This document shows, piece after piece, positions 1-64,000 of a stretch of DNA of 64,000 nucleotides. Every line of letters begins with the position of its first letter. Positions within the stretch are counted from its first letter, which is position 1. Position numbers and translations under genes: made by a program. This stretch comes from an uncultured Acidimicrobiia bacterium (GTDB lineage: Bacteria > Actinomycetota > Acidimicrobiia > Spongiisociales > Spongiisociaceae), in the NCBI GenBank assembly GCA_958295745.1, contig OY282370.1, forward strand, positions 682,001 through 746,000. The letters run 5' to 3'. The notes beneath the pieces were generated by a model. It was not told where the DNA came from. It ran no database searches and saw nothing but the letters and a program-made list of their open reading frames with translations.

Positions 1-10
1 TCCTTGGCGC

Positions 11-451
11 ATGCCCGAGCTCGACTTTGCAATGCTTGCCGAACATGTTCGGTTGGAGCCATCGGGTCTCGCACATGTCATCTCGGGCGGCACGGGCGTG
101 ATCGAGACACCCGAGATGCCGATGCCTCTCGACATTGGTCTCCTACTCAGAGTCAGCTTCGAGAGGGCCGAGTGTGGACGACCACACCGAGTTGAGGTGA
201 TCATCCAAGACCTAGACGGCGAAAGGCTCGTCCATCTGACCGCAACCGGAACACCCGACTGGCCTGATGGAGCTCCTGTCACTTGGAAGTCGAACCAGCC
301 CTTCGCGTTCAACTTTTCCGTACCTCTGAAGAACTACGGCTTGTACGAGTTTGTTATTCTGGTGAATGACAGCCAGGTCAAGGCGCTTCCCTACCTGGTT
401 GTCCAAAGCCAAGGAAGCGACTCACCCAACAACCAACCACACACGGAGTAG
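11..451 (+). CDS. DUF6941-like hypothetical protein
   Basis: A 146-residue protein that I match only tentatively to the DUF6941 family of small predicted beta-rich proteins of unknown function. The order of conserved pieces fits: an N-terminal 'FAMLAEHVR' segment, a glycine-rich turn, a central strand set, and a final 'LYEFVILVN' strand. There is no signal peptide, membrane segment or catalytic motif. The start is the ATG ten bases from the window edge; an earlier start outside the window cannot be excluded. Its stop lies four bases before the GTG of the next gene, so it probably heads an operon with the two small proteins that follow. Confidence 0.6.
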   Translation: MPELDFAMLAEHVRLEPSGLAHVISGGTGVIETPEMPMPLDIGLLLRVSFERAECGRPHRVEVIIQDLDGERLVHLTATGTPDWPDGAPVTWKSNQPFAFNFSVPLKNYGLYEFVILVNDSQVKALPYLVVQSQGSDSPNNQPHTE

Positions 452-455
452 GCGT

Positions 456-698
456 GTGGATGTGTTCTACACGGAACATGCACTGGCGCAGATGAAGCGA
501 CGCGGCATTACACGTACAGACGTGGAAGCCGCCCTGAACCGTCCGTACGGAGATCCGGAACCTGGGTTGCCCGGTACGATCTGGATCTCGGGCTGGGCGG
601 CGGCTAGTCACATACTCCGAGTATGCGTACCGGTCGAAAACCGTTACCATGTGATCACGGCGGCTTGGCCAAGCCGGAGAGGAGGCTTCACCAGGTGA
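456..698 (+). CDS. DUF4258 domain small protein
   Basis: An 80-residue protein that resembles the DUF4258 family: N-terminal 'YTEHALAQMKRRGI' (His-Ala and Met-x-x-Arg-Gly-Ile), then a helix 'VEAAL' and the C-terminal strand pair 'RVCVPVENRYHVITAAW'. DUF4258 proteins are small and often sit beside an antitoxin-like partner. I chose the GTG at 456 because GGAG lies seven bases upstream and the protein then starts at the conserved 'FYTEHA' strand. A longer reading from 366 would overlap the previous gene by 86 bases and add nonsense sequence. The stop overlaps the start of the DUF2283 gene. Confidence 0.7.
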   Translation: MDVFYTEHALAQMKRRGITRTDVEAALNRPYGDPEPGLPGTIWISGWAAASHILRVCVPVENRYHVITAAWPSRRGGFTR

Positions 699-982
699 GG
701 TATTCATATGACTACGATGCCGATGCTCTCTACATAGAGCTCGCGGATTCCCCTGTGGACGAAACACATCAGATGGACACAGGCACGATGGTGGACCTCG
801 CCGAGTCGGGTGAGGTGGTGGGGATCGAAGTACTGCGGCCCGGGCGCCCTTGGCCCCTGGAAGAGATCATGACCAGGTTCCCACTCGCCAAGGATGACAG
901 GACCATGCTCAACGCCATGTGGGACTCCTCCACGAACAAACGCTGGCTCTTCGCCAAGCCCTTGGGCGATCTAGCCGTGTAG
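695..982 (+). CDS. DUF2283 domain protein
   Basis: A 95-residue protein of the DUF2283 family, recognised by 'YDYDADALYIEL', the 'GEVVGIEVL' strand and the short hydrophobic C-terminal helix region. The GTG start at 695 overlaps the stop of the DUF4258 gene (GTGA), with a GAGAGGAGG ribosome-binding site ten bases upstream, so the two are translationally coupled. DUF4258-DUF2283 pairs recur in bacteria and are suspected, not proven, to act as toxin-antitoxin-like pairs. No catalytic residues are evident. The C-terminus (after about residue 60) extends beyond the core family length. Confidence 0.72.
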   Translation: MRYSYDYDADALYIELADSPVDETHQMDTGTMVDLAESGEVVGIEVLRPGRPWPLEEIMTRFPLAKDDRTMLNAMWDSSTNKRWLFAKPLGDLAV

Positions 983-1053
983 TTGAACCGGGGCCGTAAC
1001 AACCACACCCCTGGAGGACAACGAATCACCTGCCGATCGTCGCCCGTCTGCGG

Positions 1054-2643
1054 TCATTCCCACTCGATGGTGGCGGGGGGTTTGGACGAGACGTCGTAGG
1101 CCACTCGGTTAATGCCGGGGACCTCGTTGATCACCCGGCTCGATATCCGTTCCAAGACCGGGTAGGGGATGCGGGCGAAGTCGGCCGTCATGGCGTCGTC
1201 GGAGGTGACCGCCCTCACCACCAGTGCGTTGGCATACGTGCGGCTGTCTCCCTGGACGCCCACCGTCTTGATATCGGGCAGCACCGCGAACGACTGCCAT
1301 ATCTCCCGGTACAGGCCGGCCCGCCGGATCTCCTCCGTCACCACGGCGTCCGCCGCCCGCAGGATGCGGAGCCGCTCCCTGGTCACCTCACCGATCACCC
1401 GCACCGCCAGCCCCGGGCCGGGGAACGGCTGGCGCCAGACGATCTCCTCGGGCAGGCCCAGCTCCTCCCCCACCGCCCGCACCTCGTCCTTGAAGAGGTC
1501 GCGGAGCGGCTCTATCAGCTCGAAGGAGAGGTCGTCGGGAAGCCCCCCCACGTTGTGGTGGGTCTTGATGGTGGCGGTCATCCCCCCGCCGGACTCGATC
1601 ACGTCCGGATACAGGGTGCCCTGCACCAGGAACCGGTCGTCGGGAATGCCCGAGGCGGCCTCCTCGAAGACGCGGATGAACAGCTCCCCGATGACGGTGC
1701 GCTTCCGCTCCGGGTCCGTCACACCCGCCAGGGCCTCCAAGAACCGTTCCGCCGCTTCGACGTGGATCAGATCCATCTCGAAGTGCCGCCGGAAGGTCTC
1801 GGTCACCTGGGTGGCCTCCCCCGCCCTCAGCAGGCCGTGGTCGACGAAGATGCAGGTGAGGCGGTCCCCCACCGCCCGGTGCACGAGGGCGGCCGCCACC
1901 GCCGAGTCCACCCCGCCCGACAGGCCGCAGATCACCCGGGCGCCTCCGACCCTCGACCTGACCTCCTCGACCTGATCGGCGATGATGGAACCGCTGTTCC
2001 AGACGGGCGGGGCCCGGCAGGCCCGGCGGACGAAGCTTTCCAGCATGGCCGCCCCGTACTCGGTGTGCGCCACCTCGGGATGGAACTGGACGCCGTAGAT
2101 GCTCCGGGCGGCATTTTCCATCACCGCCACCGGAGACCCCTTGGTGGAAGCCGTACATTCGAACCCGTCCGGCGGGGCCGTGACCGCATCGGCGTGGCTC
2201 ATCCACACGTCCTGCCGGGCGGGGGTGCCTTCCAGGAGCAGCGAAGCACCCGTCGCCGAGAGGGCGACCCGCCCGTATTCGGCCTCGGCGGCGTCCTCGA
2301 CCCGGCCGCCCAGCATATGGGCGAGCAGCTGGTGTCCGTAGCAGATGCCCAGCACCGGCGCCCCCAGATCGAGCAGCCCCGGATCTATGAGGCAGGCGTC
2401 CTCCGCGTACACGGAAAGCGGACCTCCGGACAGGATGATCCCGAGCGGACGGAGGCTGCGGGCCCGGTCGGCGCCGATGGTGTGGGGGACGATCAGCGAG
2501 AAGACCCCGGCCTGGCGCATCCGGCGGGCGATCAGCTGCGCATACTGGGCGCCGAGGTCCACCACCAGAACCGGCCGGTGGAGGGCAACGGAGGCCGCGC
2601 CCCCTGCTCCCTCCGGCGCCGTTCCGCCGTACTCCGAGGTCAA
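1054..2643 (-). CDS. guaA: GMP synthase (glutamine-hydrolysing)
   Basis: Converts XMP to GMP with glutamine as nitrogen donor, the last step of de novo GMP synthesis, in the cytoplasm. The 529-residue protein has the class I glutamine amidotransferase domain (nucleophile Cys101 in 'GICYGHQ', catalytic His and Glu in '[11 protein letters not shown]'). Next come the ATP-pyrophosphatase P-loop 'GLSGGVDS' and the C-terminal dimerisation domain ending 'KPPATIEWE'. No ATG or GTG precedes the first conserved strand in a sensible place. I place the start at the TTG (2641-2643) that overlaps the TGA of the upstream guaB3 gene, a translationally coupled arrangement. The longer open frame to 2904 lies inside guaB3 and is not family-like. 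Length is normal for bacterial GuaA. Confidence 0.95.
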
Positions 2644-3800
2644 CCCATCCCGATCTGCTGCTGCCGCTGGAGGGTCTTGCCTTCGGTGCGGACGGCGGGC
2701 GCCACCATCACCTCGGCGTTCTGGAATCCTTTGAGGTCGGCGTAGCCGGTGGCGCCCAGCGCCAACCTCAGCCCCCCGAACAGGTTCTGGCGCCCGTCGT
2801 TCTCGTAGGCCGGCCCCACCAGTATCTCCTCCAGGGCGCCGAGCCGGCCCACCATCACCCGGGCGCCGCGGGGCAGGGTGGGGTGAAAGGTGGCCATCCC
2901 CCAATGGGCGCCCCGCCCCGGAGCTTCGTCAGCCGCGGCCAGCGGGGAGCCGATCATCACCGAGTCGGCCCCGCAGGCGAAGGCCTTGGCGATGTCACCG
3001 CCGGTTCGCATCCCCCCGTCTGCGATGACGTGGACGTAGCGTCCGGTCTCGTCCCGGTATCTGGTCCTCGCCGCGGCCGCATCGGCCACGGCCGTGGCTT
3101 GGGGCACCCCGATCCCGAGCACGCCCCGGGTGGTGCAGGCGGCGCCGGGGCCCACCCCCACCAGGATGCCCGCCGCGCCGGTGCGCATCAGGTGGATGGC
3201 GCCGGCGTAGGAGGCGCACCCCCCCACGATCACCGGGATGTCCAGCCCGGCCACGAACTCGTTCAGGTCGAGGGGCGCAGCCCGGGTGGATACGTGTTCG
3301 GCGGAGACGACCGTGCCCTGGATCACCAGGATGTCCAGCCCGGCTGACAGGACCACATCCACGTAGCGTTCCACGTTCTGGGGGGTGAGGGCCGCCCCGG
3401 CCACCACGCCGGCCTCTTTGATCTCGGCGATCCGCCGGTGCATCAGCTCGGGGACGATGGGGCTGCGGTACATCTCCTGCATGCGCCGGGTGGCTTTCTC
3501 GGCGGGGAGGGATGCGATCTCCTCGTACACCGGCCCCGGGTCCTCGTAACGGGACCACAACCCTTCGAGGTTCAGGACGCCGAGGCCGCCCAGGCGCCCG
3601 ATAGCCGCGGCGGTGGACGGGCTGATGACCGAATCCATGGCGGAGCCGAGCATGGGCAGGGCGAATTCGAAGCCGTCGATCTCCCAGGAGATATCGACTT
3701 CGCCGGGGTCGCGTGTGCGGCGGCTGGGAACGATGGAGATATCGTCGAAGCTGTAGGCGCGGCGGCCCGACTTGCCCATGCCGATGTCTGTCTCCGCCAC
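2640..3800 (-). CDS. guaB3: GuaB3-family IMP dehydrogenase-related protein
   Basis: A 386-residue TIM-barrel protein of the IMPDH/GMP reductase family lacking the CBS (Bateman) insert, the hallmark of actinobacterial GuaB3. Visible features are the N-terminal '[13 protein letters not shown]', '[11 protein letters not shown]', the glycine-rich phosphate loop, the catalytic cysteine loop '[13 protein letters not shown]' and '[13 protein letters not shown]'. Annotated relatives are usually called IMP dehydrogenase-like; I recall reports that some GuaB3 proteins act as GMP reductases, so the direction of the reaction here is open. It is cotranscribed with guaA through a TTGA overlap. The ATG start at 3800 faces away from the CPBP protease gene, so a promoter must lie in 3801-3924. 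Confidence 0.88.
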
Positions 3801-3924
3801 CCTTGCCCCTCGACCTCCGTCCGTCGGGCAGAAACTACCAGACCGGCGGTCCGGCCGCGCTTCGGCTGCGCTCCCGGCGCCTTCGGCTGCCTTGCGGCCT
3901 TTCCCGCACTACCCTACCGCGTCC

Positions 3925-4662
3925 GTGGAAGTCACTCGCTGGCGCTGGTACGACACCCTGATCGTGATGGCAGTCGGCGCGCTCGCCGCCCTGGTGTCGG
4001 GGCTGGCCGCCGGAATCCTGTTCGGGGCCGGACAGTCCGTCGCAGAGGCCCTGTTCTGGCTGGTGGTCCCCGCCCAGAACCTGGGGATGATCGGCGCCCT
4101 GGTATGGGTGGGCCGGTACAGGGGGCATGCCCGCCCCGCCCGGGCCCTGGGATTCGAGTTGGAACCCCGCCAGGGGTGGTGGGTGCTGGCCGGAGCCGGG
4201 ATCCTGGTAGCGCTCAGCTACCTGGCGGCCGGCCTGATGTCTGTTCTGGGATTGGAGGCGGAAAGCCCGCAGGCCATCCTGCAGCTGTCGAGAGAGGCTA
4301 GGGGCACCGTCACCATGGCGGCGGTGGTGGTGGGCGTGGTGATCCTGGGGCCTATCGCCGAGGAGCTCCTCTACCGGGGCCTCGTCATGCAGACCGTCCT
4401 CCAGGGCGGTCGCCCGCCCGCTCTGGCGGTGACCGTCTCGGCCGCCGTGTTCGCCCTCGCCCATCTGGCCGACCCGTCCCTCTACTCGGCGGCGGGGGCG
4501 GTGACCCTGACGGTGCTCTTCCTGTTCGGCCTGTTCCTCGGAGTGGTGCGGATGCGCACCGGCGGCCTCGGCGCGGCGGTCTTCGTCCACAGCGGATTCA
4601 ACCTCACCACGGTGCTGCTGCTGTTCGCGGTCGCGCCCCCGGAATGGACCGGCGCGCCCTGA
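3925..4662 (+). CDS. CPBP-family intramembrane metalloprotease
   Basis: A 245-residue polytopic membrane protein of the CPBP (CAAX protease/Abi) family. The three diagnostic motifs are present: EExxxR at residues 146-151 ('EELLYR'), FxxxH at 176-180 ('FALAH') and HxxxN at 222-226 ('HSGFN'), the glutamate and histidines being the predicted metal ligands. About seven or eight hydrophobic segments are visible. I take the GTG at 3925, just before the first transmembrane helix; the open frame reaches 3772 but would overlap the divergent guaB3 start and adds low-complexity residues. Substrates are unknown; family members process prenylated or signal-type peptides and some give bacteriocin immunity. 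Confidence 0.85.
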   Translation: MEVTRWRWYDTLIVMAVGALAALVSGLAAGILFGAGQSVAEALFWLVVPAQNLGMIGALVWVGRYRGHARPARALGFELEPRQGWWVLAGAGILVALSYLAAGLMSVLGLEAESPQAILQLSREARGTVTMAAVVVGVVILGPIAEELLYRGLVMQTVLQGGRPPALAVTVSAAVFALAHLADPSLYSAAGAVTLTVLFLFGLFLGVVRMRTGGLGAAVFVHSGFNLTTVLLLFAVAPPEWTGAP

Positions 4663-4740
4663 ACCCGGGGGGGCAGGACGGGTTTCAGGGGCCTCCGGAA
4701 ACTTCTCGGCGGGCCGCCCGGTTTCAGCGGCCCGCACCCT

Positions 4741-5721
4741 TCAGCCGGAGAGCCCGATCATCTTCCTCACCTCGACCATGGTGCGTTCCGCCTGGATGCG
4801 GGCGTCGAGCGCCCCCATCTTCATGATCCGTTCCACTTCCCGGTCCTCTAGGTCGAGGAAAGCCCGGCGGAGGGGCGCCAGGCCCTCTATCACCGCCTCG
4901 GCCACCGTTTCCTTGAACCGTCCGTACCCCGCCCCGGAGTAACGGTCGGCCAGATCATCCACAGCGTCGCCGGCGAACACCGCCAGGATGTCCAGCAGGT
5001 TGGATATGCCGGGCTTGCGCTCCACGTCGTAGGCGATGCGGGCGCCGGAGTCGGTGACGGCCCGGCGTATCTTCCGGCGGATGGCGTCCGGGGCGTCGGT
5101 GACGAGGATCCTGGAGTCGTCGTCGGGGTCCGACTTGGACATCTTGGAGGAGGGGTCCTTGAGGGACATGACCCGGGCGCCCCTGCCGGGGGTGATCTGT
5201 TCGGGCGCCGGGAAAAAATCCCCGTACCGGGAGTTGAAACGCTCCACGAGATCCCGCGTGAACTCGAGATGCTGAGTCTGGTCGTCCCCGACCGGGACCG
5301 CATGCACCTTATGCACCAGGATGTCGGCCGCCATGAGCACCGGGTAGGAGAACAGCCCCAGGTTCTGGCCGCCCTTGTCCTCTTTCTCCTTGTACTGGGT
5401 CATCCTGCCGAGCCGGCCCATCGAGGTGAAGGTTCCCAGTATCCAGGACAGTTCGGCGTGCTGGGGGACCTGGCTCTGGTGGTAGAGCAGGGAACGCTGC
5501 GGGTCGATGCCGGCCGCCAGCAGGATCTTGGCGGTGCGGAGGCGGGCCTCGGCCAGATCGGACGGCGCCTGCGGAAGGGTGAGGGCGTGGAGGTCGACCA
5601 CGCAGTACACCGTTTGGTATTCGTCCTGCATGGCCACCCAGTTGCGCAGGGCGCCCATGTAGTTGCCCAGATGGATATCACCGCTCGGCTGGATTCCTGA
5701 AAAGACTTTCTTCTTGGTCAC
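4741..5721 (-). CDS. trpS: Tryptophanyl-tRNA synthetase
   Basis: Class I aminoacyl-tRNA synthetase charging tRNA-Trp, cytoplasmic, 326 residues (normal for bacterial TrpRS). It shows 'SGIQPSGDIHLGNYMGAL' with the HIGH-type signature in the first 25 residues, the tryptophan pocket region 'YPVLMAADIL', and the KMSKS loop in 'SSKMSKSDP'. The ATG at 5721 is preceded by GAGGTGAGAT. It is a single gene: the next minus-strand gene upstream is more than 5 kb away, so it has its own promoter in the 5722-5985 leader. That leader contains a terminator-like hairpin, listed separately, which suggests control by attenuation. Confidence 0.96.
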   Translation of the reverse strand: MTKKKVFSGIQPSGDIHLGNYMGALRNWVAMQDEYQTVYCVVDLHALTLPQAPSDLAEARLRTAKILLAAGIDPQRSLLYHQSQVPQHAELSWILGTFTSMGRLGRMTQYKEKEDKGGQNLGLFSYPVLMAADILVHKVHAVPVGDDQTQHLEFTRDLVERFNSRYGDFFPAPEQITPGRGARVMSLKDPSSKMSKSDPDDDSRILVTDAPDAIRRKIRRAVTDSGARIAYDVERKPGISNLLDILAVFAGDAVDDLADRYSGAGYGRFKETVAEAVIEGLAPLRRAFLDLEDREVERIMKMGALDARIQAERTMVEVRKMIGLSG

Positions 5722-5775
5722 ATCTCACCTCGCAGGGTCTCGGGGGAGCTTTGGAGCTGCTGACGGTCGGAAACC

Positions 5776-5796
5776 AAAAAGCCCGGCTTGCGCCGG
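5776..5796 (-). terminator. Terminator-like hairpin in the trpS leader (attenuator candidate)
   Basis: Read on the minus strand, a perfect 5-bp GC stem (CCGGC/GCCGG) with a GCAA tetraloop occupies 5796-5783 and is followed after two bases by TTTTT (5780-5776). It lies about 55 bases upstream of the trpS start and no minus-strand gene ends nearby, so it can only stop transcription of the trpS leader. Flanking segments (CTGCTG and CAGCAG, TCGG and CCGA) could pair around it. I found no leader peptide with Trp codons and no T-box core, so the sensing mechanism is unknown. Confidence 0.45.
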
Positions 5797-5984
5797 ACCG
5801 ACAGCAGATACAACGGCGCACCGGTTACACCTAGGTGCACCACCGGCGGAACGCTTCGAGCTACATACCCGCAGTCTATCAGAGCCAGACCCCCGCGTCC
5901 ACGAGCCTGCTGTCCACGAGCCGACCGCGGCGGATACCCGAGGCAATCCGACCGAGCCGAAAAAGAAGCCGTATGGCAACACAA

Positions 5985-6376
5985 GGGTATTGAACATGTC
6001 ACAGTATTGTGATATAAATATCAGCAGACAGACATCGCAAGCGGATCCGCGGGCCCGCGGCGATAAATCAGAGACCCGACCCGCCCAAGGGCCGCGCCGT
6101 TGCCCTCCTTCGGAGAAGACAGCCGGACTTCAAGGGACAGAAAGGTCGACCTAGCTGTGCTGAAACGGATCGGACACCGCCGGGCGAACGCGCCTCGGAC
6201 GGCCCGAAGACGATGGATCGGTGGTGGCGGGGGCAGGGCCCGGCGAAGCCGGCAGGTTTCGGGCGGAGAACGCGAAAAACGGCCAACCTGCCCACCGAGA
6301 AAACCTACCAGAGGCAGGTGTCCGCCGATACCTCTGCCCACCCCAACCGAACCTCATGAACAATCAGGGCTAACGA
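5985..6376. repeat. Dispersed intergenic repeat, copy A
   Basis: This non-coding stretch resembles copy B (10808-11195). Matching blocks in order are an AT-rich start with GTATTGTGATATAAATAT, ACAGACATCGCAAGCGGATC, CGCCCAAGG, TAGCTGTGCTGAAACGGATC, the block around 6222-6248 with GGGCCCGGCGAAGCCGGC, then GAGAACGCGAAAAA and finally TGAACAATCAGGGCTAA. Together with the trpS leader it accounts for the 740 bases between trpS and the gene at 6462. Short open frames inside it show no family resemblance. It may be a non-autonomous mobile element or an RNA-type repeat. Confidence 0.6.
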
Positions 6377-6461
6377 CTTGACCTGCTCCATCCGCCCCGC
6401 CTTCCCCATCGGATTAGCCCGCCTTCCTACTATTGTCAGCGGTAATCAACAGGGGGGCAAC

Positions 6462-6713
6462 ATGACAGCAGCAACAGAGTCACTGGTGGATGCCAAAGAC
6501 GAAACCACGAAGGCCGAACTCCGTTTGGACATCACCAATGCCGTCTCCGAGGTAAACACCGCCGTCGAACGGCTAAACACCACCATCGAACGGCTAAACA
6601 CCACCATCGAGCGGCGGAACGCCACCATCGAACGACGGCTCGCACAGACCACCTACTGGCTGATCGGCTTCGGGGCCGCCGCGTCGGGCCTGATCATCGC
6701 TGTGCTGAGGTAA
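6462..6713 (+). CDS. Small coiled-coil protein with C-terminal membrane anchor
   Basis: An 83-residue protein of unknown function. Residues 1-35 are acidic and helical; residues 36-60 hold two copies of 'RLNTTIE' followed by a near-copy 'RRNATIE', a seven-residue periodicity expected for a coiled coil. The last 20 residues are a single hydrophobic segment ending in LR, so a tail-anchored topology is likely. The ATG at 6462 has an AGGGGGGC ribosome-binding site; the open frame continues upstream to 6378 without one. It is isolated between repeat copy A and the cimA leader. Its pattern resembles small phage-hemolysin-like or DUF1640-like coiled coils, but I cannot assign a family. Confidence 0.6.
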   Translation: MTAATESLVDAKDETTKAELRLDITNAVSEVNTAVERLNTTIERLNTTIERRNATIERRLAQTTYWLIGFGAAASGLIIAVLR

Positions 6714-6807
6714 CGAAAGAAGCTTCATAGATCACCTCATCGAGACGGCGGCAGCCGATCGAAGCCCGTCGTCCCGTTTCCCTGCGGAGAGGACCGCCGG
6801 CCTCGGG

Positions 6808-6836
6808 TTGACAAATGGGGGCCGAAATACCAGAAT
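6808..6836 (+). promoter_or_regulatory. Sigma70-type promoter of the cimA leader
   Basis: A consensus -35 hexamer TTGACA (6808-6813) is followed by a 17-base spacer and CAGAAT (6831-6836), which matches the -10 consensus in four of six positions. It lies directly upstream of the leader peptide at 6847. Transcription from it would give a leader of roughly 195 bases before the cimA start. If the start point falls at the usual distance, the leader peptide would have only a very short 5' untranslated region. Confidence 0.55.
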
Positions 6837-6846
6837 CGGGGGCGGC

Positions 6847-6885
6847 ATGAACATGACACACCACACGGGGATCATTATCGACTAG
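6847..6885 (+). CDS. Isoleucine-type attenuator leader peptide of cimA
   Basis: A 12-codon open frame encoding MNMTHHTGIIID, with three consecutive isoleucine codons (ATC ATT ATC at 6871-6879) immediately before its end. GGGGG lies a few bases upstream as a possible ribosome-binding site. Leader peptides rich in the end-product amino acid are the sensor of ribosome-mediated transcription attenuation, as known for ilv and leu operons. Here the gene downstream is cimA, which commits carbon to isoleucine, so the codon content fits the pathway. A GGGGCA segment starting at the stop codon (6885-6890) can pair with TGCCCC (6913-6918), and a terminator hairpin follows at 6921-6949. Confidence 0.7.
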   Translation: MNMTHHTGIIID

Positions 6886-6920
6886 GGGCATCGGGACCCG
6901 TACAACCCCTTTTGCCCCCC

Positions 6921-6949
6921 AAACCCTGCGCTCCTGCGGAGGGTTTTTT
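6921..6949 (+). terminator. Attenuator terminator before cimA
   Basis: AAACCCT (6921-6927) pairs perfectly with AGGGTTT (6940-6946) and the 3' arm runs into six T residues (6944-6949), the form of an intrinsic terminator. It ends 88 bases before the cimA start and 36 bases after the leader-peptide stop, so in context it is an attenuator and not the end of an operon. Which upstream segment forms the competing antiterminator (AGGGG/CCCCT or GGGGCA/TGCCCC) needs an RNA fold. Confidence 0.6.
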
Positions 6950-7037
6950 CTTTGTCCGGGCGGCCCCGATCCGAAGGAAGCCGGACCGGGCAGAGAACCG
7001 GAGATGGGGCGGGGGAACGGGAGAGAGGCGGCGCACC

Positions 7038-8609
7038 ATGGCACATCCACAGCTCGAGATCTACGACACCACCCTGCGGGACGGCGCCCAGCAGGAAGGC
7101 ATCTCGCTCACCGTCTCCGACAAGCTCCGGGTGGCGGGGTTGCTGGACGAGCTGGGCGTCGCCTACATCGAGGGGGGGTGGCCGGGCGCCAACCCGAAAG
7201 ACAGCGAGTTCTTCAAGCGGGCCCGCTCGGAGCTGGACCTGCGCACCGCCTCCCTGACCGCCTTCGCCTCGACCCGCCGCCCGCGCGGTGCGGTGGAGGG
7301 AGATCCGCAGATGCTCGACCTGCTGGAAGCCGAGACCGAGGTGGTGTGCATCGTCGGCAAGGCGTGGGACTACCACGTCAAGGAAGCCCTGCGCACCGAC
7401 CTCGGCGAAGGCATAGCCATGGCGGGCGAATCGGTCGACTACCTGGTCCGCCGCGGGCGCCGGGTGTTCTTCGACGCCGAGCATTTCTTCGACGGCTACG
7501 CCTCCGACCCCGGGTTTTCGCTGGCGGTGCTGAAGGCCGCCCACGAAGCGGGGGCGGAGCGGCTGGTGCTGTGCGACACCAACGGAGGCCGGCTGCTGCA
7601 CGAGATCACCCATACCCTGGGCCGGGTGCAGGAAGCGCTTCCCGAGGCGGAACTCGGGGTGCACTTCCACAACGACGCCGGGTGCGCGGTGGCGTCTTCG
7701 CTGGCCGCGGTGCGGCTCGGGGTGCGCCAGGTGCAGGGCTGCGTCAACGGATACGGGGAACGCACCGGCAACGCCGACCTGTCCACCATCCTTCCCGACC
7801 TGGTGCTCAAGATGGGGGTGCCGGTGCTCGACCATGTCCGGCTGGAGAGCCTGTCCCCCATCGCCCGCCACATCGCCGAGATCGTCAACATCCGCCTCGA
7901 CCCGCACAGCCCGTACGTGGGCACCTCCGCCTTCACCCACAAGGCGGGCCTCCACACCTCGGCCCTGGCCCGCCGCCCGGACGCCTACGAGCACCAGAAC
8001 CCGGCGGCGGTGGGCAACCGCACCCGCATGGTGGTCTCGGAGCTGGCCGGCAAGACCGCCGTCCTCTCGAAGGCGGCCGAACTGGACGTAGAGCTGACCG
8101 ACCGGCAGGCCGCCGAGGTGCTGGACGACATCAAACACATGGAGCACCGCGGCTATCACTTCGAGGCGGCCGACGGTTCCTTCGAGCTGATGCTCCGCCG
8201 GGCGGCGGGGTGGACCCACGACTTCTTCGAGCTGGAGTCCTACCGGGTGTCCACCGAGCGGCGCGGCGGAGGGGAGGTCATGGCCGAAGCAACGGTCAAA
8301 CTTTGGATCAGGGGGGAGCGGATCATCACCACCGGGGAGGGAAACGGTCCGGTCAACGCCCTCGACCACGCCCTCCGGGGCGCCCTCCGAAGCCGCTTCC
8401 CCGAGCTGGACGGCCTGCGGCTGACCAACTACCGGGTGAGGGTCCTGGACGCCACCGAATCCACCGCCGCCGCCGTCCGGGTGTTCATAGAGACCAGCGA
8501 CGGAACGAGCGCCTGGGGCTCGATCGGGGTCGACACCGACGTGATCGGGGCCTCCTGGGAGGCTCTGGCGGACGGGATCGTGGTGGGCCTGCTCAGGGCG
8601 GGGGCCTGA
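7038..8609 (+). CDS. cimA: (R)-citramalate synthase
   Basis: Condenses pyruvate with acetyl-CoA to (R)-citramalate, the threonine-independent entry into isoleucine synthesis; cytoplasmic. The 523-residue protein belongs to the CimA branch (TIGR00977-like) of the isopropylmalate/homocitrate synthase family. It has an HMGL-like TIM barrel with 'YDTTLRDGAQQEG' at residues 8-20 (metal-binding Asp and Arg), 'EGGWPGANP', the metal-ligand region 'GVHFHNDAGCAVA', and 'GTSAFTHKAGLH'. A C-terminal LeuA dimerisation/allosteric domain spans about residues 385-520. The ATG at 7038 has GAGAGAGG upstream. The leader with an Ile-rich peptide and terminator argues that the operon is attenuated when isoleucine is plentiful. 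The two genes that follow are on the same strand. Confidence 0.92.
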   Translation: MAHPQLEIYDTTLRDGAQQEGISLTVSDKLRVAGLLDELGVAYIEGGWPGANPKDSEFFKRARSELDLRTASLTAFASTRRPRGAVEGDPQMLDLLEAETEVVCIVGKAWDYHVKEALRTDLGEGIAMAGESVDYLVRRGRRVFFDAEHFFDGYASDPGFSLAVLKAAHEAGAERLVLCDTNGGRLLHEITHTLGRVQEALPEAELGVHFHNDAGCAVASSLAAVRLGVRQVQGCVNGYGERTGNADLSTILPDLVLKMGVPVLDHVRLESLSPIARHIAEIVNIRLDPHSPYVGTSAFTHKAGLHTSALARRPDAYEHQNPAAVGNRTRMVVSELAGKTAVLSKAAELDVELTDRQAAEVLDDIKHMEHRGYHFEAADGSFELMLRRAAGWTHDFFELESYRVSTERRGGGEVMAEATVKLWIRGERIITTGEGNGPVNALDHALRGALRSRFPELDGLRLTNYRVRVLDATESTAAAVRVFIETSDGTSAWGSIGVDTDVIGASWEALADGIVVGLLRAGA

Positions 8610-8685
8610 CCCGCCCCCCGCCGGTTGCCGCGGCGCCCGGTTATCGTGATGCATCGGTGAGCCGTATCACGACAATTCCCCGAAG

Positions 8686-9492
8686 ATGACGCCGGCGCCG
8701 CACGCATATACGGCGAATCCGGCGCCGACCGCCCCTGAATCCCTGCTCGAGGAAGCCGTCGAGATGGCCCGCCGGGCCGGGCGCCTCACCCTGGACTGGT
8801 TCCGCCCCTCGGTGGAGGTGGAGATCAAGGCGGACGGGAGCCCGGTGACCGAAGCGGACCGGGCCGCCGAGCTGCTGCTCCGGCGGGAGCTCGCCGAGCG
8901 CCACCCGGGGGACGCCGTGGTCGGGGAGGAGATGGGCGCCAGCGGGGGCGGCACCGGCCGCACCTGGTTCATCGACCCCATCGACGGCACCCAGTCGTTC
9001 GTGCGGGGGGTCCCCCTGTTCGCCACCCTGCTGGCCCTGGAAGACGTCCACGGCCCGGCGGCCGGGGTGATCTACCTCCCGGCCCTCGACGAGACGGTGG
9101 CCGCCGGGCGGGGAACAGGGTGTTTCCTGAACGGGCGCCCCGCCGAGGTCAGCGGCAGGAGCTCCCTGGAGGGGTCCGTGCTGTGCACCAGCGGCTACGA
9201 CCTGATCCCCGAGGACGCGGCCGCCCGCCTGCATCGCAGCCCGCTCACCCTCAGGGGATGGGGGGACGCCTACGGATACGCCTTGGTGGCCGCCGGGCGG
9301 GTGGAGGCCATGTACGACCCGGTGGTGAACCCCTGGGACATCGCCCCGATGGCGGTGATCGTCCCCGAAGCGGGGGGCGTCTTCACCGACTGCTCGGGGG
9401 CGCCGGGGTTCCGATCGGGAACCGGCCTGGCCACCAACGGGCGGCTGCACAGCGAGGTACTGGAGATCGTGGCCGGACGGGGCGGGAAGTAG
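8686..9492 (+). CDS. Inositol monophosphatase-family phosphatase (possible histidinol-phosphatase)
   Basis: A 268-residue member of the Mg2+-dependent, Li+-sensitive IMPase superfamily. Metal-binding motifs are intact: 'GEEMG' (first Glu), 'WFIDPIDGTQSFV' (Asp, Asp, Gly, Thr) and the C-terminal 'PWDIAPMAVIVPEAGG'. In Actinobacteria, proteins with this pattern are often HisN histidinol-phosphatases, completing histidine synthesis; inositol-phosphate, fructose-bisphosphate or PAP phosphatase activity cannot be ruled out by sequence alone. The ATG at 8686 is followed by a proline/alanine-rich stretch of about 15 residues before the fold starts. It sits 76 bases after cimA and 26 bases before the oxidoreductase gene, so the three may be cotranscribed. 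Confidence 0.85.
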   Translation: MTPAPHAYTANPAPTAPESLLEEAVEMARRAGRLTLDWFRPSVEVEIKADGSPVTEADRAAELLLRRELAERHPGDAVVGEEMGASGGGTGRTWFIDPIDGTQSFVRGVPLFATLLALEDVHGPAAGVIYLPALDETVAAGRGTGCFLNGRPAEVSGRSSLEGSVLCTSGYDLIPEDAAARLHRSPLTLRGWGDAYGYALVAAGRVEAMYDPVVNPWDIAPMAVIVPEAGGVFTDCSGAPGFRSGTGLATNGRLHSEVLEIVAGRGGK

Positions 9493-9518
9493 GCGGCGGA
9501 GGCGGTACGATCCGGCCG

Positions 9519-10784
9519 ATGGCGCACGAGGCGGTACTGCTGGGAGCCGGTGAACGGGGCAGGCACGTCTACGGCGCCTACGCAAAGCGCCGGCCCGACC
9601 GGCTGCGTTTCACGGCGGTGGCCGACCCGGACGGGCAACGGCGCGACCTCTTCGGCCGGGAACACGGCATCCCGCCTTCCATGCGCTTCCGGGACTGGCC
9701 GGAGCTCCTGGAGGCCGAACGGGCCCCGGTGTTGTTCATCGCCTCCCCCGACCGATGCCACGCCGAACAGGCCGTAGCCGCCCTGGAACGGGGGCTCCAC
9801 GTCCTCTTGGAGAAACCGGCCGCCCACACCCTCGAGGAATCCGCCCGGGTGCTGGCGGCCGCCCGCCGCAGCCGGGGTCGCCTGACCGTCTGCCACGTCC
9901 TCCGCCACACCCCGTTCTTCTCCGCTTTGAACGGGTTGCTGGCGTCGGGCCGTCTGGGCGAGCCGGTATCGATCGAACACCGTGAAGACACGGCCTATTG
10001 GTACAGCGCTCACAGCTTCGTGAGGGGCAACTGGGCGAAGGCGGCGGCGGCCACCCCCAGGATCGTCCAGATGTGCTGCCACGATTTCGACCTCCTGGCC
10101 TGGAACCTCGAAGCCGCCGCGGGAGGGGTGCGGGTGACCCGGATGCAGTCCTTCGGTTCGCTCCTGGAGTTCAGGCCGGAACGAGCCCCGGAGGGCGCAT
10201 CCGACAGATGCACCGATCCGTGCCCGGCGGCGCCCGCCTGCCCCTACGACGCCCGCCGCCTCTACCTCGGCCCGGACCGGACCGGATTGCCGGTCCACAC
10301 CATCTCCGATGACCTGTCCCCCGAAGGGCGCCTGCGGGCGCTGAGGGAAGGCCCCTACGGGCGGTGCGTCTACACCGCCGGTTCCGACGTGGTGGATCAC
10401 CAGACGGTCTCGATGGAGCTGTCTTCGGGGGCGACCGCGGTCCTGGTGATGAACGGACACGCCGCCCGGCAGACCAGGACCGCCCTGTACCACGGTACGA
10501 GGGGATCCGTGAGGGCCGTCTTCGGCGGATCCCCGACGATCGAGTTCACCGACCGCTCCGGCGGCGGACCGGTGAGGATACCCTTCGAAGCCGCTGCCGG
10601 AGGCCACGGAGGAGGCGACGAGGGGCTGATCGAAGACTTCCTCGATTCGCTGGAGGGGGCGGAAACCGCCGAGGACTCGGCCGAGGTCTGGTTCGAGAGC
10701 CACCTGCTGGCCTTCAGCGCCGAGGAGGCCCGGCTGAGCGGCGGCGTCCTCGACATCGACCGCCGCCGGACCGGATATCTCTGA
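9519..10784 (+). CDS. Gfo/Idh/MocA-family NAD(P)-dependent oxidoreductase
   Basis: A 421-residue oxidoreductase. The N-terminal Rossmann fold starts with 'AVLLGAGERGRHVYGAY' (GxGxRG variant), followed by 'ADPDGQRR', 'SPDRCHAEQAVAALERG' and the family signature 'LLEKPAAHT' with the catalytic-type Lys. The C-terminal alpha/beta domain includes the substrate-side 'QMCCHDFDLLAWNLE' helix and a four-cysteine cluster ('RCTDPCPAAPACPY'), as in relatives acting on sugar-like or cyclitol substrates. The actual substrate is unknown. The ATG at 9519 lies 27 bases after the phosphatase stop. An IMPase-like phosphatase next to a Gfo/Idh/MocA enzyme would also fit inositol or cyclitol metabolism. Confidence 0.85.
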   Translation: MAHEAVLLGAGERGRHVYGAYAKRRPDRLRFTAVADPDGQRRDLFGREHGIPPSMRFRDWPELLEAERAPVLFIASPDRCHAEQAVAALERGLHVLLEKPAAHTLEESARVLAAARRSRGRLTVCHVLRHTPFFSALNGLLASGRLGEPVSIEHREDTAYWYSAHSFVRGNWAKAAAATPRIVQMCCHDFDLLAWNLEAAAGGVRVTRMQSFGSLLEFRPERAPEGASDRCTDPCPAAPACPYDARRLYLGPDRTGLPVHTISDDLSPEGRLRALREGPYGRCVYTAGSDVVDHQTVSMELSSGATAVLVMNGHAARQTRTALYHGTRGSVRAVFGGSPTIEFTDRSGGGPVRIPFEAAAGGHGGGDEGLIEDFLDSLEGAETAEDSAEVWFESHLLAFSAEEARLSGGVLDIDRRRTGYL

Positions 10785-10807
10785 AGAAAACGGCGTGATC
10801 GTATGAT

Positions 10808-11195
10808 AAGAGTATTGATGATGTCTCAGTGTTGTGGTATATATATAGAAGACAGATATCGCAAAGCGTATCCGCGGGCCGCCTTGCGATCACAGATCAC
10901 CGCGCCCAAGGGATGCCGGGCTTTCCCGGCGGGACGACCTGAAAAGGGCGGGCGGTCGAAGTAGCTGTGCTGAAAACGGATCGGGCACGGAGAGGGCGGA
11001 CACGCCCCCGGCGGCTTCGAGACAGTGGCAGGTGGCGGCGGGGGCTGGGCCCGGCGAAGCCGGCGAATTGCGGCGAGAACGCGAAAAATGGCTGCGCCCG
11101 CTTTCTGGAGTTTCCTCCCCTCCCCGTTTCTGTTGCTCAACGCCTGCGCCGCCCACCCCAACACCCCGGGCGTGAACAATCAGGGTTATTGGAAT
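10808..11195. repeat. Dispersed intergenic repeat, copy B
   Basis: This is the second copy of the element at 5985-6376, in the same orientation: AT-rich GTGTTGTGGTATATATAT, AGACAGATATCGCAAAGCG, CGCGCCCAAGG, TAGCTGTGCTGAAAACGGATC, the block with GCGGGGGCTGGGCCCGGCG, GCGAGAACGCGAAAAATGG, and at the end GTGAACAATCAGGGTTATT. It fills most of the 584 bases between the oxidoreductase and the Nudix gene. The rest (11196-11368) holds nothing I can assign. Similarity to copy A is patchy, with conserved blocks separated by diverged spacers. Confidence 0.6.
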
Positions 11196-11368
11196 GCGCG
11201 GGCCGCATCGGGGACGACGCGGCCTGTGAGCCGGGTTGTCCGGTCGAGAAGGCCAAAACCTGGCGGCATGAACACGGGTGACAGACGGGGAAACAGCGTC
11301 CAGAACCCGCCTGACGAGCCCTGCCCCGCTGTTCTGGGGGGCAGGGGCGGAAACTATCGGAGCGGGTT

Positions 11369-11905
11369 TCAGTACCCGCCCAGCCCCAGCAGGCGGCGGA
11401 CCATCCGGGCGGTGGCCCCCCAGAGCACATCCCCGTCTATGTCGAAAAAATAGACCTCCCGGCCGTTCCACAACTCGACGCGCCAACGGGACTCGTCCTC
11501 GAAACACCTGAGGGAGGGGGTGAGAACGCGGTCCACCTCGTTGGGGTCGGGCACGAGATCGGGGACCCGGCCCAGCCGCCCCACCACCGGCACCACCATG
11601 CGCGGGTATGTAACGGTGTGGATGGCCGGCAGGTAACCCAGCACCTCCACCTCCGCCGGGTCGATCCCCACCTCCTCTTGCGCCTCCCGCAGGGCCGTGT
11701 CGAGCGGGCTCTCCCCCGGTTCCGGTTTGCCTCCCGGGAAGGCCAGGTCGCCGCCATGGGTAGGCATGTGAACCGGACGGCGGATCAGGATCAGCCGGAT
11801 GTCCCCCTCGTCCTCGTATACGGACGCCAGAACCGCCGCCCGCGGGTCCCCGTCGCCGGGGGGCGGCGCAGGAAGCAAGCGCAGAAAGCCCCAGACGTCG
11901 TCCAT
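11369..11905 (-). CDS. Nudix hydrolase (CoA pyrophosphatase type)
   Basis: A 178-residue Nudix hydrolase. The Nudix box is complete: 'GGKPEPGESPLDTALREAQEEVG' in two parts, GGKPEPGE then TALREAQEEVG, matching Gx5Ex7REUxEExGU with the metal-binding glutamates. The preceding 'RPVHMPTHGGDLAFPGG' resembles the NuCoA signature of coenzyme A pyrophosphatases (NudL/YeaB), which hydrolyse CoA to 4'-phosphopantetheine and 3',5'-ADP. The ATG at 11905 lies 46 bases from the start of the divergent GNAT gene, so the two share a short promoter region. Assignment to CoA as the substrate is an inference from the signature region. Confidence 0.85.
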   Translation of the reverse strand: MDDVWGFLRLLPAPPPGDGDPRAAVLASVYEDEGDIRLILIRRPVHMPTHGGDLAFPGGKPEPGESPLDTALREAQEEVGIDPAEVEVLGYLPAIHTVTYPRMVVPVVGRLGRVPDLVPDPNEVDRVLTPSLRCFEDESRWRVELWNGREVYFFDIDGDVLWGATARMVRRLLGLGGY

Positions 11906-11951
11906 CGAGGTTCCATGCTACGCCGCCCGCACCCGATAAGCTCTCCCCGAC

Positions 11952-12560
11952 ATGGAACGATCCCTGCTGGAACCGCTGTCCACCGGCGGCCGCACCACCG
12001 AGCGCTTCGTGCTGCGCCCGTTCCGGAGGCGCGACGCCGACGCCCTGTACCGGGCGGTTGCCGCCTCCCGGACGGAGCTGTCCGCGTACCTGCCGTGGGC
12101 CGCCAGGGCCTATACCAGAGCCAGCGCCGTTGTCTTCATCCGGGAAAGCATGCGCTCCTGGAGGGACTCCAAGGCTTACGACTTCACCGTACGGCGCCCC
12201 GAGGAACCCGGCCGCCACCTCGGCAACGTAAGCATATGGCATCTGTCCCGCACGTACCGCAGCGGCGAGATCGGATACTGGACCCGCACCGACGAGACCG
12301 GCCTCGGAATCGCCACCGAGGCCGCCAGGGCGGCGCTGAGGATCGGATTCGTGGATCTGGGCATGCATCGCCTGATCCTGCGGATCGCAGTCGGCAACGC
12401 GTCCAGCGAGCGGGTGGCCCAGAAGCTCGGTTTCACCCAGGAAGGGGTGCTGCGCGAGGCGATCGAGGTGGGGGGCCGATGGATGGACCACTCTCTATGG
12501 AGCCTCCTCGACCACGAGTACCGCCGCGCCCGCCGCCGCCGGCCGTCCTTCCGTTCGTGA
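11952..12560 (+). CDS. GNAT acetyltransferase, RimJ/RimL type
   Basis: A 202-residue N-acetyltransferase of the RimJ/RimL branch. It starts with 'TTERFVLRPFRRRDADALY' and 'LSAYLPWA', the usual opening of this family. It continues with 'GEIGYWTRTDETGLGIATEA', where the acetyl-CoA pyrophosphate loop (Q/R-x-x-G-x-A) reads TGLGIA. The closing block is 'LRIAVGNASSERVAQKLGF', typical of the last strand-helix pair. Members acetylate ribosomal-protein N-termini, tRNA-linked or small-molecule amines; the target here is unknown. The C-terminal ten residues are arginine-rich. Confidence 0.85.
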   Translation: MERSLLEPLSTGGRTTERFVLRPFRRRDADALYRAVAASRTELSAYLPWAARAYTRASAVVFIRESMRSWRDSKAYDFTVRRPEEPGRHLGNVSIWHLSRTYRSGEIGYWTRTDETGLGIATEAARAALRIGFVDLGMHRLILRIAVGNASSERVAQKLGFTQEGVLREAIEVGGRWMDHSLWSLLDHEYRRARRRRPSFRS

Positions 12561-12600
12561 GGGGCGCCCCCCGCCCGCGCTCCCGCCGCACGGGGGCGGC

Positions 12601-12831
12601 TCAGGACTGAGGTTGCTCCTGCTCCTGCTCCTGTTCCTGCGCCTTTATGGGGTACTTGCGCACGTAGTCCAAGAGCTCCCGGCGGAAGAACTTGAAGGTC
12701 CGCCCTCCGGGAAGCCGGTAGGCCGGGAGCCGTTCCTCCCTCGCGTACTTCCGCACCATCTGCACGTTCATGTCCAGGAGCTCGGCTACGTCCTGAGCTC
12801 CGAGGATCATATCGTCTTCGTATGCCGTCAT
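12601..12831 (-). CDS. Single-HTH excisionase/MerR-like DNA-binding protein
   Basis: A 76-residue protein consisting of one winged-HTH module of the excisionase/HTH_17 type: 'LGAQDVAELLDMNVQMVRKY' (helix-turn-helix) followed by the wing 'EERLPAYRLPGGRTFKFF' and a helix 'RRELLDYVRKY'. The tail is a run of Gln-Glu pairs (four EQ units) that may be a flexible linker. I use the ATG at 12831 with GGAAAGG eight bases upstream; a GTG one codon earlier is possible. It follows the double-HTH gene by 38 bases in the same direction, and their modules are close relatives, so they arose by duplication and probably act together as small regulators. Confidence 0.75.
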   Translation of the reverse strand: MTAYEDDMILGAQDVAELLDMNVQMVRKYAREERLPAYRLPGGRTFKFFRRELLDYVRKYPIKAQEQEQEQEQPQS

Positions 12832-12869
12832 CACTTTCGCCTTTCCGCAGGATCTGCCCTGCTTCTTTC

Positions 12870-13304
12870 TTATATTTCGGCGGCGGCGCCGCCGGCCGGG
12901 CCGTCTGCTCCGTCATGCGCTTCGTCGGCCGCCGCGCGGCAGCTGCGGACATATTGCAGCACCTCGCTCCGGGAGAACTCGTAACCCCGCTTGCCGGGAT
13001 GCCGATGGGCCGGGATACGCTTCTCCCGGGCGTACTTCCGCACCTGCTGCACATCCATGTCCAAGATCTCGGCGACCGCCTTGGTGTCGATAACCGCATC
13101 GCCTTCTCCCGCCATGGGGGTGGCCGTCATCTCCCTGTGCCGCAGAAGTTCGTTCCGGAAGAACTTGAAGACCCTCCCCCCCGGAAGCCGGTAGGCCGGG
13201 ATACGCCCCGACCGGGCGTGCTTCCGCACCATCTGCTCGCTCATGCCCAAGAGCTCGGCGGCCTCCCCCACACCGAGAACCGCGTCCTCTCCTGGTGTTG
13301 CCAT
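12870..13304 (-). CDS. Tandem double-HTH DNA-binding protein
   Basis: A 144-residue protein with two complete excisionase-like HTH modules in a row. Module 1 (about residues 8-60) has 'GVGEAAELLGMSEQMVRKHA' and the wing 'GRIPAYRLPGGRVFKFF'. Module 2 (about 70-125) has 'DTKAVAEILDMDVQQVRKYA' and 'KRIPAHRHPGKRGYEFSR'. Both keep the Arg-Lys before the wing and the basic YRLPGG/HRHPGK loop. The tail is Ala/Gly/Asp-rich. The ATG at 13304 is preceded by AAAGG at eight bases; the frame is open back to 13613, but that extension looks non-coding. Two HTHs in one chain would let a monomer read a direct repeat. Targets are unknown. Confidence 0.7.
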   Translation of the reverse strand: MATPGEDAVLGVGEAAELLGMSEQMVRKHARSGRIPAYRLPGGRVFKFFRNELLRHREMTATPMAGEGDAVIDTKAVAEILDMDVQQVRKYAREKRIPAHRHPGKRGYEFSRSEVLQYVRSCRAAADEAHDGADGPAGGAAAEI

Positions 13305-13648
13305 CGCCCCCGCCTTTCTACAGGCCGCCCCACCCGGGTCCGACCTGCTCGTTCGTGTTCGTTGTCCTTTGCTGCCAGGCTCCACAGTGCTCGTATGTTG
13401 GACTTCGGAATCCTCCAAAGGATGACCGGCCTGCAAAGCTTGTGAGGGTAGTTTACCATACTTCTCGATTATCCAAAATAGGTCTGGATCGACAGACTCC
13501 AAAAAGGAAGCCGGTGATCCACCGTTCCCGGAGACCGGGGTCCGAGCACGCACAGGGGCGCCGTCGGATGCCCCGGCGCCTGATCGGACGAACATCACAA
13601 GCCGGGTCGTCATGGCGCCGAATCCTCATCCGTGTGAAGACCCCGCCG

Positions 13649-13965
13649 CTCACTCCCCGGCAGGCGGAAACCGTCCGAGAACCGAGAACATCCGAGAACG
13701 CGAAAAACCCCGCAACAGGCCGCCTCCCTCCCGGGCCCAGCCCCCACCGCCGCCACTCGGGTTCGGACTCCGTTTCCGGCGCGTGGCCTCGGCTCCGCGC
13801 CTTGGGAACGGCGGGAGCAAAACGGGTCCGACATGATCACCGCCCTCTCTAGAACTCGGCGGTGATGTTTGTGGTTCGGTATATATCACTATATACCATA
13901 ACCACGACAATATCAATACCCCTGTTCGGGATGCCCGCCCCGAACGCCGCATCCGGGCCGGGACA
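13649..13965 (-). repeat. Dispersed intergenic repeat, copy C
   Basis: This stretch matches copy D (15806-16080) in the same orientation: CGAGAACGCGAAAA, a GGGCCCAGCCCCCACCGCC block, ACTCGG, CCGTTTCCGGCGCGTGGC, GGTCCGACATGATCACCGC, AACTCGGCGGTGATGTTTGTG, an AT-rich run (GGTATATATCACTATATACC) and a GAACGCCGCATCC end. The GC block reversed (GGCGGTGGGGGCTGGGCCC) resembles copies A and B, hence the minus orientation given. It occupies most of the gap between the HTH operon and the MFS gene. The remaining 13305-13648 has AT-rich patches that may hold the HTH promoter but no gene I can support. Confidence 0.55.
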
Positions 13966-13997
13966 TTCCGCCGACCCGGGGGCAAGACTGCAAGACT

Positions 13998-15437
13998 GTG
14001 CCGGTGCTATCCACGACTCACCGCCGGTGGGGCGGACGAACCCATGTCGTCTACACGCTCTCCGTGTTCGTGCTGCTCGCATCGCTCGACAACGCCGCCA
14101 TCGCCCTTTATCCGGCTCTGACCAAGGTAATGGCCGCCGATCTGGCCGTCAGCGAGTCGAGGATGGGGCTGGTAACCGCCCTCGTGATCCTGGCATCCGC
14201 CCTCACGGCGGTGGTGTGGGGCTACTTCGGGGACCGGTCGAGCCGCAAACCTCTCCTGTTCTGGGGGACCCTGGTCTGGTGTCTCGGGCTGGTGCTCGTG
14301 ACCAGGTCGCGGTCGCTGGCCGAGCTGGCCGGATGGTCGGCCCTGGTGGGAGTCGGGCTGGGGGGAATAGCCTCGGTGGGTTTCTCGATGATCTCCGACT
14401 TCGTGGCGCCCCGGCGGCGGGGCCTGGCGATGAGCTTCTGGGGGCTGTCCCAGGGTGCCGGCGGGTTCTTCGGCATATTGCTGGGCGGGGTGCTGGGGGC
14501 GGAGGAGTGGCGGACGCCGTTCATCGGCCTGGCCGCGGCCGGAGGGGTGACGGCCCTTCTCTATCTGACCACCGCGGACGCGCCGCGGGGCCGGGCGGAG
14601 CCGCAGCTGGCAGAGGCGCTGGCCGCCGGAGGGTCCTACGGGTACCGGATAGAGAAATCCGACCTGGCCCTCCTGCTTCGCATCCGCACCAACCGCTGGC
14701 TGATCCTGCAGGGCCTCACCGGACAGCTGGCCTACGGGTCCCTCATCTGGGTGCCGCTCCTGTACCAGGGCAAGGTCCAGGCGGCCGGATACGGCCTGGC
14801 CACCGCCACCGCGGTGGGGGCGGTGTTCGGCGCCGTCTTCCAGATCGGCGGGGTGATCTCCATCCTGGCCGGCCATCTGGGGGACCGCTTCCAGCGCCGC
14901 ACGCCCCGGGCGAGGGCGATCATATCCATGGTGGGGATCCTGGGCGCCGTCCCTTTCTTCATAGCCTTCTTCTTCGTGCCCCTTCACGGGCTGGACATAC
15001 CCGTCGGCGAGGGCGGCATGGCCATAGTCCTGGCCACCCTGGCCAGCGTGTTCACCAACCCGTACGCCGCCGCCGCCTTCCTGCTCTCCCTGGCGGCCCT
15101 GGCCTTTACATCGGCCGACTCCCCCAACTGGTACGCCCTGCTGACCGACGTGAACCTGCCCGAACACCGAGGCACCGCCTTCGGGCTGGGGAACCTGTCC
15201 AACGGGGTCTCCCGGACGGCGGGCAACGGCCTGACGGTGGTGGCGGCCGGTCTGCTGACCTCCAGTTTCGCCGCCCCCTGGAACTATGCGATCGGCCTCA
15301 CCGTGTTCCAGCTGTTCTTCATCCCCACCGGGCTGTGCTACTGGATGGCTTCCAAGACCTGCCCGTCCGACATCGCCCGGGTGCGGTCGCTGCTGGACGA
15401 ACGGGGCCGGGAGGCCCTCCCCGGCGGGCAGCCGTAG
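13998..15437 (+). CDS. Major facilitator superfamily transporter
   Basis: A 479-residue membrane protein with about twelve hydrophobic segments arranged in two halves. The MFS motif A loop is visible after helix 2: 'GYFGDRSSRKPLLFWG', preceded by 'DNAAIALYPAL' in helix 1 with a membrane-embedded Asp. A second 'GHLGDRFQRRTPRARAI' loop lies after helix 8. The order 'VGVGLGGIASVGFSMISDFV' and 'RGLAMSFWGLSQGAGGFFG' is like spinster-type (Spns) carriers, which move lipids or drugs, but the substrate cannot be deduced. I use the GTG at 13998, placed 33 bases after repeat copy C; no strong ribosome-binding site is visible, so a slightly later start is possible. Confidence 0.85.
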   Translation: MPVLSTTHRRWGGRTHVVYTLSVFVLLASLDNAAIALYPALTKVMAADLAVSESRMGLVTALVILASALTAVVWGYFGDRSSRKPLLFWGTLVWCLGLVLVTRSRSLAELAGWSALVGVGLGGIASVGFSMISDFVAPRRRGLAMSFWGLSQGAGGFFGILLGGVLGAEEWRTPFIGLAAAGGVTALLYLTTADAPRGRAEPQLAEALAAGGSYGYRIEKSDLALLLRIRTNRWLILQGLTGQLAYGSLIWVPLLYQGKVQAAGYGLATATAVGAVFGAVFQIGGVISILAGHLGDRFQRRTPRARAIISMVGILGAVPFFIAFFFVPLHGLDIPVGEGGMAIVLATLASVFTNPYAAAAFLLSLAALAFTSADSPNWYALLTDVNLPEHRGTAFGLGNLSNGVSRTAGNGLTVVAAGLLTSSFAAPWNYAIGLTVFQLFFIPTGLCYWMASKTCPSDIARVRSLLDERGREALPGGQP

Positions 15438-15583
15438 CACCCCGGCCCCGCCCCCCCTCCGGCGGCCGCCCCGCCCCCCGCCCTTGCGGAAATGCCCCTC
15501 CCGCCGCCCTTCCGGGTGCTGTAATCTGTCGTAGGAGCGGGCGGCGCGCCTGCCCATTCCTATTCTGCTAACGAGGAGATTCA

Positions 15584-15805
15584 TTGCCGAAGGACGACGT
15601 GCTGCGGGTTCAGGGCAGCGTCATCGAGACCCTGCCCAACGCCATGTTCAACGTGAAGATAGACGGAGGGCTTCAGGTGCTGGCCCGAGCCTCCGGCAAG
15701 ATGCGGCGGGGCCGTTTCATCCGCATCCTGCCGGGCGACCGAGTCGACGTGGAGCTGTCGGCCTACGACCCCAGCCGCGGACGCATCGTGTGGCGCTACA
15801 AATAG
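15584..15805 (+). CDS. infA: Translation initiation factor IF-1 (paralogue, stand-alone)
   Basis: A 73-residue single OB-fold (S1-type) protein clearly of the IF-1 family: '[18 protein letters not shown]', '[10 protein letters not shown]' and '[20 protein letters not shown]'. IF-1 binds the 30S A site during initiation. It is more diverged than normal: the usual LAHISGKMRK is [10 protein letters not shown] and the loop before IRILPGD appears one residue longer (GRF), by comparison with the E. coli sequence from memory. It starts with TTG at 15584 with AGGAG upstream. It is not in a ribosomal-protein operon here, so it may be a second copy; the canonical infA would lie elsewhere. Confidence 0.88.
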
Positions 15806-16080
15806 CCGAGAACGCGAAAATCGCGCAACCGGGCCGCCCCCCTTTTGGGCCCATCCCCCGCCGCCACCACTCGGTATCGGATCTCTGTTCCGGCGCGTGG
15901 CGCCGGCCTCGGCCCTAGGGGCGGGCCGGGCGAGAATCCCGACATGATCTCCGCTCTCTCCAGAACCCGGCGGCGATGTTTGTGTTTACGGTGCCTAACG
16001 TTATACAACATATCTACGACTTATTCAACCCCCTTCTTCAGATAACCGCACCACTTCCTCCGAACGCCGCACCCTCGAGC
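15806..16080 (-). repeat. Dispersed intergenic repeat, copy D
   Basis: It begins right at the infA stop with CCGAGAACGCGAAAA and follows copy C block by block: GGGCCGCCCCCC, GGGCCCATCCCCCGCCGCC, ACTCGG, TCTGTTCCGGCGCGTGGCG, CCCGACATGATCTCCGC, CTCCAGAACCCGGCGGCGAT, TTTGTG, an AT-rich section with inverted character, and CGAACGCCGCACCC at the end. It ends next to the TauE gene stop. The repeat may supply the transcription end for both convergent genes, although no clear intrinsic terminator is visible. Confidence 0.55.
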
Positions 16081-16083
16081 GGT

Positions 16084-16713
16084 TTATACGAACAGCATCC
16101 GGACGGCCGCTCCTACCGCTGCCGCCACCAGCACCCACCTCGCCCAGGCCGATCCTTTTTGGACCGCCAGCCGGGCGGCCAGATAGGCCCCGGAGGAATA
16201 AGCCGCCGCCAGGATCACGCCCAGCCTCAGGTCCACGTCACCGGCCAGGAAGTAGAAGACCAGCGCTATCGGCGTGTAGACGGCGATGAGGGCCACCTTG
16301 GCGGCGTTGCCCCGCAGCAGATCGAACCCCGACCCCAGCACCAGCGCCGTCAACAACAAGATGCCCACCCCTATCTGGATGAACCCCCCGTAGAAACCGA
16401 CGAGCAGGAACACCAGGTTCCTGGTTACCGGCGTCAGGCGGGTGGGGGCGCTCTCCAGCCAGCGGTCGGTCTTGAACACCACCGACAGGGCGATCAGGAT
16501 CAGCACCACCGCGAAAACCGTCTTCATGCCCTCGGGTGACAGCCGGGTGGCCGTCCAAGCCCCGGCGCCGCTCCCCGCCACCACCGGGGCGAACAGCACA
16601 CCGACCCGGCGCCAGGGAACGGCTTTTCCCTGCTGATATGCGGTGATGCCGGCGAAGTTGGCGAACATGACCGCCACCCGGTTGGTGCCGTTGGCGATGT
16701 TGGCGTCCGTCAT
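16084..16713 (-). CDS. TauE/SafE-family permease, start codon unclear
   Basis: A sulfite/sulfonate exporter-family (TauE/SafE) membrane protein. The shown start (ATG at 16713) gives 209 residues and cuts off the first helix. The reading frame upstream is plainly homologous for 36 more codons: it contains 'GFGAGFINAVAGGGSALTVP', the family's conserved first helix and glycine loop, and joins 'ANGTNRVAV'. However, that extension contains no ATG, GTG or TTG before an in-frame TAG at 16822-16824. Either translation starts at an unusual codon near 16819-16821 (GAAGG is close), or the gene has lost its start and is decaying, or the sequence has an error. Six or seven membrane segments remain in the part shown. 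Confidence 0.72.
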   Translation of the reverse strand: MTDANIANGTNRVAVMFANFAGITAYQQGKAVPWRRVGVLFAPVVAGSGAGAWTATRLSPEGMKTVFAVVLILIALSVVFKTDRWLESAPTRLTPVTRNLVFLLVGFYGGFIQIGVGILLLTALVLGSGFDLLRGNAAKVALIAVYTPIALVFYFLAGDVDLRLGVILAAAYSSGAYLAARLAVQKGSAWARWVLVAAAVGAAVRMLFV

Positions 16714-16953
16714 CAGGATCAGCAGCGGGACGGTCAGGGCCGAGCCGCCTCCGGCGACCGCGTTGATGAAACCGGCGCCGAACCCGGCCGCTAGGAGGAG
16801 AACTAGTTCGAGGTCCGTGAGCTACACCTTCGAGGGATGCCCGCGACGGGGAACTGCGGGGGGAGGGACCTCATCGTCGTCATCACGGGCAGACCTCCAG
16901 CCTACCCCGCCGAAGCCTCCCGATGAAACCGCCGCCCGACAGGCAGGGGCGCC

Positions 16954-17466
16954 TCAAAGGTAGAGGCCGGCGGGGGCGTCGTCCGCCTCCTCGGTCGGCC
17001 GTCCGCCCCTGATCTGTTTGAGCTGGGCCTTGGCCGCCATCTGCTGGGTCATGATGGCGGCGTGGATGCCGTTGAACAGGCCCTCCAGCCACCCGATCAG
17101 CTGGGCCTGGGCCACCCTGATCTCGGCCTGGGTGGGGATCTCGCTGTCGAGCGGCACGAACACGTCGGCCATCTCGGCCCGGAGGTCGTCGGTCAGCACG
17201 CTGCTCAGTTGCTCCATGGAGGCGTCGAACACGGCCCGCAGCCGCACCCGGCCCTCCTCGTCGAGGGCGGCGGTGCGGACCTCCTCCAGCATCGACCGGG
17301 TCATCGAAGCGATGCGCAGCAGCTTGGCCGGCTCCTCGATGCGGTCCGCCGCCTCGGCATCGGATTCGACCGGCGGGTGCTCCACCACCATCAAGGCGCC
17401 CTCCGGCGCATCCCGACCGCCGCGCTCGGCCGCTTCGTCGGTCGTCGATTCTTCTTCATGTTCCAA
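16954..17466 (-). CDS. bpa: Bacterial proteasome activator (Bpa/PafE, DUF2587)
   Basis: A 170-residue protein of the DUF2587 family. Bpa/PafE forms a dodecameric ring that opens the 20S proteasome gate without ATP. The sequence shows the mostly helical core ('LLRIASMTRSMLEEVRTAALDE', split here into its two halves, then 'LSSVLTDDLRAEM' and 'AQAQLIGWLEGLFNGIHAAI'). The final residues are GLYL, equivalent to the GQYL tail of mycobacterial PafE that docks into the proteasome alpha ring. The N-terminal 45 residues are acidic and probably disordered. Its presence implies that the genome encodes a 20S proteasome, which is not in this window. Start ATG at 17466. Confidence 0.88.
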   Translation of the reverse strand: MEHEEESTTDEAAERGGRDAPEGALMVVEHPPVESDAEAADRIEEPAKLLRIASMTRSMLEEVRTAALDEEGRVRLRAVFDASMEQLSSVLTDDLRAEMADVFVPLDSEIPTQAEIRVAQAQLIGWLEGLFNGIHAAIMTQQMAAKAQLKQIRGGRPTEEADDAPAGLYL

Positions 17467-17574
17467 GAGAACCCCTCCGTCGCCCGAACATGGTAACCAA
17501 CCCGCCGGACAACCCCTCGTAGGCGGCCGACCCGGCCCGCCGGGTCAGGTCTCTAGACCGGGCCCGCGGCGCCG

Positions 17575-18525
17575 TTAGAGGGGATCCCCCGTAATGAGGT
17601 CGTAGGTGTCCAGGTAGTCCTCGATGTCGGAAACATACGCGCGGACATCTACGACTATGGATTTGCCGGCAGGGAACTGGCCGGCGGCGTAGGCAACAAC
17701 CCGACACGCTATCCGGGCCAGGTCCGACAGCATCTCGGGAGTGGCGTCAGGGTCTTGTCCTGACCTGTGGTAGATGGAATCGGTGTGCCACGGCGTGATC
17801 GCCCCGGCGCCGAGGGGCTCCAGCATTGCGAGCAGAACGCTGTGGTGCGGTTCGGCCAGATCGTCACAGAGCTTCCCTATATCGTGCCCCCACGCGGGCC
17901 GATCAGGGTCGGCGCCGAGATGGATGAGAGATTTGACCGCCGCCTCGACCGTATTGTGGGCAAAACCGCAGCCCTGCAGCAACCGGGCCTCGAGCGCCAC
18001 GAATGTCCGGACCTCGTGGGCGCCCTGCTCGCTTGGACCGGGGCTGAGGTTGTTGAACAACCCAACCAACGCACGCAGCGCACTCTTCAACCTGTAGTTG
18101 GCTTCTTCGTAGTCGCTGGTAGGCATCACCATCTCCTTGTCCCAATCCACATCGTCAACGGCGCGGCGGTCGACCAGCACCACCCCGTCCTTGGCGGCCC
18201 TCCCCTCGAACGAAGTACGCACCCGGCTAGTGCGCACCCTCCACTCCGCTCGGTCGGTCACGCTTACATCTACCGAGAACCCCGACGCCCGCCGCGCCAA
18301 CTTCGCCAACTCGCAACGCCTCGCCCAACGCTCCCCATAATCAAGATCGTCATAGATCGCCACCAAATCGATATCGCTGCGCTCCGTCGCATCCCCGCGC
18401 GCCACCGAACCGAACAACACCACCCGACCCACCCCCGCCTCAGCCAACACAGCCGCCGCCCGCTCCGCGTCGGCCCGCCCAGGCACAGCAACCACCTTCG
18501 TTGCCGCAGACTGCTCAATCACCAT
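17575..18525 (-). CDS. Fused nucleotidyltransferase-HEPN-like protein 1
   Basis: A 316-residue protein. The N-terminal part (about residues 15-110) is a minimal nucleotidyltransferase (MNT/polymerase-beta fold) with the signature 'FGSVARGDATERSDIDLVAI' (GS, then DxD). The C-terminal part (about 150-300) is helical with 'CGFAHNTVEAAVKSLIHLG' and 'GHDIGKLCDDL', resembling HEPN domains. The RxxxxH ribonuclease motif of toxin HEPN proteins is not obvious, so the domain may only bind substrate. MNT and HEPN are usually separate genes forming a toxin-antitoxin pair; here they are one chain. The ATG at 18525 was chosen because the paralogue upstream starts at the same point. The extension to 18678 reads through that paralogue's end. 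Confidence 0.75.
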   Translation of the reverse strand: MVIEQSAATKVVAVPGRADAERAAAVLAEAGVGRVVLFGSVARGDATERSDIDLVAIYDDLDYGERWARRCELAKLARRASGFSVDVSVTDRAEWRVRTSRVRTSFEGRAAKDGVVLVDRRAVDDVDWDKEMVMPTSDYEEANYRLKSALRALVGLFNNLSPGPSEQGAHEVRTFVALEARLLQGCGFAHNTVEAAVKSLIHLGADPDRPAWGHDIGKLCDDLAEPHHSVLLAMLEPLGAGAITPWHTDSIYHRSGQDPDATPEMLSDLARIACRVVAYAAGQFPAGKSIVVDVRAYVSDIEDYLDTYDLITGDPL

Positions 18526-18586
18526 ACAACCAGCATAAACCCCCAACACGAACAAACCAGAGATCGAGGCCGGGCCCGCGGCACCG

Positions 18587-19519
18587 CTAGAGGGGCTCCC
18601 CGGTGTCGAGAGCGTAGGTGTCCAGGTAGTCCTCGATGCTTTCGGCATACCATCGGATAGCGGACGCGGCGGGCTCATCGGCGGGGAACCGGCCGGCGGC
18701 GTATGAAGCCACCCGACACGCTATCCGCGCCATATCGGCCAGCAGTTCCGGCGCAACGTCAGGATCCTGACCCGACCTGCCGTAGACGGCGTCGGTGTGC
18801 CACGGCGTGATCGCATCGGCGCCGAGCGGTTCCAGCAACAGAGGACGATCGCTGCGATGAGGTTCGGTCAGCAAACCGCAGAGCTTCCCGATGTCGTGAC
18901 CCCACGGCGGCCGGTCAGGATCAGCCTCCAGATGGATGAGCGCTTTGATCGCCAACTCAACCGTCATATGGGCCTCCCCGCAGCCGCGATGCAGCCGGTC
19001 CACCAGCCGCGTCCATGCCACTACCTCAGGGCCGCCCCGCTCGACCGGATCGGATCTGAGCTGATACAGCAGAGCACCTAACGCACCTCTTGTCCTCCCC
19101 AACCGGTCGAGCGCCTCTTCGTAGTCGCCGGCGGGCATCACCATCTCCTTGTCCCAATCCACCCCATCGGCAGCGGGGCGGTCCACCAGCACCACCCCGT
19201 GGCGGGCGGCCCTCCCCTCGAACGAAGTACGCACCCGGCTGGTGCGCATCCTCCACTCCGCCCGGTCGGTCACGCTCACATCTACCGAGAACCCCGACGC
19301 CCGCCGCGCCAATTCCTGCAACTCGCCGCGCTTCGCCCAACGCTCCCCGTAATCGAGATCGTCATAGATCGCCACCAGATCGATGTCGCTGCGCTCCGTC
19401 GCATCCCCGCGGGCCACCGAACCGAACAACACCACCCGACCTACCCCCGCCTCGGCCAGCGCAGCCGCCGCCCGCTCCGCGTCGGCCAGCCCAGGCACGG
19501 CAACCGTCCTCGTTGCCAC
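18587..19519 (-). CDS. Fused nucleotidyltransferase-HEPN-like protein 2
   Basis: A 310-residue tandem paralogue of the previous protein, 61 bases upstream in the same direction. The nucleotidyltransferase half is almost identical ('FGSVARGDATERSDIDLVAI', then 'VSVTDRAEW' and 'RTSRVRTSFEGRAA'). The helical half has diverged ('CGEAHMTVELAIKALIHLE', 'GHDIGKLCGLL', 'WHTDAVYGRSGQDPD'). Conservation of the catalytic half with variation in the C-terminal half suggests the same chemistry on different partners. Both genes lie head-to-head with the Type III restriction-modification operon (136 bases between starts), in an apparent defence region. Whether they are toxins, antitoxins or modifying enzymes cannot be said. 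Confidence 0.78.
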   Translation of the reverse strand: MATRTVAVPGLADAERAAAALAEAGVGRVVLFGSVARGDATERSDIDLVAIYDDLDYGERWAKRGELQELARRASGFSVDVSVTDRAEWRMRTSRVRTSFEGRAARHGVVLVDRPAADGVDWDKEMVMPAGDYEEALDRLGRTRGALGALLYQLRSDPVERGGPEVVAWTRLVDRLHRGCGEAHMTVELAIKALIHLEADPDRPPWGHDIGKLCGLLTEPHRSDRPLLLEPLGADAITPWHTDAVYGRSGQDPDVAPELLADMARIACRVASYAAGRFPADEPAASAIRWYAESIEDYLDTYALDTGEPL

Positions 19520-19655
19520 GGCTCATCTCCTTCTGACTACAGATCACCTCAGGTATGACGATGGTACTCCTTGCCCAGCAACCAACCGGCACCGACCCCC
19601 CGCGTCTGGTTAGGATTACCCCTCGTTGCATGGGCCGACGGGCAGGAGCCGGGGC

Positions 19656-22239
19656 GTGGCCAAGAGAAAACCCTCGAAGCCGATCGAGAGTTATGCACAC
19701 ACCGACAAGGACCGCGCGAATAATCCGCCCGTGGGCTTGGTGACGGCGGAGGGCGACCCGGACCTGCCCGAAAAAACTTATAGCCACTCAGCTAAGACTC
19801 CCCCCCCCGTTAACTTCGGAAGAATGTTGTAAAACAACATTAGGGGATCACGATCCTCATATCGACCCTCAGCTGGTTTGGGCGGGTAAGGCCGAGGGGA
19901 CATCGTTTTCGGTTCCGACCGTCTCGCTCCATGTTCACGAGCGGATCGACCCCCGCACCATCATCGAGGCGGTCCGCAAGCGCAACGGCCAAGTCTCCGG
20001 CCAGGATTCGCTGTTCGAGACCGAGGAGGAGAACCCTCCCCTGCGCCGGGCTATCGAGTTCTACAAGCATCCGCACAACTGGAGCAATCGCCTGATCGCG
20101 GGCGACAGCCTGCTGGTGATGAACAGCCTCCTGGAGAAGGAGGGCATGGGCGGCCAGGTGCAGATGATCTACATCGACCCGCCCTACGGCATCAAGTACG
20201 GCTCCAACTTCCAACCGTTTGTAGGCCAGCGGGAAGTAAGGGACGGCAAAGACCAGGACCTGACCGCCGAGCCGGAGATGATCAAGGCCTTTCGCGATAC
20301 TTGGGAACTTGGTATCCACTCCTATCTGTCTTACCTACGGGATCGTTTGCTCTTGTCACGTGAATTACTGACTCCTTCAGGTAGCTGTTTTGTTCAAATT
20401 GGGGATGAAAATGTACATAGGATTGGACTACTAATGGACGAGGTATTTGGATCGAATAATCGAATAGCAACTATTACTTTTGTCACCGCTGGCGCTCGAT
20501 CCTCTAAAAATATACCGGAGGTAACTAGCTTTCTTCTTTGGTATGCTAAAGAAAAAGAACAGATCAAATATCATCAAATCTATGAAAAGCTAAATCGTCA
20601 AGAAATCATCGAACACTTTAAATCATATGCTCTTATCGAAATGCCTGACAGTACAACTCAAAAACTCACACCCCTACAACGTATTAATCCTGACAAAAAT
20701 CTCCCTAAAGGAGCACGCGTTTATAGACGTCAACGTTTGACGTCACAAGGGTGGTCTACCACGGGAAGGTCTGAACCTTATGAGTGGCAAGGGAACCTTT
20801 ATCATTGTCGTGAGACTGAACATTGGTCTGTTTCAGAGCAAGGATTAGATCGCTTATCTGAACTGAGAAGACTGGATGCTCCAGAAGGTAAGAATTCGCT
20901 CCAATGGAAGTGGTTTGAAGATGAAGTACCAGGACGGAAGGTTAACAATGTTTGGCATAAACAGATGAAACCAAGCAACAAGCGATACATAGTAGAAACG
21001 TCCCGGATAATTTTAGAACGATGTTTATTAATGACCACGGACCCGGGCGACCTAGTATTCGACCCCACCTGCGGAAGCGGCACTACTGCAGTCGTATCCG
21101 AACAGTGGGGGCGGCGTTGGATCACCTGCGATACCAGCCGGGTGGCGCTCACGCTTGCGCGACAGCGGCTGATGACCTCCAACTTCGACTATTACCGGCT
21201 TGCTCATCCTGACGAAGGAGTGGGAAGCGGCTTCGTTTACAAAACCGTGCCCAAAGTATCAGCTGCAATCCTCGCCTACGACCAACCACCCCAGATTACC
21301 ACCCTTTACGACCAGCCTTTCAAGGACAGCCGCAAGTCGCGGGTTACCGGGCCGTTTACGGTGGAAGCGGTTCCCGCCCCTGCGGTGCGTCCGCTCAATG
21401 AACCTCTCGACGAACCCTCCGAGGCCGACGAGTCGGTTTGCCGGAGCGGCGAGTCGGCCCGGCAGTCCGAATGGCGGGACGAGCTGCTGAAAACCGGGCT
21501 GCGAGGCGTGGGCGGCCACCGGATATCCCTGACCCGGCTGGAGCCGCTCCCCGCCCCCTGGCTGCATGCCGAAGGCGAGGCCGCCGACGGGATGCGGATG
21601 GCGGTGTCGTTCGGACCCGAGCACGCCCCGCTCGAGACCCGGCAGGTGGAGCGGGCCATCGAGACCGCCCGCACTCTGGTGCCTCGGCCGGAGCTGCTGG
21701 TGTTCGCCGCCTTCGCCTTCGATCCGGAGGCGGTCAAGGACATCGACGAGACCAGCTGGCCGGGTGTCACCCTGCTGCGGGCGCAGATGAACGCCGACCT
21801 GCTCACCGACGATCTCAAGAAGAAGCGCTCCGGCAACGAGAGCTTCTGGCTGGTGGGTCAACCTGAGGTAGAAGTTGAATGTACAGACGATGGCCGTTTC
21901 CGGGTGGAGGTGTTGGGTTTCGACTACTTCGACACCCGCAACGGGGAGCTCACCTCGGGGGGCGCCGGCCAGATCGCGGTGTGGATGCTGGACCCCGACT
22001 ACGACGGGCGCAGCATCTTCCCCCGCCAGGTGTTCTTTCCTCTCGACGGCAAGAATCCCAAACGCGGGTGGAACAAGCTGGCCAAGACCCTGCGGGCGCA
22101 GATCGACCAGTCCCGCATAGAGGCCTATCGGGGTACGGTCTCGCTCCCCTTCGAGGCGGGCGAGCATAGGAGGGCGGCGGTCAAGGTGGTGGACAACCGG
22201 GGGGTGGAGAGCCTGCGGCTCCTGAGCCTGGACATATAG
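19656..22239 (+). CDS. mod: Type III DNA methyltransferase (Mod), out of frame at a C9 tract
   Basis: Beta-class adenine methyltransferase, the specificity and modification subunit of a Type III system. The start is GTG 19656 (AGGAG seven bases upstream); the first codons give 'YAHTDKDRANNPPVGLVT', the usual Mod opening. After nine Cs (19800-19808) this frame ends at TAA 19830. The +1 frame, open across the same tract, carries on with 'DPHIDPQLVWAGKAEG' and 'NRLIAGDSLLVMNSLL'. Motif IV DPPY follows at 20176-20187, then the target-recognition region, motif I 'DPTCGSGT' near 21061 and a C-terminal domain. With eight Cs one 860-residue protein results; as written only a peptide, or a truncated form from GTG 20116, can be made. 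The middle is low-GC. res follows with no gap. Confidence 0.88.
19800..19808 (+). repeat. Poly-C tract (C9) inside mod, candidate phase-variation switch
   Basis: This is a run of nine C residues at codon 49-52 of mod. Losing one C (or gaining two) joins the N-terminal frame to the methylase frame with no stop between them; nine Cs leave the gene off. The run lies in a short segment (about 19782-19845) that looks inserted between the conserved 'EKTY' and 'DPH' pieces. That segment also carries an 8-bp inverted repeat (AATGTTGT, AAA, ACAACATT at 19823-19841). Slipped-strand mispairing at such tracts is the known switching mechanism of Type III mod genes in Neisseria and Haemophilus. Confidence 0.6.
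20286..21040 (+). other. Low-GC mosaic block covering the Mod target-recognition region
   Basis: Base use changes abruptly from GC-rich to AT-rich at about 20286 and back at about 21040 while the reading frame is kept. The block starts roughly 100 bases after the DPPY motif and ends just before motif I, so it covers the target-recognition domain and little else. Codons such as AAA, ATT, TTT and AGA, rare in the flanks, are frequent inside it. This is the pattern left by exchange of a specificity domain from a lower-GC donor by homologous recombination in the conserved flanks. Confidence 0.75.
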
Positions 22240-25056
22240 GTGGCCAACCCGGTCCAGCGGGGCCTGTCCCATTCCGGCGGCATCGACAAGCTGATCGTCA
22301 ACTCCCCCTACACCGAGCCGTCCAGCCACTGGCGCTACGACCGGGCCGCCCGTTCCTTCGAGCTGCTGGAAGGGCGGCGGCCGGCCGGATACCTGGTGGC
22401 CACCCCCGACGCCCAGACCTTCGACGACCCGGGCATCTTCCACGAGATCGAGCTGGTCAACCGGATCCGTCCGCGGGCGGCGGCTTGGCGGCGGGCCGGC
22501 TATCCGGGGGTTACCGGCATCACCCGCCGCCTGCTGGAGCACTGGCGCAACCGGAAGGGCGCCGACGACCTGCGGTTGTTCTTCTGCCAGATGGAGGCGG
22601 TCGAGACCCTGATCTGGCTTGCCGAGGCGCCCGCCTCCCAAACGGTGGGGATACAGGTTCCGTCAGACGGCGGCGGGTTCGAACGGCTGTGCGCCAAGAT
22701 GGCCACCGGAACCGGCAAGACGGTGGTGATGGGGATGGTGATCGCCTGGCAGATACTCAACAAGACGGCCAATCCCAACGACCCACGTTTCTCCCGCAAC
22801 GTGCTGGTGGTGGCGCCCGGCCTGACCGTGCGCAGCCGGCTGTCGGTGGTGGACCCGAACGAGCGGGACAACTACTACGACGAGTTCGACCTGGTGCCGT
22901 CCAACCTGCGGGACCGTCTGCGGCAGGGGCGGGTGCGGGTGCGCAACTGGCACGCCCTCGGCTGGCAGACCGAGGAGCATATCCGGCGCAGGCGGTCGGT
23001 GGACAAACGGGGCGCCAAGAGCGACGAGGCCTGGGTGAGGGAGGTGTTGGGGGACGAGATGGCCCGCTCCCGCAACCTGGCGGTCATCAACGACGAGGCC
23101 CACCACGCCTGGCGCATCCCGCCGGACCGGAAAGCCGCCGAGTTCTACAAGAAGGAAGTGGAGGAGGCCACCAAGTGGGTGGAGGCGCTCGACCGCATCG
23201 ACCGCGCCCGGGGCGTCCTGCGCTGCTACGACTTCACCGCCACCCCGTTCGTCCCCTCCGGCAAGAAAGCCAGCGGGGAGGCCTTGTTCGGCTGGATCGT
23301 CAGCGACTTCAGCCTCAACGACGCCATCGAATCGGGCCTGGTGAAAACCCCGCGGGTGGTGGTGCGGGACGACACCGGGATCAATGCCGAAACCTACAGG
23401 TCCCGGCTGTATCACATCTACAACAACAAGGAGGTGAAAACCGATCTGAACCGGAAGGCCCCACCCGAGGCGCCGCTGCCCGACCTGGTGGCGGCGGGTT
23501 ACACCCTGCTGGGCCACGACTGGCAGGAGGCCCGCCAGGCTTGGGCGGACAACGATCACCCCACCCCGCCGGTGATGATCACGGTGGCCAACCGCACCGA
23601 GACCGCCGCCCGCGTCAAGCACGCCTTCGACCGCGGACGGATTCCGGTGCCTGAGCTATGCGAGCCGGAACTGACCTTGCACATCGACTCGAAGGTTCTC
23701 AAGAAGGCGGAGGAGAGCGAGGCGCCCATCGCCGAGCTGCCCGGCGCCGCGAAGGCGGGCGGCGAGGTGAAGCTGACCAGGGTCCAGCAGGCCGAGATGC
23801 TGCGGCGGCAGGTGGACACCATCGGGCGGCCGGGCGAGCCGGGCGGGCAGATCCGCCACGTGATATCGGTGGCGATGCTGTCGGAGGGGTGGGACGCCAA
23901 GACGGTCACCCACATCATGGGGCTGCGGGCCTTCTCCAGCCAGCTGCTGTGTGAGCAGGTGGTGGGCCGGGGTCTGCGCCGCACCTCCTACGAGGTGAAC
24001 GAGCACGGGTTCTTCGAACCGGAGTACGTGAACATCTTCGGGGTGCCGTTCACGTTCCTGCCCCACGAGTCGCCGAGCGGACCGCCCACACCGCCCAAGC
24101 CGAAGACCCCGATCTACCCACTTGAGGAGAAGGCCGGGTTCGAGATCAGGTTCCCGGTGGTGATCCGGGTGGAGCGGGTCTACCGCCCCGGCCTCTCCCT
24201 GGACATGAGCAAGGTGACGCCGCTGGTGCTCGACCCGGCGAACACCCCCACCCTGGCCGAACTGGCCAAGACCCTGGAGAGCAAGACCGCCGAGGCGGAT
24301 GTCTGGATCGACCTGGAGAAGATCTGGGGGGACCGCCGTCTGCAGCAGGTTGCCTTCCAGGCGGCGGCGCAGGTCTACGACCAGATGGCCCCCGTCTGGC
24401 CGGGCAGCCGGGAGGTGTTGTGCGCCCGGCTGGTGTCGTTGACCCTGGAGTTCCTGGCTTCGGATCGGATCGTGATCGAAGGCCTGTGGAACCAGGAACC
24501 GCTGCGGCGGCGGATCCTCATCGGGATGAACATGACCCGGATCGTCCAGCATTTCTGGCACGCCGTGGCTTCGGCCAACACCGAGCAGCTGACTCCGGTG
24601 TTCGATCCTGAGCGTCCGATCCGCTCCACCGGGGACATGGGCGTCTGGTACACGGGGAAGCCGGTCGGCCCCGCCCGGCGCAGCCACATCAACTTCTGCG
24701 TGTACGACGGGACGTTCGAGCCGGAGGCGGCCGCCGAGCTGGACAACAGCCCGGACGCGGCGGCCTGGGTCAAGAACGACCACCTCGGCTTCGAGGTGTC
24801 GTACATCCACCGGGGCGTGGTGCGCCGCTACCTGCCCGACTTCCTGATCCGCCTCCGGTCGGGCGTGAACCTCGTACTTGAAGTAAAAGGTCAACCCAAG
24901 GAGGTGGACGAGTCGAAGTGGGCCTACATGCGGGATTGGATCGAGGCCGTGAACACCCACGGCGGCTTCGGCGCGTGGGCCTTCGATGTCCTGACGCCCG
25001 AAACCGACCTCCGCAGCCTCCTGTACGAACAGAACTCCATATCATCGGGCGGATGA
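22240..25056 (+). CDS. res: Type III restriction enzyme Res subunit
   Basis: A 938-residue superfamily 2 helicase-nuclease. Motif I is 'ATGTGKT' at residues 155-161, motif II 'DEAH' starts at 285, motif III 'DFTATPF' follows, and motif VI is 'QVVGRGLRR'. A C-terminal PD-(D/E)xK nuclease has D867 (in 'YLPDF'), E881 and K883 (in 'LEVKG'). Type III Res works only in complex with Mod: ATP-driven translocation between two inversely oriented sites leads to cleavage. The GTG start lies directly after the mod stop, so the two are coupled. All motifs are intact, so if mod is off Res should be inert, because it needs Mod to bind DNA. Confidence 0.92.
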   Translation: MANPVQRGLSHSGGIDKLIVNSPYTEPSSHWRYDRAARSFELLEGRRPAGYLVATPDAQTFDDPGIFHEIELVNRIRPRAAAWRRAGYPGVTGITRRLLEHWRNRKGADDLRLFFCQMEAVETLIWLAEAPASQTVGIQVPSDGGGFERLCAKMATGTGKTVVMGMVIAWQILNKTANPNDPRFSRNVLVVAPGLTVRSRLSVVDPNERDNYYDEFDLVPSNLRDRLRQGRVRVRNWHALGWQTEEHIRRRRSVDKRGAKSDEAWVREVLGDEMARSRNLAVINDEAHHAWRIPPDRKAAEFYKKEVEEATKWVEALDRIDRARGVLRCYDFTATPFVPSGKKASGEALFGWIVSDFSLNDAIESGLVKTPRVVVRDDTGINAETYRSRLYHIYNNKEVKTDLNRKAPPEAPLPDLVAAGYTLLGHDWQEARQAWADNDHPTPPVMITVANRTETAARVKHAFDRGRIPVPELCEPELTLHIDSKVLKKAEESEAPIAELPGAAKAGGEVKLTRVQQAEMLRRQVDTIGRPGEPGGQIRHVISVAMLSEGWDAKTVTHIMGLRAFSSQLLCEQVVGRGLRRTSYEVNEHGFFEPEYVNIFGVPFTFLPHESPSGPPTPPKPKTPIYPLEEKAGFEIRFPVVIRVERVYRPGLSLDMSKVTPLVLDPANTPTLAELAKTLESKTAEADVWIDLEKIWGDRRLQQVAFQAAAQVYDQMAPVWPGSREVLCARLVSLTLEFLASDRIVIEGLWNQEPLRRRILIGMNMTRIVQHFWHAVASANTEQLTPVFDPERPIRSTGDMGVWYTGKPVGPARRSHINFCVYDGTFEPEAAAELDNSPDAAAWVKNDHLGFEVSYIHRGVVRRYLPDFLIRLRSGVNLVLEVKGQPKEVDESKWAYMRDWIEAVNTHGGFGAWAFDVLTPETDLRSLLYEQNSISSGG

Positions 25057-25072
25057 CGAACCTCGAGAAGAG

Positions 25073-26287
25073 ATGAGCCCCGCTGAGCTGCTGGAGCTGA
25101 TCGACAACGGCGAGGACTCGACCCTCGAGTTCAAACGGGACGATATTCCCAACCACGACCTAGCCAAGGAACTCGTGTCCTTCCTCAACCTGGAAGGCGG
25201 GATCGTGCTCCTAGGCGTGGAGGACGACGGGCGCATCTCCGGCGTGAACCGCGATCGGCTCGAAGAATGGGTGGCCGAAACCTGCCGCTCCAAGATCGAA
25301 CCGCCGGTCATCCCGCTTCTTTCCTGGGCGGGAGGCCCCGAAACGGGCAGGCGGGTTCTCGCGGTCCGCATTACCCAGGGCCCCGACAAACCCTACGCCC
25401 GTCTCCACAACAACCGTAAGACCTACTACATCCGCGTCGGCAACACGGTCCGGGAAGCGAGCCGTGAGGAGATGGAACGGTTGTTCCAGGCTTCCGGACG
25501 GCTGCGGTACGGCCTGAAGCCGGTTCCGGGGGCGGACCTCGAATCCCTCGACCGGCGGCGGTTGTCCGAATACTTCACCCGCGTGTCCGAAGGCTCCGCG
25601 CCGCCCTGGGGCGATGTAGAAAGTTGGGAGATCCTGCTGCGCAATGTGGACCTGATGACCGATGCGCAGGGGCGGGCGGCGGCCGCCGTCGACGGAATGC
25701 TCCTGTTCGGCAAGACACCGAAGCGGTATCTGCCGCAGTCGGGGATCCGGGCTCTGTGCTACCCCGGCATCGAACCCGACTACGCGGCCCGCGCCGATGA
25801 ATACCTCATCGGGCCGATGGTTCCGCTCCGGGCGATAGATGGGAGTTTCGTAGAGATCGGCCTGGTCGAACAGGCTTGGGATTTCGTCCGGCGCAACACC
25901 GCCCCCACCTCCTACCTGGACGGCCTCCGGCGCATCGACCGATGGGAGTACCCGGAAAGCGTCATCCGAGAAACGCTCGTCAACGCCCTGGTGCATCGCG
26001 ACTACAGCATCTCGGGCGCCGACATCTCGCTCACCATCTATTCCGACCGCCTCGAGATCGAAAGCCCCGGCCGTCTGCCCAACACGGTCACGGTCGAGAA
26101 AATAAGAGCGGGCATCCGCTATGCGCGCAACCAGACCCTGGTGAACATCATGCGGGACTACGGATACATGGACGCCCGCGGCATGGGGGTCCGCAACAAG
26201 ATCATCCCCGGAATGTTGGAGCACAACGGAACCGAACCCGACTTGATCGCGGAGGAAAACCGGTTCACGGTGCGGCTGTGGAAGTAG
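25073..26287 (+). CDS. AlbA/Schlafen-type ATP-binding protein linked to the RM operon
   Basis: A 404-residue protein. The N-terminal AlbA_2 (Schlafen AAA_4) domain has 'STLEFKRDDI' near residue 16 and 'NLEGGIVLLGVEDDGRISG'. The centre (about 140-300) is helical, and the C-terminal part has a GHKL-like ATPase block ('RETLVNALVHRDYSISGADI', 'IYSDRLEIESPG', 'GMGVRNKII'). COG2865-type proteins with this layout are often called ATP-dependent DNA helicase-like or transcriptional regulators; activity is mostly unproven. It starts 17 bases after res, so it is probably the third gene of the operon. Schlafen-like domains recur in anti-phage systems, which makes an accessory defence or regulatory role plausible but unproven. 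Confidence 0.8.
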   Translation: MSPAELLELIDNGEDSTLEFKRDDIPNHDLAKELVSFLNLEGGIVLLGVEDDGRISGVNRDRLEEWVAETCRSKIEPPVIPLLSWAGGPETGRRVLAVRITQGPDKPYARLHNNRKTYYIRVGNTVREASREEMERLFQASGRLRYGLKPVPGADLESLDRRRLSEYFTRVSEGSAPPWGDVESWEILLRNVDLMTDAQGRAAAAVDGMLLFGKTPKRYLPQSGIRALCYPGIEPDYAARADEYLIGPMVPLRAIDGSFVEIGLVEQAWDFVRRNTAPTSYLDGLRRIDRWEYPESVIRETLVNALVHRDYSISGADISLTIYSDRLEIESPGRLPNTVTVEKIRAGIRYARNQTLVNIMRDYGYMDARGMGVRNKIIPGMLEHNGTEPDLIAEENRFTVRLWK

Positions 26288-26338
26288 GCCGGCGGGAGGC
26301 CGTGATCCCGGTCCCGGACGCCTGCCGGGAGGGCGCTG

Positions 26339-26926
26339 TCAGTCTGCCCAGTCGTCGAGGACCATGCTTCTCAGCCTCAGGCGCTCGCCGGGGACCAGCG
26401 CCGCCAGGCTGCGCCAGAGGGCGGGAAGTATCACTTCCCTGAACCTCTCCCAGTCGGCTATCAGCAGTACCAGCAGGTAGAGGGCCGGCAACCACCACCA
26501 ACCGCCCCTGCTCACCAGATTCCAGAGAAACATCACGTACAGGACGGCCAAGCCGACCATCGTCGTAGAAGGGTTGGTGAGCAGCAGGGACCCGACGAAC
26601 ACGAACCCGGCTATCGGTGCGATCACCCACCACGAGACGTATCCGGCCAGCCCCATACCCACCCCCAACCCGGTCGCCAACCAGAGATCGGCCCTCAGAT
26701 CCCACTCCTTGAGGCGGGTCTTCCGCCGGGCCGACCGGGCCAGCCGCCCGTCGAAGAAGTCGCTGCACCAGGCGAGGCCCACTACCACCATCGTCGTGTT
26801 CAGGCTGCGGGTGGTTGTCAACCAGGCGACCAGGGGGGCCGCCAGCAGGCGCGAAAAGGTGAGCAGATCGGCCAGATCCGCCCGGTCGATACTTATTGCG
26901 CCGCTATGGGAGACTTTGCCGTCCAT
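26339..26926 (-). CDS. CDP-alcohol phosphatidyltransferase-family membrane protein
   Basis: A 195-residue integral membrane protein with the CDP-alcohol phosphotransferase signature: 'DFFDGRLARSARR' supplies DxxDGxxAR, and 'DLRAD' supplies the final DxxxD. The conserved glycine normally four residues before that third Asp is a Leu (LKEWD), so the motif is not canonical. Hydrophobic segments flank the motif, about five in all. Canonical members join CDP-diacylglycerol to glycerol phosphate, inositol phosphate or serine. With the altered glycine, substrate and even activity are uncertain. The gene stands alone and converges with the RM operon. Confidence 0.72.
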   Translation of the reverse strand: MDGKVSHSGAISIDRADLADLLTFSRLLAAPLVAWLTTTRSLNTTMVVVGLAWCSDFFDGRLARSARRKTRLKEWDLRADLWLATGLGVGMGLAGYVSWWVIAPIAGFVFVGSLLLTNPSTTMVGLAVLYVMFLWNLVSRGGWWWLPALYLLVLLIADWERFREVILPALWRSLAALVPGERLRLRSMVLDDWAD

Positions 26927-27120
26927 CGAACTGCTCCCGCCTGAATCCGTCTACCTGCCGATAACCATACTCGCCCGACTTGGAGGTATCCACTATTGGA
27001 ACCTCCGTCTGGAGGTCGAGTCCGGTGATGTGGTGTGCGGGTGATGGTGCGGCTGCTCGACGGCTGCCCGCCCGCTCCAACGCCCCGGCCGTGAACGATC
27101 GGGGTTAAAATGGGGCTCCC

Positions 27121-27193
27121 GCCGGGTTAGCTCAGTTGGTAGAGCACTTCTCTTGTAAAGAAGATGTCACCGGTTCGAATCCGGTACCCGGCT
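27121..27193 (+). tRNA. tRNA-Thr (anticodon TGT)
   Basis: A full cloverleaf of 73 bases: acceptor GCCGGGT (27121-27127) pairs with ACCCGGC (27186-27192). The D arm is GCTC/GAGC, and the anticodon stem CTTCT/AGAAG encloses the loop CTTGTAA with TGT at 27154-27156. The T arm is CCGG-TTCGAAT-CCGG and the discriminator is T. The CCA end is not encoded. It reads ACA and, by wobble, other Thr codons. Confidence 0.95.
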
Positions 27194-27307
27194 CCTTCGC
27201 TCCGGCGGGTATCCGGGCATCGCTCCGCCTATGGACCCGGCCCCGGCCGCCCGGCCCCGGAGTAAATCCACCGTTCGGAGCCTTGGAGGCAATACCCTGC
27301 GCCTATC

Positions 27308-27550
27308 ATGCTCACCTCTAGGGAGCGGCAGGTTCTGGATTTTGAGCGCGGGTGGTGGCTGGCACCCGGGTCCAAAGACCGCAACATCCACGATATGTTG
27401 GGGTTCAGTTCCGCCGTCTACTACCGCGTATTGCGGGCCGTGATCGACAAGCCGGCGGCCCTGTCTTACGATCCACTGACCGTGAGAAGGCTCCGGCGGA
27501 TGCGGGGGGCGGCCCCGGACCGGCAGACGTCGATCCGAAGCGTGAACTGA
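27308..27550 (+). CDS. DUF3263 family protein
   Basis: An 80-residue protein of the actinobacterial DUF3263 family, recognisable by 'VLDFERGWW', the 'GSKDRNIHDMLGFSSAVYYR' helix-turn-helix-like stretch and 'PLTVRRLRRMR'. The pattern of helix, turn and a YYR helix suggests a small DNA-binding fold, but no function has been shown that I know of. The ATG at 27308 comes 115 bases after the tRNA. In Actinobacteria DUF3263 genes often precede a LytR C-terminal domain gene, as here (29-base gap). Confidence 0.85.
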   Translation: MLTSRERQVLDFERGWWLAPGSKDRNIHDMLGFSSAVYYRVLRAVIDKPAALSYDPLTVRRLRRMRGAAPDRQTSIRSVN

Positions 27551-27579
27551 CGCGAGCCCGGGAGAGACAGGAGGATTCG

Positions 27580-28188
27580 ATGCCAGGAAGGCACGCTTCC
27601 CCGGATCGGCGCCGGTTTCGCCGCGACCTGACCCGCCTGATCGTGCTGGCGCTCGTCGCGGTCATCGTGGTGGTGGGGTTGGTCTTTGCGGTTCGCCTGT
27701 TCACGGGCGGCGGCGGCCCCGCCTCCGAACCCGCCCCCGTCGCATCCGATACAACGACCCCGTCTACGGCGGCCGCCCCTGCCTCGGCCCCTTCGACCAC
27801 CACCCTCCCGGCGGAGGGTACGAGCAGCACCTCCCCCGCCACCACGGTCGAGGCCGCTAGGCCCACCACGACCACGGCGGTCACCCTCTCCTCCCTGCCG
27901 CCGGTGCGGGAACCGGGGCAGATCATCGTGATAGTGCTCAACTCGACCCGGGTGGCGGGGCTGGCGGGGCGGCTGACCGACCGGTTGTCCGAGCTGGGAT
28001 ACCGCACCGAACCGCCCGACAACCATCCCACCGAGATCGCGGCGACGGTCGTTTGGCACCTGGAGGGATTCGAGCAGGAAGCAGAAGCCTTGGCGAAAGA
28101 GATACCCGACGCCGACATCGAACCTTTCCCCGGTGACGCACCCCGCGCCCATCTCACCGTGGTGCTGGGGGCGTCTTACAGCGAGTGA
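27580..28188 (+). CDS. LytR C-terminal domain protein, membrane-anchored
   Basis: A 202-residue protein. A basic N-terminus is followed by one transmembrane helix (about residues 20-40), a Thr/Ser/Ala/Pro-rich extracytoplasmic linker (45-105) and a LytR_C domain (about 110-200, 'IVIVLNSTRVAGLAGRL' then 'LSELGYRT'). LytR_C domains accompany LytR-CpsA-Psr wall-polymer ligases or occur alone, as here, and probably act at the cell envelope. GGAGG lies seven bases upstream of the ATG at 27580. The stop overlaps the GTG of the next gene, the start of a chain of overlapping envelope genes. Confidence 0.82.
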   Translation: MPGRHASPDRRRFRRDLTRLIVLALVAVIVVVGLVFAVRLFTGGGGPASEPAPVASDTTTPSTAAAPASAPSTTTLPAEGTSSTSPATTVEAARPTTTTAVTLSSLPPVREPGQIIVIVLNSTRVAGLAGRLTDRLSELGYRTEPPDNHPTEIAATVVWHLEGFEQEAEALAKEIPDADIEPFPGDAPRAHLTVVLGASYSE

Positions 28189-29138
28189 TAGCCCCACCCG
28201 GGGCTCGGCGTTCGAGCCTTTTCCGTCCGAGAGGCCGGCATGGAAGCTCCCGCCGGTTGCGGACCGGATACACATGGGCTGCACTGGGTCTGGCGGTGCT
28301 GCTCCTAGCGGCGGCCGCTCAGGCAGGTTGGGTGATGAGGGCCGTTCTGCTCGATGTGGCATCGCTCTGGCCGGGGTGGGTCGTCACCATCGGGCCGTTG
28401 TTCATACGCCGCCGTATACCGAGGCCCTACCGCCGGGGGGCCCGATCGGGGCCGGCCGCGGCGGCGCCGCTCATCTTGCTGGTCTGGGTGTTCATAGGTC
28501 TGGGCCTGCATTTGGCGGGATGGGGGGCGCTGCCGTCCTCGGCGGGCAACCTGGCCGGACCGTCGGTCGATGACGGCATCACCTCCGCCGCCCTGGATGT
28601 CGAGATGGACGGAGCGGTCGAGCTGGAGGGCGGCGCCGGGCAGCTCTACGAAGTGGACCCGATGCGGGTCGGCGGGCGCACCGCCCCGGCCCGGAGCTCG
28701 GAGGCCTGGGTCGACGGCGATGTCACGATCCATCTGCGGGAAGGCCCGGATCCGGGGTGGTTCGGCTCGGGCGGATGGAGAGCCTCCCTCTCCACCTCGC
28801 CGAGGTGGACGGTCATCGTCCGGGCTGCCAACCTGAAGGCCGATCTGACAGAGGTGAACCTGACCTCGCTCCGGGTGGCCGCCGACGGATCCGTCCGCTT
28901 GGGGGATCCCTCGGGGGAGGTTCCCGTCGACGTCGACGGGGAGCTGGTTCTGGAGGTTCCGTGGGACGCCGCCGTGGAGCTGACCGGGCCGGGCCGGGTG
29001 GGGCCGGGTTGGGAGATAACCGCCGCCGGGAGGCGGTACGCGGGTAAGGGCGACTCCCGATACCTGATACGGGCCGGTCCCGAATCCGACCTGACGGTGG
29101 AACAATGGAGGGGCGGGCAAGAAGGAGGCGAAGGATGA
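28185..29138 (+). CDS. Membrane protein with an extracytoplasmic beta-rich domain
   Basis: A 317-residue protein I cannot assign to a named family. Three hydrophobic segments lie in the first 115 residues (about 30-50, 60-75, 95-115). The rest (about 125-310) is hydrophilic, with many alternating Val/Leu strands and Gly-Asp turns, like the beta-helix or 'toast-rack' sensor domains of LiaF/DUF2807-type proteins. The GTG start overlaps the previous stop (GTGA), and its own stop overlaps the start of the AI-2E permease (ATGA). Translational coupling to envelope genes on both sides suggests a role there. Confidence 0.65.
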   Translation: MIAPPGARRSSLFRPRGRHGSSRRLRTGYTWAALGLAVLLLAAAAQAGWVMRAVLLDVASLWPGWVVTIGPLFIRRRIPRPYRRGARSGPAAAAPLILLVWVFIGLGLHLAGWGALPSSAGNLAGPSVDDGITSAALDVEMDGAVELEGGAGQLYEVDPMRVGGRTAPARSSEAWVDGDVTIHLREGPDPGWFGSGGWRASLSTSPRWTVIVRAANLKADLTEVNLTSLRVAADGSVRLGDPSGEVPVDVDGELVLEVPWDAAVELTGPGRVGPGWEITAAGRRYAGKGDSRYLIRAGPESDLTVEQWRGGQEGGEG

Positions 29139-30418
29139 ACCGAGAGGAACAGAGCGAGAGCAGACGCTTCGAGTGGCTGCGGCACACCGGCATTGCGGCC
29201 TGGAGCATCGTGGGGGTCTGCGCGGTGGCGGCCTTGCTGGTCTGGTTGATCCTTCAGCTCAGGATCATCTGGCCTCCGCTCATATTCGCGATGCTGATCG
29301 TCTTTCTCTTCAACCCGCTGGTGGATCTGCTGGAGCGGCGCAGGGTGCCCAGGGTGGCGGGCGGGTGCCTCTCCTATCTCCTGTTGGGCGGGGTGTTGGT
29401 GCTGATCGGGGCTCTGATCGTCCCCATCATCAGGGATCAGTCGGTCGATCTGGTGGACCAGATTCCGATGGCCATAGACAGAGGCTCCGCGGCCATCGCC
29501 GATCTGATCGCCCGGTTCAACCTCCCCAGGGTCGAGTTTCTCTCCGGCGGGCTGAGCGACTGGTTCGCCGGCCAGGGGGTGACGGATTGGCTCGGACGGA
29601 TACTCGACATAACCCGGAGTGTTCTGGAAGCGGTGGTGGTGGTGTTGCTGGCGCCCGTTCTGGCCTTCTACATCCTGGTCGATTCCCCGAACCTGATAAG
29701 GGCGGCCAACCGTATGATCCCGGCCGGCGACCGGGCCGAGGCGGTCTATCTGGCCAAGCAGATCGGGAAGGCGGTGGGAGGGTTCATCCGCGGCCAGCTG
29801 GTGGTGGCCGTCATCGTCGGTTTGCTGTCCAGCCTGGCGCTGCGCCTTCTCGACCTCCCCTTCTGGCTGATCGTCGGGATGCTCGCGGGCCTGCTCAACA
29901 TCGTCCCCTTCATCGGACCCTGGGTGGGGGGCGCTCTGGGGGTCTCGACCGCCCTGATGGTGGGTGATCCGATCCGGGCCGCCTGGGTGGCGGTGGCGTT
30001 CCTGGCCATCCAGCAGCTGGACAACCACTTGGTGAGCCCCATGATCCTGCGGGTGGCGGTCCACCTGAGTCCGGCCACCATCATCCTGGCCCTGCTGGCG
30101 GGAGGCTCGTTAGGAGGCCTGTTCGGGGTGCTCATCGCGGTGCCGTTGACCGCGGTGCTGAAGATCGTGGCCGGGCATCTCTGGCGGACCCGGGTCCTGG
30201 GCGAGTCATGGGATCAGGCGGCGCAGGCCATAGTGGTGGAATACGAACCGGAACCGTTGCGGGAACGGCTCCGCCGCGGGCGATCCGAGGAGCCGGGGGG
30301 CGAGGGGGAGATTCCGGAACCGGACGCCGGGTCCGTCGGGGCGGCGGCTGCGGTCGAAAACACCGAACAGCGCCCGACCGAACCGCGCCCGGCGGAACCT
30401 TCCGGTCGAGGAGATTGA
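29135..30418 (+). CDS. AI-2E-family transporter
   Basis: A 427-residue polytopic membrane protein of the AI-2E (PerM/YdiK/TqsA) family. The family pattern is an N-terminal helix pair ('IIWPPLIFAMLIVFLFNPLV'), a long amphipathic section, and a C-terminal set of helices with 'LIVGMLAGLLNIVPFIGPWV' and 'QQLDNHLVSPMIL'. Family members export autoinducer-2, move Na+/H+ or handle other solutes; the substrate here is unknown. The last 75 residues are a charged Glu/Pro/Arg tail, longer than usual. The ATG at 29135 has GGAGG upstream and overlaps the preceding stop by four bases. Confidence 0.9.
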   Translation: MNREEQSESRRFEWLRHTGIAAWSIVGVCAVAALLVWLILQLRIIWPPLIFAMLIVFLFNPLVDLLERRRVPRVAGGCLSYLLLGGVLVLIGALIVPIIRDQSVDLVDQIPMAIDRGSAAIADLIARFNLPRVEFLSGGLSDWFAGQGVTDWLGRILDITRSVLEAVVVVLLAPVLAFYILVDSPNLIRAANRMIPAGDRAEAVYLAKQIGKAVGGFIRGQLVVAVIVGLLSSLALRLLDLPFWLIVGMLAGLLNIVPFIGPWVGGALGVSTALMVGDPIRAAWVAVAFLAIQQLDNHLVSPMILRVAVHLSPATIILALLAGGSLGGLFGVLIAVPLTAVLKIVAGHLWRTRVLGESWDQAAQAIVVEYEPEPLRERLRRGRSEEPGGEGEIPEPDAGSVGAAAAVENTEQRPTEPRPAEPSGRGD

Positions 30419-30422
30419 CCCG

Positions 30423-31388
30423 GTGCTCGATCTGGTGCTCGGCCTGGTGCTGCTGGGCGCCCTGTTCCGGGGATACCGCCGCGGTTTCCTCCGGTCCACA
30501 GCCGGCCTGGTGGTGGCGGTGGTTGCGGTCTGGGTCGGATACCGGACGGGCCCCGCCGGCGCCGACATGGTGGGGTCTTGGACCGGCGCCGGGCCGCAGG
30601 CTTCGAGGTGGATCAGCTCGGCGGCGGTGTTCCTCGTCATCCTGATAGGGGGGAAACTGATCGCGAGGCAGCTGGCTGAAATGCTGGGGCCGCTCCGCCC
30701 TCTGGACCGCATCGCCGGGGCGCTGATGACGGGCGCCGGGTTCGCGGTGATGGCGGCCTTGCTGCTCCTGTTGGCGGGGGCCGCCCCGAACCTGCCGCCC
30801 CGGTACGAAGCGATACTCGCCGAGTCCCGCGCCGCTCGGATGGTGATGGATCGGGGGGCGGAGGCCGCCCCGGTGATCAGCCGGATACTGGGGGACCGGC
30901 TGCTCGAATCCTACGTGAACATCTCCCGGTACATCGGGAAATCCCAAGTGGTGGTGGAAGGCGAGGATCGGGTGGATATCCCGGCGGCGGAGACATCGGA
31001 GATCACCGACCGGCCCGGCGCCGCCCAGGAGCTCTTCGAGAAGCTCAACATGGCCAGGATCGAGGAAGGGGGCGGGACGGTGTCGTGGTCGTCGGCGCTG
31101 GCCGAAGTAGCGGGAGGCCATGGACGGGAGATGTACGAGGAAGGCTATTTCTCGCACCTCTCGCCGGTCACGGGTCTGGTGGATGAACGTCTGAGGGACC
31201 AGGGGATACCCTTCCGGGCGGCGGGCGAGAACCTGGCGCTCTCCACTACGGTGGACACCGTGCACGAAGGGTTGCTGGCGTCCCCGGCGCACCGCGCCGC
31301 GATGCTCGACCCCGTGTTCACCCGGGTGGGTATCTCGGCGATCGAAGGACCTATGGGGCTCATGGTCGTCCAGGTATTCTCAGGATGA
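30423..31388 (+). CDS. CvpA-CAP domain fusion protein
   Basis: A 321-residue protein. Residues 1-120 are a CvpA-like membrane domain with four hydrophobic helices ('LVLGLVLLGALFRGYRRGFL' at the start, typical of colicin V production proteins). Residues 190-320 are a CAP/SCP-like domain: 'LNMARIEEGGGTVSWSSALA', 'HGREMYEEGYFSHLSP', 'GENLA' and 'SPAHRAAMLDPVFTRVGI'. CvpA-type proteins contribute to envelope stress resistance, and CvpA fused to a peptidase is also known (MarP). The CAP domain faces outward by this topology. GTG start, four bases after the AI-2E gene. Confidence 0.82.
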   Translation: MLDLVLGLVLLGALFRGYRRGFLRSTAGLVVAVVAVWVGYRTGPAGADMVGSWTGAGPQASRWISSAAVFLVILIGGKLIARQLAEMLGPLRPLDRIAGALMTGAGFAVMAALLLLLAGAAPNLPPRYEAILAESRAARMVMDRGAEAAPVISRILGDRLLESYVNISRYIGKSQVVVEGEDRVDIPAAETSEITDRPGAAQELFEKLNMARIEEGGGTVSWSSALAEVAGGHGREMYEEGYFSHLSPVTGLVDERLRDQGIPFRAAGENLALSTTVDTVHEGLLASPAHRAAMLDPVFTRVGISAIEGPMGLMVVQVFSG

Positions 31389-31416
31389 TGGAGGTCGGGT
31401 AGCGGATGGTCATGCA

Positions 31417-31887
31417 GTGAGTGATGCCGCAACACGCCTGAAGGAGGCGATGGTGGATGCCTACGAGCCGTATGTGAGGGCCGAGGTGGCAAAACTGACA
31501 CGCGGCGGGGCGGACGAGCCCGAGCGGGCGAACGGGCCGGGGGCGCCGGAGGAACCGCACGGGTTGGAAGCGGCGATCGGCGAAGGCCGGAGGTGGTTGG
31601 AAACCGCCCTCGCCGAGATGCTGGGTCTTCCGTACTCCATGCAGGCCAGGGGGCCGCTCGAGCTGTTCCAGGAGGCCATGCGGTACCCGACCGGGGTTTT
31701 GGAGAAGGGCGGGTACCCTCCCGCTCCCAGGGACCGCACGGCCCGCAGCGCTCTGCCGGGCGATCTCTACGGACTCGCCCCCGCATCTTCCGAACGGCTG
31801 GGAGAGGAGGCCTGGCAGGCCCACCTGGCATGGGGAACGGCCAAGGCCGTTGCTATGACCAAGCGGAGCGGGGCGGGGCCGCTGTGA
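31417..31887 (+). CDS. Hypothetical protein
   Basis: A 156-residue protein without recognised domain, signal peptide or membrane helix. It is Ala/Glu/Gly-rich with an N-terminal amphipathic helix ('LKEAMVDAYEPYVRAEVAKL'), an acidic Pro-rich linker (33-50), a second helical section ('GRRWLETALAEMLGL') and 'PLELFQEAMRYPTGVLE'. The GTG start at 31417 lacks a strong ribosome-binding site. Its stop overlaps the start of the next gene (GTGA). Regular codon use and the overlap support it as a real gene in the envelope operon. Confidence 0.65.
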   Translation: MSDAATRLKEAMVDAYEPYVRAEVAKLTRGGADEPERANGPGAPEEPHGLEAAIGEGRRWLETALAEMLGLPYSMQARGPLELFQEAMRYPTGVLEKGGYPPAPRDRTARSALPGDLYGLAPASSERLGEEAWQAHLAWGTAKAVAMTKRSGAGPL

Positions 31888-32231
31888 GAAGGAAGCGGGC
31901 CGGTCTGCTGACCAGAAATCTCATGGACCGTTCCAAGCTAGAGGCGGGCTTGGAGCGGGCCGGCTGGAGCGCGGCGCCCCTGACCGGCCCCGACCTCCCC
32001 CCGGCGCTGGACGGCGTATTGGTGGACCTCGAGCATCCGGCGGCCCTGCCGGTGATCGCCGCCGCCGCGGCCGGCTCGGTGCGCTGCTTCGCCTACGGCC
32101 CGCACGTGAATAAGGAGGCACTCGAAACGGCCAGGAGGACGGGGGCCGACGAAGCCCTCCCCCGCTCGAAGGTGTTCCGGGACATCCCCGCCCTGGCCTC
32201 CCGTATGGAAGGGGGCGGCAGCCGGACGTGA
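31884..32231 (+). CDS. Hypothetical receiver-like small protein
   Basis: A 115-residue protein. It has the strand-helix rhythm of a Rossmann-like or degenerate response-regulator receiver fold: 'DGVLVDLEHPAALPVIAAAA' (strand with Asp, then helix), 'VRCFAYGPHVNKEALETARR' (strand, loop, helix) and 'GADEALPRSKVF'. The Lys in the last piece is where receivers carry theirs. The phosphate-accepting Asp set is not clearly complete, so it may be non-phosphorylated. The GTG at 31884 overlaps the preceding stop. Last gene of the run that starts with DUF3263. Confidence 0.6.
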   Translation: MRRKRAGLLTRNLMDRSKLEAGLERAGWSAAPLTGPDLPPALDGVLVDLEHPAALPVIAAAAAGSVRCFAYGPHVNKEALETARRTGADEALPRSKVFRDIPALASRMEGGGSRT

Positions 32232-32309
32232 TGATCCGGTGGAGTCGAAGGTGCGGCTCGGTCTGATCTGCCCGGCGGGCTTCGGGGAGGCCGGGTCGCG
32301 CCGGCGGGG

Positions 32310-32382
32310 CGCCCGCGGCAGGATTCGAACCTGCGGCCTACCGCTTAGGAGGCGGTTGCTCTATCCCCTGAGCTACGCGGGC
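32310..32382 (-). tRNA. tRNA-Arg (anticodon CCT)
   Basis: Read on the minus strand: acceptor GCCCGCG pairs with CGCGGGC (32317-32311), D arm GCTC/GAGC, anticodon stem ACCGC/GCGGT with loop CTCCTAA (anticodon CCT), T arm GCAGG-TTCGAAT-CCTGC, discriminator G at 32310. CCA is not encoded. It decodes AGG. Confidence 0.95.
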
Positions 32383-32394
32383 CGACTTCGGATT

Positions 32395-33126
32395 TTAGCC
32401 CGACTCTCCGAGGTAGGCCCGGCGCATTTCGGGGTTGGCCAGCAGGTTGGCGGCGGTGTCGGCCAGAACCACCCGGCCGGTCTGGAGCACGTAGCCGTAG
32501 TCGGCGATCGACAGCGCCATGTTGGCGTTCTGCTCCACCACGAACACCGTGGTGCCGGCTTCGTTGATCTGCTGGATCAGCTCGAAGTTCTGGGCCACCA
32601 GGACCGGCGCCAAGCCCATGGACGGCTCGTCCATCAGGAGCACCTTGGGATCGGCCATGAGAGCCCTGCCCACCGCCGCCATCTGCTGCTCGCCCCCGGA
32701 GAGCGTCCCGGCCCGCTGGCCCAGCCGTTCCTTCAGCCGAGGGAACATCTCCAGCACCCGGTCGTAGTCGGCGGACATGTCGCCGCTGCGCAGGTAGGCG
32801 CCGATCTCCAGGTTCTCCTTCACGGTCATGCGCTTGAAGAGGCGGCGGTTCTCGGGAACCATCGACACCCCCAACTTCACGATGTCGGCGGTGCGCCAGC
32901 CGTTGACCGACTCCCCGCCCACCAACACGTCGCCGGCGGTGGGAACCACCATGCCGAGGACGGTCTTGAGGGTGGTGGTCTTACCAGAGGCGTTGCCGCC
33001 CAGCAGGCATACGATCTGCCCCTCCCTGATCGAGATGTCCACGTCCTTGAGGATGTGGACCGGCCCGTAATGGGTGTGCACGCCGCGGAACTCGAGCACC
33101 GGGGCGCCGTCCGCCGGTCTGCTCAT
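32395..33126 (-). CDS. livF: Branched-chain amino acid ABC transporter ATPase LivF
   Basis: A 243-residue ABC ATPase with Walker A 'GGNASGKT', Q-loop region, signature 'LSGGEQQM', Walker B 'VLLMDEPS' and switch His replaced by Gln-Asn ('VVEQNANMAL'), the LivF hallmark. It supplies energy for uptake of leucine, isoleucine, valine or related amides together with LivG. Asn-Ala in place of the more usual Asn-Gly in Walker A is tolerated. The ATG overlaps the livG stop by four bases. It is the last gene of the liv operon and ends 12 bases from the tRNA-Arg gene. Confidence 0.93.
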   Translation of the reverse strand: MSRPADGAPVLEFRGVHTHYGPVHILKDVDISIREGQIVCLLGGNASGKTTTLKTVLGMVVPTAGDVLVGGESVNGWRTADIVKLGVSMVPENRRLFKRMTVKENLEIGAYLRSGDMSADYDRVLEMFPRLKERLGQRAGTLSGGEQQMAAVGRALMADPKVLLMDEPSMGLAPVLVAQNFELIQQINEAGTTVFVVEQNANMALSIADYGYVLQTGRVVLADTAANLLANPEMRRAYLGESG

Positions 33127-33908
33127 CGTCCGGCCCCCGCCGGGCGGCCCAGATAGGCCTCGATGACCTCCGCGTTGGTGGAGACCTCTTCGTAGGCGCC
33201 TTCGGCGATCTTGACCCCGTGGTCGAGCACCGCCACCCGGTCGCTCACGTCCCTGACCACGCCCATGTCGTGTTCTATGACCACCACCGTGAAGCCTTGC
33301 TCGTCGCGCAGCTTGCGTATCAGCCCGGTCAGCTCGGCCGTCTCCCGGGGGTTCATTCCGGCCACCGGCTCGTCGAGCAGCAGGAGTTTGGGGCGGGTGG
33401 CCATGGCGCGGGCGATCTCGAGGCGGCGCCGGTTGGCGTATGACAGCGACATGGCGGGCTGATCGAACCGATACCCCACCAGCCTCGAACCGAAGAAGGA
33501 CAGTATCTCCCTGGCCCGCTCCTCGATCTCCGCCTCCTCCCGGCGCATGAACGGGGTGCGAAGGATGGCCCGGAAGATGCCCGACCGGGTGCGGCAGTGC
33601 TGCGCCACCATGACGTTCTCGAGCACCGTCATGTCGGGGAACAGCCGGACGTTCTGAAAGGTGCGGGCGATGCCGGCCTTGGTTATCTCACTCGCTTCGA
33701 GGCCCGCGATGCTCTTCCCTTCGAAGAGGATATCCCCCCGGTCGGGCAGGAAGAGCCCGGTCACCACGTTGAAGAAGGAGGTCTTCCCCGCCCCGTTGGG
33801 GCCTATCACCGATACGATCTCGCCCTCGTCGACATGCAGATCCACCCCGGCCAGGGCCTGGACGCCGCCGAACGACTTGCGCAGGCCGCGGATTTCCAGC
33901 ATCGCCAT
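33123..33908 (-). CDS. livG: Branched-chain amino acid ABC transporter ATPase LivG
   Basis: A 261-residue ABC ATPase with Walker A 'GPNGAGKT', the LivG-type insert 'FQNVRLFPDMTVLENVMVAQ', a signature region reading 'LSYANRRRLEIARAM' (LSYGxQRR type), Walker B 'LLLLDEPVAGMNP' and the switch 'VIEHDMGVV'. The ATG at 33908 shares a base with the livM stop (TGATG), so translation is coupled. A longer open frame upstream to 35318 lies inside livM and is not real. Confidence 0.93.
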   Translation of the reverse strand: MAMLEIRGLRKSFGGVQALAGVDLHVDEGEIVSVIGPNGAGKTSFFNVVTGLFLPDRGDILFEGKSIAGLEASEITKAGIARTFQNVRLFPDMTVLENVMVAQHCRTRSGIFRAILRTPFMRREEAEIEERAREILSFFGSRLVGYRFDQPAMSLSYANRRRLEIARAMATRPKLLLLDEPVAGMNPRETAELTGLIRKLRDEQGFTVVVIEHDMGVVRDVSDRVAVLDHGVKIAEGAYEEVSTNAEVIEAYLGRPAGAGR

Positions 33909-35680
33909 CAGCTCTCCGCCTGTCTCCCGCCGCCCGGCCCATCCTGCCCCCCCGTGAACGCCCCTCCCTTTTGCAGCCAGGCGTCCTGGGTCAGCTCGTG
34001 GCTGTGCAGCTCGCGGGACCTCCGCTTGCTGGGAACCAGACCCTCGGGCCGGCGCAGCATCATGAAGATCAGCAGCGCTCCGTAGATGAGCAGCTTGAAC
34101 TGGGCGAACTCCTGCAGGAGGCCCGGAACGTTGGGGCCTCCGAGCACCCCGATCAACACCACAGCCCCCACCGCCACCCCCGGGATGTTGCCCATGCCCC
34201 CCACGATCACCACCACCAGGATGATGATCGACACCAGCAGCTCGAAGGAGCTGGGAAACACCGAACCCACCTTGGCGGCGAACAGGGCGCCTGCGAACCC
34301 GGCCAGCACCGCCCCCACGATGAAGGCATTCAGCTTGGCCGCCACGATGTTGATGCCCATGGCCTCGGCCACCGTCTCGTCCTCCCGCAGGGCCGTCCAG
34401 GCCCGGCCGATGCGCGACTCCTGCAGCGACCAGGAGATCCAGGCCGAAATAATCACGAAGAAGAGGGCGAAGTAGAGCACCCCTTCGGGGCCCACCCCGC
34501 TGACCGTGGTGAACCCGAGCGGAATCCCCGGGATGTTCTGAACCCCCTGTGCGCCTCCGAAAGTGTGGGACAGCCAGTCGGACAAGAACAGGATGCGGAC
34601 TATCTCCCCGAAGCCGAGGGTGACGATGGCCAGGTAGTCGCCGCGCATGCGGATCACCGGGGTGCCGACCAGCAGCCCGGCCAGCGCCGTCATGACGATC
34701 GCCACGGGCAGGGCGGCCCACCAGGACCATTCCAGAGTGAATCGGGGCGAGATGGGAGATGTCAAGACCCCGACGGTGTAGGCGCCCACCGCGAAGAAGG
34801 CCACATACCCCAGGTCCAGCATCCCGGCCAGCCCCACCACGATGTTGAGGCCCAGGCCCATCAACAGGAACAACCCTACGTTGGCCAGCACCTCCGACAG
34901 CAGGCTGCCGAGCAGCTGCGGGAGGATGATCAGGAAGACCAGCACCAGGACCGCCAGCCAGATCGAGTTGCGGGTGCGCCGCCCGACGTCGGCCGCGAAC
35001 AGGCGCTCCCGCATCCTGCCCATTCCGCCCTTCGTTCGCTCCGCAAGCACCCATACCACCGCCGCCAGCACCACGGCGGCCCACCACTCGAGCGCCCTCC
35101 GGGTGAACATCAAGTCCGCCGCCGCCTCCAGCCGGATCTGCCGCAGCACCTGTGAGATCACCTGCCCGAGGAGGGCTGCCACCACCACCCATTCCACCGC
35201 CAGTATCGAACGCCGCCGCCCGGAAGGAGACATCAGGTGCATCAGGCCGCCCGCCAACCCCAGCACCGCCGGAACCCCTGCGGTCACCGCCAGCCCGCCG
35301 GGGACTCCTCTCCCCCACGTGAGCAGCTCCACCATCCGCGCCGAGAAAGACACGAACACATCACGCATGTCGAAGGCGTTCACGAGGACGGTGAACACAC
35401 TCAGAACCGCCCCGCCCATCAGCCCCGCAAAGGCGCCCGCCGCCGCATTGTGGAGGCCTTTGGGCGGCGCCTCCATGCCTTCGAGCACCGGAGTGTTGGA
35501 GGCCTGGTATCCGGCTATCGGCAAGAACCACAGCAGCATCAGGTAGCCGAGGCTCAGTACCGGATATATGAGCGGGCGGTCGTCGAAAGCTTCCAGCATC
35601 CCCACCGCGGCGGTGAACACCGGCGCCGCCCCCGCCATCCACCCCCAGCGGAGCATCCGGCGGAGATCGATCGATGTCAT
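33908..35680 (-). CDS. livM: Branched-chain amino acid ABC transporter permease LivM, N-terminally extended
   Basis: A 590-residue permease. The C-terminal 330 residues are classical LivM ('GLNIVVGLAGMLDLGYVAFF', 'MRGDYLAIVTLGFGEIVRIL', 'RDETVAEAMGIN' coupling region reading EDETVAEAMG, 'GFAGALFAAKVG'). The first 240 or so residues are an additional membrane section of about six hydrophobic segments that ordinary LivM proteins of 300-420 residues lack; its role is unknown. The ATG at 35680 overlaps the livH stop by four bases, which supports this start and therefore the extension. Confidence 0.88.
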   Translation of the reverse strand: MTSIDLRRMLRWGWMAGAAPVFTAAVGMLEAFDDRPLIYPVLSLGYLMLLWFLPIAGYQASNTPVLEGMEAPPKGLHNAAAGAFAGLMGGAVLSVFTVLVNAFDMRDVFVSFSARMVELLTWGRGVPGGLAVTAGVPAVLGLAGGLMHLMSPSGRRRSILAVEWVVVAALLGQVISQVLRQIRLEAAADLMFTRRALEWWAAVVLAAVVWVLAERTKGGMGRMRERLFAADVGRRTRNSIWLAVLVLVFLIILPQLLGSLLSEVLANVGLFLLMGLGLNIVVGLAGMLDLGYVAFFAVGAYTVGVLTSPISPRFTLEWSWWAALPVAIVMTALAGLLVGTPVIRMRGDYLAIVTLGFGEIVRILFLSDWLSHTFGGAQGVQNIPGIPLGFTTVSGVGPEGVLYFALFFVIISAWISWSLQESRIGRAWTALREDETVAEAMGINIVAAKLNAFIVGAVLAGFAGALFAAKVGSVFPSSFELLVSIIILVVVIVGGMGNIPGVAVGAVVLIGVLGGPNVPGLLQEFAQFKLLIYGALLIFMMLRRPEGLVPSKRRSRELHSHELTQDAWLQKGGAFTGGQDGPGGGRQAES

Positions 35681-36774
35681 GCCCGGTCCTCGGCCGACAG
35701 CCGCTCCCCGAAAAGGCCGGTGGGCTTGAAGATCAGCACCAGCACCAGGGCGGTGAAGGCCACCACGTCTTTGAGCTGGGAGACACCGGGGATGCCGAAA
35801 CCGGCCAGTACCAGCTGCGGGCCCACCCCTTCGAACAGGCCCAGCAGGACCCCTCCGGCCATCGCTCCGGTCAGATTCCCCACTCCGCCCAGCACCGCCG
35901 CGGTGAAGGCCTTGATGCCCGGGAGGAACCCGGTGATGAACGAGACGCCCCTGAACAGCAGGGCCCACAGGGTGCCGGCTATCCCCGCCATGGCACCTCC
36001 CACCGCGAAGGTGGCCACGATGGTGCGGTCCACGTCGATCCCCATCAGAGCCGCCATCTCCTTGTCCTCGGCCACCGCCCGGATGGAGCGTCCGGTCCGG
36101 GTCTTCTCCACGAACAGGTAGAGACCGATCATCGCCGCCGCCCCCACCACGATCACCACCAGCTTGGTGACCTCTATCTGGAGGCCGAGTATCCCGATCC
36201 GGTTCCGCATGTAGTCGGGGGGCGGGGGATAGTTCTTCACCGCCACCCCGAACAGCCCGGCGAAGGTGTACTGGAGGAAGAAGGAGATGCCGATCGAGGT
36301 GATGAGAGGAATCAGGCGCGGCGAGCCGCGCAGCGGCCGGTAGGCAACCCGTTCCACGATCACCGCCACCAGGGCGGAGGTCAGGATGGATGTGACCAGC
36401 ACCAGCAGGACGGAAAGGACGAAGTCGGTCTCCCAGAACCGTATGTCCCACAGGTAGTTGGCGACGAAGAAGCCCACCATGCCCCCCGCCATGAACACTT
36501 CCCCGTGGGCGAAGTTGATGAACCCGAGCACCCCGTAGACCATCGAGTAACCGAGGGCGATCAGACCGTACATGGCGCCTTGGGCGATCCCGGCTACCAC
36601 CAAGTCGCGCCAAGCTTCGCCGGTGGGGCCCTCGCCGGCGATGCCCTGGACGACCGTTCCGGCCACCCCCCAGACCAGCACCACGAGCGCGCCGATGCGG
36701 ACGATCCAGAGAAAGGCGTCGACCCACCCCGGACGCCGCTTGTAGCGCCCCGCGCCGGCGGCAGATGCAGTCAC
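35677..36774 (-). CDS. livH: Branched-chain amino acid ABC transporter permease LivH
   Basis: A 365-residue permease of the LivH family: 'GIAQGAMYGLIALGYSMVYG', 'GFINFAHGEVFMAGGM', the coupling-helix region 'RAVAEDKEMAALMGID' and 'GFLPGIKAFTAAVLGGVGNL'. An N-terminal section of about 60 residues contains one further hydrophobic helix. Forms the membrane channel together with LivM. ATG at 36774, 47 bases downstream of the substrate-binding protein gene in the same direction. Confidence 0.92.
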   Translation of the reverse strand: MTASAAGAGRYKRRPGWVDAFLWIVRIGALVVLVWGVAGTVVQGIAGEGPTGEAWRDLVVAGIAQGAMYGLIALGYSMVYGVLGFINFAHGEVFMAGGMVGFFVANYLWDIRFWETDFVLSVLLVLVTSILTSALVAVIVERVAYRPLRGSPRLIPLITSIGISFFLQYTFAGLFGVAVKNYPPPPDYMRNRIGILGLQIEVTKLVVIVVGAAAMIGLYLFVEKTRTGRSIRAVAEDKEMAALMGIDVDRTIVATFAVGGAMAGIAGTLWALLFRGVSFITGFLPGIKAFTAAVLGGVGNLTGAMAGGVLLGLFEGVGPQLVLAGFGIPGVSQLKDVVAFTALVLVLIFKPTGLFGERLSAEDRA

Positions 36775-36821
36775 AGGGCGACTATATCAAAAACGCCTTC
36801 GGAAACCCGCCATCCGGGGGA

Positions 36822-39206
36822 TCAGGGGGCGTAGCCGAAGACCACGTTGTTCTTGCCTGCTTCCACGTCCCGCGAATCGGTGTGATGCACCACCGTGATG
36901 AGCTGCGCGCCGCAGTCGCCGAACTCGTCGCAGTCGATCCGTCCGATGATCCCGTCGATGATCGTGCGGTTCAGCTCGTCCCGGAGCCGGGCCCGGTCGA
37001 TGTAGACGGTGCCGTCGGACTCCACCGCCACCCGGTCGATGGCCCGCAGCAGCATGGTCGCGGCGTCGTAGGAGTGGGCCCAGAAAGACGCCGACGGGGC
37101 GGCTCCGTACTCGGCCTGGTACGCCGCCAGGAAATCATCGGCCGTCTTGTCGGTGATGGTGTTGCGGTTGGCGCCGTACCGCAGGTCGGGACCCGACATG
37201 TAGACCCCCTCCGCCTCCGGCAACTCCATGAAGTTGTCCGTCAGCAAACCGTCCGCCGCGATCAGCTCCACATCCTCCAGACCCGACACACCCCTCACCT
37301 GCTGGACTATGAAACCGCCCTCCGGCATGAAGATCGGGAAGAAGATGGCCTGCGGTTGACCGGCGGCCACCTCGGTCAGGACCGCGGTCATGTCGGTGTC
37401 GCCCTTGTTCACCGCCGTGAACACGGAAACCTCTCCGCCTTCCCGCTCGAAGGCGTCCTTGAAAGCCTGCGCCAGACCCTGCGTATAGGGATCGCCGTCG
37501 TGGATGGCCGCCGCCCGGTTCAAACCCAGCTCATCCAACACGAACCGCGCCACCGCCGCGCCTTGGTAAAGGTCGTTGTGGGCCGTCCGGTAATAACCCG
37601 GCTGGTAGGCCGAACCCGCCGTACCGGCCAGATCCGAAGTCAACGCCGGAGACGTATTCGACGGCGAGATCATCACCATCCCCGCATCCGAGATCAACGG
37701 CGAAGCCGCCACCGCCGCCCCCGAACACGAAGTACCGATCACCCCCACCACACTCCTGTCGGAAACGATCGTCTGGGCGGCTGCCTGGCCCCCGTCCGCC
37801 GAGCACAGATCATCCATACCCGTACCGAGAGACACCTCACGGCCCGCCACCGGCCCGTAATCGGCAATCGCCAGCTCCACCCCCCGCTGGTTGGGAATCC
37901 CCAAGAACGCCACATCCCCGCTGATCGCATTCAACGACCGGATCTGGATCATCTCACCAGGATCGACCTCCACCGCCCCCATCTCACCCGCCGTGAACTC
38001 CGTGACCATCGGAACGGAGGGGGCGAAATCGAAGACCACGTTGTTCTTGCCCGCTTCCACGTCCCGCGAATCGGTGTGATGCACCACCGTGATGAGCTGC
38101 GCACCGCAGTCGCCGAAGCGGTCGCAGGATATCTCGCCGATGATCCCGTCGATGTTGGTCTGGTCGAGCTCGTCCCGGAGCCGGGCCCGGTCGATGTATA
38201 CGGTGCCGCCGGACTCCACCGCCACCCGGTCGATGGCCCGCAGCAGCATGGTCGCCGCGTCGTAGGAGTGGGCCCAGAAAGACGCCGACGGGGCCTCTCC
38301 GTACTCGGCCTGGTACGCCGCCAGGAAATCATCGGCCGTCTTGCCCGTCACGTTGTTGCGGTTGGCCCCGTACCGCAGGTCGGGACCCGACATGTAGACC
38401 CCCTCCGACTCCGGCAGCTCCATGAAGTTGTCCGTCAACAAACCATCCGCCGCGATCAGCTCCACATCCTCCAGACCCGACACACCACCCACCTGCTGGA
38501 CTATGAAACCGCCCTCCGGCATGAAGATCGGGAAGAAGATGGCCTGCGGACCTCCCGCCGATACTTCGGTCAACACCGCGGTCATGTCGGTGTCGCCCTT
38601 GTTCACCGCCGTGAACACCGACACCACTCCCCCCAGCTCCTCGAAGGCGGCCCGGAAGGCCTGCGCCAGACCCTGCGTATAAGGATCGCCGTCGTGGATG
38701 GCCGCCGCCCGGTTGAAACCCAGCTCGTTGCGCACGAACAAGGCGACCGCCCGGCCCTGGTACAGGTCGTTGTGGGCCGTCCGGTAATAACCCGGCTGGT
38801 AGGCCGAACCCGCCGTACCGGCCAGATCCGAAGTCAACGCCGGAGACGTATTCGACGGCGAGATCATCACCATCCCCGCATCCGAGATCAACGGCGAAGC
38901 CGCCACCGCCGCACCCGAACACGAAGTACCGATCACCCCCACCACACTTCTATCAGCCACTATCGACTGAGCGGCCGCCTGACCCCCGTCCGCCGAGCAC
39001 AGATCGTCCATACCCGTCCCGAGAGACACCTCACGGCCCGCCACCGGCCCGTAATCGGCAATCGCCAGCTCCACCCCCCGCTGGTTGGGAATCCCCAAGA
39101 ACGCCACATCCCCGCTGATCGCATTCAGCGACCGGATCTGGATCATCTCACCAGACGACACCTCCACCGCCCCCAGATCACCCGCCGTGAACTCCTCGAC
39201 CACCTG
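36822..39206 (-). repeat. 1194-bp in-frame tandem duplication within the livJ-type gene
   Basis: The sequence CCCGCCGTGAACTCC occurs at 37987 and again at 39181, exactly 1194 bases (398 codons) apart, and long stretches between (for example around 37600-37730 and 38800-38930) are nearly identical at the nucleotide level. The duplication covers one entire binding domain. Differences are clustered in a few surface-like segments and in the last 120 codons. Confidence 0.9.
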
Positions 39207-39350
39207 CAGGGCAACGGTCGTCGTAGGCGCTTCCTGCGTCGTCGCAACAGGAGGAGCAGTCGTCGCAGGGCTCTCGGTAGATGGTTCATCCCCGCCGCAC
39301 GCCGCCGCCGCCAAAGCCAACACCAACCCGAGGGCCATCAGCCTCCGCAT
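36822..39350 (-). CDS. livJ: Branched-chain amino acid-type binding lipoprotein with two tandem domains
   Basis: An 842-residue lipoprotein; the family is normally about 400. The N-terminus has a lipobox (LAAAAC, Cys18), then a Thr/Pro-rich linker. Two complete type I periplasmic-binding (Peripla_BP_6) domains follow, each opening with 'EFTAG' and containing 'GVIGTSCSGAAVAASPLISD', 'YYRTAHNDLYQG', 'IHDGDPYTQGLAQAF' and 'GLLTDNFMELPE'. By eye about 33 residues differ over roughly 395, so the domains are about 92 percent identical. The unit is 1194 bases, joined in frame without a linker. It feeds the LivHMGF permease encoded directly downstream. ATG at 39350 with GGGGAGGG upstream. Confidence 0.9.
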   Translation of the reverse strand: MRRLMALGLVLALAAAACGGDEPSTESPATTAPPVATTQEAPTTTVALQVVEEFTAGDLGAVEVSSGEMIQIRSLNAISGDVAFLGIPNQRGVELAIADYGPVAGREVSLGTGMDDLCSADGGQAAAQSIVADRSVVGVIGTSCSGAAVAASPLISDAGMVMISPSNTSPALTSDLAGTAGSAYQPGYYRTAHNDLYQGRAVALFVRNELGFNRAAAIHDGDPYTQGLAQAFRAAFEELGGVVSVFTAVNKGDTDMTAVLTEVSAGGPQAIFFPIFMPEGGFIVQQVGGVSGLEDVELIAADGLLTDNFMELPESEGVYMSGPDLRYGANRNNVTGKTADDFLAAYQAEYGEAPSASFWAHSYDAATMLLRAIDRVAVESGGTVYIDRARLRDELDQTNIDGIIGEISCDRFGDCGAQLITVVHHTDSRDVEAGKNNVVFDFAPSVPMVTEFTAGEMGAVEVDPGEMIQIRSLNAISGDVAFLGIPNQRGVELAIADYGPVAGREVSLGTGMDDLCSADGGQAAAQTIVSDRSVVGVIGTSCSGAAVAASPLISDAGMVMISPSNTSPALTSDLAGTAGSAYQPGYYRTAHNDLYQGAAVARFVLDELGLNRAAAIHDGDPYTQGLAQAFKDAFEREGGEVSVFTAVNKGDTDMTAVLTEVAAGQPQAIFFPIFMPEGGFIVQQVRGVSGLEDVELIAADGLLTDNFMELPEAEGVYMSGPDLRYGANRNTITDKTADDFLAAYQAEYGAAPSASFWAHSYDAATMLLRAIDRVAVESDGTVYIDRARLRDELNRTIIDGIIGRIDCDEFGDCGAQLITVVHHTDSRDVEAGKNNVVFGYAP

Positions 39351-39426
39351 AGTTCCCTCCCCTTTCTGAGCCGGTCCTCCATGGAAAACCGGACCAATAA
39401 ACAATTCATGGGCAATCCCCACCCTG

Positions 39427-39432
39427 ATTATA
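39427..39432 (-). promoter_or_regulatory. Probable -10 element of the liv operon
   Basis: On the minus strand a perfect TATAAT lies at 39432-39427, just after the rlmB stop codon and 77 bases upstream of the binding-protein ATG. No good -35 hexamer is seen at the standard distance (it would fall in the end of rlmB), so only the -10 is claimed. A GGTCC/GGACC inverted repeat follows in the leader near 39385-39407. Confidence 0.4.
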
Positions 39433-39435
39433 AAC

Positions 39436-40182
39436 TTACCCTCGTGCTTCTGCGCGCCGGACCCGGAGCACCTCGAAGCAGGCCAGCGCCGCCGCCACCG
39501 ACGCGTTGAGGCCGGCCGCACCCGCCGTCATGGGAATCGACACCATCTCGTCGAGGCGCTGCCGCACCAGACGGCCCAGACCCCGGCCTTCGGCCCCCAC
39601 GAACAGCGCCACCGGCTCGGACAGCAGGTCGAGGCCGAACAACGTCCGGTCGGCGCCGGGATCCAGACCCACCGTCCAGACCCCGGACCCGGAAGCCCGC
39701 CGGACCGTGTCCGCCACCGAAGACACCGAAGCCACCGGGAGGTGCTCGAGGGCCCCCGCCGCCGCCTTGAAGGCCAGGGCGGAGAGGGGCGCCGCCCGGC
39801 GCCGGGGCACGACCATACCCGTCATCCCCGCCGCCCAGGCCGAGCGGGCGATCGCTCCCGCGTTGCGGGGATCCTCCAGATGGTCGAGCACGAGGAGAGC
39901 CGGTTCGGGGCCGCGGGGGCGGCGGGTCAGCACTTCGTCCAGGGAGGCGAACGGGATCGGCCGGGCCTTCGCCACCAGGCCCTGGGGTGATTCGGTTGCG
40001 GCCAGCGGCCCGACCGCGTCCACCAGCTCGACCTCGGCCCCCGAACGGCGGGCCTCGGCGGCCAAACCCTCGGAATCCCGGCGGGTGCGCTCCACGTAGA
40101 GCACGGTCACCCTCCCGGCCGCCAAGGCGGCCCGGACCGCATGAACCCCCTCAACCCTACCGCCGATACCAGCGGACGCCAT
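39436..40182 (-). CDS. rlmB: 23S rRNA (guanosine-2'-O-)-methyltransferase RlmB
   Basis: A 248-residue SpoU/TrmH-family (SPOUT) methyltransferase with a short N-terminal L30e-like substrate-binding domain ('GIGGRVEGVHAVRAALAAG'). Motif 1 is 'LDHLEDPRNAGAIARSA', motif 2 'FVGAEGRGL', motif 3 'SIPMTAGAAGLNASVAAAL'. In motif 3 the usual SLNVS reads GLNAS, a mild deviation. It 2'-O-methylates a guanosine of the 23S rRNA peptidyl-transferase centre (G2251 in E. coli) or a related site. The gene overlaps the end of cysS by 26 bases, the same neighbours as in mycobacteria. Confidence 0.9.
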   Translation of the reverse strand: MASAGIGGRVEGVHAVRAALAAGRVTVLYVERTRRDSEGLAAEARRSGAEVELVDAVGPLAATESPQGLVAKARPIPFASLDEVLTRRPRGPEPALLVLDHLEDPRNAGAIARSAWAAGMTGMVVPRRRAAPLSALAFKAAAGALEHLPVASVSSVADTVRRASGSGVWTVGLDPGADRTLFGLDLLSEPVALFVGAEGRGLGRLVRQRLDEMVSIPMTAGAAGLNASVAAALACFEVLRVRRAEARG

Positions 40183-41566
40183 CGGCCGAATCTTCGATCA
40201 GTATCCCGGCCTCGGCCAGCTCGTCCCTGATGGCGTCGGCGCGGCCCCAGTCGCGGGCTTCCCTAGCCCGCCTGCGGGCCGCCACCAGACCCTCTACCGC
40301 GGCCTCGGCGCCTTCGGCTTCCACGCCGTGGACCACCGCCAGATCGGCCAACCGCCCCGCCATATCCTCCAGGTCATCCATGCCGGAGTCGGCCAGGTCG
40401 ATTCCCAGCACCCGGGAGATCTCGCCGACCGCCGCCGACCGAGGACCGGCGTCCAGGCCGCCGTCCAACCGGGCGTTGCCCTCCCGGACCGCCTCGAAGA
40501 GCACGGCCAGCCCCCCGGCGGTGTTGAAGTCATCGTCCATGGCCTCCGCGAAGCGTTCGATCGTCCCGGGATGGGGTTCCGGCGCCGGGGTGGAACGGCG
40601 GCGAAAGGCCCGCAGCCGATCGAGGCTCGCCGATGCCTCGTCGAGGAGCCCGTCCGAGAACTCGACCGGGGACCGGTAGGCGGCCCGCAGGTAGAACAAC
40701 CGGACCGCAGGCCCCCCGTAGCGCTCGACGGCCTCGGCCAAGTCGACGACATGCCCGGTGGACTTAGACAGCTTCTCGCCCCCCAGGTTCACCATGCCGT
40801 TATGAAGCCAGTACCGGGCGAGCGGGCGGTCCGCCGACCCTTCCGACTGGGCGATCTCGTTCTCGTGATGGGGAAATATCAGGTCCGCGCCGCCCGCATG
40901 GATGTCGAAGGGCGTCCCCAGGTACTTGGCGGACATGGCCGAACATTCGATGTGCCATCCCGGACGTCCGGAGCCCCAAGGGGAAGGCCAGTGCGGCTCA
41001 CCCGGCTTGGCGGCCTTCCACAAAGCGAAGTCCAGCGGATCCTCCTTGTCCGCCCCCGGCTCGACCCGCGCTCCGGCCCGGAGCTCGTCCACGTTGCGCC
41101 CCGAGAGCTTCCCGTAACCGTTCAACCTCCGCACCCTGAAGTAGACATTGCCTCCCCCCGGATAGGCCAGGCCGCGTTCGATCAGCCCGGCGATCATGTC
41201 GATCATCTCCGGAATGTGATCGGTGGCGGCCGGTTCCAGGTCGGGGTCCAGGACGTTGAGGCGCCGGTAGACGGCGCGGAAACGGTCGGCCATCTCGCGG
41301 GCCAGCGCCTCGGTGGTGACACCGAGGCGGGCGGCATTGGCGATGATCTTGTCGTCCACATCGGTGATGTTCTGGACGTACAAGACCTGCCAGCCCTTCC
41401 ATATGAGGTAGCGGCGGATCACGTCGAAGACCACCGCGCATCTTCCGTGGCCGAGGTGGGGCGCCGACTGGACGGTCGGACCGCATACGTACATGCCCAC
41501 CCGCCCCTCCTGCAGAGGTTCGAAGGGCCGGCGCTCCCGCCCCAGGGTGTTGTAGACCGCGATCAC
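40157..41566 (-). CDS. cysS: Cysteinyl-tRNA synthetase
   Basis: A 469-residue class I synthetase with 'YVCGPTVQSAPHLGHGRC' (zinc Cys and HIGH-type motif), 'GRPGWHIECSAM', 'HHENEIAQSE' (zinc ligands) and the KMSKS loop 'GGEKLSKSTGHVV'. The start is GTG at 41566, nine bases after GGGGAG, giving the family start 'VYNTLGRERRPFEPL'; the open frame runs to 41683 but would add residues that overlap ispF. Second-last gene of the disA-carD-ispD-ispF-cysS-rlmB cluster. Confidence 0.93.
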   Translation of the reverse strand: MIAVYNTLGRERRPFEPLQEGRVGMYVCGPTVQSAPHLGHGRCAVVFDVIRRYLIWKGWQVLYVQNITDVDDKIIANAARLGVTTEALAREMADRFRAVYRRLNVLDPDLEPAATDHIPEMIDMIAGLIERGLAYPGGGNVYFRVRRLNGYGKLSGRNVDELRAGARVEPGADKEDPLDFALWKAAKPGEPHWPSPWGSGRPGWHIECSAMSAKYLGTPFDIHAGGADLIFPHHENEIAQSEGSADRPLARYWLHNGMVNLGGEKLSKSTGHVVDLAEAVERYGGPAVRLFYLRAAYRSPVEFSDGLLDEASASLDRLRAFRRRSTPAPEPHPGTIERFAEAMDDDFNTAGGLAVLFEAVREGNARLDGGLDAGPRSAAVGEISRVLGIDLADSGMDDLEDMAGRLADLAVVHGVEAEGAEAAVEGLVAARRRAREARDWGRADAIRDELAEAGILIEDSADGVRWYRR

Positions 41567-41657
41567 CGCCGCAGTCTCCCCGAACGGACGGGCCTGTCGA
41601 GCCGGCGCCGGCGGCATGGCAGATATGAACGAGACACTGAGGGGGTAGGGTAACCGG

Positions 41658-42197
41658 TCAGGCCGAGAATGAGCATGGAGCACCCGAGGCGGGAGACTCC
41701 AGCAGCAGGGCCGCCGCCCAGGCCGCCACCCCCTCGCCCCGTCCTGTGAACCCCATCCCGTCGGTGGTGGTCGCCTTCACGGACACCCGGTCGACCCCCA
41801 CTTCCAGAACGGCGGCCAGGGCGGCCCTCATCTCCTCCCGGTGCGGGGCTATCCGCACCGTTTCGGCTATCACCGTGAGGTCCAGGTTCCCGACCACCAT
41901 CCCGGCCGATGCCACCAGCGCAGACACCCGGGCCAGCATCTCCATGCTGTCGGCGCCCTGCCAGCGTTCGTCCTCCGACGGGAAGTAAGCCCCTATGTCG
42001 CCGAGGGCCGCCGCTCCGAGGAGGGCGTCGGCGGCGGCGTGGGCGGCCGCATCCCCGTCCGATGCGGCGGCCAGCCCGCGCTCCTCGTCCACCACCACCC
42101 CGGCCAGTTTGAGCGGGGGCGGCCCCCCGAAACGATGGGCGTCGAACCCGAAACCTATGCGGGGCGGCGGGCGGGCGCGGGGGGCGCCGACGTCCAT
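41658..42197 (-). CDS. ispF: 2-C-methyl-D-erythritol 2,4-cyclodiphosphate synthase
   Basis: A 179-residue trimeric enzyme of the MEP isoprenoid pathway. Metal ligands are in 'GFGFDAHRF' (DxH) and the later His of 'SDGDAAAHAAADALLGAAAL'; the product loop 'GDIGAYFPSEDERWQGADS' and the C-terminal signature 'VKATTTDGMGFTGRGEG' are intact. One base separates it from ispD upstream, so they are coupled. An extra 15 residues at the C-terminus ('ESPASGAPCSFSA') go beyond the family length. Confidence 0.93.
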   Translation of the reverse strand: MDVGAPRARPPPRIGFGFDAHRFGGPPPLKLAGVVVDEERGLAAASDGDAAAHAAADALLGAAALGDIGAYFPSEDERWQGADSMEMLARVSALVASAGMVVGNLDLTVIAETVRIAPHREEMRAALAAVLEVGVDRVSVKATTTDGMGFTGRGEGVAAWAAALLLESPASGAPCSFSA

Positions 42198-42198
42198 G

Positions 42199-42870
42199 TC
42201 AGGCCCGGCGCCCGCGGCGGCGGAGCACGGCCTCCGCCAGCAGCAGGTCCTCCGGATAGGTGATCTTCATAGCCGCCCGGTCACCGGGCACCGTCCCCAC
42301 CCGGCCTCCGATCCTCTCGACCATGGCGGCGTCGTCGGGCGTCCTCCCCGGCCATCCCTCCGCATAGGCGGCGTGGGCGCGGCGCAGCACCTCGGCGCGG
42401 AACACCTGGGGGGTCTGGGCCGCCACCACCTCTGTACGGCTCAGGGTTTCCATCACCCGGCCATCCGCCGCATCCCGGCGCTTGACGGCGTCCGTGATCG
42501 GCACCACCGGTATCACCCCGTCGAGCCCCCCCTTCCGGAGTACCTCGTACATCCCGGCGATCATGGCGGGCGGGGCGAGAGGGCGGGCGGCGTCGTGAAC
42601 CGCCGCGATCGCCGCCTCCGGATCCACCTCTGCCAGGCCGCGGGCCACCGAGATGCGCCTTTCCGGACCCCCTTCCACCCCGCCGGGCACCGGACCCACC
42701 ACCACCACCCGGACGGCGCCGCTGTCGAGCAGGGCGTCTCTGGCCCATTCCCAGAGCGGCCTTCCCCCCAGCGCCGCCTCGTGCTTGGCGCCGCCGAAAC
42801 GAATCCCCTTCCCGGCGGCCACCACGATGCCCCAGACGGGGCCCCGGACCGGCTCTCCGGGGATGCTCAT
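42199..42870 (-). CDS. ispD: 2-C-methyl-D-erythritol 4-phosphate cytidylyltransferase
   Basis: A 223-residue nucleotidyltransferase of the MEP pathway. It has the nucleotide-binding loop 'VVAAGKGIRFGGAKHEAALG', 'VHDAARPLAPP', 'VPITDAVKRR' and 'RTEVVAAQTPQVFR', followed by 'TPDDAAMVERIGGRV'. The loop reads AKHEAAL where PKQFL is usual; the Lys is kept. It is upstream of ispF and 69 bases downstream of carD. Confidence 0.9.
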   Translation of the reverse strand: MSIPGEPVRGPVWGIVVAAGKGIRFGGAKHEAALGGRPLWEWARDALLDSGAVRVVVVGPVPGGVEGGPERRISVARGLAEVDPEAAIAAVHDAARPLAPPAMIAGMYEVLRKGGLDGVIPVVPITDAVKRRDAADGRVMETLSRTEVVAAQTPQVFRAEVLRRAHAAYAEGWPGRTPDDAAMVERIGGRVGTVPGDRAAMKITYPEDLLLAEAVLRRRGRRA

Positions 42871-42939
42871 GCGTCAGATACGATCCGGTGCATTCCGATC
42901 CGGTGCGTGAGGCGCGGCGGCCGTACCACTCGGCAACCG

Positions 42940-44538
42940 CTAGCCGGAGTTCTCCGTAGGAACCCCCATCCGCTTGAGCATCAGCTGCAAGGCCCGCTCG
43001 AGGCGCATGGCGGCGGTTTGGGTGTCCTCTTGAAAAGCGAAGGCGATCTCGCTGGTGAGCGTCACCCGGGCCCGTGAGGTCATCCGTTTCAAGGCCGGCG
43101 AGATCCCCTTCGTATGCTGGGCGTGGGTAAGGTCGCGGATCACTTCGGCCACTTGGTGGATGTCGCCGGAGGTCATCTTCTCGTTCAGAACCTTGTACCA
43201 GCGGCTCCAGTTGCTGCCCGAGTCCTGCGGATCTTCCTTTTCTATCTTCCGCAATACCTTCCCGGCGCCCGTCTTGGAGATCACCAACCTGATGCCGCTA
43301 CGGTCGATCGTGTCGACCGGTATCTTGACCGTGAGCTGCTCGATGGCGGCCTCGAGTATGAAGCATTTGCGCGGGGAGTCGTCTATTTCCACGTCGACCA
43401 TATCGGTTATCACCGCTGCTCCGTGATGGGGATGCACCACCTTGTCGCCCACTTTGAAGGCCGGCTTCTTCCTGGTGCCGGAGGCCCCGGATTTGGTTCG
43501 TGAAGAAGACCGCGCCGGCCGCTTTCGCGCCGGCCGCTTCCGGGCCGGTCGCTTCCGGGTCGGCGGGGAAGCCGGCTTGCGGGCCTTGGACTGGGGAACG
43601 GACTTCTTGGCAGCGGGCTTCTTGGCGGCGGCCGACTTCACAGACTTCCCCCCCGACGACGGATCCGCCTTAGCGGTCTTAGCCGTCTTAGCCGTGGTCT
43701 TAGCCGTTTTAGTCGTTTTAGCGGTGGTCTTAGCGGTCTTAGGAGGAGCGGTGGTCTTAGCAGTCTTAGCGGTTTGAGTCGTCTTAGCCGTTTTAGCCGT
43801 CTTAGCGGTGGTCTTGGCCGTCTTAGCCGTCTTGGACTTAGGGGCAACCCCCTTACCAGATGGCTTCCCGTCGGACGAAGACGAACCGGCTTCACCGGCC
43901 TTCGACCGGGCGGCGGCCGACTTCACAGACTTCCCCCCCGACCCCTTCCCGTCCGACGACGCACCCGCCTTGGCAGCCTTGGACTTGGGAACGGACTTCT
44001 TGGCAGAGGGCTTCTTGGCGGCGGCCGACTTCACAGACTTCCCCCCCGACCCCTTCCCGTCCGACGACGCACCCGCCTTGGCAGCCTTGGACTTGGGAAT
44101 GGACTTCTTGGCAGAGGGCTTCTTGGCGGCGGCCGACTTCACAGACTTCCCCCCCGACCCCTTCCCGTCCGACGACGCACCCGCCTTGGCAGCCTTGGAC
44201 TTGGGAATGGACTTCTTGGCAGAGGGCTTCTTGGCGGCGGCCGACTTCACAGACTTCCCCCCCGACCCCTTCCCGTCCGACGACGCACCCGCCTTGGCAG
44301 CCTTGGACTTGGGAATGGACTTCTTGGCAGAGGGCTTCTTGGCGGCGGCCGACTTCACAGACTTCCCCCCCGATCCCTTCCCGTCCGACGACGGATCCGC
44401 CTTGGCGGCCTTGGATTTCGATGCGGTCCGCCCGGCCGTCGAGGCGGCGGCCCCGGTTTTCTCCGAATCGGCGGGCTTCGAGGGTTTCGGAGAGGCCTTC
44501 TTCGGAGAGGCCGGGGCTGGAGCTCTGGTGTCGGTCAT
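42940..44538 (-). CDS. carD: CarD-family RNA polymerase-binding regulator with a long basic repeat tail
   Basis: A 532-residue protein whose last 170 residues are an ordinary CarD: RNA polymerase-interaction domain from about residue 361 ('VGDKVVHPHHGAAVI', 'LTVKIPVDTIDRSGIRLV') and a helical DNA-binding domain ('NWSRWYKVLNEKMTSGDIHQ', 'LTSEIAFAF'). CarD stabilises the open promoter complex, notably at rRNA promoters. The first 360 residues are unusual: Lys/Ala/Ser-rich with a 36-residue repeat (about 46-207), then a KTAK/KTTAK stretch (about 229-296) and RKRPARKRPAR. It resembles AlgP or histone H1-like tails. Actinobacterial CarD is normally about 160 residues. Start ATG 44538; the position between disA and ispD is conserved. 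Confidence 0.9.
   Translation of the reverse strand: MTDTRAPAPASPKKASPKPSKPADSEKTGAAASTAGRTASKSKAAKADPSSDGKGSGGKSVKSAAAKKPSAKKSIPKSKAAKAGASSDGKGSGGKSVKSAAAKKPSAKKSIPKSKAAKAGASSDGKGSGGKSVKSAAAKKPSAKKSIPKSKAAKAGASSDGKGSGGKSVKSAAAKKPSAKKSVPKSKAAKAGASSDGKGSGGKSVKSAAARSKAGEAGSSSSDGKPSGKGVAPKSKTAKTAKTTAKTAKTAKTTQTAKTAKTTAPPKTAKTTAKTTKTAKTTAKTAKTAKADPSSGGKSVKSAAAKKPAAKKSVPQSKARKPASPPTRKRPARKRPARKRPARSSSRTKSGASGTRKKPAFKVGDKVVHPHHGAAVITDMVDVEIDDSPRKCFILEAAIEQLTVKIPVDTIDRSGIRLVISKTGAGKVLRKIEKEDPQDSGSNWSRWYKVLNEKMTSGDIHQVAEVIRDLTHAQHTKGISPALKRMTSRARVTLTSEIAFAFQEDTQTAAMRLERALQLMLKRMGVPTENSG
43916..44400 (-). repeat. 108-bp tandem repeats in the carD tail
   Basis: The same octamer phase (GCCGACTT) recurs at 43916, 44024, 44132, 44240 and 44348, exactly 108 bases (36 codons) apart, and the intervening sequence is almost identical from copy to copy. 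A sixth, partial copy lies near 43627. Each unit encodes 'KSVKSAAAKKPSAKK' plus 'SIPKSKAAKAGASSDGKG'. Such exact repeats can gain or lose units by recombination while keeping frame. Confidence 0.95.
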
Positions 44539-44629
44539 CTATCTAATTCTACCGGAAAACCCGATACACCGGTAAGGCCGTCCGGCCCGCGGTTTTGGAA
44601 ATCCGGGTGCGCACCCCGACCATGAACGA

Positions 44630-45685
44630 TCAGGCCAACCATGGATGGCGGTGCCGGCGCAGGATCTGGTCGAGGTAGCGCCGCAGAGCCTGGGCCCGGG
44701 CCTCACCCACCCCGGACACCTGGCTCAGGTCCTCCACCGTAGCCAGCAGTATCTTGTGGGCGTCGCGAAAATGCCGCACCAGATCCTCGCGCACCGAGCC
44801 GGGCAGACCGGGCGCCCCGCTGACCAACCGGTAACCCATGGGCCGGGCCTCGGTGTCGGCGGGCTCCAGACCCAGGAGGCGGCATACCCTTTTGGCGTCG
44901 TTCAGATCGACCAGCGGCATCTCCGCCAACCCCCTGAGCACCCCGTCCGCTTCTTCCTCGTCTTCGTACAGGTAATCCCGGGCCACCAGCTTCCGCAGCT
45001 CCGTCACCCCGTTCACCAGGTGAGCGCGCTGCAGGTCGGCCACGCGACCCTCGTCGCCGAGACCGACGGCCAGCCGCCCCACCCGGCGGCCGATGCGGAG
45101 GACCAGCTCGGTCCGCTGGAGCACCCTCATCGCGTCGCCCAGCACGGTCTGTTCGTTGACTTCCAACCGGGTGAGCTCCTCCTCCGCCTCGGCCACCTGG
45201 CGGCGGAAACGCTCCAGCGTCTGGAGTTCCTGGTTGATGAGCACCAAGAGCTCGGACGGATCACGGAGGGGGTGCTTCCTGTCCTGGTAGAACAACGTGG
45301 CCTGCCCGCGTTCTTCGCTGACGGCCAAGATCGGCCGGCCGGTCATCCGGGCCATCCGTTCGGCGGTGCGGAAACGGGCGCCCGTCTCCTCGGTTTCGAT
45401 GGCGGGGTCGGGGATGAGATGGGCGTTGGCGCGCAGGATCCGGGTCCCGTCCTCGTCCAGGATGACGGCGCCGTCCATCTTGGCCAGCTCCGCCAGGCGA
45501 GCCGAGGTGAAATTGGCGCCGTGGAGGATGAATCCGTCGGTGGTAGCCGACTCGACCTCGGGACCGGCGCCGATCACCACCAACGCCCCGTTGCCCTGCT
45601 GGCCGATCCGTTCGAGCGCAGTGCGCAACGCGGTACCGGGGGCGACGCGGGACAGTACTTCGAGGAAAGCAGCCGGTTCGGTCAT
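44630..45685 (-). CDS. disA: DNA integrity scanning diadenylate cyclase DisA
   Basis: A 351-residue protein that makes c-di-AMP from two ATP. The N-terminal DAC domain has D71-G72-A73 and, at 104-106, Arg-Phe-Arg where DisA proteins normally have Arg-His-Arg; 'TAERMARMTGRPILAVSEE' follows. The central helical spine covers about 150-275. The C-terminal (HhH)2 DNA-binding domain ends with 'LSQVSGVGEARAQALRRYL'. DisA scans DNA and its synthesis falls at branched structures. The changed central residue of the RHR motif could affect ATP phosphate contacts. The gene heads the conserved disA-carD-ispDF cluster, with 91 bases to carD. Confidence 0.93.
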   Translation of the reverse strand: MTEPAAFLEVLSRVAPGTALRTALERIGQQGNGALVVIGAGPEVESATTDGFILHGANFTSARLAELAKMDGAVILDEDGTRILRANAHLIPDPAIETEETGARFRTAERMARMTGRPILAVSEERGQATLFYQDRKHPLRDPSELLVLINQELQTLERFRRQVAEAEEELTRLEVNEQTVLGDAMRVLQRTELVLRIGRRVGRLAVGLGDEGRVADLQRAHLVNGVTELRKLVARDYLYEDEEEADGVLRGLAEMPLVDLNDAKRVCRLLGLEPADTEARPMGYRLVSGAPGLPGSVREDLVRHFRDAHKILLATVEDLSQVSGVGEARAQALRRYLDQILRRHRHPWLA

Positions 45686-45785
45686 CTCTGTATCAGGCTA
45701 ACGGGGCGAGGCGCGACGCGGGTTCTTCTAGCGGCGGCGGGCGTCTGCTCCCCGGCGAGGAACCGGGACCGAGGCGGAACGGCCG

Positions 45786-45911
45786 TCATCTACGGTCCCG
45801 TATCCGAAACAGCCTCCACAACCCGACCCCGGCGAGGATCAGCAAACCGATCCCGGCCAGCTCCGATCGAATCGTCCACTGCTCGGCTGTCTGAATAGCT
45901 ATTGTCAGCAT
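45786..45911 (-). CDS. Possible 41-residue membrane protein
   Basis: A short open frame divergent from the zinc-ribbon gene: an amphipathic N-terminus ('MLTIAIQTAEQWTIRSE'), one hydrophobic stretch ('LAGIGLLILAGVGLWRLF') and a basic end (RIRDRR). This looks like a single-span protein with the charged end inside. AGGG lies five to eight bases before the ATG. It is upstream of disA in the same direction (100 bases), but coding support is limited to composition. Confidence 0.35.
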   Translation of the reverse strand: MLTIAIQTAEQWTIRSELAGIGLLILAGVGLWRLFRIRDRR

Positions 45912-45994
45912 CACCACCCTGTATACCCTTTACGAACTATCATCTGGACAAAAGGTTACCTGTCAATCCAGCAATCGAGTGGAAAGGGCCCGGC

Positions 45995-46894
45995 TTGAGC
46001 GACCGAGAACACCGCGGTTCGCGGGATGACCCGCTGGACGATATCGATTTCGAGGAGTTCGAGCTCAGAGAGCCCGCCGACTGGGACGACGTAGAACAGA
46101 CCCGACAATACGAATTCTCCGAATACATGCTGGCCTGCCCTTCCTGCGGCATCGATCAGGACGCCGCCAACCGCCACTGCGAGCAATGCGGGGCCCGGCT
46201 GGGGCAGCGCCGCATCGCGGTAGCCTCCCGGCCCTTGCGTTCCGTGAACGCCGGGGGCCGGGCGCTGGGCATCATCGTGGTGGTGATCGCCTTGTCGGTG
46301 GTCGCCGCGCTGGTCATCTCGGCCGTCCGCAACGGGGGTGACGAGGGTAACGGTGGCGTCGCGGCGACGGACGGCTCGTCTACGACCGAACGGGAAACCA
46401 CCACCACGCGCGGCCAAATACAGGATATCAAACCTATCTCCATAGAATGTTCGAGCCAGTACAACGCCACTCTGAGGTGTGCGAATCTGATCGACGGCAT
46501 CGAGGACTACTGGAACGACGAAAGCCTGCGGGGAGAGGACGCCTGGATACGGATTACGTTCGTCAATCCCATCGCCTTCCAACAGATACAGATCATCAAC
46601 GTCAGCAACGAGGAGAAATTTCGCCGGAACTACCGGGTGCGTGCGGTCGAGGTCTACGCCGACGACCTCCCCGGGGTGCCGTTCAGGGGAGACATCCCCA
46701 ACGACAACGACCGCCCCCACCGCGTCACTGTGGAGACCAACGCCACCACGGAGCTGGATATCAGGATCATAGCCACCTGGCCTTCCGAGGCCCTGGGGGG
46801 GGAGCAGGCCTTCGATGAGCTGGCCATCGAAGAGCTGATATTCTGGGGCTACGAACAGCAAACCGACCCCTTGGAGAGCGGCGAACCCGGGTGA
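45995..46894 (+). CDS. Zinc-ribbon membrane protein with discoidin-like extracytoplasmic domain
   Basis: A 299-residue protein. A 45-residue acidic cytoplasmic start leads to a four-Cys zinc ribbon ('CPSCGIDQDAANRHCEQCG', about residues 48-66). One transmembrane helix (about 90-112) and a Thr/Glu-rich linker follow, then a C-terminal beta domain ('NLIDGIEDYWNDE', 'WIRITFVNPIAFQQIQIIN', 'VRAVEVYADD') like the F5/8 type C or NADase-type glycan-binding folds. The start is TTG 45995 (GGAAAGGG upstream); an in-frame TTG at 45902 is the alternative. Probably a cell-surface binding or sensing protein. The stop overlaps the P450 start. Confidence 0.75.
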   Translation: MSDREHRGSRDDPLDDIDFEEFELREPADWDDVEQTRQYEFSEYMLACPSCGIDQDAANRHCEQCGARLGQRRIAVASRPLRSVNAGGRALGIIVVVIALSVVAALVISAVRNGGDEGNGGVAATDGSSTTERETTTTRGQIQDIKPISIECSSQYNATLRCANLIDGIEDYWNDESLRGEDAWIRITFVNPIAFQQIQIINVSNEEKFRRNYRVRAVEVYADDLPGVPFRGDIPNDNDRPHRVTVETNATTELDIRIIATWPSEALGGEQAFDELAIEELIFWGYEQQTDPLESGEPG

Positions 46895-48114
46895 TGCCCG
46901 ATTTCTTCGATACCTCCGACCCTGCCTTCATAGCCGACCCCTACCCGACCCTCAACGCCCTGCGGGAGAGCGGTCCCATCCACCGCGACACGGATTGGAA
47001 CCTGTGGTTGATCACACGTCACGAGGACGTGCGGGCCGTCCAGCTCGACCGGCGGATGGGGAGGGTGCGGCAGGGAAGCGCCCTACCCTCCGACTTCCGG
47101 CCTATCAGGGAGCTGGGATTGGAGGGGTGGGAACCCTACTACGAGGTGGAGCGGCACTCCCTGCTCCATCTGGAACCGCCGGAACACACCCGGCTCCGGT
47201 CGCTCGTGAACCGCGCCTTCACCCCCAAACGGGTGCGGGAGATGCGGGCGCCCGTGGTCTCGATAGCAGATGACCTGCTGGACGGCCTCCGGGGCCGGAC
47301 CACCTTCGATCTGCTGGCGGATTATGCACAGCCCTATTCGGTGAGGGTGATAGCCGCCCTGCTGGGGGCTCCCGCCGAGGACGCCGATCTGCTGCTCGAC
47401 TGGTCGCACGCCATCGTGAAGATGTACGAGCTCCACACCACCCGCCGCCAGGCGCGGGACGCCATCGAGGCCGCCCGGGAGTTCGCCGGATGGACCGAAG
47501 GCCTGATCTCCGCCCGCCGCACCGATCCGCAGGACGACCTGATCACAGCCCTCTGCTTGGCCGAGACCGGGGAGGGAAGGCTGAGCGTCCCCGAGATCGT
47601 CTCCACCGTGATACTCCTGCTCAACGCAGGGCACGAAGCCACGGTGAACACGATGGGGAACGGCATCACCGCCGCCATGAAGGACGGGGAGGCCTGGCGG
47701 CGCCTAGCCGCGGGCGAGGCGCAGTCCGCGGCGGCCGTTGAGGAGATGATGCGCTTCGACCCTCCCCTCCAGCTCTTCGAACGGTACGCCCTCGGGGAGG
47801 GGGTGGAGATAGCCGGGACCCCCATCCCGCCCGGCGACAAGGTGGCCATGCTGTTCGGATCAGCCAACCGCGACCCCCGCCGCTTCGATGCCCCCGACGA
47901 GTTCCGCATCGACCGGGGCGAGCAGGATCACGTAACCTTAGGCGCCGGACTCCATTTCTGCCTCGGAGCGGCCTTGGCCCGGCTGGAGCTGGAGATCGCG
48001 GTGGACCGGCTGGCGGCAACCTTCCCCGGGGCTTCCCTGGCCTCCGAACCGCAGCGGGAAGAAGGCTTCGTGATCCGGGGCTACGAGAAGGTGGATCTGG
48101 CCATCCCCGCATAG
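46894..48114 (+). CDS. Cytochrome P450
   Basis: A 406-residue soluble bacterial P450. The I-helix oxygen-activating motif is 'LLNAGHEATVN' (AGxxAT), the K-helix ExxR is 'EEMMRF' (E to R over three residues), and the heme loop is 'LGAGLHFCLGAALARLE' with the axial Cys and a Leu where FxxG usually begins. Monooxygenase with an unknown substrate; redox partners are not encoded here. The ATG at 46894 shares its first base with the TGA of the zinc-ribbon gene (TGATG), and a GTG is present one codon earlier. Coupling to a surface-protein gene is unusual for a P450. Confidence 0.92.
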   Translation: MPDFFDTSDPAFIADPYPTLNALRESGPIHRDTDWNLWLITRHEDVRAVQLDRRMGRVRQGSALPSDFRPIRELGLEGWEPYYEVERHSLLHLEPPEHTRLRSLVNRAFTPKRVREMRAPVVSIADDLLDGLRGRTTFDLLADYAQPYSVRVIAALLGAPAEDADLLLDWSHAIVKMYELHTTRRQARDAIEAAREFAGWTEGLISARRTDPQDDLITALCLAETGEGRLSVPEIVSTVILLLNAGHEATVNTMGNGITAAMKDGEAWRRLAAGEAQSAAAVEEMMRFDPPLQLFERYALGEGVEIAGTPIPPGDKVAMLFGSANRDPRRFDAPDEFRIDRGEQDHVTLGAGLHFCLGAALARLELEIAVDRLAATFPGASLASEPQREEGFVIRGYEKVDLAIPA

Positions 48115-48223
48115 CACCCCCCTGCTCCTCACGCCGCGTCCTCATTACACTCCCTCAAGGTAGAAAATGGGTCTCATCGGCGAGATTCCACTTCACATCC
48201 GATGAGTACAGGTCAGTGACACA

Positions 48224-48598
48224 ATGACAAGACACCAGGTCACACCGGTCGAGGTGACCGTATCCTGCAAAACGGTCGAGGAGGCGGATGCCATTGGACG
48301 ATCCGCCGTGGAGCAACGCTTGGCCGCGTCTTCACAAACTTGGCCCATACGCAGCTGCTACCGGTGGAACGGCGCCGTTGTTCAGGACCACGAGCATGTG
48401 TTGCTCATGAAAACAGTGGACACCCATTTCCGGGATCTGTGTTATCTCATCCGGTCACTCCATAGCTACGACCTGCCGTCTATCGTCATGATCCCTCTTG
48501 TGGATTACGGCCCTGGCTACCTGCAATGGTTGCTCGAAGCGGCCGGTATCGCGGGTCGATCCGACGCGACGGAGCGTCTGGACAACATCGTCGGCTGA
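48224..48598 (+). CDS. cutA: CutA1 divalent-cation tolerance protein
   Basis: A 124-residue CutA1: 'VEVTVSCKTVEEADAIGRSA', 'EQRLAAS', 'SCYRWNGAVVQDHEHVLLMK' and 'LHSYDLPSIVMIPL', ending with 'GYLQWL'. CutA1 forms very stable trimers of ferredoxin-like fold, linked to copper tolerance in E. coli and structurally to PII proteins. The typical SxYxWxG motif is present as SCYRWNG. ATG at 48224. It stands between the P450 and ribokinase genes without overlap. Confidence 0.85.
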   Translation: MTRHQVTPVEVTVSCKTVEEADAIGRSAVEQRLAASSQTWPIRSCYRWNGAVVQDHEHVLLMKTVDTHFRDLCYLIRSLHSYDLPSIVMIPLVDYGPGYLQWLLEAAGIAGRSDATERLDNIVG

Positions 48599-48674
48599 AA
48601 GAGTGGACGGTCTCAGGTAGACAATCGGCAAGTCGCAGCCTTGAACCGGCCCGGGGCCGCGTATCCTCGGACGC

Positions 48675-49583
48675 ATGCCTTCGATCGCCGTGCTCGGTTC
48701 GTTCAACATGGATCTGGTGGTCGCCGCCGAGCGCCTGCCGGAACCGGGCCGGACGGTTCTGGGCCGTTCCTTTCATCGGGGGCCGGGCGGCAAAGGATCG
48801 AACCAGGCCATCGCGGCCCGGCGCCTGGGAGCGGAAGTGAGCTTCATCGGAGCGGTGGGGGACGACGAGTTCGGCGCCGCCGCCCGCCGGCTTCTCGCCG
48901 CCGAAGGAGTCGATATCTCCGGGCTGGCGTCCGTCGACCGGCCCACCGGCGTGGCCCTGATCGTGGTCGACGACCGCGGGGAGAACCAGATCGCGGTGGC
49001 GCCCGGCGCCAACGAGGCGGTCACGCCCGCCTTGGTGGAGGAACAGGCTCCGGCCATAGCCGGCGCAGACGTGCTGCTCGCCCAGCTCGAGACCCCGTTG
49101 GACGCCTTCCTGGCGGCGGCCGCCGCGGCCCGTACCGGTGGAACGACCGTGATCCTCAACCCCGCCCCCGCCGCCCCGCTGCCCGACCGGGTCTGGAGCG
49201 CCGTCGACGTCCTGACCCCGAACCAGCACGAGATGAGCGGGCTGTTCGGCGGCGGAGAAACCGAACCGGCAGGCTCACCCGGGCGTATATCCGGTCCAGA
49301 GGTGATAATGACCAAAGGTGCGGAAGGTGCGGTGTGGTACCGTGGAGGCGCGGCCCGCAGCTATCCCGCCGTCCCCGTCGACGCCGTAGACACGACCGGG
49401 GCCGGGGATGCTTTCAACGCGGGCTTGGCAGTAGGAATGGCGGAGCAGGGAATAGAGGCCGGAATCGTGCTTGGGCTGAGGGCGGGGGCGTTCGCCGTGA
49501 CCAGGATCGGGGTGCTCGACGGCCTCGCCGCCCGCGCCGAGCTGGACAGGGCCTTTCCTCCACCCCCGAAAGCCGCCTCATGA
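48675..49583 (+). CDS. rbsK: Ribokinase (PfkB family)
   Basis: A 302-residue sugar kinase that phosphorylates ribose at O5. Ribokinase features: 'LGSFNMDLVV' at the N-terminus, 'GGKGSNQAIAARRLGAEV' (substrate-binding GGKGxNQA), 'ALIVVDDRGENQIAVAPGAN' and the PfkB signature 2 'DTTGAGDAFNAGLA' with catalytic Asp. The C-terminal segment is normal. The stop overlaps the nucleoside hydrolase start (ATGA). With a nucleoside hydrolase and a nucleoside-type ABC importer beside it, it would trap ribose released from nucleosides. Confidence 0.9.
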   Translation: MPSIAVLGSFNMDLVVAAERLPEPGRTVLGRSFHRGPGGKGSNQAIAARRLGAEVSFIGAVGDDEFGAAARRLLAAEGVDISGLASVDRPTGVALIVVDDRGENQIAVAPGANEAVTPALVEEQAPAIAGADVLLAQLETPLDAFLAAAAAARTGGTTVILNPAPAAPLPDRVWSAVDVLTPNQHEMSGLFGGGETEPAGSPGRISGPEVIMTKGAEGAVWYRGGAARSYPAVPVDAVDTTGAGDAFNAGLAVGMAEQGIEAGIVLGLRAGAFAVTRIGVLDGLAARAELDRAFPPPPKAAS

Positions 49584-50512
49584 CCATGCGCATGGTGATA
49601 GACACCGACACCGCCTCCGACGATGCGGTGGCCTTGGCGATGGCCTTGCGGCATCCCGGCGCGGAAGTGACGGCCGTCACGACGGTGGCCGGCAACTGCC
49701 CCTTGCCGCAGACCACTAGCAACGCCCTATACACCGCCGAGCTGTGCGGTTCCGAGGTTCCCGTGTATCCGGGGGCGGCCGCCCCTCTGCAGGCAACGGC
49801 CGATTACGCCACCTGGTTCCACGGCATGGACGGGCTCGGCGACCGGGGCTACCCGCCGCCCTCCCGCGCCGCCGAGGACACCGACGCGGTAACCGCCCTC
49901 ATCGAACACATCCGCGCCGACCCCGGTGTCACGCTGGTGACCCTCGGCCCCCTCACCAACGTGGCCGAGGCCGTACGCCGGGCGCCCGACATCGCCGGGA
50001 AGGTGGGCCGTTGCGTGGTCATGGGCGGCACCGCCCACACGGTGGGCAACGTGACCCCCGCCGCCGAGTTCAACCTGTGGTTCGACCCCCACGCCGCCCG
50101 CATCGTTTTCGCCTCCGGGCTGCCGATCGAGATGGTCGGCTGGGAGATATGCCGGGGCGAGGCCGGATTCACCGAGGACGAACAGCAGCAGTTCAAAGCC
50201 CTCGACACCGAGCTCGGGCACTTCTTCATCGACTGCAACGCCACCGCCCTCGAGTCGATGCGGGAGCAGGGCGCCGACCGGATGGAGCTCGCCGACCCGA
50301 CCGCCATGGCCGTGGCCCTGGACAAGAAGGGGGTGGTCACCGGAGCCGGCCGCCACTACGTGGAGATCGAGGCGGAAAGCCCCCTGACCCGAGGCATGTC
50401 GGTGGTGGACTCCCTGGACGTGACCGGCCGCCCTCCCAACACGGAGGTGGTGTGGTCCATCGACATCCCCCGCTTCAAGCAGATGGTGTACGACGCCGCC
50501 CGACCGAGGTAA
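49580..50512 (+). CDS. Inosine-uridine-preferring nucleoside hydrolase
   Basis: A 310-residue N-ribohydrolase that splits nucleosides into base and ribose. The N-terminal calcium-binding motif is 'DTDTASDDAVAL' at residues 8-19, with Thr-Ala-Ser where DTDPGxDDA is usual. Next come 'VTTVAGNCPLPQTTSNAL', 'TLGPLTNVAEAVRR', 'VVMGGTAHTVGNVTPAAEFN' and 'NLWFDPHAA' (substrate and Ca ligands). The Ser-for-Ile/Val change in the first motif is conservative in position. Translation is coupled to ribokinase by ATGA overlap, which supports ribose salvage. Confidence 0.92.
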   Translation: MTMRMVIDTDTASDDAVALAMALRHPGAEVTAVTTVAGNCPLPQTTSNALYTAELCGSEVPVYPGAAAPLQATADYATWFHGMDGLGDRGYPPPSRAAEDTDAVTALIEHIRADPGVTLVTLGPLTNVAEAVRRAPDIAGKVGRCVVMGGTAHTVGNVTPAAEFNLWFDPHAARIVFASGLPIEMVGWEICRGEAGFTEDEQQQFKALDTELGHFFIDCNATALESMREQGADRMELADPTAMAVALDKKGVVTGAGRHYVEIEAESPLTRGMSVVDSLDVTGRPPNTEVVWSIDIPRFKQMVYDAARPR

Positions 50513-50558
50513 CCCGCCCTCGAATCCGCTCAGCCCGCACATGCCGCACGCGCCGCGG

Positions 50559-51305
50559 CTACATGGCCGTGTATCCGCCGTCGATCAGAAAGGCCGACCC
50601 GGTCACGAAAGAAGACTCGCCGCCTGCCAGATACAGAACGGCGCGGGCCACCTCCTCGGGCCGGGCGATGCGGCCCATCGGGTGCATGGCGCGCAGGGCG
50701 TCCATCTGCGGTTCGGTAAGGCCGGCGAGCAACGGGGTGTCGACGGCGCCCGGGCACACGGCGTTGACGCGAATACCCGCCTCGGCATGGTCCAAGGCCA
50801 TACAGCGCACCAGGCCTATGACCCCGTGCTTGGAGGCGTGGTAGGCCGCTTGGCCTTTCTGTCCGACCACACCGGCGATCGACGACACACAAACGATGGA
50901 TCCGCCGCCCGCCCTGGTCATGTGGGGTATCACATTTCGGGAGCACAGGTAGACGCCTTTCAGGTTCACGGCCATCACCCGATCCCATCCGGCCTCGGTC
51001 AGCTCGACGACCGACCCGTTGCCGGCGATCCCGGCGTTGTTGACCAGGATATCCACTCGGCCGTAACGGTCTACGGCGATGTTCACCATGGACTCCACCT
51101 CGGGCTCGGAGGTCACGTCGGCGCGGACGGCCGCCGCCGCCCCTCCCGCCGCCGTTATCTCCTCGGCCAGATCCCGGACGTCGGCCAGGTTCACATCGGC
51201 GAGCACGACCGCGGCGCCCTCCCGGGCGAACAAACGGGAGACCGCGGCCCCCAATCCCCGCCCGGCCCCGGTAACGACGGCGGTCTTACCCTCCAATCGC
51301 CTCAT
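50559..51305 (-). CDS. Short-chain dehydrogenase/reductase
   Basis: A 248-residue classical SDR: cofactor loop 'VTGAGRGLGAA' (TGxxxGxG), Asp after strand 2 ('LADVN', pointing to NAD rather than NADP), 'VNNAGIAG', catalytic Ser in 'CVSSIAG' and YxxxK in 'AAYHASKHG', ending 'IDGGYTAM'. Substrate unknown; 3-oxoacyl-ACP reductase-like and glucose-dehydrogenase-like enzymes share this form. It converges with the nucleoside hydrolase gene and precedes nothing on its own strand within 45 bases. It may be the last gene of the BMP-transporter operon (69 bases from the permease). Confidence 0.87.
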   Translation of the reverse strand: MRRLEGKTAVVTGAGRGLGAAVSRLFAREGAAVVLADVNLADVRDLAEEITAAGGAAAAVRADVTSEPEVESMVNIAVDRYGRVDILVNNAGIAGNGSVVELTEAGWDRVMAVNLKGVYLCSRNVIPHMTRAGGGSIVCVSSIAGVVGQKGQAAYHASKHGVIGLVRCMALDHAEAGIRVNAVCPGAVDTPLLAGLTEPQMDALRAMHPMGRIARPEEVARAVLYLAGGESSFVTGSAFLIDGGYTAM

Positions 51306-51373
51306 GTGCGTCTCCTCCTCGCCGCGGGCTGCCCGGTGTCTGCCGACCGTAGGGCGCTCCCCGCCGATAAGGG

Positions 51374-52657
51374 TCAGCCCTCGCCCTTTCGGTAGGGCAG
51401 GCCGTCGGCGGCGGGCGGGCGCAGGCGGGCGGTTGCGAAGAGGAGCACCACCAACACCGCTATGTGGGGGGTGATGGCCGGGATCTGATTGGGAACGCTG
51501 GTGGAGTTGGCGTACCAGAACCCGACGGCGATGGCTACGACGGCCAGCTGGAGGGTGCCCATGCGGCCGCGGCGCCGGAGCAACCGCCACAACACCAGCA
51601 GGCCGACGGCTATGACCACCAGCAGCAACAACCCGTGGGCCGCTTTCTCGTCCCGGAGCCGCAGCGTCTCGGTGAAACCGAACAGGAGGGCGCCGCGGGC
51701 GGTGCCGATCGGGTTCCAGTTGCCGAAGATCATGGTGGCCAACCCGATGAAACCCTTCCCCTGGGTCTGGCCCTCCTTGTAGAGGCCGGACAGCTGGATG
51801 GCCAGGAACCCTCCGCCCGAACCGGCCAGCATCCCGCTGAGCACCACCCCGTAGTACTTGTACTTGTAGACGTTGACCCCGAGCGAGTCGGCCGCGTGCG
51901 GGTGCTCCCCGCAGCTGCGGAGCCGGAGTCCGAACCGGGTCTTCCAGAGCACGATGATCGAGACGGGCAGGACCAGGTAGGCGAGGAGGGTGAACCATGA
52001 CATCTGGAACACGAAGCCCCGCAGCATCCCGGCCAGATCCGACACGAAGAAGGCATCGGCCCGCTCCACGGCGCCGAGCAGGTCGGGGCTTTCCCACCCG
52101 AAGACGGTGCCTCCCGCCAGGATGGGAAGGGTAAAGTTACTCACCCCCGAAATGGTGGGGGACTGGGTTATCGACCCTCCTCGGTCCGAGAAATGCAGGT
52201 CGGACAGGAAACGGGTCAAACCGGGCGCCATCAGGTTGACGGCCACCCCGGCGATTATGTGATCTACGTTGAAACCCACCGCCGCCACCGCCATGACCAG
52301 ACCGCCCAACCCCCCGGCCAGGGCCGCCAGCAGTATCCCGAACCAGGGTCCGTAGAGCACCGTGCCGAACGCCCCGAACCAGGTTCCCAGGATCAGCATG
52401 CCTTCCAGACCGATGTTGACCACCCCGGACCGCTCCGAGAAGATACCCCCCATGCCGGCCAGGAGGATGGGAACCGACCAGGCCAGGGCGATCGACCAGG
52501 TTCCGCTCGAGGTCAGGTCGTCGGTGGGCAGCGAGGCAAACTGCTGGGTGGCGGCTAGGAGGAGCACCGCACCCAGCGCGTAGACCAGCCACCTCCGCCG
52601 GCCCGACACGAGGCCGGTCAGCGGGCCCGGCATCGACAGCTCGCGCACCGCGCTCAC
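51374..52657 (-). CDS. BMP-type (nucleoside) ABC transporter permease 2
   Basis: A 427-residue permease of the COG1079-like family that pairs with BMP binding proteins: 'WSVPILLAGMGGIFSERSGV', 'NIGLEGMLILGTW', 'HPHAADSLGVNVYKYKYYG' and 'GFIGLATMIFGNWNPIGT'. About ten hydrophobic segments. It has an N-terminal extra helix of 60 residues and a C-terminal pair of helices beyond the core. Overlaps the stop of the other permease (four bases). Forms the inner-membrane channel together with the next protein. Confidence 0.9.
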   Translation of the reverse strand: MSAVRELSMPGPLTGLVSGRRRWLVYALGAVLLLAATQQFASLPTDDLTSSGTWSIALAWSVPILLAGMGGIFSERSGVVNIGLEGMLILGTWFGAFGTVLYGPWFGILLAALAGGLGGLVMAVAAVGFNVDHIIAGVAVNLMAPGLTRFLSDLHFSDRGGSITQSPTISGVSNFTLPILAGGTVFGWESPDLLGAVERADAFFVSDLAGMLRGFVFQMSWFTLLAYLVLPVSIIVLWKTRFGLRLRSCGEHPHAADSLGVNVYKYKYYGVVLSGMLAGSGGGFLAIQLSGLYKEGQTQGKGFIGLATMIFGNWNPIGTARGALLFGFTETLRLRDEKAAHGLLLLVVIAVGLLVLWRLLRRRGRMGTLQLAVVAIAVGFWYANSTSVPNQIPAITPHIAVLVVLLFATARLRPPAADGLPYRKGEG

Positions 52658-53793
52658 GGCTCGGCCTCCGCTCCGGCCATTTCTTCGACCGCGTCCGGTC
52701 CTTCACCGACCTGCGCGGCGGCTGCGGCCGCAGCCTCGATCCGCGCCCGCCGCTGGGCCAGCGCGTAGGCGATCACCGCGAACAGGATGATGACCCCCAC
52801 CATGATGGTCACGATCTCCCGCGGGGCGTCCCCCCGCACCTCCAGCACCCCCGAAGCCCGCTCCAGCCAGCCGAAGGCCACGGCCGCGAAAGCCGCCCCC
52901 ACCGCGTGGTTGCGGCCCAGCAGGGCCACCGCGATCCCTGCGAAGCCCAGCCCCTGCGGGAACCGCAGGCTGTAGAAGTGCTGGTCCCCCAGCAGGTCGG
53001 CCATCCCCACCAGCCCGGCCACCGCCCCGCTGAGCAGCATGGCCAGCACGATGGTGCGCTTGGGCGGCACCCCGCCGGCCTCCGCCGCCCACGGGTTGGC
53101 GCCGGTGGCCCGCAGGTCGTATCCGAGGCGGGTGCGGTTGATGATGAGGTGGTAGGCCACCCCGACCAGCGCCGCTATCAGGATGAAGGAAGTCAGATCC
53201 ACCCGTTTTATCTCCCTGGTGACCAGTTCCACGACCGGGTTGAGGCTGGGCATCCAGCCTGTTTCGGGAATGTCCCCCAGGCGGGTGTCCAGCGTCTCTG
53301 ATTCGATCTTCCATCGGCCCAAGAGGAAGGAGACCACCCCCGCCACCGCGATGGCGTTTAGCATGATGGTCGATATCACCTCGTGGACGTTGCGGGTCAC
53401 CTTCATCCAACCGGCCAACCCGGCCCATGCAGCCCCGACCGCCATGGCCGTAACCAGGATGACCGCCACATGCAGCGGGGGAAACAAGGCGCCGACCCCC
53501 GCCCCAACGTAGGCGGCCAGGAAGGCGGCCAGTATGTACTGGCCCTCCACGCCGATCTGGAAGAGGTTCATCCGCATGGCGATGGCGAAGGCGATGCCGG
53601 ACAGGTAGAGCGGGGTGGCCCGGTTGAACGCCTCGACCAGCGTCTCGAGCCGGGTCCCGTATTCGAGGACGTTTCCGAAGGCCGCGAAGGGATCGGCGCC
53701 GGACACGGCGAGCACCAGGGAAGCCACCAGCACCGCCAAGCCCACCGCCGCCAAAGGAGGGCCGACCACCCGGCGCACCACCCGCCAGGTCAT
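52654..53793 (-). CDS. BMP-type (nucleoside) ABC transporter permease 1
   Basis: A 379-residue permease of the COG4603 family: 'TPLYLSGIAFAIAMRMNLFQ', 'IGVEGQYILAAF', 'VHEVISTIMLNAIAV', 'RATGANPWAAEAGGV' (coupling loop) and 'GFAGIAVALLGRNHAVGAAF'. The ATG at 53793 overlaps the stop of the ATPase gene (ATGA); the frame reaches 54333 inside that gene but without membrane character. The last 35 residues form an acidic Ala/Glu-rich tail. Confidence 0.9.
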   Translation of the reverse strand: MTWRVVRRVVGPPLAAVGLAVLVASLVLAVSGADPFAAFGNVLEYGTRLETLVEAFNRATPLYLSGIAFAIAMRMNLFQIGVEGQYILAAFLAAYVGAGVGALFPPLHVAVILVTAMAVGAAWAGLAGWMKVTRNVHEVISTIMLNAIAVAGVVSFLLGRWKIESETLDTRLGDIPETGWMPSLNPVVELVTREIKRVDLTSFILIAALVGVAYHLIINRTRLGYDLRATGANPWAAEAGGVPPKRTIVLAMLLSGAVAGLVGMADLLGDQHFYSLRFPQGLGFAGIAVALLGRNHAVGAAFAAVAFGWLERASGVLEVRGDAPREIVTIMVGVIILFAVIAYALAQRRARIEAAAAAAAQVGEGPDAVEEMAGAEAEP

Positions 53794-55313
53794 GCCGCCG
53801 CCCCGGTCATGTAGGCGCCCAGCTCGCGCAGGGTGATGCGGGACGGATCCAGCCGGGCCACGATCTCGCCCCGCAGCATGACCAGCAGGGTGTCGCTCAG
53901 GCCGATCAGCTCCTCGAGGTCGGCCGAGAGCAGCAGGACGCCCAGCCCGTCGGCCCGGGCCCGGCGCAGGTCCTCCCACACGGCCGCCTGCGACCCCACA
54001 TCGATGCCTCTGGTGGGGTGGGCGGCGATGAGGGGGTTGCTTCTGGTGGCCATCTCCCGGCCCACCACCAACTTCTGCTGGTTTCCCCCCGAAAGGGCGT
54101 GCATCTGGGTGTTCACCCCCGGCGTGCGCACGTCGAACCGCTCCACCACGTCGGCGGCGTGGGCCTTGGAAGCCTCTTCGTCGATCCAAAGCCGGGAGCG
54201 CAGGAAAGGCGGCCGGGTCTGATGGCCCAGGATGCTGTTCTCCCAGACGGGCGCCGGGAGCAGCAGACCGCGGCGGTGACGGTCCTCGGGAATGTATCCG
54301 AGGCCGGCCTCCCGCCGCCGGCGCACCGACCACCCGGTCACGTCGTCGCCGTGGAGGCGGATCGACCCTTCTGTTGCCGGGGCGATCCCCAGGATCACCT
54401 CCACCAGCTCGGCCTGACCGTTGCCTTCCACGCCGGCCACCCCCACGATCTCGCCGCAGTGCACCTCGAAGCTCACGTTCCGCAGCCGGACTACCCCGAC
54501 CTCGTCCACCGCCGAAACGTTCTCGACCTCTACGGCCACCCGGTCGGTGATCGTGACCTCCCGCGTCTCGGGGGTGGGGAGCTCGGAACCCACCATCAGC
54601 TCGGCCAGATCCTGGGCGGTCACGTCCTGCGGTTTCACGGTGGCCACCGAGCGGCCCTGGCGGAGCACCGTGATCGTATCGGCGACGGCCAGCACCTCGT
54701 CCAGCTTGTGGTCGATGAAGATGATGGTGTGGCCCTCGGCTTTCAGCTCCGCCATGTTGCGGAAGAGCTCCTCCACCTCCTGGGGAACCAACACCGCGGT
54801 GGGCTCGTCCAGGATCAGGATGCGGGCGCCCCGGTAGAGGATCTTGATGATCTCTATCCGCTGGCGCTCCCCCACCTCCAAGGCCTCCACCATGTCGTCG
54901 AAGTCCAGCTCCAGCCCGTAGGCCTCACCTAGCTCCTCCAACCGGGAACGGGCCGCGGCGAAGTCGATCATCGGCCCCTTGGGGGGTTCGGCGCCCAGGA
55001 TCACGTTCTCGAGCACCGTCAGGTTGTCGGCCAGCATGAAGTGCTGATGGACCATCCCGATCCCGACGTCGATGGCGTCCTTCGGGGAGGAGAATGCCCG
55101 TTCCTCCCCCAATACCTCGATCCGGCCCTCGTCCGGCGGCTGCATACCGTAGAGTATCTTCATCAGGGTCGACTTGCCGGCGCCGTTCTCGCCGCAGATG
55201 GCGTGGATCTCCCCCGACTCCACCATCAAGTCAATGTCGTCGTTGGCCACCACGCCGGGGAACCGCTTGGAGATCCCCTGGAGCCGGACCGCCGCGCTCA
55301 CCTGCTCATCCAC
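53790..55313 (-). CDS. BMP-type (nucleoside) ABC transporter ATPase, two NBDs
   Basis: A 507-residue protein with two nucleotide-binding domains, as in sugar and nucleoside importers of the COG3845 type. NBD1 has Walker A 'GENGAGKS', signature region 'LEVGERQRIEI', Walker B 'ILILDEPTAVL' and switch 'FIDHKLDEV'. NBD2 has the degenerate Walker A 'GVEGNGQA', signature 'LSGGNQQKLVVGREM' and a Walker B end reading 'PLIAAHPTRGIDV', so only one site is fully catalytic, as is usual in this family. It lies 22 bases downstream of the binding-protein gene. Confidence 0.92.
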   Translation of the reverse strand: MDEQVSAAVRLQGISKRFPGVVANDDIDLMVESGEIHAICGENGAGKSTLMKILYGMQPPDEGRIEVLGEERAFSSPKDAIDVGIGMVHQHFMLADNLTVLENVILGAEPPKGPMIDFAAARSRLEELGEAYGLELDFDDMVEALEVGERQRIEIIKILYRGARILILDEPTAVLVPQEVEELFRNMAELKAEGHTIIFIDHKLDEVLAVADTITVLRQGRSVATVKPQDVTAQDLAELMVGSELPTPETREVTITDRVAVEVENVSAVDEVGVVRLRNVSFEVHCGEIVGVAGVEGNGQAELVEVILGIAPATEGSIRLHGDDVTGWSVRRRREAGLGYIPEDRHRRGLLLPAPVWENSILGHQTRPPFLRSRLWIDEEASKAHAADVVERFDVRTPGVNTQMHALSGGNQQKLVVGREMATRSNPLIAAHPTRGIDVGSQAAVWEDLRRARADGLGVLLLSADLEELIGLSDTLLVMLRGEIVARLDPSRITLRELGAYMTGAAA

Positions 55314-55335
55314 TCCGTTCCCTGCTGGGGCCCCA

Positions 55336-57408
55336 TCAACCTCCGTAGTCGGCGGGGTCCCGGCTCACAACTACGGCACCCGAGACGATCTGCTCCTTGA
55401 AGGCGTCGAGCTGGGAAACGATGTCGTCTATGTGACCGCCGGATGTGGAGTACCCCACCCCGTCGACCGACAGATCGAACACCTGCGGACCGGCCGAGAA
55501 CGAACCCGCCTGCACAGCCGCGATGGTGTTGAACACCGCCACATCCACCCGCTTGAGCATCGAAGTCAGGATGTAGTCCTGGAAGTCGGGAGCGGTCAGG
55601 TACTGGTCGGAGTCCACCCCGATCGCCCACACATGCGTATCGTTCGCCTCCGAATAATCCTTCGCCGCCTGGAACAACCCCCCGCCGGTGCCCCCCGCCG
55701 CGTGATAGACCACATCCGCACCCCGCTCGAACATCGACTGCGCAATCACCCGACCCGCCGCCGGATCATTGAACCCACTGAAATCCGGAGGCTCCGTCAC
55801 ATACTGCGAAATCACCTCGATCGAAGGATCCACCGCCTGAACACCCGCCAAGAAACCGGCCTCGAAGGCGTGGATCAACGGGATGTTCACCCCGCCTATA
55901 TAACCGACGACCCCGGTCTGGGACTTCAGCGCCGCCGCCGCGCCCACCAGGAACGACCCCTGCTCCTCCGAAAATATCAACCCCGCCACATTCGGAGCAT
56001 CTACCACCGAATCCACGATCGCGAAACTGGTCTCGGGGTACTCAGCAGCCACAACCGTTATCGGCTCACCGAACAAGAAACCCACCCCGATCACCAGATC
56101 AGAACCCTCGGACGCTTGCAACGCCAGCAGCTCCTCACGGTTCGTCCCGTCCTCGTTGGCCGAAGCTTCCGAAGTGCCGACACCCAACTCGGCCGCCGCC
56201 TTGTCCAGACCGGCCGCCGCCGCATCGTTGAACGACTGATCCCCCCGACCGCCGATGTCATATACCAAACCGATATCGATCGGCTCACCCGCCGGAGGCG
56301 CCGGGGGCGGAGCAACCCCGATGTCGGCCGGGTCGCGGCTCACGGTTATCTCGCCCGAGACGATCCGCCCCTTCCAGTTGTCGAGCTGGGAAACGATGTC
56401 GTCTATGTGACCGCCGGACGTGGAGTACCCCACCCCGTCGACCGACAGATCGAACACCTGCGGACCGGCCGAGAACGAACCCGCCTGCACAGCCGCGATG
56501 GTGTTGAACACCGCCACATCCACCCGCTTGAGCATCGAAGTCAGGATGTAGTCCTGGAAGTCGGGAGCGGTCAAGTACTGGTCGGAGTCCACCCCGATCG
56601 CCCACACATGCGTATCGTTCGCCTCCGAATAATCCTTCGCCGCCTGGAACAACCCCCCGCCGGTGCCCCCCGCCGCGTGATAGACCACATCCGCACCCCG
56701 CTCGAACATCGACTGCGCAATCACCCGACCCGCCGCCGGATCATTGAACCCACTGAAATCCGGAGGCTCCGTCACATACTGCGAAATCACCTCGATCGAA
56801 GGATCCACCGCCTGAACACCCGCCAAGAAACCGGCCTCGAAGGCGTGGATCAACGGGATGTTCACCCCGCCTATATAACCGACGACCCCGGTCTGGGACT
56901 TCAGCGCCGCCGCCGCGCCCACCAGGAACGACCCCTGCTCCTCCGCAAAAATCAACCCCGCCACATTCGGAGCCTCCACCACCGAATCCACGATCGCGAA
57001 GCTCACCTCCGGGAACTCCGCGGCCACATTGGCCATCGGCTCACCGAACAGGAACCCGACACCGATCACCAGATCAGAACCCTCGGACGCCTGCAACGCC
57101 AGCAGCTCCTCACGGTTCGTCCCATCCTCATTGGCCGAAGCCTCCGAAGAAGACACCCCCAACTCGTTCTCGGCCCGATCCAAACCGGCCGCCGCCGCAT
57201 CGTTGAACGACTGATCCCCCCGACCGCCTATATCGAACACCAACCCCACACTCACCGGCTCACCTACCGGCGCCGCACCCTGGGTGGTTTCCGTCGGGGT
57301 CTGGGCCGCCGGGGTGGTGGTCGTATCCGGCTCGCCGCCGCCCCCGCACGCCGCCGCCAGCAACCCGACAACAACCGCGACGATCGACAACCTGGTTCGT
57401 ATATGCAT
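55336..57408 (-). CDS. BMP-family binding lipoprotein with two tandem domains
   Basis: A 690-residue lipoprotein; single-domain BMP (PnrA/Med-like) proteins are about 330-380. The lipobox is LLAAAC (Cys21), followed by a Thr-rich linker. Two BMP domains follow, each with 'DIGGRGDQSFNDAAAAGLD', 'EGSDLVIGVGFLFGEP', 'YIGGVNIPLIHAFEAGFLAG' and 'VVYHAAGGTGGGLFQAAKDY'. The unit is 975 bases in frame. By eye about 25 of 325 residues differ, and a central stretch of roughly 170 residues is identical. BMP proteins bind purine nucleosides; the conserved Asp, Asn and Phe of the pocket are in both copies. ABC components follow in the same operon. Confidence 0.9.
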   Translation of the reverse strand: MHIRTRLSIVAVVVGLLAAACGGGGEPDTTTTPAAQTPTETTQGAAPVGEPVSVGLVFDIGGRGDQSFNDAAAAGLDRAENELGVSSSEASANEDGTNREELLALQASEGSDLVIGVGFLFGEPMANVAAEFPEVSFAIVDSVVEAPNVAGLIFAEEQGSFLVGAAAALKSQTGVVGYIGGVNIPLIHAFEAGFLAGVQAVDPSIEVISQYVTEPPDFSGFNDPAAGRVIAQSMFERGADVVYHAAGGTGGGLFQAAKDYSEANDTHVWAIGVDSDQYLTAPDFQDYILTSMLKRVDVAVFNTIAAVQAGSFSAGPQVFDLSVDGVGYSTSGGHIDDIVSQLDNWKGRIVSGEITVSRDPADIGVAPPPAPPAGEPIDIGLVYDIGGRGDQSFNDAAAAGLDKAAAELGVGTSEASANEDGTNREELLALQASEGSDLVIGVGFLFGEPITVVAAEYPETSFAIVDSVVDAPNVAGLIFSEEQGSFLVGAAAALKSQTGVVGYIGGVNIPLIHAFEAGFLAGVQAVDPSIEVISQYVTEPPDFSGFNDPAAGRVIAQSMFERGADVVYHAAGGTGGGLFQAAKDYSEANDTHVWAIGVDSDQYLTAPDFQDYILTSMLKRVDVAVFNTIAAVQAGSFSAGPQVFDLSVDGVGYSTSGGHIDDIVSQLDAFKEQIVSGAVVVSRDPADYGG
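55345..57290 (-). repeat. 975-bp in-frame tandem duplication within the BMP gene
   Basis: CGAGACGATC occurs at 55381 and 56356, 975 bases (325 codons) apart, and the sequence between about 55420 and 55960 matches 56395-56935 almost base for base (for instance one G/A difference near 55597 and 56572). The ends of the unit are more diverged than its centre, which suggests gene conversion after an older duplication. Confidence 0.92.
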
Positions 57409-57463
57409 GGTTCTCCGCTCCTCCGCTTCGGGATCCCTCGACACAGGGACCGCCGGTGGGTTC

Positions 57464-57493
57464 ATACTACGCGTCCCGCGTCCTCCCTGTCAC
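57464..57493 (-). promoter_or_regulatory. Promoter candidate of the BMP operon
   Basis: On the minus strand GTGACA (57493-57488, five of six matches to the -35 consensus) is followed after 18 bases by TAGTAT (57469-57464, four of six matches to the -10). It lies 56 bases upstream of the binding-protein ATG. Confidence 0.4.
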
Positions 57494-57601
57494 GCAGAAA
57501 GGCCCGCGCCGCAGAGGAGTCACATCCAAGGGGCCGGGGAGGGTGCTGAACAACGAACGATGCTCTCGGGAGGTTGCTCCCGCCCTCCGCTCGACGATCT
57601 C

Positions 57602-60091
57602 CTAGGACTCGGAGTCGACCAGATCGACGGGCGGGGTGTCGGGCGTGTCGACCATCTCGAAGAAAAGGGTCTCTTCGGATTCGGGGTCGATGTCGACCAC
57701 GATGGTGGTGCCCGACCGGTACTCGCCCAAGAGCACCTGCTCGGCCAGCGGGTCCTCCAGGTAGCGCTGGATGGCCCGCCGCAGGGGCCGGGCGCCCATA
57801 TGCCGGTCGTAGCCCTTCCTGACCAGGAAGGTCTTGGCCGCATCGCTCAGCACCAGGTCCAGCGCCTGGGTGGCGAGCTGTTCCCGGTCCCTGACCAGCA
57901 GGAGGTCTACGATCTGCTTCACCTCGTCCTCGGTGAGCTGGTGGAACACGATCACCTCGTCGATGCGGTTGAGGAACTCGGGGCGGAAGTGGCGCTTGAG
58001 CTCGTCGGTCAGCTTCTGCTTCATCTTCTCGTAGGAGACCTCGTCGCTCTCCCGCTGGAAACCCACCGACCGCTTGGTCAGGGAGTCCGACCCCAGGTTG
58101 GAGGTCATGATGATGACCGTGTTCTTGAAGTCGACCGTGCGGCCCTGGGCGTCCGTCAGGCGCCCGTCCTCCAATATCTGCAGCAGGGTGTTGAAGACAT
58201 CGGGGTGGGCTTTTTCGACCTCGTCGAACAGGACCACCGAGAAGGGCTTGCGCCGCACCGCCTCGGCCAGCTGCCCGCCTTCGTCGTATCCCACGTATCC
58301 GGGCGGCGACCCCACCAGGCGGCTCACCGTGTGCTTCTCCATGTATTCGGACATGTCGATCTGGATGAGGGCGTCCTCGTCCCCGAACAGGAACTCGGCC
58401 AATGCCTTGGCGGTCTCCGTCTTGCCGACCCCCGACGGCCCCAGGAAGATGAACGATCCGCTGGGCCGCTTGGGGTCTTTGAGGCCGGCCCGCGTGCGCC
58501 GGATGGCCCGGCTCACCGCCGATATGCCGTCGTGCTGGCCGATGATCCGCTTGTGCAGCTCCTCCTCCATGTGCACCAGCCGGGCGGTCTCCTCCTCGGT
58601 CAGGCGGTGCACCGGGATTCCCGTCCATTGGGCCAGCACATCGGCTATCTCGTCCTCGTCTATCACCCAGTCGTCCGGTGAGCTCTCCATCTCCAGGTCC
58701 GATTTCCGCTGGGCCCGGTCGGAGAGAAGGGCGCGCTCCTGGTCGCGGAGCTGGGCGGCCCGCTCGAACTGCTGGGCCGACACGGCCTGCAGCTTGTCGT
58801 TGCGCACCGCGCTCAGCTGATCGTCGATCTGCTTCAGCTGCGGGCTGGCCCCGCGCTTGAAGATGCGGTTCCGGCTGCCGGCCTCGTCGATCAGGTCGAT
58901 GGCCTTGTCGGGCAGGAAACGGTCGGAGATGTACCGGTCGGCCAGGGTGGCGGCCGTCTTCAGGGCGCTGTCGGTGAAACGCACCGAGTGGTGGGCCTCG
59001 TAGCGGTCCTTCAGGCCGTGCAGTATCAGGATCGTCTCGGTGACGGTCGGCTCGTCCACGGTTATCGGCTGGAAACGCCGCTCCAGCGCCGAATCCTTCT
59101 CCAGGTACTTGCGGTACTCCTCCAGGGTGGTGGCGCCCACCGTCTGGAGCTCGCCCCGGGCCAGCATCGGTTTGAGGATGCTGGCGGCGTCGATGGCCCC
59201 CTCGGCGGCCCCCGCCCCCACCAGGGTGTGTATCTCGTCGATGAACAAGACAATGTCCCCGCGGTTCTTTATCTCCTTCAGCACCTTCTTGAGCCGCTCT
59301 TCGAAATCCCCCCGGTAGCGCGAGCCGGCCACCAAGGCCCCCAGGTCGAGGGTGTATATCTGCTTGGAGGTGAGGGTGTCGGGAACCTCCCCGGCCGTGA
59401 TCCGCTGGGCCAAGCCCTCCACGATGGCCGTTTTGCCCACCCCGGGTTCACCGATCAGCACCGGGTTGTTCTTGGATCGCCGGGACAGTATCTGCATGAC
59501 CCGTTCGATCTCTACCTGGCGCCCGATGACCGGATCGAGCCCATTGTCGCGGGCCAGATGGGTGAGGTTGCGCCCGAACTGGTCGAGCACGGTGGATCCC
59601 GATACCGAGGCTCCCCTGGACGGTCCGGCGGTGGCCGGGGCGGGCTCGTCGCCCGAACCCCCCGAGAGCAGCTGAATGACCGTGTGCCGCACCTTGGGCA
59701 GGTCGGCGCCGAGCTTCTCGAGCACCTGAGCCGCCACCCCGTCCCCCTCCCGAATGAGCCCGAGCAGGATGTGCTCGGTGCCGATGTAGTTATGGCCCAG
59801 CTGGAGGGCCTCCCGCAGGCTCAGCTCCAGCACCTTCTTGGCGCGGGGCGTGAACGGAATGTGCCCGGAAGGAGATTGGTGGCCCTGGCCGATGGTCTCC
59901 ACCACCTGGCTGCGCACCGAATCCAGACGTATCTTGAGACTCTGCAAGCCCCGGGCCGCCACCCCCTCGCCTTCATGTATCAGGCCGAGGAGGATGTGCT
60001 CGGTGCCGATGTAGTTGTGGTTGAGCAACCGGGCCTCTTCTTGGGCCAGCACCACAACACGACGGGCCCGGTCGGTGAAGCGTTCGAACAA
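57602..60091 (-). CDS. clpC: ATP-dependent Clp protease ATPase subunit ClpC
   Basis: An 829-residue AAA+ unfoldase that feeds substrates to ClpP. Two N-terminal Clp_N repeats span about residues 1-140 ('[13 protein letters not shown]' twice). AAA1 has 'GEPGVGKT' at 214-221 and '[12 protein letters not shown]'. A UVR/M-domain lies around 430-470 ('[19 protein letters not shown]'). AAA2 has '[17 protein letters not shown]' and '[13 protein letters not shown]'. All arginine-finger and pore-loop blocks look intact. The start is TTG at 60091 (GGGAGGT about nine bases upstream), beginning '[12 protein letters not shown]'. Single gene with its own promoter and an inverted repeat upstream. Confidence 0.95.
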
Positions 60092-60134
60092 AGCTTATCG
60101 ACCTCCCGAGCTGAGCGGTTCCGTTACTGCAGGC

Positions 60135-60156
60135 AACAAGCTTAGGCGCGCTTGTT
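60135..60156 (-). promoter_or_regulatory. Inverted-repeat operator candidate upstream of clpC
   Basis: A perfect 7-bp inverted repeat AACAAGC-N8-GCTTGTT (60135-60156) sits between the clpC promoter and its start codon, at about +6 to +27 of the predicted transcript. Size and position suit a repressor operator. It matches neither the HspR (HAIR) nor the CIRCE sequence as I remember them, so the regulator is unknown. Confidence 0.4.
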
Positions 60157-60168
60157 TCCTAGGGGGCG

Positions 60169-60197
60169 ACTATAGCCCCTATGCGGACATCTGTCCT
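60169..60197 (-). promoter_or_regulatory. clpC promoter candidate
   Basis: On the minus strand AGGACA (60197-60192, four of six -35 matches), a 17-base spacer and TATAGT (60174-60169, five of six -10 matches). The start point would lie near 60162, about 70 bases upstream of the TTG start codon. Together with the operator and the 9-bp repeats it accounts for much of the 303-base gap between clpC and the polyprenyl synthase gene. Confidence 0.5.
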
Positions 60198-60339
60198 CCC
60201 TGAGGAGAATCGTAAACACCTCCGGCATGTAGCGGTAACGACCCTGCGGGGAACGGCAACAGCCCTGCGGGAGCTCGGGGCGGGCCGTACAGCGAGCCGG
60301 TCTGCATCCCTTGCATCCTTGGATACTGAAAGCTCCGGG

Positions 60340-60378
60340 CCCCCGGATCCCCCGGATCCCCCGGATCCCCCCGGATCG
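60340..60378 (+). repeat. Four tandem 9-bp repeats (GGATCCCCC) ahead of the polyprenyl synthase gene
   Basis: CCCCCGGAT is repeated four times with one extra C in the last unit, ending 17 bases before the ATG at 60395. It takes the place where a ribosome-binding site would be expected; none is visible. If translated in the synthase frame, 'RIPRIPRIP' results, so a start upstream of the repeat is also conceivable. Confidence 0.7.
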
Positions 60379-60394
60379 GTTCCTCGGGCTTACC

Positions 60395-61429
60395 ATGGGC
60401 CGAACGACGACAAGCGACAGTCTGGTGAACGAAATGGCAACGCCGGGCCTGCGGGAACTGATCGACATTCCCGGCCTCTGGCAGAGGGTGGACCGTGTAG
60501 AGGAACGGCTCTTCGAGGCCTCCACCTCGGACGACCCCTTCCTGACCCGGATCGCCCAGCATCTCCTGACGGCGGGGGGCAAGCGCTTCCGCCCCGTCCT
60601 GGCTCAGCTGGCCGCCGAGTTCGGACCATCGCGGGACCACCGCCTGATCGAAGCCGGCGCTGCCGTGGAGCTGATCCACATCGGCTCCCTCTATCACGAC
60701 GATGTGATAGACGAGGCGGAGGTGCGGCGCGGGACCGTGTCGGTCAACGCCAACTGGAGCAACACCGAGGCCATCCTGGCCGGAGACTTCCTCATCGCCC
60801 GGGCTTCGGAGGTGGCCGCCGCCAGCCTCGGCGAGGAAGCGGTTCGGCTCCTCGCCCGCACCTATGCCGAGCTGGTGGAGGGCCAGGCGCTCGAGCTCCG
60901 GCTGACCGGGGGCCTGACCCACGGACCCGCCGATCACTACCGGGTGATCGGAGGCAAGACCGCCAGCCTGATCCGAACCTCGGCCCGGCTGGGCGCCTTG
61001 GCCGCCGACGCCCCGCCCGGCTTGGTGGAGGCGCTGACCACCGCCGCCTGGGAGCTGGGCATGGTGTTCCAGCTCACCGACGACGCCCTCGACCTAGTGG
61101 CTACCGAGGAGCAGCTGGGCAAGCCGACCGGGAGCGACATCCACCAAGGGGTGTACACCCTTCCGGTGCTCCGCGCTCTCAAGGGGCCGTCCGGGGGCCT
61201 GATATCGGAGCTCCTGGCCGGCGGCGTACCGTTCGAGAACGAAGCGGTAACCGAAGTGATACGTCTGGTCAAAGAAGGAGGCCACGTCGAGAAGACCCTC
61301 GAAGAGTGCATGGAACGGATGAGGAAGGCTTCCGAGGCCGTCGCCGCCCTCCCCGACATAGAGGCCCGCTCGGTGCTGGATCGGCTGGGGGGCTTCCTGG
61401 TAGAACGAGTCCGCCAAGCCGGCGGCTAG
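60395..61429 (+). CDS. Polyprenyl diphosphate synthase
   Basis: A 344-residue trans-isoprenyl diphosphate synthase that elongates farnesyl or geranyl diphosphate with isopentenyl diphosphate, probably for menaquinone or carotenoid side chains. It shows 'GGKRFRPVLAQLAAEFG', the first Asp-rich motif 'LYHDDVIDEAEVRRG' (DDxxD), 'GDFLIARASEVAA' and the second Asp-rich motif 'QLTDDALDLV', with 'GKPTGSDIHQGVYTLPVL'. Chain length cannot be fixed from sequence by eye, but the small residues before the first DDxxD allow long products. Starts considered: ATG 60395 (used), GTG 60425, ATG 60434. IspD and IspF, encoded 18 kb away, supply its substrates. Confidence 0.9.
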   Translation: MGRTTTSDSLVNEMATPGLRELIDIPGLWQRVDRVEERLFEASTSDDPFLTRIAQHLLTAGGKRFRPVLAQLAAEFGPSRDHRLIEAGAAVELIHIGSLYHDDVIDEAEVRRGTVSVNANWSNTEAILAGDFLIARASEVAAASLGEEAVRLLARTYAELVEGQALELRLTGGLTHGPADHYRVIGGKTASLIRTSARLGALAADAPPGLVEALTTAAWELGMVFQLTDDALDLVATEEQLGKPTGSDIHQGVYTLPVLRALKGPSGGLISELLAGGVPFENEAVTEVIRLVKEGGHVEKTLEECMERMRKASEAVAALPDIEARSVLDRLGGFLVERVRQAGG

Positions 61430-61484
61430 GCATACTCTCCCCGAATATCACAGCTAGCGTTGGGCGGCGCAGCGGAGGAGTTAC

Positions 61485-62546
61485 ATGAGCAATGAGGATG
61501 GGCCGATGAGAGCATGGGTGGTTCGCGCCGGTGGAACCGGGGAACATGAGGACTTCGCCTTGGAGAGCAATGTGGCTGTTATCGGTTGGTCAAAGGTGGT
61601 GAAGGACCTCTCCAATACGACCAAAGAAGACATCCGCCAAGTATTGCAGGATGCTGATCCCGATCTCGGAAAACATGCGTTGGGCAACAACGTCGGGCAG
61701 CTATACCGGTTCGTCCACGAAATCGAGCAGGGCGACTTGATAGTCATTCCCATTAAAACAACCAATACCCTCGCCATCGGAAGCTGCGTAGGAGATTACG
61801 AGTATCGCCAAGACGCCCCGGCGGGCCGCCGCCATGTCCGTCCCGTGAAATGGATCAGGACCGAAATACCACGCCACTCGGTGGGGCAGGATCTGCTCTA
61901 TACCCTTGGCGGCTTGATGACCGTATTCGGGGCCAAACGGAACAACGCCGCCGCCCGGCTGAAAGAACTGGCCTCTTCCGGTTTGGATCCGGGAAAAAGT
62001 GCCGAGGTCGCAGATGGTGACGAAACGGCCCCTTACCCGGATTCGGTCGACGAAGAAACTCTGGTGAATGTCGAGCTGCTGGCCGCCGACCGCATCGAAG
62101 CCCACATCGCAAAAGAGTTCACCGGGCATCGGCTCGCCGAGCTCGTAGAGGCAATCCTCCGCGCTGAGGGATACGTAACCTGGCGGTCACCGCCCGGCCC
62201 TGACGGTGGAGTGGACGTGTTGGCCAGCTCAGGCCCGTTCGGTCTGGACAAGCCGCGGATCGCAGTGCAGGTCAAGTCAGGAAAGAGTGCAGTAAACACG
62301 CCCACGATGCGCAACCTGCAGGGTGCTGCCGCTAACTTCGAAGCCGACACGGCGCTCTTCGTAGCGTGGGGCGGTTTCAACCGGGAAGCACGCAAGCTGG
62401 CGAGGAGCAAGTGGTTCCAGCTTCGGATATGGGACTCCCGCGACCTGATCGACAAGATCACGGAGAACTATGACAAACTCCCGGAACATATCCAGGCCAA
62501 GCTCCCCCTGAAACAGATATGGACCCTGGCTCTCGATGACGAGTAG
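61485..62546 (+). CDS. Mrr-like restriction endonuclease with N-terminal EVE/PUA-like domain
   Basis: A 353-residue protein. The C-terminal third is an Mrr-type PD-(D/E)xK nuclease: 'AILRAEGYVTWRSPPGPDGG' then 'VDVLA' and 'IAVQVKSGK', giving the D ... QxK catalytic set. The first 150 residues ('RAWVVRAGG', 'FVHEIEQGDLIVIPIK', 'AIGSCVGDYEYR', 'VRPVKW') resemble an EVE/PUA-like domain, the type that reads modified bases in Type IV restriction. A stand-alone, modification-dependent nuclease is therefore likely. It sits as an insertion between the polyprenyl synthase and lysS. Base composition is somewhat lower in GC than the neighbours. ATG at 61485 with GGAGG upstream. Confidence 0.82.
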   Translation: MSNEDGPMRAWVVRAGGTGEHEDFALESNVAVIGWSKVVKDLSNTTKEDIRQVLQDADPDLGKHALGNNVGQLYRFVHEIEQGDLIVIPIKTTNTLAIGSCVGDYEYRQDAPAGRRHVRPVKWIRTEIPRHSVGQDLLYTLGGLMTVFGAKRNNAAARLKELASSGLDPGKSAEVADGDETAPYPDSVDEETLVNVELLAADRIEAHIAKEFTGHRLAELVEAILRAEGYVTWRSPPGPDGGVDVLASSGPFGLDKPRIAVQVKSGKSAVNTPTMRNLQGAAANFEADTALFVAWGGFNREARKLARSKWFQLRIWDSRDLIDKITENYDKLPEHIQAKLPLKQIWTLALDDE

Positions 62547-62604
62547 CACCGCTGTATCCACGAGGGCGGTTGCTGCGAAATCGATATCCGGTGGAACTGC
62601 CCGT

Positions 62605-64000
62605 CTAGCGGAGAGGTTGCTCGGGGCGCAGGTGGGGGAAGAGCACCACCTCCCGCAGGTTTCTCTGGTCGGTGAGCAGCATCACTAGGCGGTCCACCCC
62701 GATGCCCAGGCCGCCCGTGGGCGGCATACCCGATTCCAATGCCCGTAGGAAGTCCTCGTCGAGCGGGTGGGCCGACAGGTCGCCGGCCGCCCGGGCCGCG
62801 GCCTGCGCCTGGAAGCGGGCCCGCTGTTCGATCGGATCGTTCAGCTCGGTGAAGGCGTCGGCGTGCTCGCTCCCGGCGATGTAGAGCTCGAAGCGCTCGA
62901 CCAGCCCTTCGACCGAACGGTGGCAGCGTGCCAGCGGCGAGATCTCGACCGGGTGGTCGATGACGAAGGTGGGATCCCACAGCCTGGGCGCCGCCAGCCG
63001 GTCGAACACCTGCTCCACCAGCTTGCCGAACCCCCAGGCGGGGTCGGTCTCCACCCCGGCCTGCTCGGCGAGGGCCCGCATCCGGGCCGGGGGGGTCGAG
63101 GGGAACACGGGCGACCCCAGGGCCTCTCCCACCAGCTCCAGCATCGGGGCGCGGCGGTAGGGGGGTCGGAGATCGACCGGACGGCCCTGATAGGTGAGGC
63201 GGGCGCTCCCCGCCGCCCGTTGGGCCGCCGCCTCGAACACCTCCTCCACCAGCCGCATGATGTCGCGGTAGTCGGCCAAGGCCTGATAGGCCTCGAGGGT
63301 GGTGAACTCGGGGTTGTGCCGGGCGTCCATGCCTTCGTTGCGGAACACCCGGCCCAGCTCGAACACCCGCTCCATGCCCCCCACCACCAGCCTCTTGAGA
63401 TGGAGCTCGGTGGCTATCCGAAGGTACATGTCGATCCCCAAGGCGTTGTGGTGGGTCTCGAAGGGCCGGGCCAACGCCCCGCCCGCCTGCAGCTGGAGAA
63501 CCGGGGTCTCGACCTCCACGAAGCCCCGCCCCTCGAACTGGCGGCGCAGCTCGGAGACCACCCCGGCCCGCACCTCGACGATGCGCCGCGCCTCGGGGTT
63601 GACCAGAAGGTCCAGCTCCCGTCGGCGAAAACGCCGCTCCTTGTCCTTGAACCCGTGCCACTTGGCGGGCAGAGGCCGCAGGGCCTTGGCGAGCAGTGCG
63701 TAGTCGGACACATGGACGCTCGGCTCGCCCCGGCGGGTGGTGATCACCTCGCCCCGAGCCCAGACCCAGTCCCCCCCGTCGAGTTCCCCGAACCCGGCGA
63801 ACCGTCCGCCCAGACCCTGCTCGTCCGCGAACAGCTGGACGCGCCCCGAATAATCCTGCAACACCCCGAACACCAGCCGGCCCAGGCGGCGCAGGTTCAT
63901 GAGCCGCCCGGCCACCGCCGCTGTCTCGCCGGTGCGGGTGTCCGGTTCCAGGCCTGCGCAGCGGTCGTGTATCTCGGATGCCGAGGCGTCGCGTGTGTAA
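62605..64000 (-). CDS. lysS: Lysyl-tRNA synthetase (class II), 5' end beyond the window
   Basis: The 465 residues inside the window lack only the extreme N-terminus. The frame stays open to the right edge with 'ASEIHDRCAGLEPDTRTGE', a normal LysS lead-in, so the GTG at 63915 is not the real start. The OB-fold anticodon domain covers about the first 120 residues. Class II motif 2 is 'ELGRVFRNEGMDARHNPEF' and motif 3 is 'GLGIGVDRLVMLLTD'. It charges tRNA-Lys. In Actinobacteria lysS and clpC are often close, as here, but the intervening Mrr nuclease is not part of that usual neighbourhood. Confidence 0.94.
   Translation of the reverse strand, partial: YTRDASASEIHDRCAGLEPDTRTGETAAVAGRLMNLRRLGRLVFGVLQDYSGRVQLFADEQGLGGRFAGFGELDGGDWVWARGEVITTRRGEPSVHVSDYALLAKALRPLPAKWHGFKDKERRFRRRELDLLVNPEARRIVEVRAGVVSELRRQFEGRGFVEVETPVLQLQAGGALARPFETHHNALGIDMYLRIATELHLKRLVVGGMERVFELGRVFRNEGMDARHNPEFTTLEAYQALADYRDIMRLVEEVFEAAAQRAAGSARLTYQGRPVDLRPPYRRAPMLELVGEALGSPVFPSTPPARMRALAEQAGVETDPAWGFGKLVEQVFDRLAAPRLWDPTFVIDHPVEISPLARCHRSVEGLVERFELYIAGSEHADAFTELNDPIEQRARFQAQAAARAAGDLSAHPLDEDFLRALESGMPPTGGLGIGVDRLVMLLTDQRNLREVVLFPHLRPEQPLR

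Follow-up and report, generated by a model that had tools for sequence, protein, structure and literature searches.

A putative isoleucine-responsive leader-peptide attenuator with tandem, non-overlapping hairpins upstream of the citramalate synthase gene in Acidimicrobiia

We report that the citramalate synthase gene (cimA) of an uncultured Acidimicrobiia bacterium is preceded by a leader which, judged from its sequence and from that of its relatives, is highly likely to be an isoleucine-responsive, translation-dependent leader-peptide transcription attenuator. The leader possesses its own promoter, a run of end-product codons near the stop codon of a short open reading frame (ORF), and an intrinsic terminator between this ORF and the first gene. 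It is therefore very probably an attenuator in the broad sense and not one of the type with an overlapping antiterminator; since no such antiterminator is conserved, the leader departs from the classical ilv, leu or trp design. The stretch that was analysed (the window, 64,000 nucleotides) represents bases 682001-746000 of contig 1 in a draft genome of 3.3 Mb.

Architecture of the cimA leader

The putatively regulated gene, cimA, whose product catalyses the first step of isoleucine synthesis, occupies positions 7038-8609 of the forward strand (ATG at 7038, stop at 8609), and its product matched the citramalate synthase equivalog model TIGR00977 with 631 bits (cut-off 450). Upstream of it, on the same strand, we read a promoter (6808-6836) composed of a TTGACA -35 element (6808-6813), a 17-nt spacer and a CAGAAT -10 element (6831-6836). 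A search for sigma-70-like sites on both strands of 6000-7600 returned this promoter alone, where shuffled sequences led us to expect 0.1. Similar sites of the form TTGACN-(16-18)-(NANACT-like) were equally placed in 49 cimA leaders; wherever a promoter could be called (all 49), the leader start codon followed the end of the -10 hexamer by 6-11 nt (10 nt in the window). Transcription usually starts about 7 nt downstream of the -10 box. Together with this spacing, that predicts a leader RNA whose 5' end lies 0-4 nt upstream of the start codon, in effect a near-leaderless mRNA.

The leader ORF (6847-6885, forward strand), read directly as MNMTHHTGIIID and a stop, comprises 12 codons from the ATG at 6847 to the TAG at 6883-6885. 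Its putative regulatory codons, Ile-Ile-Ile encoded by ATC-ATT-ATC (6871-6879), belong to an Ile run common to cimA leaders and are separated from the stop by a single Asp codon. Hairpin P1 (6885-6918, forward strand) consists of the arms 6885-6890 and 6913-6918 with an inner 3-bp helix, its 5' arm beginning on the G of the TAG stop. It is followed by the intrinsic terminator P2 with its T-run (6921-6949, forward strand), which consists of the arms 6921-6927 and 6940-6946 with an inner helix and a T-run at 6944-6949.

An earlier note on this DNA had named the promoter, a 12-codon peptide with Ile-Ile-Ile and the terminator, and all three were recovered, with one Asp codon standing between the Ile run and the stop. 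That note had also taken a transcription start downstream of 6890 as evidence against attenuation; the constant promoter spacing predicts a start before 6890 and disfavors such a reading. Folding of the leader RNA, which it had proposed as a check, yielded both P1 and P2.

Between the divergent trpS gene and the cimA leader sits a small ORF (6462-6713) whose product contains a coiled-coil-like segment that is repeated (ERLNTTIERLNTTIERRNATIERR) and, at its C-terminus, a membrane-like helix; no NCBIfam match was obtained for it. A HisN-like histidinol-phosphatase gene (8686-9492; 235 bits, under the cut-off of 275) follows cimA after 76 bp in the same orientation and is possibly cotranscribed with it. 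The genome is a draft of 9 contigs, and MAGs are its closest relatives; the named relatives nearest in cimA are mostly Acidimicrobiia MAGs.

Two adjacent hairpins with covarying arms

The P2 hairpin (6921-6946) folded 3.0 sd better than shuffled sequences, and the T-run terminator pattern by itself was near chance (2 found against 1.3 expected). The P1 of the window is among the less regular ones, with 9 bp, an internal loop and a folding energy of -14.7 kcal/mol against -11.0 +/- 1.9 kcal/mol in shuffles. Across the leaders that were parsed, P1 (8-17 bp long) started at -1 to +1 nt relative to the end of the stop codon in 108 of 108. The linker between P1 and P2 measured 0-7 nt in all 107 correctly parsed leaders (2 nt in the window), with L206 left out of this and later counts for a misparse that gave a false linker of 30. 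The first base of P2 lay 23-42 nt after the stop in the family (median 28; 35 nt in the window). A flush hairpin was also folded by 29% of shuffled stop-to-P2 stretches, making its mere presence a weak yes/no test, but the folding energy gave a strong signal (median z -5.0).

We aligned 32 sequences and saw changes on both sides at 12 of the 18 pairs, 8 of these belonging to the 9 pairs of P1; for this count P1 was designated by hand, so that its columns were picked from the sequences themselves. None of 500 shuffles reached the observed covariation score for the two helices of this alignment. Run on the unedited MAFFT alignment, in which several rows had the P1 arms out of register, RNAalifold did not recover P1 for that reason. 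By contrast with swapped arms, the native arms of 95 distinct leaders were strongly matched, both in P1 (A:B, z=-28) and in P2 (C:D, z=-21). In genus g4 of the window's family (L005-L013), the arms of P1 resemble those of P2, as if the hairpin had been duplicated locally.

Ribosome position and the proposed switch

To represent the ribosome, we folded the leader with the covered bases masked. P1 was intact with the ribosome at the first Ile codon, partly melted at the last and absent at the stop codon. No other structure depended on where the ribosome stood: every state was predicted to form P2 or a terminator helix equivalent to it. No overlapping antiterminator was conserved among the 95 distinct leaders (swapped-arm z=+1.3 for A:C, +0.7 for B:D and +1.5 for B:C). 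Minor signals (codons:D -2.9, A:D -2.3, codons:B -2.3) were small beside those of A:B and C:D and may reflect relatedness. Strong co-adaptation within the hairpins, with none for A:C, B:D or B:C, indicates that an antiterminator of the classical kind is not conserved, and hence a switch that would operate without base-pairing competition. The 'alternative GC pairings' of the earlier note were thus only weakly true: two hairpins are present, but they do not overlap and pairing between their arms is not conserved. With P1 as the only ribosome-dependent element, held in fixed contact with P2, the arrangement suggests that P1 hinders closure of the terminator base.

From this layout we infer ribosome stalling, termination, the direction of control and a steric action of P1. 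Transcription would begin about 0-4 nt upstream of the leader ATG, giving a near-leaderless RNA on which a ribosome would translate the 10-12 codon peptide. With enough Ile-tRNA, it would reach the stop codon; as P1 starts at the last base of that codon, the ribosomal footprint would cover the P1 5' arm and P1 could not fold. P2 would then close fully, and RNA polymerase would leave ahead of cimA. When Ile-tRNA is short, the ribosome would stall on the Ile codons, leaving P1 uncovered and able to fold. Folded P1, adjoining P2, would hinder the last base pairs at the terminator base, resulting in readthrough into cimA.

Taken alone, the step in which an abutting P1 sterically hinders the terminator has, in our estimate, roughly an even chance of being correct, and we are not aware of any case in which a terminator was shown to be defeated by an abutting hairpin on its own. 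In E. coli, a ribosome stopped 28 bp before a terminator allowed ~90% termination and one stopped 5 bp before it <10%; the terminator was reported to require that its last 2-3 bp close (PMC4824070). These observations fit both the open state, with P2 23-42 nt past the stop, and a block by a bulky neighbor of P2. In ribosome-free RNA P1 should fold as well, so hindrance by an abutting P1 predicts readthrough without translation; the finding that removal of the leader start codon in C. glutamicum lowered expression by 80% (PMC11857589) counts against this prediction.

P1 might instead be a pause hairpin that synchronizes RNA polymerase with the ribosome, the closeness of the two deciding the outcome in place of a block of P2 by P1. 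We consider this unlikely, although it is the best placed of the alternatives. In trp leaders, the 1:2 pause hairpin occupies the place that P1 has here, which speaks for a pausing role. A close ribosome can also repress terminators (PMC4824070). However, a stalled ribosome would be farther from the polymerase, giving more termination on starvation, which is the wrong sign for a biosynthetic gene, and the P1-P2 linker of 0-7 nt would be left unexplained.

Rather improbable is a classical four-segment attenuator, whose antiterminator, formed upon stalling, would share sequence with the terminator. The g4 leaders lend it some weight, as their P1 3' arm resembles the P2 5' arm, and through this likeness the P1 3' arm can also pair with the P2 3' arm once the P1 5' arm is masked. 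So do the WWW and HHHHH leaders of same-order relatives at trpE and hisG, which look classical with their repeated GGTGGG/CCCACC. Against it, A:C, B:D and B:C were no better in native than in swapped arms, most families are without a competitor helix, P2 forms in every ribosome state, and the alternative helix of g4 likewise ends at the U-tract and would thus be a terminator as well.

Regulatory codons match the downstream genes

We surveyed the codons of 108 leaders and named their downstream genes by tblastn against cimA, ilvB, leuB, ilvE and isopropylmalate synthase, obtaining 56 leaders upstream of cimA, 31 of ilvB, 16 of leuB-ilvE, 4 of an isopropylmalate synthase-like gene (leuA) and one unassigned. 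Leaders of cimA carried Ile at codon -2 in 54/56, at -3 in 49/56 and at -4 in 49/56. Those of leuB-ilvE carried Ile at -2 in 15/16, with -3 and -4 being Ile or Val in most cases, those of ilvB typically read Leu-Val-Leu-Ile, and all 4 leuA leaders read Leu-Leu-Leu. Throughout the 107 leaders of cimA, leuB-ilvE, ilvB and leuA, the regulatory codons fit the end product of the controlled genes, varying with it as attenuation predicts. Rare synonyms were enriched among these codons in comparison to cimA ORFs (GTA 55% vs 4%, CTT 43% vs 6%, ATT 34% vs 11%). Such a match of codons to end product, along with the rare-codon enrichment, would not be expected from chance or from a non-regulatory peptide.

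These data also bear on whether the peptide could be a nascent-chain arrest sequence and not a hungry-codon run, a reading that we hold to be very improbable. The last residues are alike in close relatives (IIID, IIIE), as arrest would have it. Yet the final residue is unconstrained (D, E, G, T, A, S, P, M, N, C, R, L), the regulated pathway determines which residues precede the stop, and rare codons are enriched, all of which argue against arrest and leave stalling at hungry codons as the reading we favor.

The window genome contains a second leader of the same design, MAHGNPVLVLM followed by a stop, upstream of ilvB (L081, G000:C1:99280-99347); an isopropylmalate synthase-like gene was seen 3.6 kb beyond it. 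In other families (L092-L098, L187-L191, L204, L215, L218, L224-L227), an Ile/Val leader stands upstream of leuB-ilvE and not directly of cimA; in L095, leuB and ilvE are followed by cimA.

Distribution among relatives

The family and order were represented by 59 genomes, in which 48 cimA loci were read upstream; all 48 carried the leader. The shared layout in all 48 loci is an Ile-rich short ORF with one further residue (two in L031), the stop, the hairpin and the terminator, and the hairpin started at the final stop-codon base or the one after it. This conservation excludes a chance occurrence. The idea of a coincidence, in which a short ORF arose by chance between an ordinary promoter and a terminator unrelated to it, which one genome alone could not have excluded given a T-run pattern near chance (2 vs 1.3 expected), has a negligible probability beside the order, spacing, codons and covarying helices kept in >100 leaders.

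We then searched more widely with a covariance model, R2. As R2 includes the window's own sequence, the window's score of 67 bits is not independent evidence, but the matches in relatives are. R2 matched 149 of the 247 Acidimicrobiia genomes that represented the class and, at E<=0.001, 58 of 396 genomes drawn from the phylum, at least three of these being weak chance matches. The three, L212-L214 (E about 1e-4 to 1e-3), had neither the leader nor a BCAA gene downstream and were dropped. All 29 order-level genomes with cimA that were searched were positive. Among 10 order-level genomes without a full cimA, 7 had no R2 match and 3 had one, with ilvB downstream in the one that was read (G016). 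R2 also matched 22 named cimA loci of the Acidimicrobiia group, and gave no match on cimA loci of Chloroflexi, Nitrospirota and other phyla.

Within the phylum but outside the class, L209, L210 and L211 have a P1-P2 leader directly upstream of cimA, with VIIT, VIID and RIIGS; the cimA attenuator is thus not restricted to Acidimicrobiia. A Frankiales MAG (L143:1386-1480) carries a weak variant upstream of cimA, MYQTTIIAERVR and a stop, with the Ile codons several codons farther from the stop and the two hairpins still in close succession.

A search of 21 genomes for Trp- or His-coded counterparts of this design at trpE or hisG returned leaders in a few families, with WWW or HHHHH and another layout, and none upstream of trpE or hisG in the window genome. 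In the same family or order, WW or WWW leaders were seen upstream of trpE (L245, L246, L247) and HHHH or HHHHH leaders upstream of hisG (L265, L266); the trpE leaders continue into alternating repeats of the GGTGGG/CCCACC type and look classical.

Relation to known systems

In the attenuators of E. coli ilvGMEDA, leu and trp, the antiterminator shares sequence with the terminator. The cimA leader resembles them in its end-product-codon leader peptide, promoter, terminator and rare codons, but differs in that no conserved antiterminator sharing terminator sequence, the mark of the classical trp, ilv and leu four-segment type, was found here. The likeness to known ilv and leu attenuation drawn by the earlier note therefore extends to the end-product codons and stops short of the classical overlapping antiterminator. 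Leaderless poly-Cys short ORFs of mycobacteria, reportedly described by Canestrari in 2020, likewise place a regulatory leader peptide on leaderless RNA, as predicted here. These respond to cysteine by translational attenuation (according to PMC13236596), unlike the cimA leader with its transcription terminator.

A close likeness is to C. glutamicum ilvBNC and ilvB-II (PMC11857589, PMC10272879), which share the actinobacterial BCAA leader peptide, the neighboring hairpins and the intrinsic terminator. Mutational work on the ilvBNC attenuator describes an antiterminator hairpin next to the terminator hairpin and a transcription start 1 nt from the leader ATG (PMC11857589). In the C. glutamicum leaders, however, the uORF covers most of P1, the antiterminator and terminator share a GCC trinucleotide, and there is a third, anti-antiterminator hairpin. 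In the cimA leader the ORF ends just before P1 and the hairpins do not overlap, so that neither the boundary-trinucleotide overlap nor the uORF over most of P1 that characterize the 'fast' ilvBNC attenuator and ilvB-II was found; no third hairpin is conserved in cimA-type leaders. The target also differs from ilvBNC, being cimA, and the codons are Ile only.

For M. tuberculosis ilvB1, the proposed rule is that a ribosome at the stop masks the antiterminator and a stall on BCAA codons frees it, and changing LVVI to AAAA led to low, unresponsive expression (PMC13236596). Our proposal for cimA shares this rule, whereas ilvB1 is another gene with other codons, for which a mutually exclusive antiterminator and terminator have been proposed (PMC13236596). 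A 2005 survey of Actinobacteria listed trp, cys, ilvB, leuA, leuS, trpS and ileS elements and no cimA or leuB-ilvE leader (PMC1262725). The cimA leader resembles its candidate ilvB leaders, which have BCAA-rich short ORFs and terminators upstream, and differs from its LEU elements, which are pseudoknots and not tandem hairpins with a terminator (PMC1262725). No T-box or other Rfam 15 family matched at gathering score, the best sub-threshold match at E up to 10 reaching 13.8 bits where 55 were needed.

Open-access titles and abstracts, in which an older report could be missed, contained no relevant description of citramalate synthase together with a leader peptide or attenuator, and the open-access papers searched gave no joint description of Acidimicrobi-, leader peptide and attenuation. 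Within that literature, the earlier note's view of cimA attenuation as previously undescribed holds, and its central proposal of isoleucine attenuation of cimA gains support from the Ile codons and hairpins kept in all close relatives.

Significance

Collectively, the analysis would mean that a leader peptide controls isoleucine synthesis from pyruvate via citramalate, for which we found no prior description. The new part is the tandem, non-overlapping layout common to the cimA, leuB-ilvE, ilvB and leuA leaders: one modular design of codons, stop, flush hairpin and abutting terminator, reused at these genes with the codons swapped according to the end product. We tentatively suggest, at somewhat less than an even chance, that it represents a widespread class of actinobacterial BCAA attenuators without an overlapping antiterminator, in which a stop-flush hairpin, set by the ribosome, abuts the terminator and sterically blocks closure of its base. 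If the abutting action of P1 is true, attenuation would be reduced to two non-overlapping hairpins, and this may explain actinobacterial ilv leaders whose mode has been unclear (PMC1262725).

Follow-up and report, generated by a model that had tools for sequence, protein, structure and literature searches.

A type III methylase gene split near a nine-C tract: a candidate phase-variable locus among genome-wide poly-G/C tracts in an uncultured actinobacterium

Introduction

Phase-variable methylase genes are best known from other lineages, and the closest described system to the locus reported here is modH, a phasevarion of Helicobacter pylori in which a homopolymeric tract likewise lies within a type III mod gene (PMC5700931, in part). 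There the tract is poly-G, with reported lengths of G10 to G14, and sits 104 bp downstream of the DNA-recognition region, whereas the C9 tract of the present mod lies near the 5′ end; variation and methylation changes have been demonstrated for modH, whereas this mod is known from sequence alone. The phase-variable type IIG gene cj0031c of Campylobacter jejuni, with effects on methylation, transcripts and phage (PMC4889913, in part), is the counterpart, in another lineage, of two type IIG genes of this genome (L146 and L162). Within the Actinomycetota, slippage during replication at a G tract inside a gene has been measured by deep sequencing in a sortase-pilus locus of Bifidobacterium breve, where pilus genes are switched and not, as would be the case here, a methylase (PMC9187656, in part). 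An earlier note on this DNA knew of no well-described example in the phylum; the B. breve switch narrows that statement, which stands in so far as that case is not a methylase.

A literature search (partial records, with subscription journals thinly covered) returned no precedent for phase variation with homopolymers in sponge symbionts or under the stem Acidimicrobi-. Type III systems were reportedly surveyed by Atack in 2018. That Res depends on Mod is established type III biology, and was the ground on which the earlier note considered an OFF state harmless. In Neisseria, promoter switches of the porA type carry poly-G between −35 and −10. Here, we report a mod gene split near a C tract in a window of 64,000 nt (the whole stretch analysed, bases 682001-746000 of the 3.0-Mb main contig), together with the long C/G tracts of its genome.

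Results

Features of the locus and the tract-bearing genes are collected in Table 1. The C9 tract is the only C/G run of 9 or more in the window. The leader frame, opened by GTG, stops after 58 codons, and the body frame is open across the C9 yet unconnected to the leader at the assembled length. Frame reading and homologues bear out the earlier note in placing leader and methylase body in different frames with the C9 between them, and by frame reading one C fewer (C8) does, as it had said, join the two without an intervening stop. Leader and body are read as one gene in two frames because homologues carry both in one frame, running unbroken across the two parts (..NNPPVGLVT..KTYAHDPHIDPQLVWAGKAE..). 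In the body frame the earliest ATG, GTG or TTG is at 20116 (ORF list), and an OFF state should therefore yield no full Mod.

Table 1 Features of the mod locus (window positions) and genes at long C/G tracts
Feature	Position	Strand	Tract	Basis or state
Mod leader, GTG to tract, 48 codons, frame 1	19656..19799	+		Frame reading; homologous to related Mod N-termini
Extra segment, 64 nt, containing C9; starts after one CAC, ends in another	19788..19851	+		Homologue comparison; absent from homologues
C9 tract	19800..19808	+	C9	Run scan of the window
8-bp hairpin within extra segment	19823..19841	+		Fold of 19780-19855: −19.6 kcal/mol, z −2.75
TAA closing leader frame	19830..19832	+		Frame reading
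Mod body, N6_N4_Mtase, frame 2	19849..22239	+		ORF list, profiles, motifs
Res subunit: TGTGKT at 22705, DEAH at 23092, PD..EVK nuclease-like motif from 24835	22240..25056	+		Profiles, motifs; nuclease motif by eye
Schlafen AlbA_2/HATPase_c_4 protein, downstream of Res	25073..26287	+		ORF list, profiles
This type III mod			C9	Split backed by homologues
Second type III mod, L157			C11	Out of frame, split at tract; backed by homologues
N6 methylase, L161			C12	ATG begins seven bases before tract; split backed by open frames alone
HmaC-like ATPase, L148				Profiles match both sides of tract
Type IIG enzyme, L146			near 3′ end	Profiles match both sides of tract
Type IIG enzyme, L162				Split backed by open frames alone; upstream part without family match
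Type ISP enzyme, L143			one at split, three at or beyond 3′ end	Profiles match both sides
L142, match to PADLOC candidate model PDC-M33A				Split backed by open frames alone
L156, weak match to PADLOC candidate model PDC-M33A				Open frames alone; in frame as assembled
DpdF-like helicase, L150			one, 29 nt before start	
Large secreted or SLH proteins: L144, L147, L153, L154, L155, L159, L160, L165, L166, L167			17 tracts	
Elsewhere: L139, L140, L141, L145, L149, L151, L152, L158, L163, L164			ten tracts	

The body remains open over 796 codons and carries DPPY at 20176 and TCGSGTT at 21067 (motif scan), the DPPY and FxGxG-type motifs of an N6/N4 methylase-family mod; it matches PF01555 (E 4e-31) and PADLOC MTase_III (E 5e-146). 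The adjoining res, open over 938 codons, has helicase motifs and a nuclease motif recognized by eye only, and matches ResIII (E 2.5e-9) and PADLOC REase_III (E 2e-7). On the minus strand at 17575-19519 of the window lie two adjoining nucleotidyltransferase-domain genes that appear to be paralogues, and at 43932-44372 five exact C7 runs at 108-base spacing point to a tandem repeat.

Comparison with relatives set the tract within an extra segment of 64 nt. Of the related loci, 65 gave a match; both flanking motifs were found in 51 of them (the other 14, each without one motif, stand outside the spacing count), and the residues between them numbered 16 to 21 in 50 of the 51 and 25 in L104, an Acidimicrobiales MAG, against 17 plus 64 nt here. 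Where homologues pass from ..KTYA directly into HDPHIDPQLVWAGK, the extra segment separates KTYSH from DPHIDPQ. The linker tolerates added residues in nature, at the same place in L104 and slightly further on in L090, L114, L115, L118 and L131. As the segment is without counterpart in homologues, the frame change is placed within it and not strictly at the C9, which had been put forward as the sole shift point and is still the likeliest place; a simple repeat whose length changes would switch frame does lie between the two mod frames. The related genomes, which the earlier note had proposed to search for tract variants, lacked the C9 in the homologues examined. Since the tract lies within the extra segment, the history of the locus includes an insertion. 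A mobile-element family carrying the tract was considered and rejected, as a search of the genome with 19780-19855 returned that stretch itself and three short weak matches (E 0.2 or more), two of them the C tract and its next bases.

Among the 65 related loci with a match, only L157 and L086 have a C/G run of at least 8 near the N-terminus. L157, the second type III mod of this genome, carries a C11 in the corresponding linker, which is not lengthened to a similar degree. L086, from a Rhodobacteraceae MAG, encodes a related type III Mod; its C10 (1867-1876) lies elsewhere than here, and its leader and body frames differ. A plain pseudogene, broken by the insertion and with an incidental C tract, would fit a segment that is absent from homologues and whose length is not a multiple of three; we rate it quite unlikely, given the open Mod body and Res with their motifs kept, the tract of the second mod, and the membership of the C9 in a strand-polar, genome-wide tract class.

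That class was apparent from counts. Exact C7 and C8 tracts numbered 423 and 40 in the genome (C8/C7 ratio, 0.095), with 35 of the C8 on the main contig, from which about 4 tracts of length 9 and above would be extrapolated (our arithmetic) against at least 40 present, an excess over chance of the kind that marks a phasome. Lengths of 9, 10, 11 and 12 were represented by 7, 6, 20 and 7 of the tracts listed (mode 11), where C9 and C10 cover the main contig to about 2.746 Mb and only C11 and longer beyond that. No A/T run of 9 or more occurred in 346,560 sampled bases. Contigs C2, C4 and C8 (L168-L172) were left out of all counts as unlike the main contig; they are dense in C/G tracts, have fewer long ORFs than the window and in most cases a lower GC, and are perhaps contamination. 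Only 3 of 38 scored tracts of 9-12 lay inside an intact gene, compared with 27 of 32 scored C8 (Fisher, 3e-11), a gap that arises in part because long tracts break their host genes. Scoring covered 38 of the 40 listed tracts (2737766 and 2737885 were excluded, being under 300 bases from a stretch end) and 32 of the 35 C8 (728794 and 913890 stood outside the control set, and 2150604 was near a stretch end).

The tracts were also polar. On the main contig, C lay on the lagging strand, as assigned by dnaA position and GC skew, in all 40 listed tracts of 9-12 (P 1.8e-12), whereas 15 of 35 C8 were replichore concordant (P 0.5), with no strand bias (Fisher, 4e-9, for the long tracts among those listed against C8). 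As the tracts are clustered, these unmerged P values overstate the case; merging tracts within 20 kb left 27 of 27 clusters concordant (P 1.5e-8). Polarity flips between 1,252,415 and 1,496,694. The sampled left arm has a GC skew of −0.041 and the right arm one of +0.065, with values near zero in two bins (1.25 to 1.75 Mb), and the C-terminal domain of dnaA maps to 1,385,903. The replichore boundary was fixed after data inspection, and dnaA was searched for afterwards; with dnaA taken as the origin, the leading strand carries the G at every listed tract.

Genes at the tracts were placed in classes of our own, with genes beside C8 tracts outside the comparison. Among the tracts listed, 12 fall in the reading frames of restriction-modification or candidate defence genes, nine genes in all, and 17 either precede surface-protein genes or fall early within them; as a raw share, 29 of the 40 thus belong to these two classes and one to a helicase leader. 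In the surface class, L144 and L154 had no Pfam match, and L159 was placed by eye. Some tracts outside both classes adjoin housekeeping genes, such as those for a UvrD-type helicase, TsaD and YchF. Behind the type ISP enzyme, at L143:3567-3981 (G000:C1:253566-253980), G tracts of 10, 11 and 12 separate similar short coding units whose ends read ..IPRR, and these three tracts may exchange one C-terminus of the enzyme for another. At the assembled tract lengths, eight of the nine defence genes with tracts read out of frame or are truncated, which exceeds random expectation without being significant (P about 0.14, our arithmetic).

Tract lengths as assembled may carry homopolymer error, long homopolymers being a weak point of long-read assemblies, and the many defence genes out of frame or truncated would be expected were the tracts mis-sized. 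We nevertheless think it unlikely that such an error hides an intact, stable mod: mis-sizing creates no tracts and leaves their number, C11 mode, strand polarity and siting outside intact genes unexplained, and a mis-sized C9 is still a long tract.

Promoter tracts were read separately. In seven promoters of SLH genes a common GGTTGC is followed by G10-G12 and a TATAAT-like box, and L144 has TTGACA 19 nt from TATCTT with G11 in between, an arrangement resembling the porA-type poly-G spacer in another lineage, the likeness here being one of sequence. The promoters of L160 and of one L166 copy are identical over the 40 bases before the tract and the 20 after it, and diverge further on, yet carry G11 and G12. 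These paralogous promoters indirectly suggest that tract length changes faster than the flanking sequence. A general promoter rule was rejected: with the G strand scored, sigma-70 hexamers spanning the tract gave at least 9 of 12 matches at 5 of the 40 tracts, and with the C strand scored, at 2 of the 40; a promoter role is argued, on these sequences, for the SLH family and L144 alone.

A profile search of the genome (completeness, 96.87%) found a NucS_C match and no MutS_V match, a combination that agrees with an actinobacterial host. NucS repair does not correct indels (PMC8228993, in part), and with MutS not found, tract slips should therefore escape mismatch repair.

Discussion

We consider it likely that this mod is a slipped-strand phase-variable gene within a genome-wide poly-G/C phasome. 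Slipped-strand mispairing at the C tract, in the linker between the N-terminal segment and the methylase body, would switch the gene: the assembled state would be OFF, with a 58-residue peptide made, and a shift of tract length to the right frame would give full Mod carrying some 21 additional residues in its linker. The gene would be one of the genome-wide contingency loci at defence and surface genes, with the lack of MutS leaving tract slips unrepaired, and genes at such slippery C/G runs probably turn on and off stochastically. From this model we infer that switching is reversible, that the gene is expressed, that full Mod is functional, and that methylation or other genes change. The on/off switch claimed by the earlier note gains from genome context (nine defence-gene frames, strand polarity, unequal paralogous-promoter tracts and no MutS found), and is still a prediction from DNA. 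Against switching stand the absence of the tract from the homologues examined and the ten of 40 listed tracts without an obvious switch role.

Long homopolymers are also slippery for RNA polymerase and ribosomes, so that some full Mod might be made from out-of-frame DNA. As the whole explanation, ribosomal or transcriptional slippage seems very improbable to us, for it leaves the promoter tracts and their G11/G12 difference unexplained; it could act alongside slippage of the DNA.

Beyond this genome, C11 matches were present in 27 of 59 genomes listed (this one included). A family-wide phasome was considered and dropped, because in seven relatives tracts occurred as opposed pairs and at contig ends; the C/G tracts of those seven may be a sequencing artefact.

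For the wider mechanism, we propose tentatively, as possible yet somewhat short of probable, that in a MutS-less bacterium contingency loci are built through a mechanism tied to the replication strand, in which long G tracts would form or be retained on the leading strand alone, whatever the gene direction, making many defence systems and an SLH-type surface coat independently phase variable. If real, this would be phase variation on the scale of Campylobacter, Helicobacter and Neisseria in an uncultured lineage with NucS-type repair, affecting many defence systems at once, and it would make it possible to test whether phasomes are favoured where indel repair is missing, and what confines the tracts to one replication strand.

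Follow-up and report, generated by a model that had tools for sequence, protein, structure and literature searches.

The closest described relatives of the protein analyzed here are the CarD proteins of myxobacteria. Myxococcus xanthus CarD is described as the combination of an RNA polymerase (RNAP)-binding CarD domain and a disordered, basic DNA-binding domain of the HMGA type (PMC4374960), the corresponding basic domain of Anaeromyxobacter and Vulgatibacter CarD is described as H1-like (PMC8156234, PMC9304148), and the HMGA domain of CarD can be exchanged for human H1 or for the C-terminal region of H1 (PMC8156234). In one reporter test, the activity of M. xanthus CarD fell about 4-fold when the HMGA domain was removed (PMC4374960). 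These studies also state that CarD and CarG orthologs are found only among the Cystobacterineae (PMC9304148) and that the available genomes suggest the presence of the HMGA domain only in CarD-containing myxobacteria (PMC4374960). A second precedent is provided by actinobacterial TopA, the lysine repeats of which lower dissociation from DNA and stabilize TopA on it; such repeats are also reported there for HrdB, Ku and HupS (PMC7398561).

The window, i.e. the whole 64,000-nucleotide stretch of DNA that was analyzed, contains an open reading frame with an ATG start that encodes a single protein of 532 residues followed by a stop codon (Table 1). The sequence-only reading of this DNA had proposed a CarD protein with a repeat-built, H1-like tail, and this proposal was borne out: Pfam and fold comparisons confirm the core, and the tail comprises 359 residues with a net charge of +86 and three kinds of repeats. 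The tail is N-terminal, an end that the title of that reading left unstated. In the core, the RNAP-interaction domain CarD_TRCF_RID is recognized with an E-value of 2.9e-12 (46.9 bits against a cut-off of 23) and CarD_C with an E-value of 4.4e-20 (71.9 bits). The wedge tryptophan is invariant in 23 of 23 aligned CarD cores; it corresponds in role to W86 of Thermus CarD, the residue that wedges the promoter bubble (PMC4593161). The closest solved structure to residues 360-532 is that of Mycobacterium tuberculosis CarD (E about 1e-28), and an AlphaFold model of the core (mean pLDDT 89.5) has its best fold matches in 8hvr_H and 6edt_M, both CarD in RNAP complexes (TMq 0.76-0.77). Thus, by domains, wedge tryptophan and fold, the core is complete and belongs to the CarD_CdnL_TRCF family, and at 532 residues with a tail of 359 the protein does not have the compact CdnL-type form without extra domains. 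The core (42940-43461) forms a long terminal branch (0.41), its nearest relative being about 70% identical, and is altered at positions that its relatives conserve.

Table 1. Positions in the window of the tailed carD gene, its parts and its neighbors.
Feature	Position	Strand	Basis
ispD, ispF, cysS, downstream neighbors	40157..42870	-	PF01128, PF02542, PF01406
Whole gene, tailed CarD, 532 residues + stop	42940..44538	-	ORF and Pfam domains
CarD_C, residues 428-513, containing wedge Trp (residue 444) in NWSRWYK	43000..43257	-	PF21095
CarD RNAP-interaction domain (Tudor-like), residues 361-419	43282..43458	-	PF02559 (CarD_TRCF_RID)
N-terminal H1-like tail, residues 1-359, net +86	43462..44538	-	Composition
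RKRPA x3, residues 328-342, in Arg-rich segment adjoining core	43513..43557	-	Repeat analysis
KTAKTT-type short repeats, residues 236-292, net +15	43663..43833	-	Repeat analysis
36-residue (108-bp) repeats, residues 41-210, unit KSKAAKAGASSDGKGSGGKSVKSAAAKKPSAKKSIP	43909..44418	-	4.7 copies, 98% match
TAGAAT, -10-like hexamer ending 7 nt before ATG	44546..44551	-	Sequence
disA, upstream neighbor (91 bp gap)	44630..45685	-	PF02457, PF10635

Several lines of evidence indicate that the tail is coding sequence. Its frame contains no stop in 359 codons, against 7, 17, 1, 1 and 15 stops in the other five frames; its third-position GC content is 0.79, compared with 0.82 in the core and 0.85-0.88 in the neighboring genes; and its ratio of lysine to arginine is 85:13, as opposed to 34:144 in the core and four neighboring genes of this GC-rich genome. 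Together with the tails of the same composition in relatives (see below), the open frame, third-position GC and lysine bias argue that the tail is more than a product of chance. Antisense reading frames of 255-283 residues that overlie it (43774-44625, plus strand) appear to arise incidentally from the way the repeats are composed.

With regard to the start site, the sequence-only reading had pointed to a start codon near residue 350 as the alternative to a translated tail. The in-frame start scan finds no such codon: after ATG1 come GTG codons at 61, 97, 133, 169, 205 and 300, followed by GTG363 inside the RNAP-interaction domain, and there is no start codon between residue 301 and the core. 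Exclusive production of a shorter protein from one of these GTG codons is exceedingly improbable, even with each GTG in the tail being preceded by a G-run that could serve as a weak Shine-Dalgarno site, given that a promoter-like hexamer immediately precedes ATG1 and the vicinity of the core has none, that all starts up to residue 300 leave at least 60 basic residues, and that GTG363 would cut off Phe361, the second residue of the core and nearly invariant in the core alignment. No Shine-Dalgarno-like sequence precedes ATG1, and TAGAAT at a distance of 7 nt fits a leaderless transcript. Actinobacteria frequently use leaderless starts. Of 51 loci from the order, 25 have a TA[CGT]ANT hexamer within the 40 nt ahead of the start; the same pattern turns up in 1 of 283 windows taken from within tails, in 0 of 34 taken immediately ahead of the core and in 3.1% of shuffles. 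The other 26 upstream regions, including those of genus g4 of the window's family, have no -10-like hexamer. Translation is probably initiated at the first ATG, as far as the sequence tells.

The tail (K85 R13 D10 E2 A77 S63 T30 P29 G35; pI 11.45) is of the Lys/Ala/Ser/Thr/Pro type and H1-like in composition. The residues F, W, Y, L, M and C together account for a single position and none is aromatic, and the composition points to a disordered segment. Besides the 108-bp units it contains KTAKTT-type repeats built from units of 9-30 bp and a 15-bp RKRPA unit present in 3.2 copies. The Arg-rich segment beside the core can be aligned across the family; the distal part of the tail is variable. 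A search of the whole tail for AT-hooks (RGRP) found none, GRP being absent altogether, and no Pfam family, HC2 (PF07382) included, matched it at an E-value of 0.01 or better. The near-identity of the repeats raises the question of whether their number was collapsed or expanded in the assembly, so that the true length of the tail would not be 359 residues, and the assemblies of the relatives G006, G037 and G041 do have N runs inside the CarD tail. We regard such an error as very unlikely here, because the window's own assembly (3.3 Mb) consists of 9 contigs and the gene is internal to one that exceeds 1.5 Mb; moreover, the presence of the tail is independent of copy number. By locus, the N runs inside the CarD tail repeats of relatives are seen at L006, L010, L102 and L276, and the lengths of such genes in assemblies may be unreliable.

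Within its genome the tailed protein stands alone. CarD_C has a single match, in this protein, and PF02559 matches only it and one frame of 1146 residues, presumably Mfd; the tailed protein is, therefore, the genome's only free-standing CarD. A few Acidimicrobiia genomes, among them G118, G121, G085 and G172, have two CarD_C proteins each. HU, TopA and three sigma factors of the window's genome carry no such tail, and a protein search of the genome with the tail as query returned this gene only. We also considered that HU might compensate for the CarD tail and rejected the idea: no trade-off is seen, HU being without a Lys-rich tail in the window's genome and in the frames read from relatives, including G005, the CarD of which has no Lys-rich tail. 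This comparison covered 19 of 30 loci, 10 having no HU frame by regular expression and L184 having a long non-HU frame.

The relatives, mostly Acidimicrobiia MAGs, show how widespread such tails are. We scored an N-terminal tail when at least 40 residues with at least 12% lysine precede the core, counted from the first ATG (else GTG or TTG; from the beginning of the open frame if truncated), and a C-terminal tail when at least 30 residues with at least 15% lysine follow core position 158. Three samples were read: (i) from the order, 54 of 59 genomes (own included) with a CarD match plus four more, 58 in total and all read; (ii) from families of the class beyond this order, 81 proteins encoded by 79 genomes out of 108 with a match, the unread ones being mostly of family f12; and (iii) from outside the class in the same phylum, 48 proteins encoded by 47 genomes out of 91 with a match, picked as best matches and longest frames. 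L253 was excluded from the counts, its placement having failed. An N-terminal tail is present in 41 of the 58 CarD proteins of the order (f1 12/15, f2 7/8, f3 2/9, f4 4/4, f5 3/3, f6 0/6, f7 6/6, f8 7/7) and a C-terminal tail in none. In the other Acidimicrobiia families the pattern is inverted: N-terminal tails are absent from all 81 proteins and 20 have a Lys-rich C-terminal tail (f19 9/9, f24 5/5, f9 3/9, f10 1/1, f14 1/1, f11 1/4), 19 of them of a Lys/Ala/Pro (K/A/P) type. Outside the class the counts are 0/48 and 1/48, respectively. No protein read has tails at both ends. In the comparison of CarD length in related genomes suggested by the earlier reading, tails recur at either end of CarD, and 17 of the 58 order members, including genus g3 of the window's family, fall short of the N-tail rule; four of these 17, namely G005, G014, G029 and G158, are marginal, truncated or ambiguous cases.

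Several individual cases qualify these numbers. CarD proteins with a C-terminal K/A/P tail are found at L087, L088, L080, L083 and L077, among others (families f19, f24, f10, f14 and f9), and several C-tails run off the sequence stretch taken, so that their lengths are minima. G071 has a C-tail by the rule that is rich in Lys/Asp/Glu rather than Lys/Ala/Pro, the f11 C-tail is not K/A/P-rich, and G296 has a K/A/P-containing C-tail of 139 residues that, with 13% lysine, lies below the rule. A tree of the quick kind, built from 187 CarD cores and weak at many of its forks, requires no fewer than 11 switches in tail state, five for N-tails and six for C-tails, numbers that do not separate gain from loss; for this tree G014 (121 residues, 11% lysine), which falls short of the rule, was set to N by hand, and G005, G029 and G158 were left uncounted. 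The occurrence of tails at either end in relatives suggests that tying CarD to DNA is of use and evolved more than once.

The N-tails of relatives are similar to that of the window in composition and position and different in sequence and length, which ranges from 5 to 359 residues across the order. The 41 N-tails of the order have more lysine than arginine in 39 cases, a positive net charge in all 41 and, taken together, five aromatic residues. The pooled compositions of N- and C-tails are alike (K 24/25%, A 27/34%, P 13/14%). Nine of ten proteins from genus g4, in the window's family, differ from H1 in that the distal tail half carries a net negative charge. These data bear on the alternative that the tail is mostly neutral low-complexity sequence generated by repeat slippage, tolerated at the free N-terminus of CarD and of little function. 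The near-identical 108-bp units, the wide range of lengths and the tail-less members of the order (all of f6 and most of f3) are in line with it; slippage does not, however, predict the preference for lysine in GC-rich genomes, the near absence of aromatic residues or the fact that CarD tails of other families, attached at the other end, have converged on this composition, and such runs are rare elsewhere, the one KKxAAKK site in the window's genome lying inside the tailed CarD gene. We therefore consider neutral slippage unlikely.

Similar runs occur on other proteins of the order. In other genomes K/A/P tails are found at the C-terminus of ribosomal protein L21, of a wax ester synthase/DGAT-like protein and of a coiled-coil-like protein (loci L292, L294, L284, L285, L279, L280 and L289, with L21 at L292 and the coiled-coil-like protein at L279), which indicates a small shared repertoire of Lys-rich runs that is not exclusive to CarD. 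Alternatively, the tail could bind another polyanion such as rRNA, nascent RNA or polyphosphate, and localize or condense CarD instead of tethering it to promoters. The tails on L21 and the coiled-coil-like protein would agree with this, as would the reported link of the H1-like AlgP to polyphosphate granules (PMC9239181). On the other hand, the site of action of CarD is promoter DNA, and where tails of this kind have been tested (on CarD, TopA, Ku and HupB) they work through DNA, making a different polyanion quite unlikely as the principal target. The HC2 cut-off is reached by six of eight N-tailed relatives scanned and by none of three C-tailed proteins; Extensin_1 also matches, and the HC2 matches may be compositional. 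The CarD of G154 (L125:890-1798) has an IF2_N-like domain before a KA-repeat tail (29 bits in one scan and 25.2 bits, slightly below the cut-off of 25.3, in another). IF-2 as the source of the KA repeat is unsupported, the N-terminal parts of IF-2 in six genomes being without such a repeat.

Combining the domain, composition and distribution data, we consider it reasonably likely that the cationic N-terminal tail serves as a non-specific DNA tether on a housekeeping CdnL-type CarD and prolongs the stay of CarD and RNAP at promoters. In this model, (i) the folded core would bind the RNAP beta lobe and (ii) wedge the upstream edge of the promoter bubble, both as in Mycobacterium and Thermus, (iii) the 359-residue tail, presumably disordered and DNA-binding, would hold CarD and in that way also RNAP on DNA near promoters, and (iv) this tethering would prolong the lifetime of the open complex. 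The precedents on which we base the tether are the removal of the HMGA domain from myxobacterial CarD and its replacement by H1, and the lysine repeats of TopA. The occurrence of similar tails at either end suggests that the charge of the tether matters more than its geometry, and the order members without a scored tail imply that CarD of the order can function without one. Counted against the tether are the acidic distal halves in g4, the lack of a Pfam match (HC2 included) for the window's tail and of an HC2 match for the three C-tailed proteins scanned, the upstream regions without a hexamer and the runs in relatives on proteins without an obvious role on DNA such as the wax ester synthase. 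A bolder extension, which we offer as conceivable though doubtful, is that in Acidimicrobiia the addition of an H1-like tail, at one end or the other, has repeatedly made the sole housekeeping CarD a transcription factor of a chromatin-like kind, that the state of the nucleoid would thereby set open-complex stability at sigma-A/rRNA promoters, and that slippage of the 108-bp repeats would adjust the length and strength of the tail.

The suggestion of the sequence-only reading that this would be a new design is not supported in full, as myxobacterial CarD already has a CarD domain and a basic tail in the published descriptions (PMC4374960, PMC8156234, PMC9304148); the link to chromosome compaction raised there is a conjecture. 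What appears to be new, judged from the sequences compared, is that the tail is N-terminal, that it is carried by the only CarD of the genome and that in Acidimicrobiia such tails arose repeatedly, at one end or the other. Neither a tailed CarD outside the myxobacteria nor repeated occurrence of tails at either end was found in the literature searched, most subscription papers lying outside its reach. The CarD-plus-HMGA/H1 architecture, published as restricted to Cystobacterineae (PMC4374960, PMC9304148), is now found in a second phylum. The tailed and untailed homologues constitute a natural series for asking whether DNA tethering benefits a general RNAP activator and whether the end to which the tether is attached matters.

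The design of the window's protein can be compared with four known systems. Mycobacterial CarD/CdnL has the same two-domain core with the conserved wedge tryptophan and is tail-less at about 160 residues, in contrast to the 532 residues found here; mycobacterial carD also adjoins ispD, as the window's carD does. Actinobacterial TopA, HupB/HupS, HrdB and Ku likewise have lysine-rich, H1-like repeats on a protein that acts on DNA, the carriers being different. HC2 (PF07382) is matched by relatives but not by the window's tail, and this is a low-complexity match that is no proof of descent. The myxobacterial CarD proteins (M. xanthus, Anaeromyxobacter dehalogenans, Vulgatibacter incomptus) share with the window's protein an RNAP-binding-type domain combined with a long basic tail. 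The two differ in four respects: (i) the myxobacterial tail is C-terminal, whereas that of the window is N-terminal (and C-terminal in other Acidimicrobiia families); (ii) myxobacterial CarD exists beside a separate tail-less CdnL, whereas here the tail is on the only CarD; (iii) myxobacterial CarD works with CarG, whereas nothing CarG-like is present among the neighbors disA, ispD, ispF and cysS; and (iv) the AT-hooks of the M. xanthus-type tail are missing. By analogy, the window's CarD is likely to work like the myxobacterial tailed CarD without being a member of that group.
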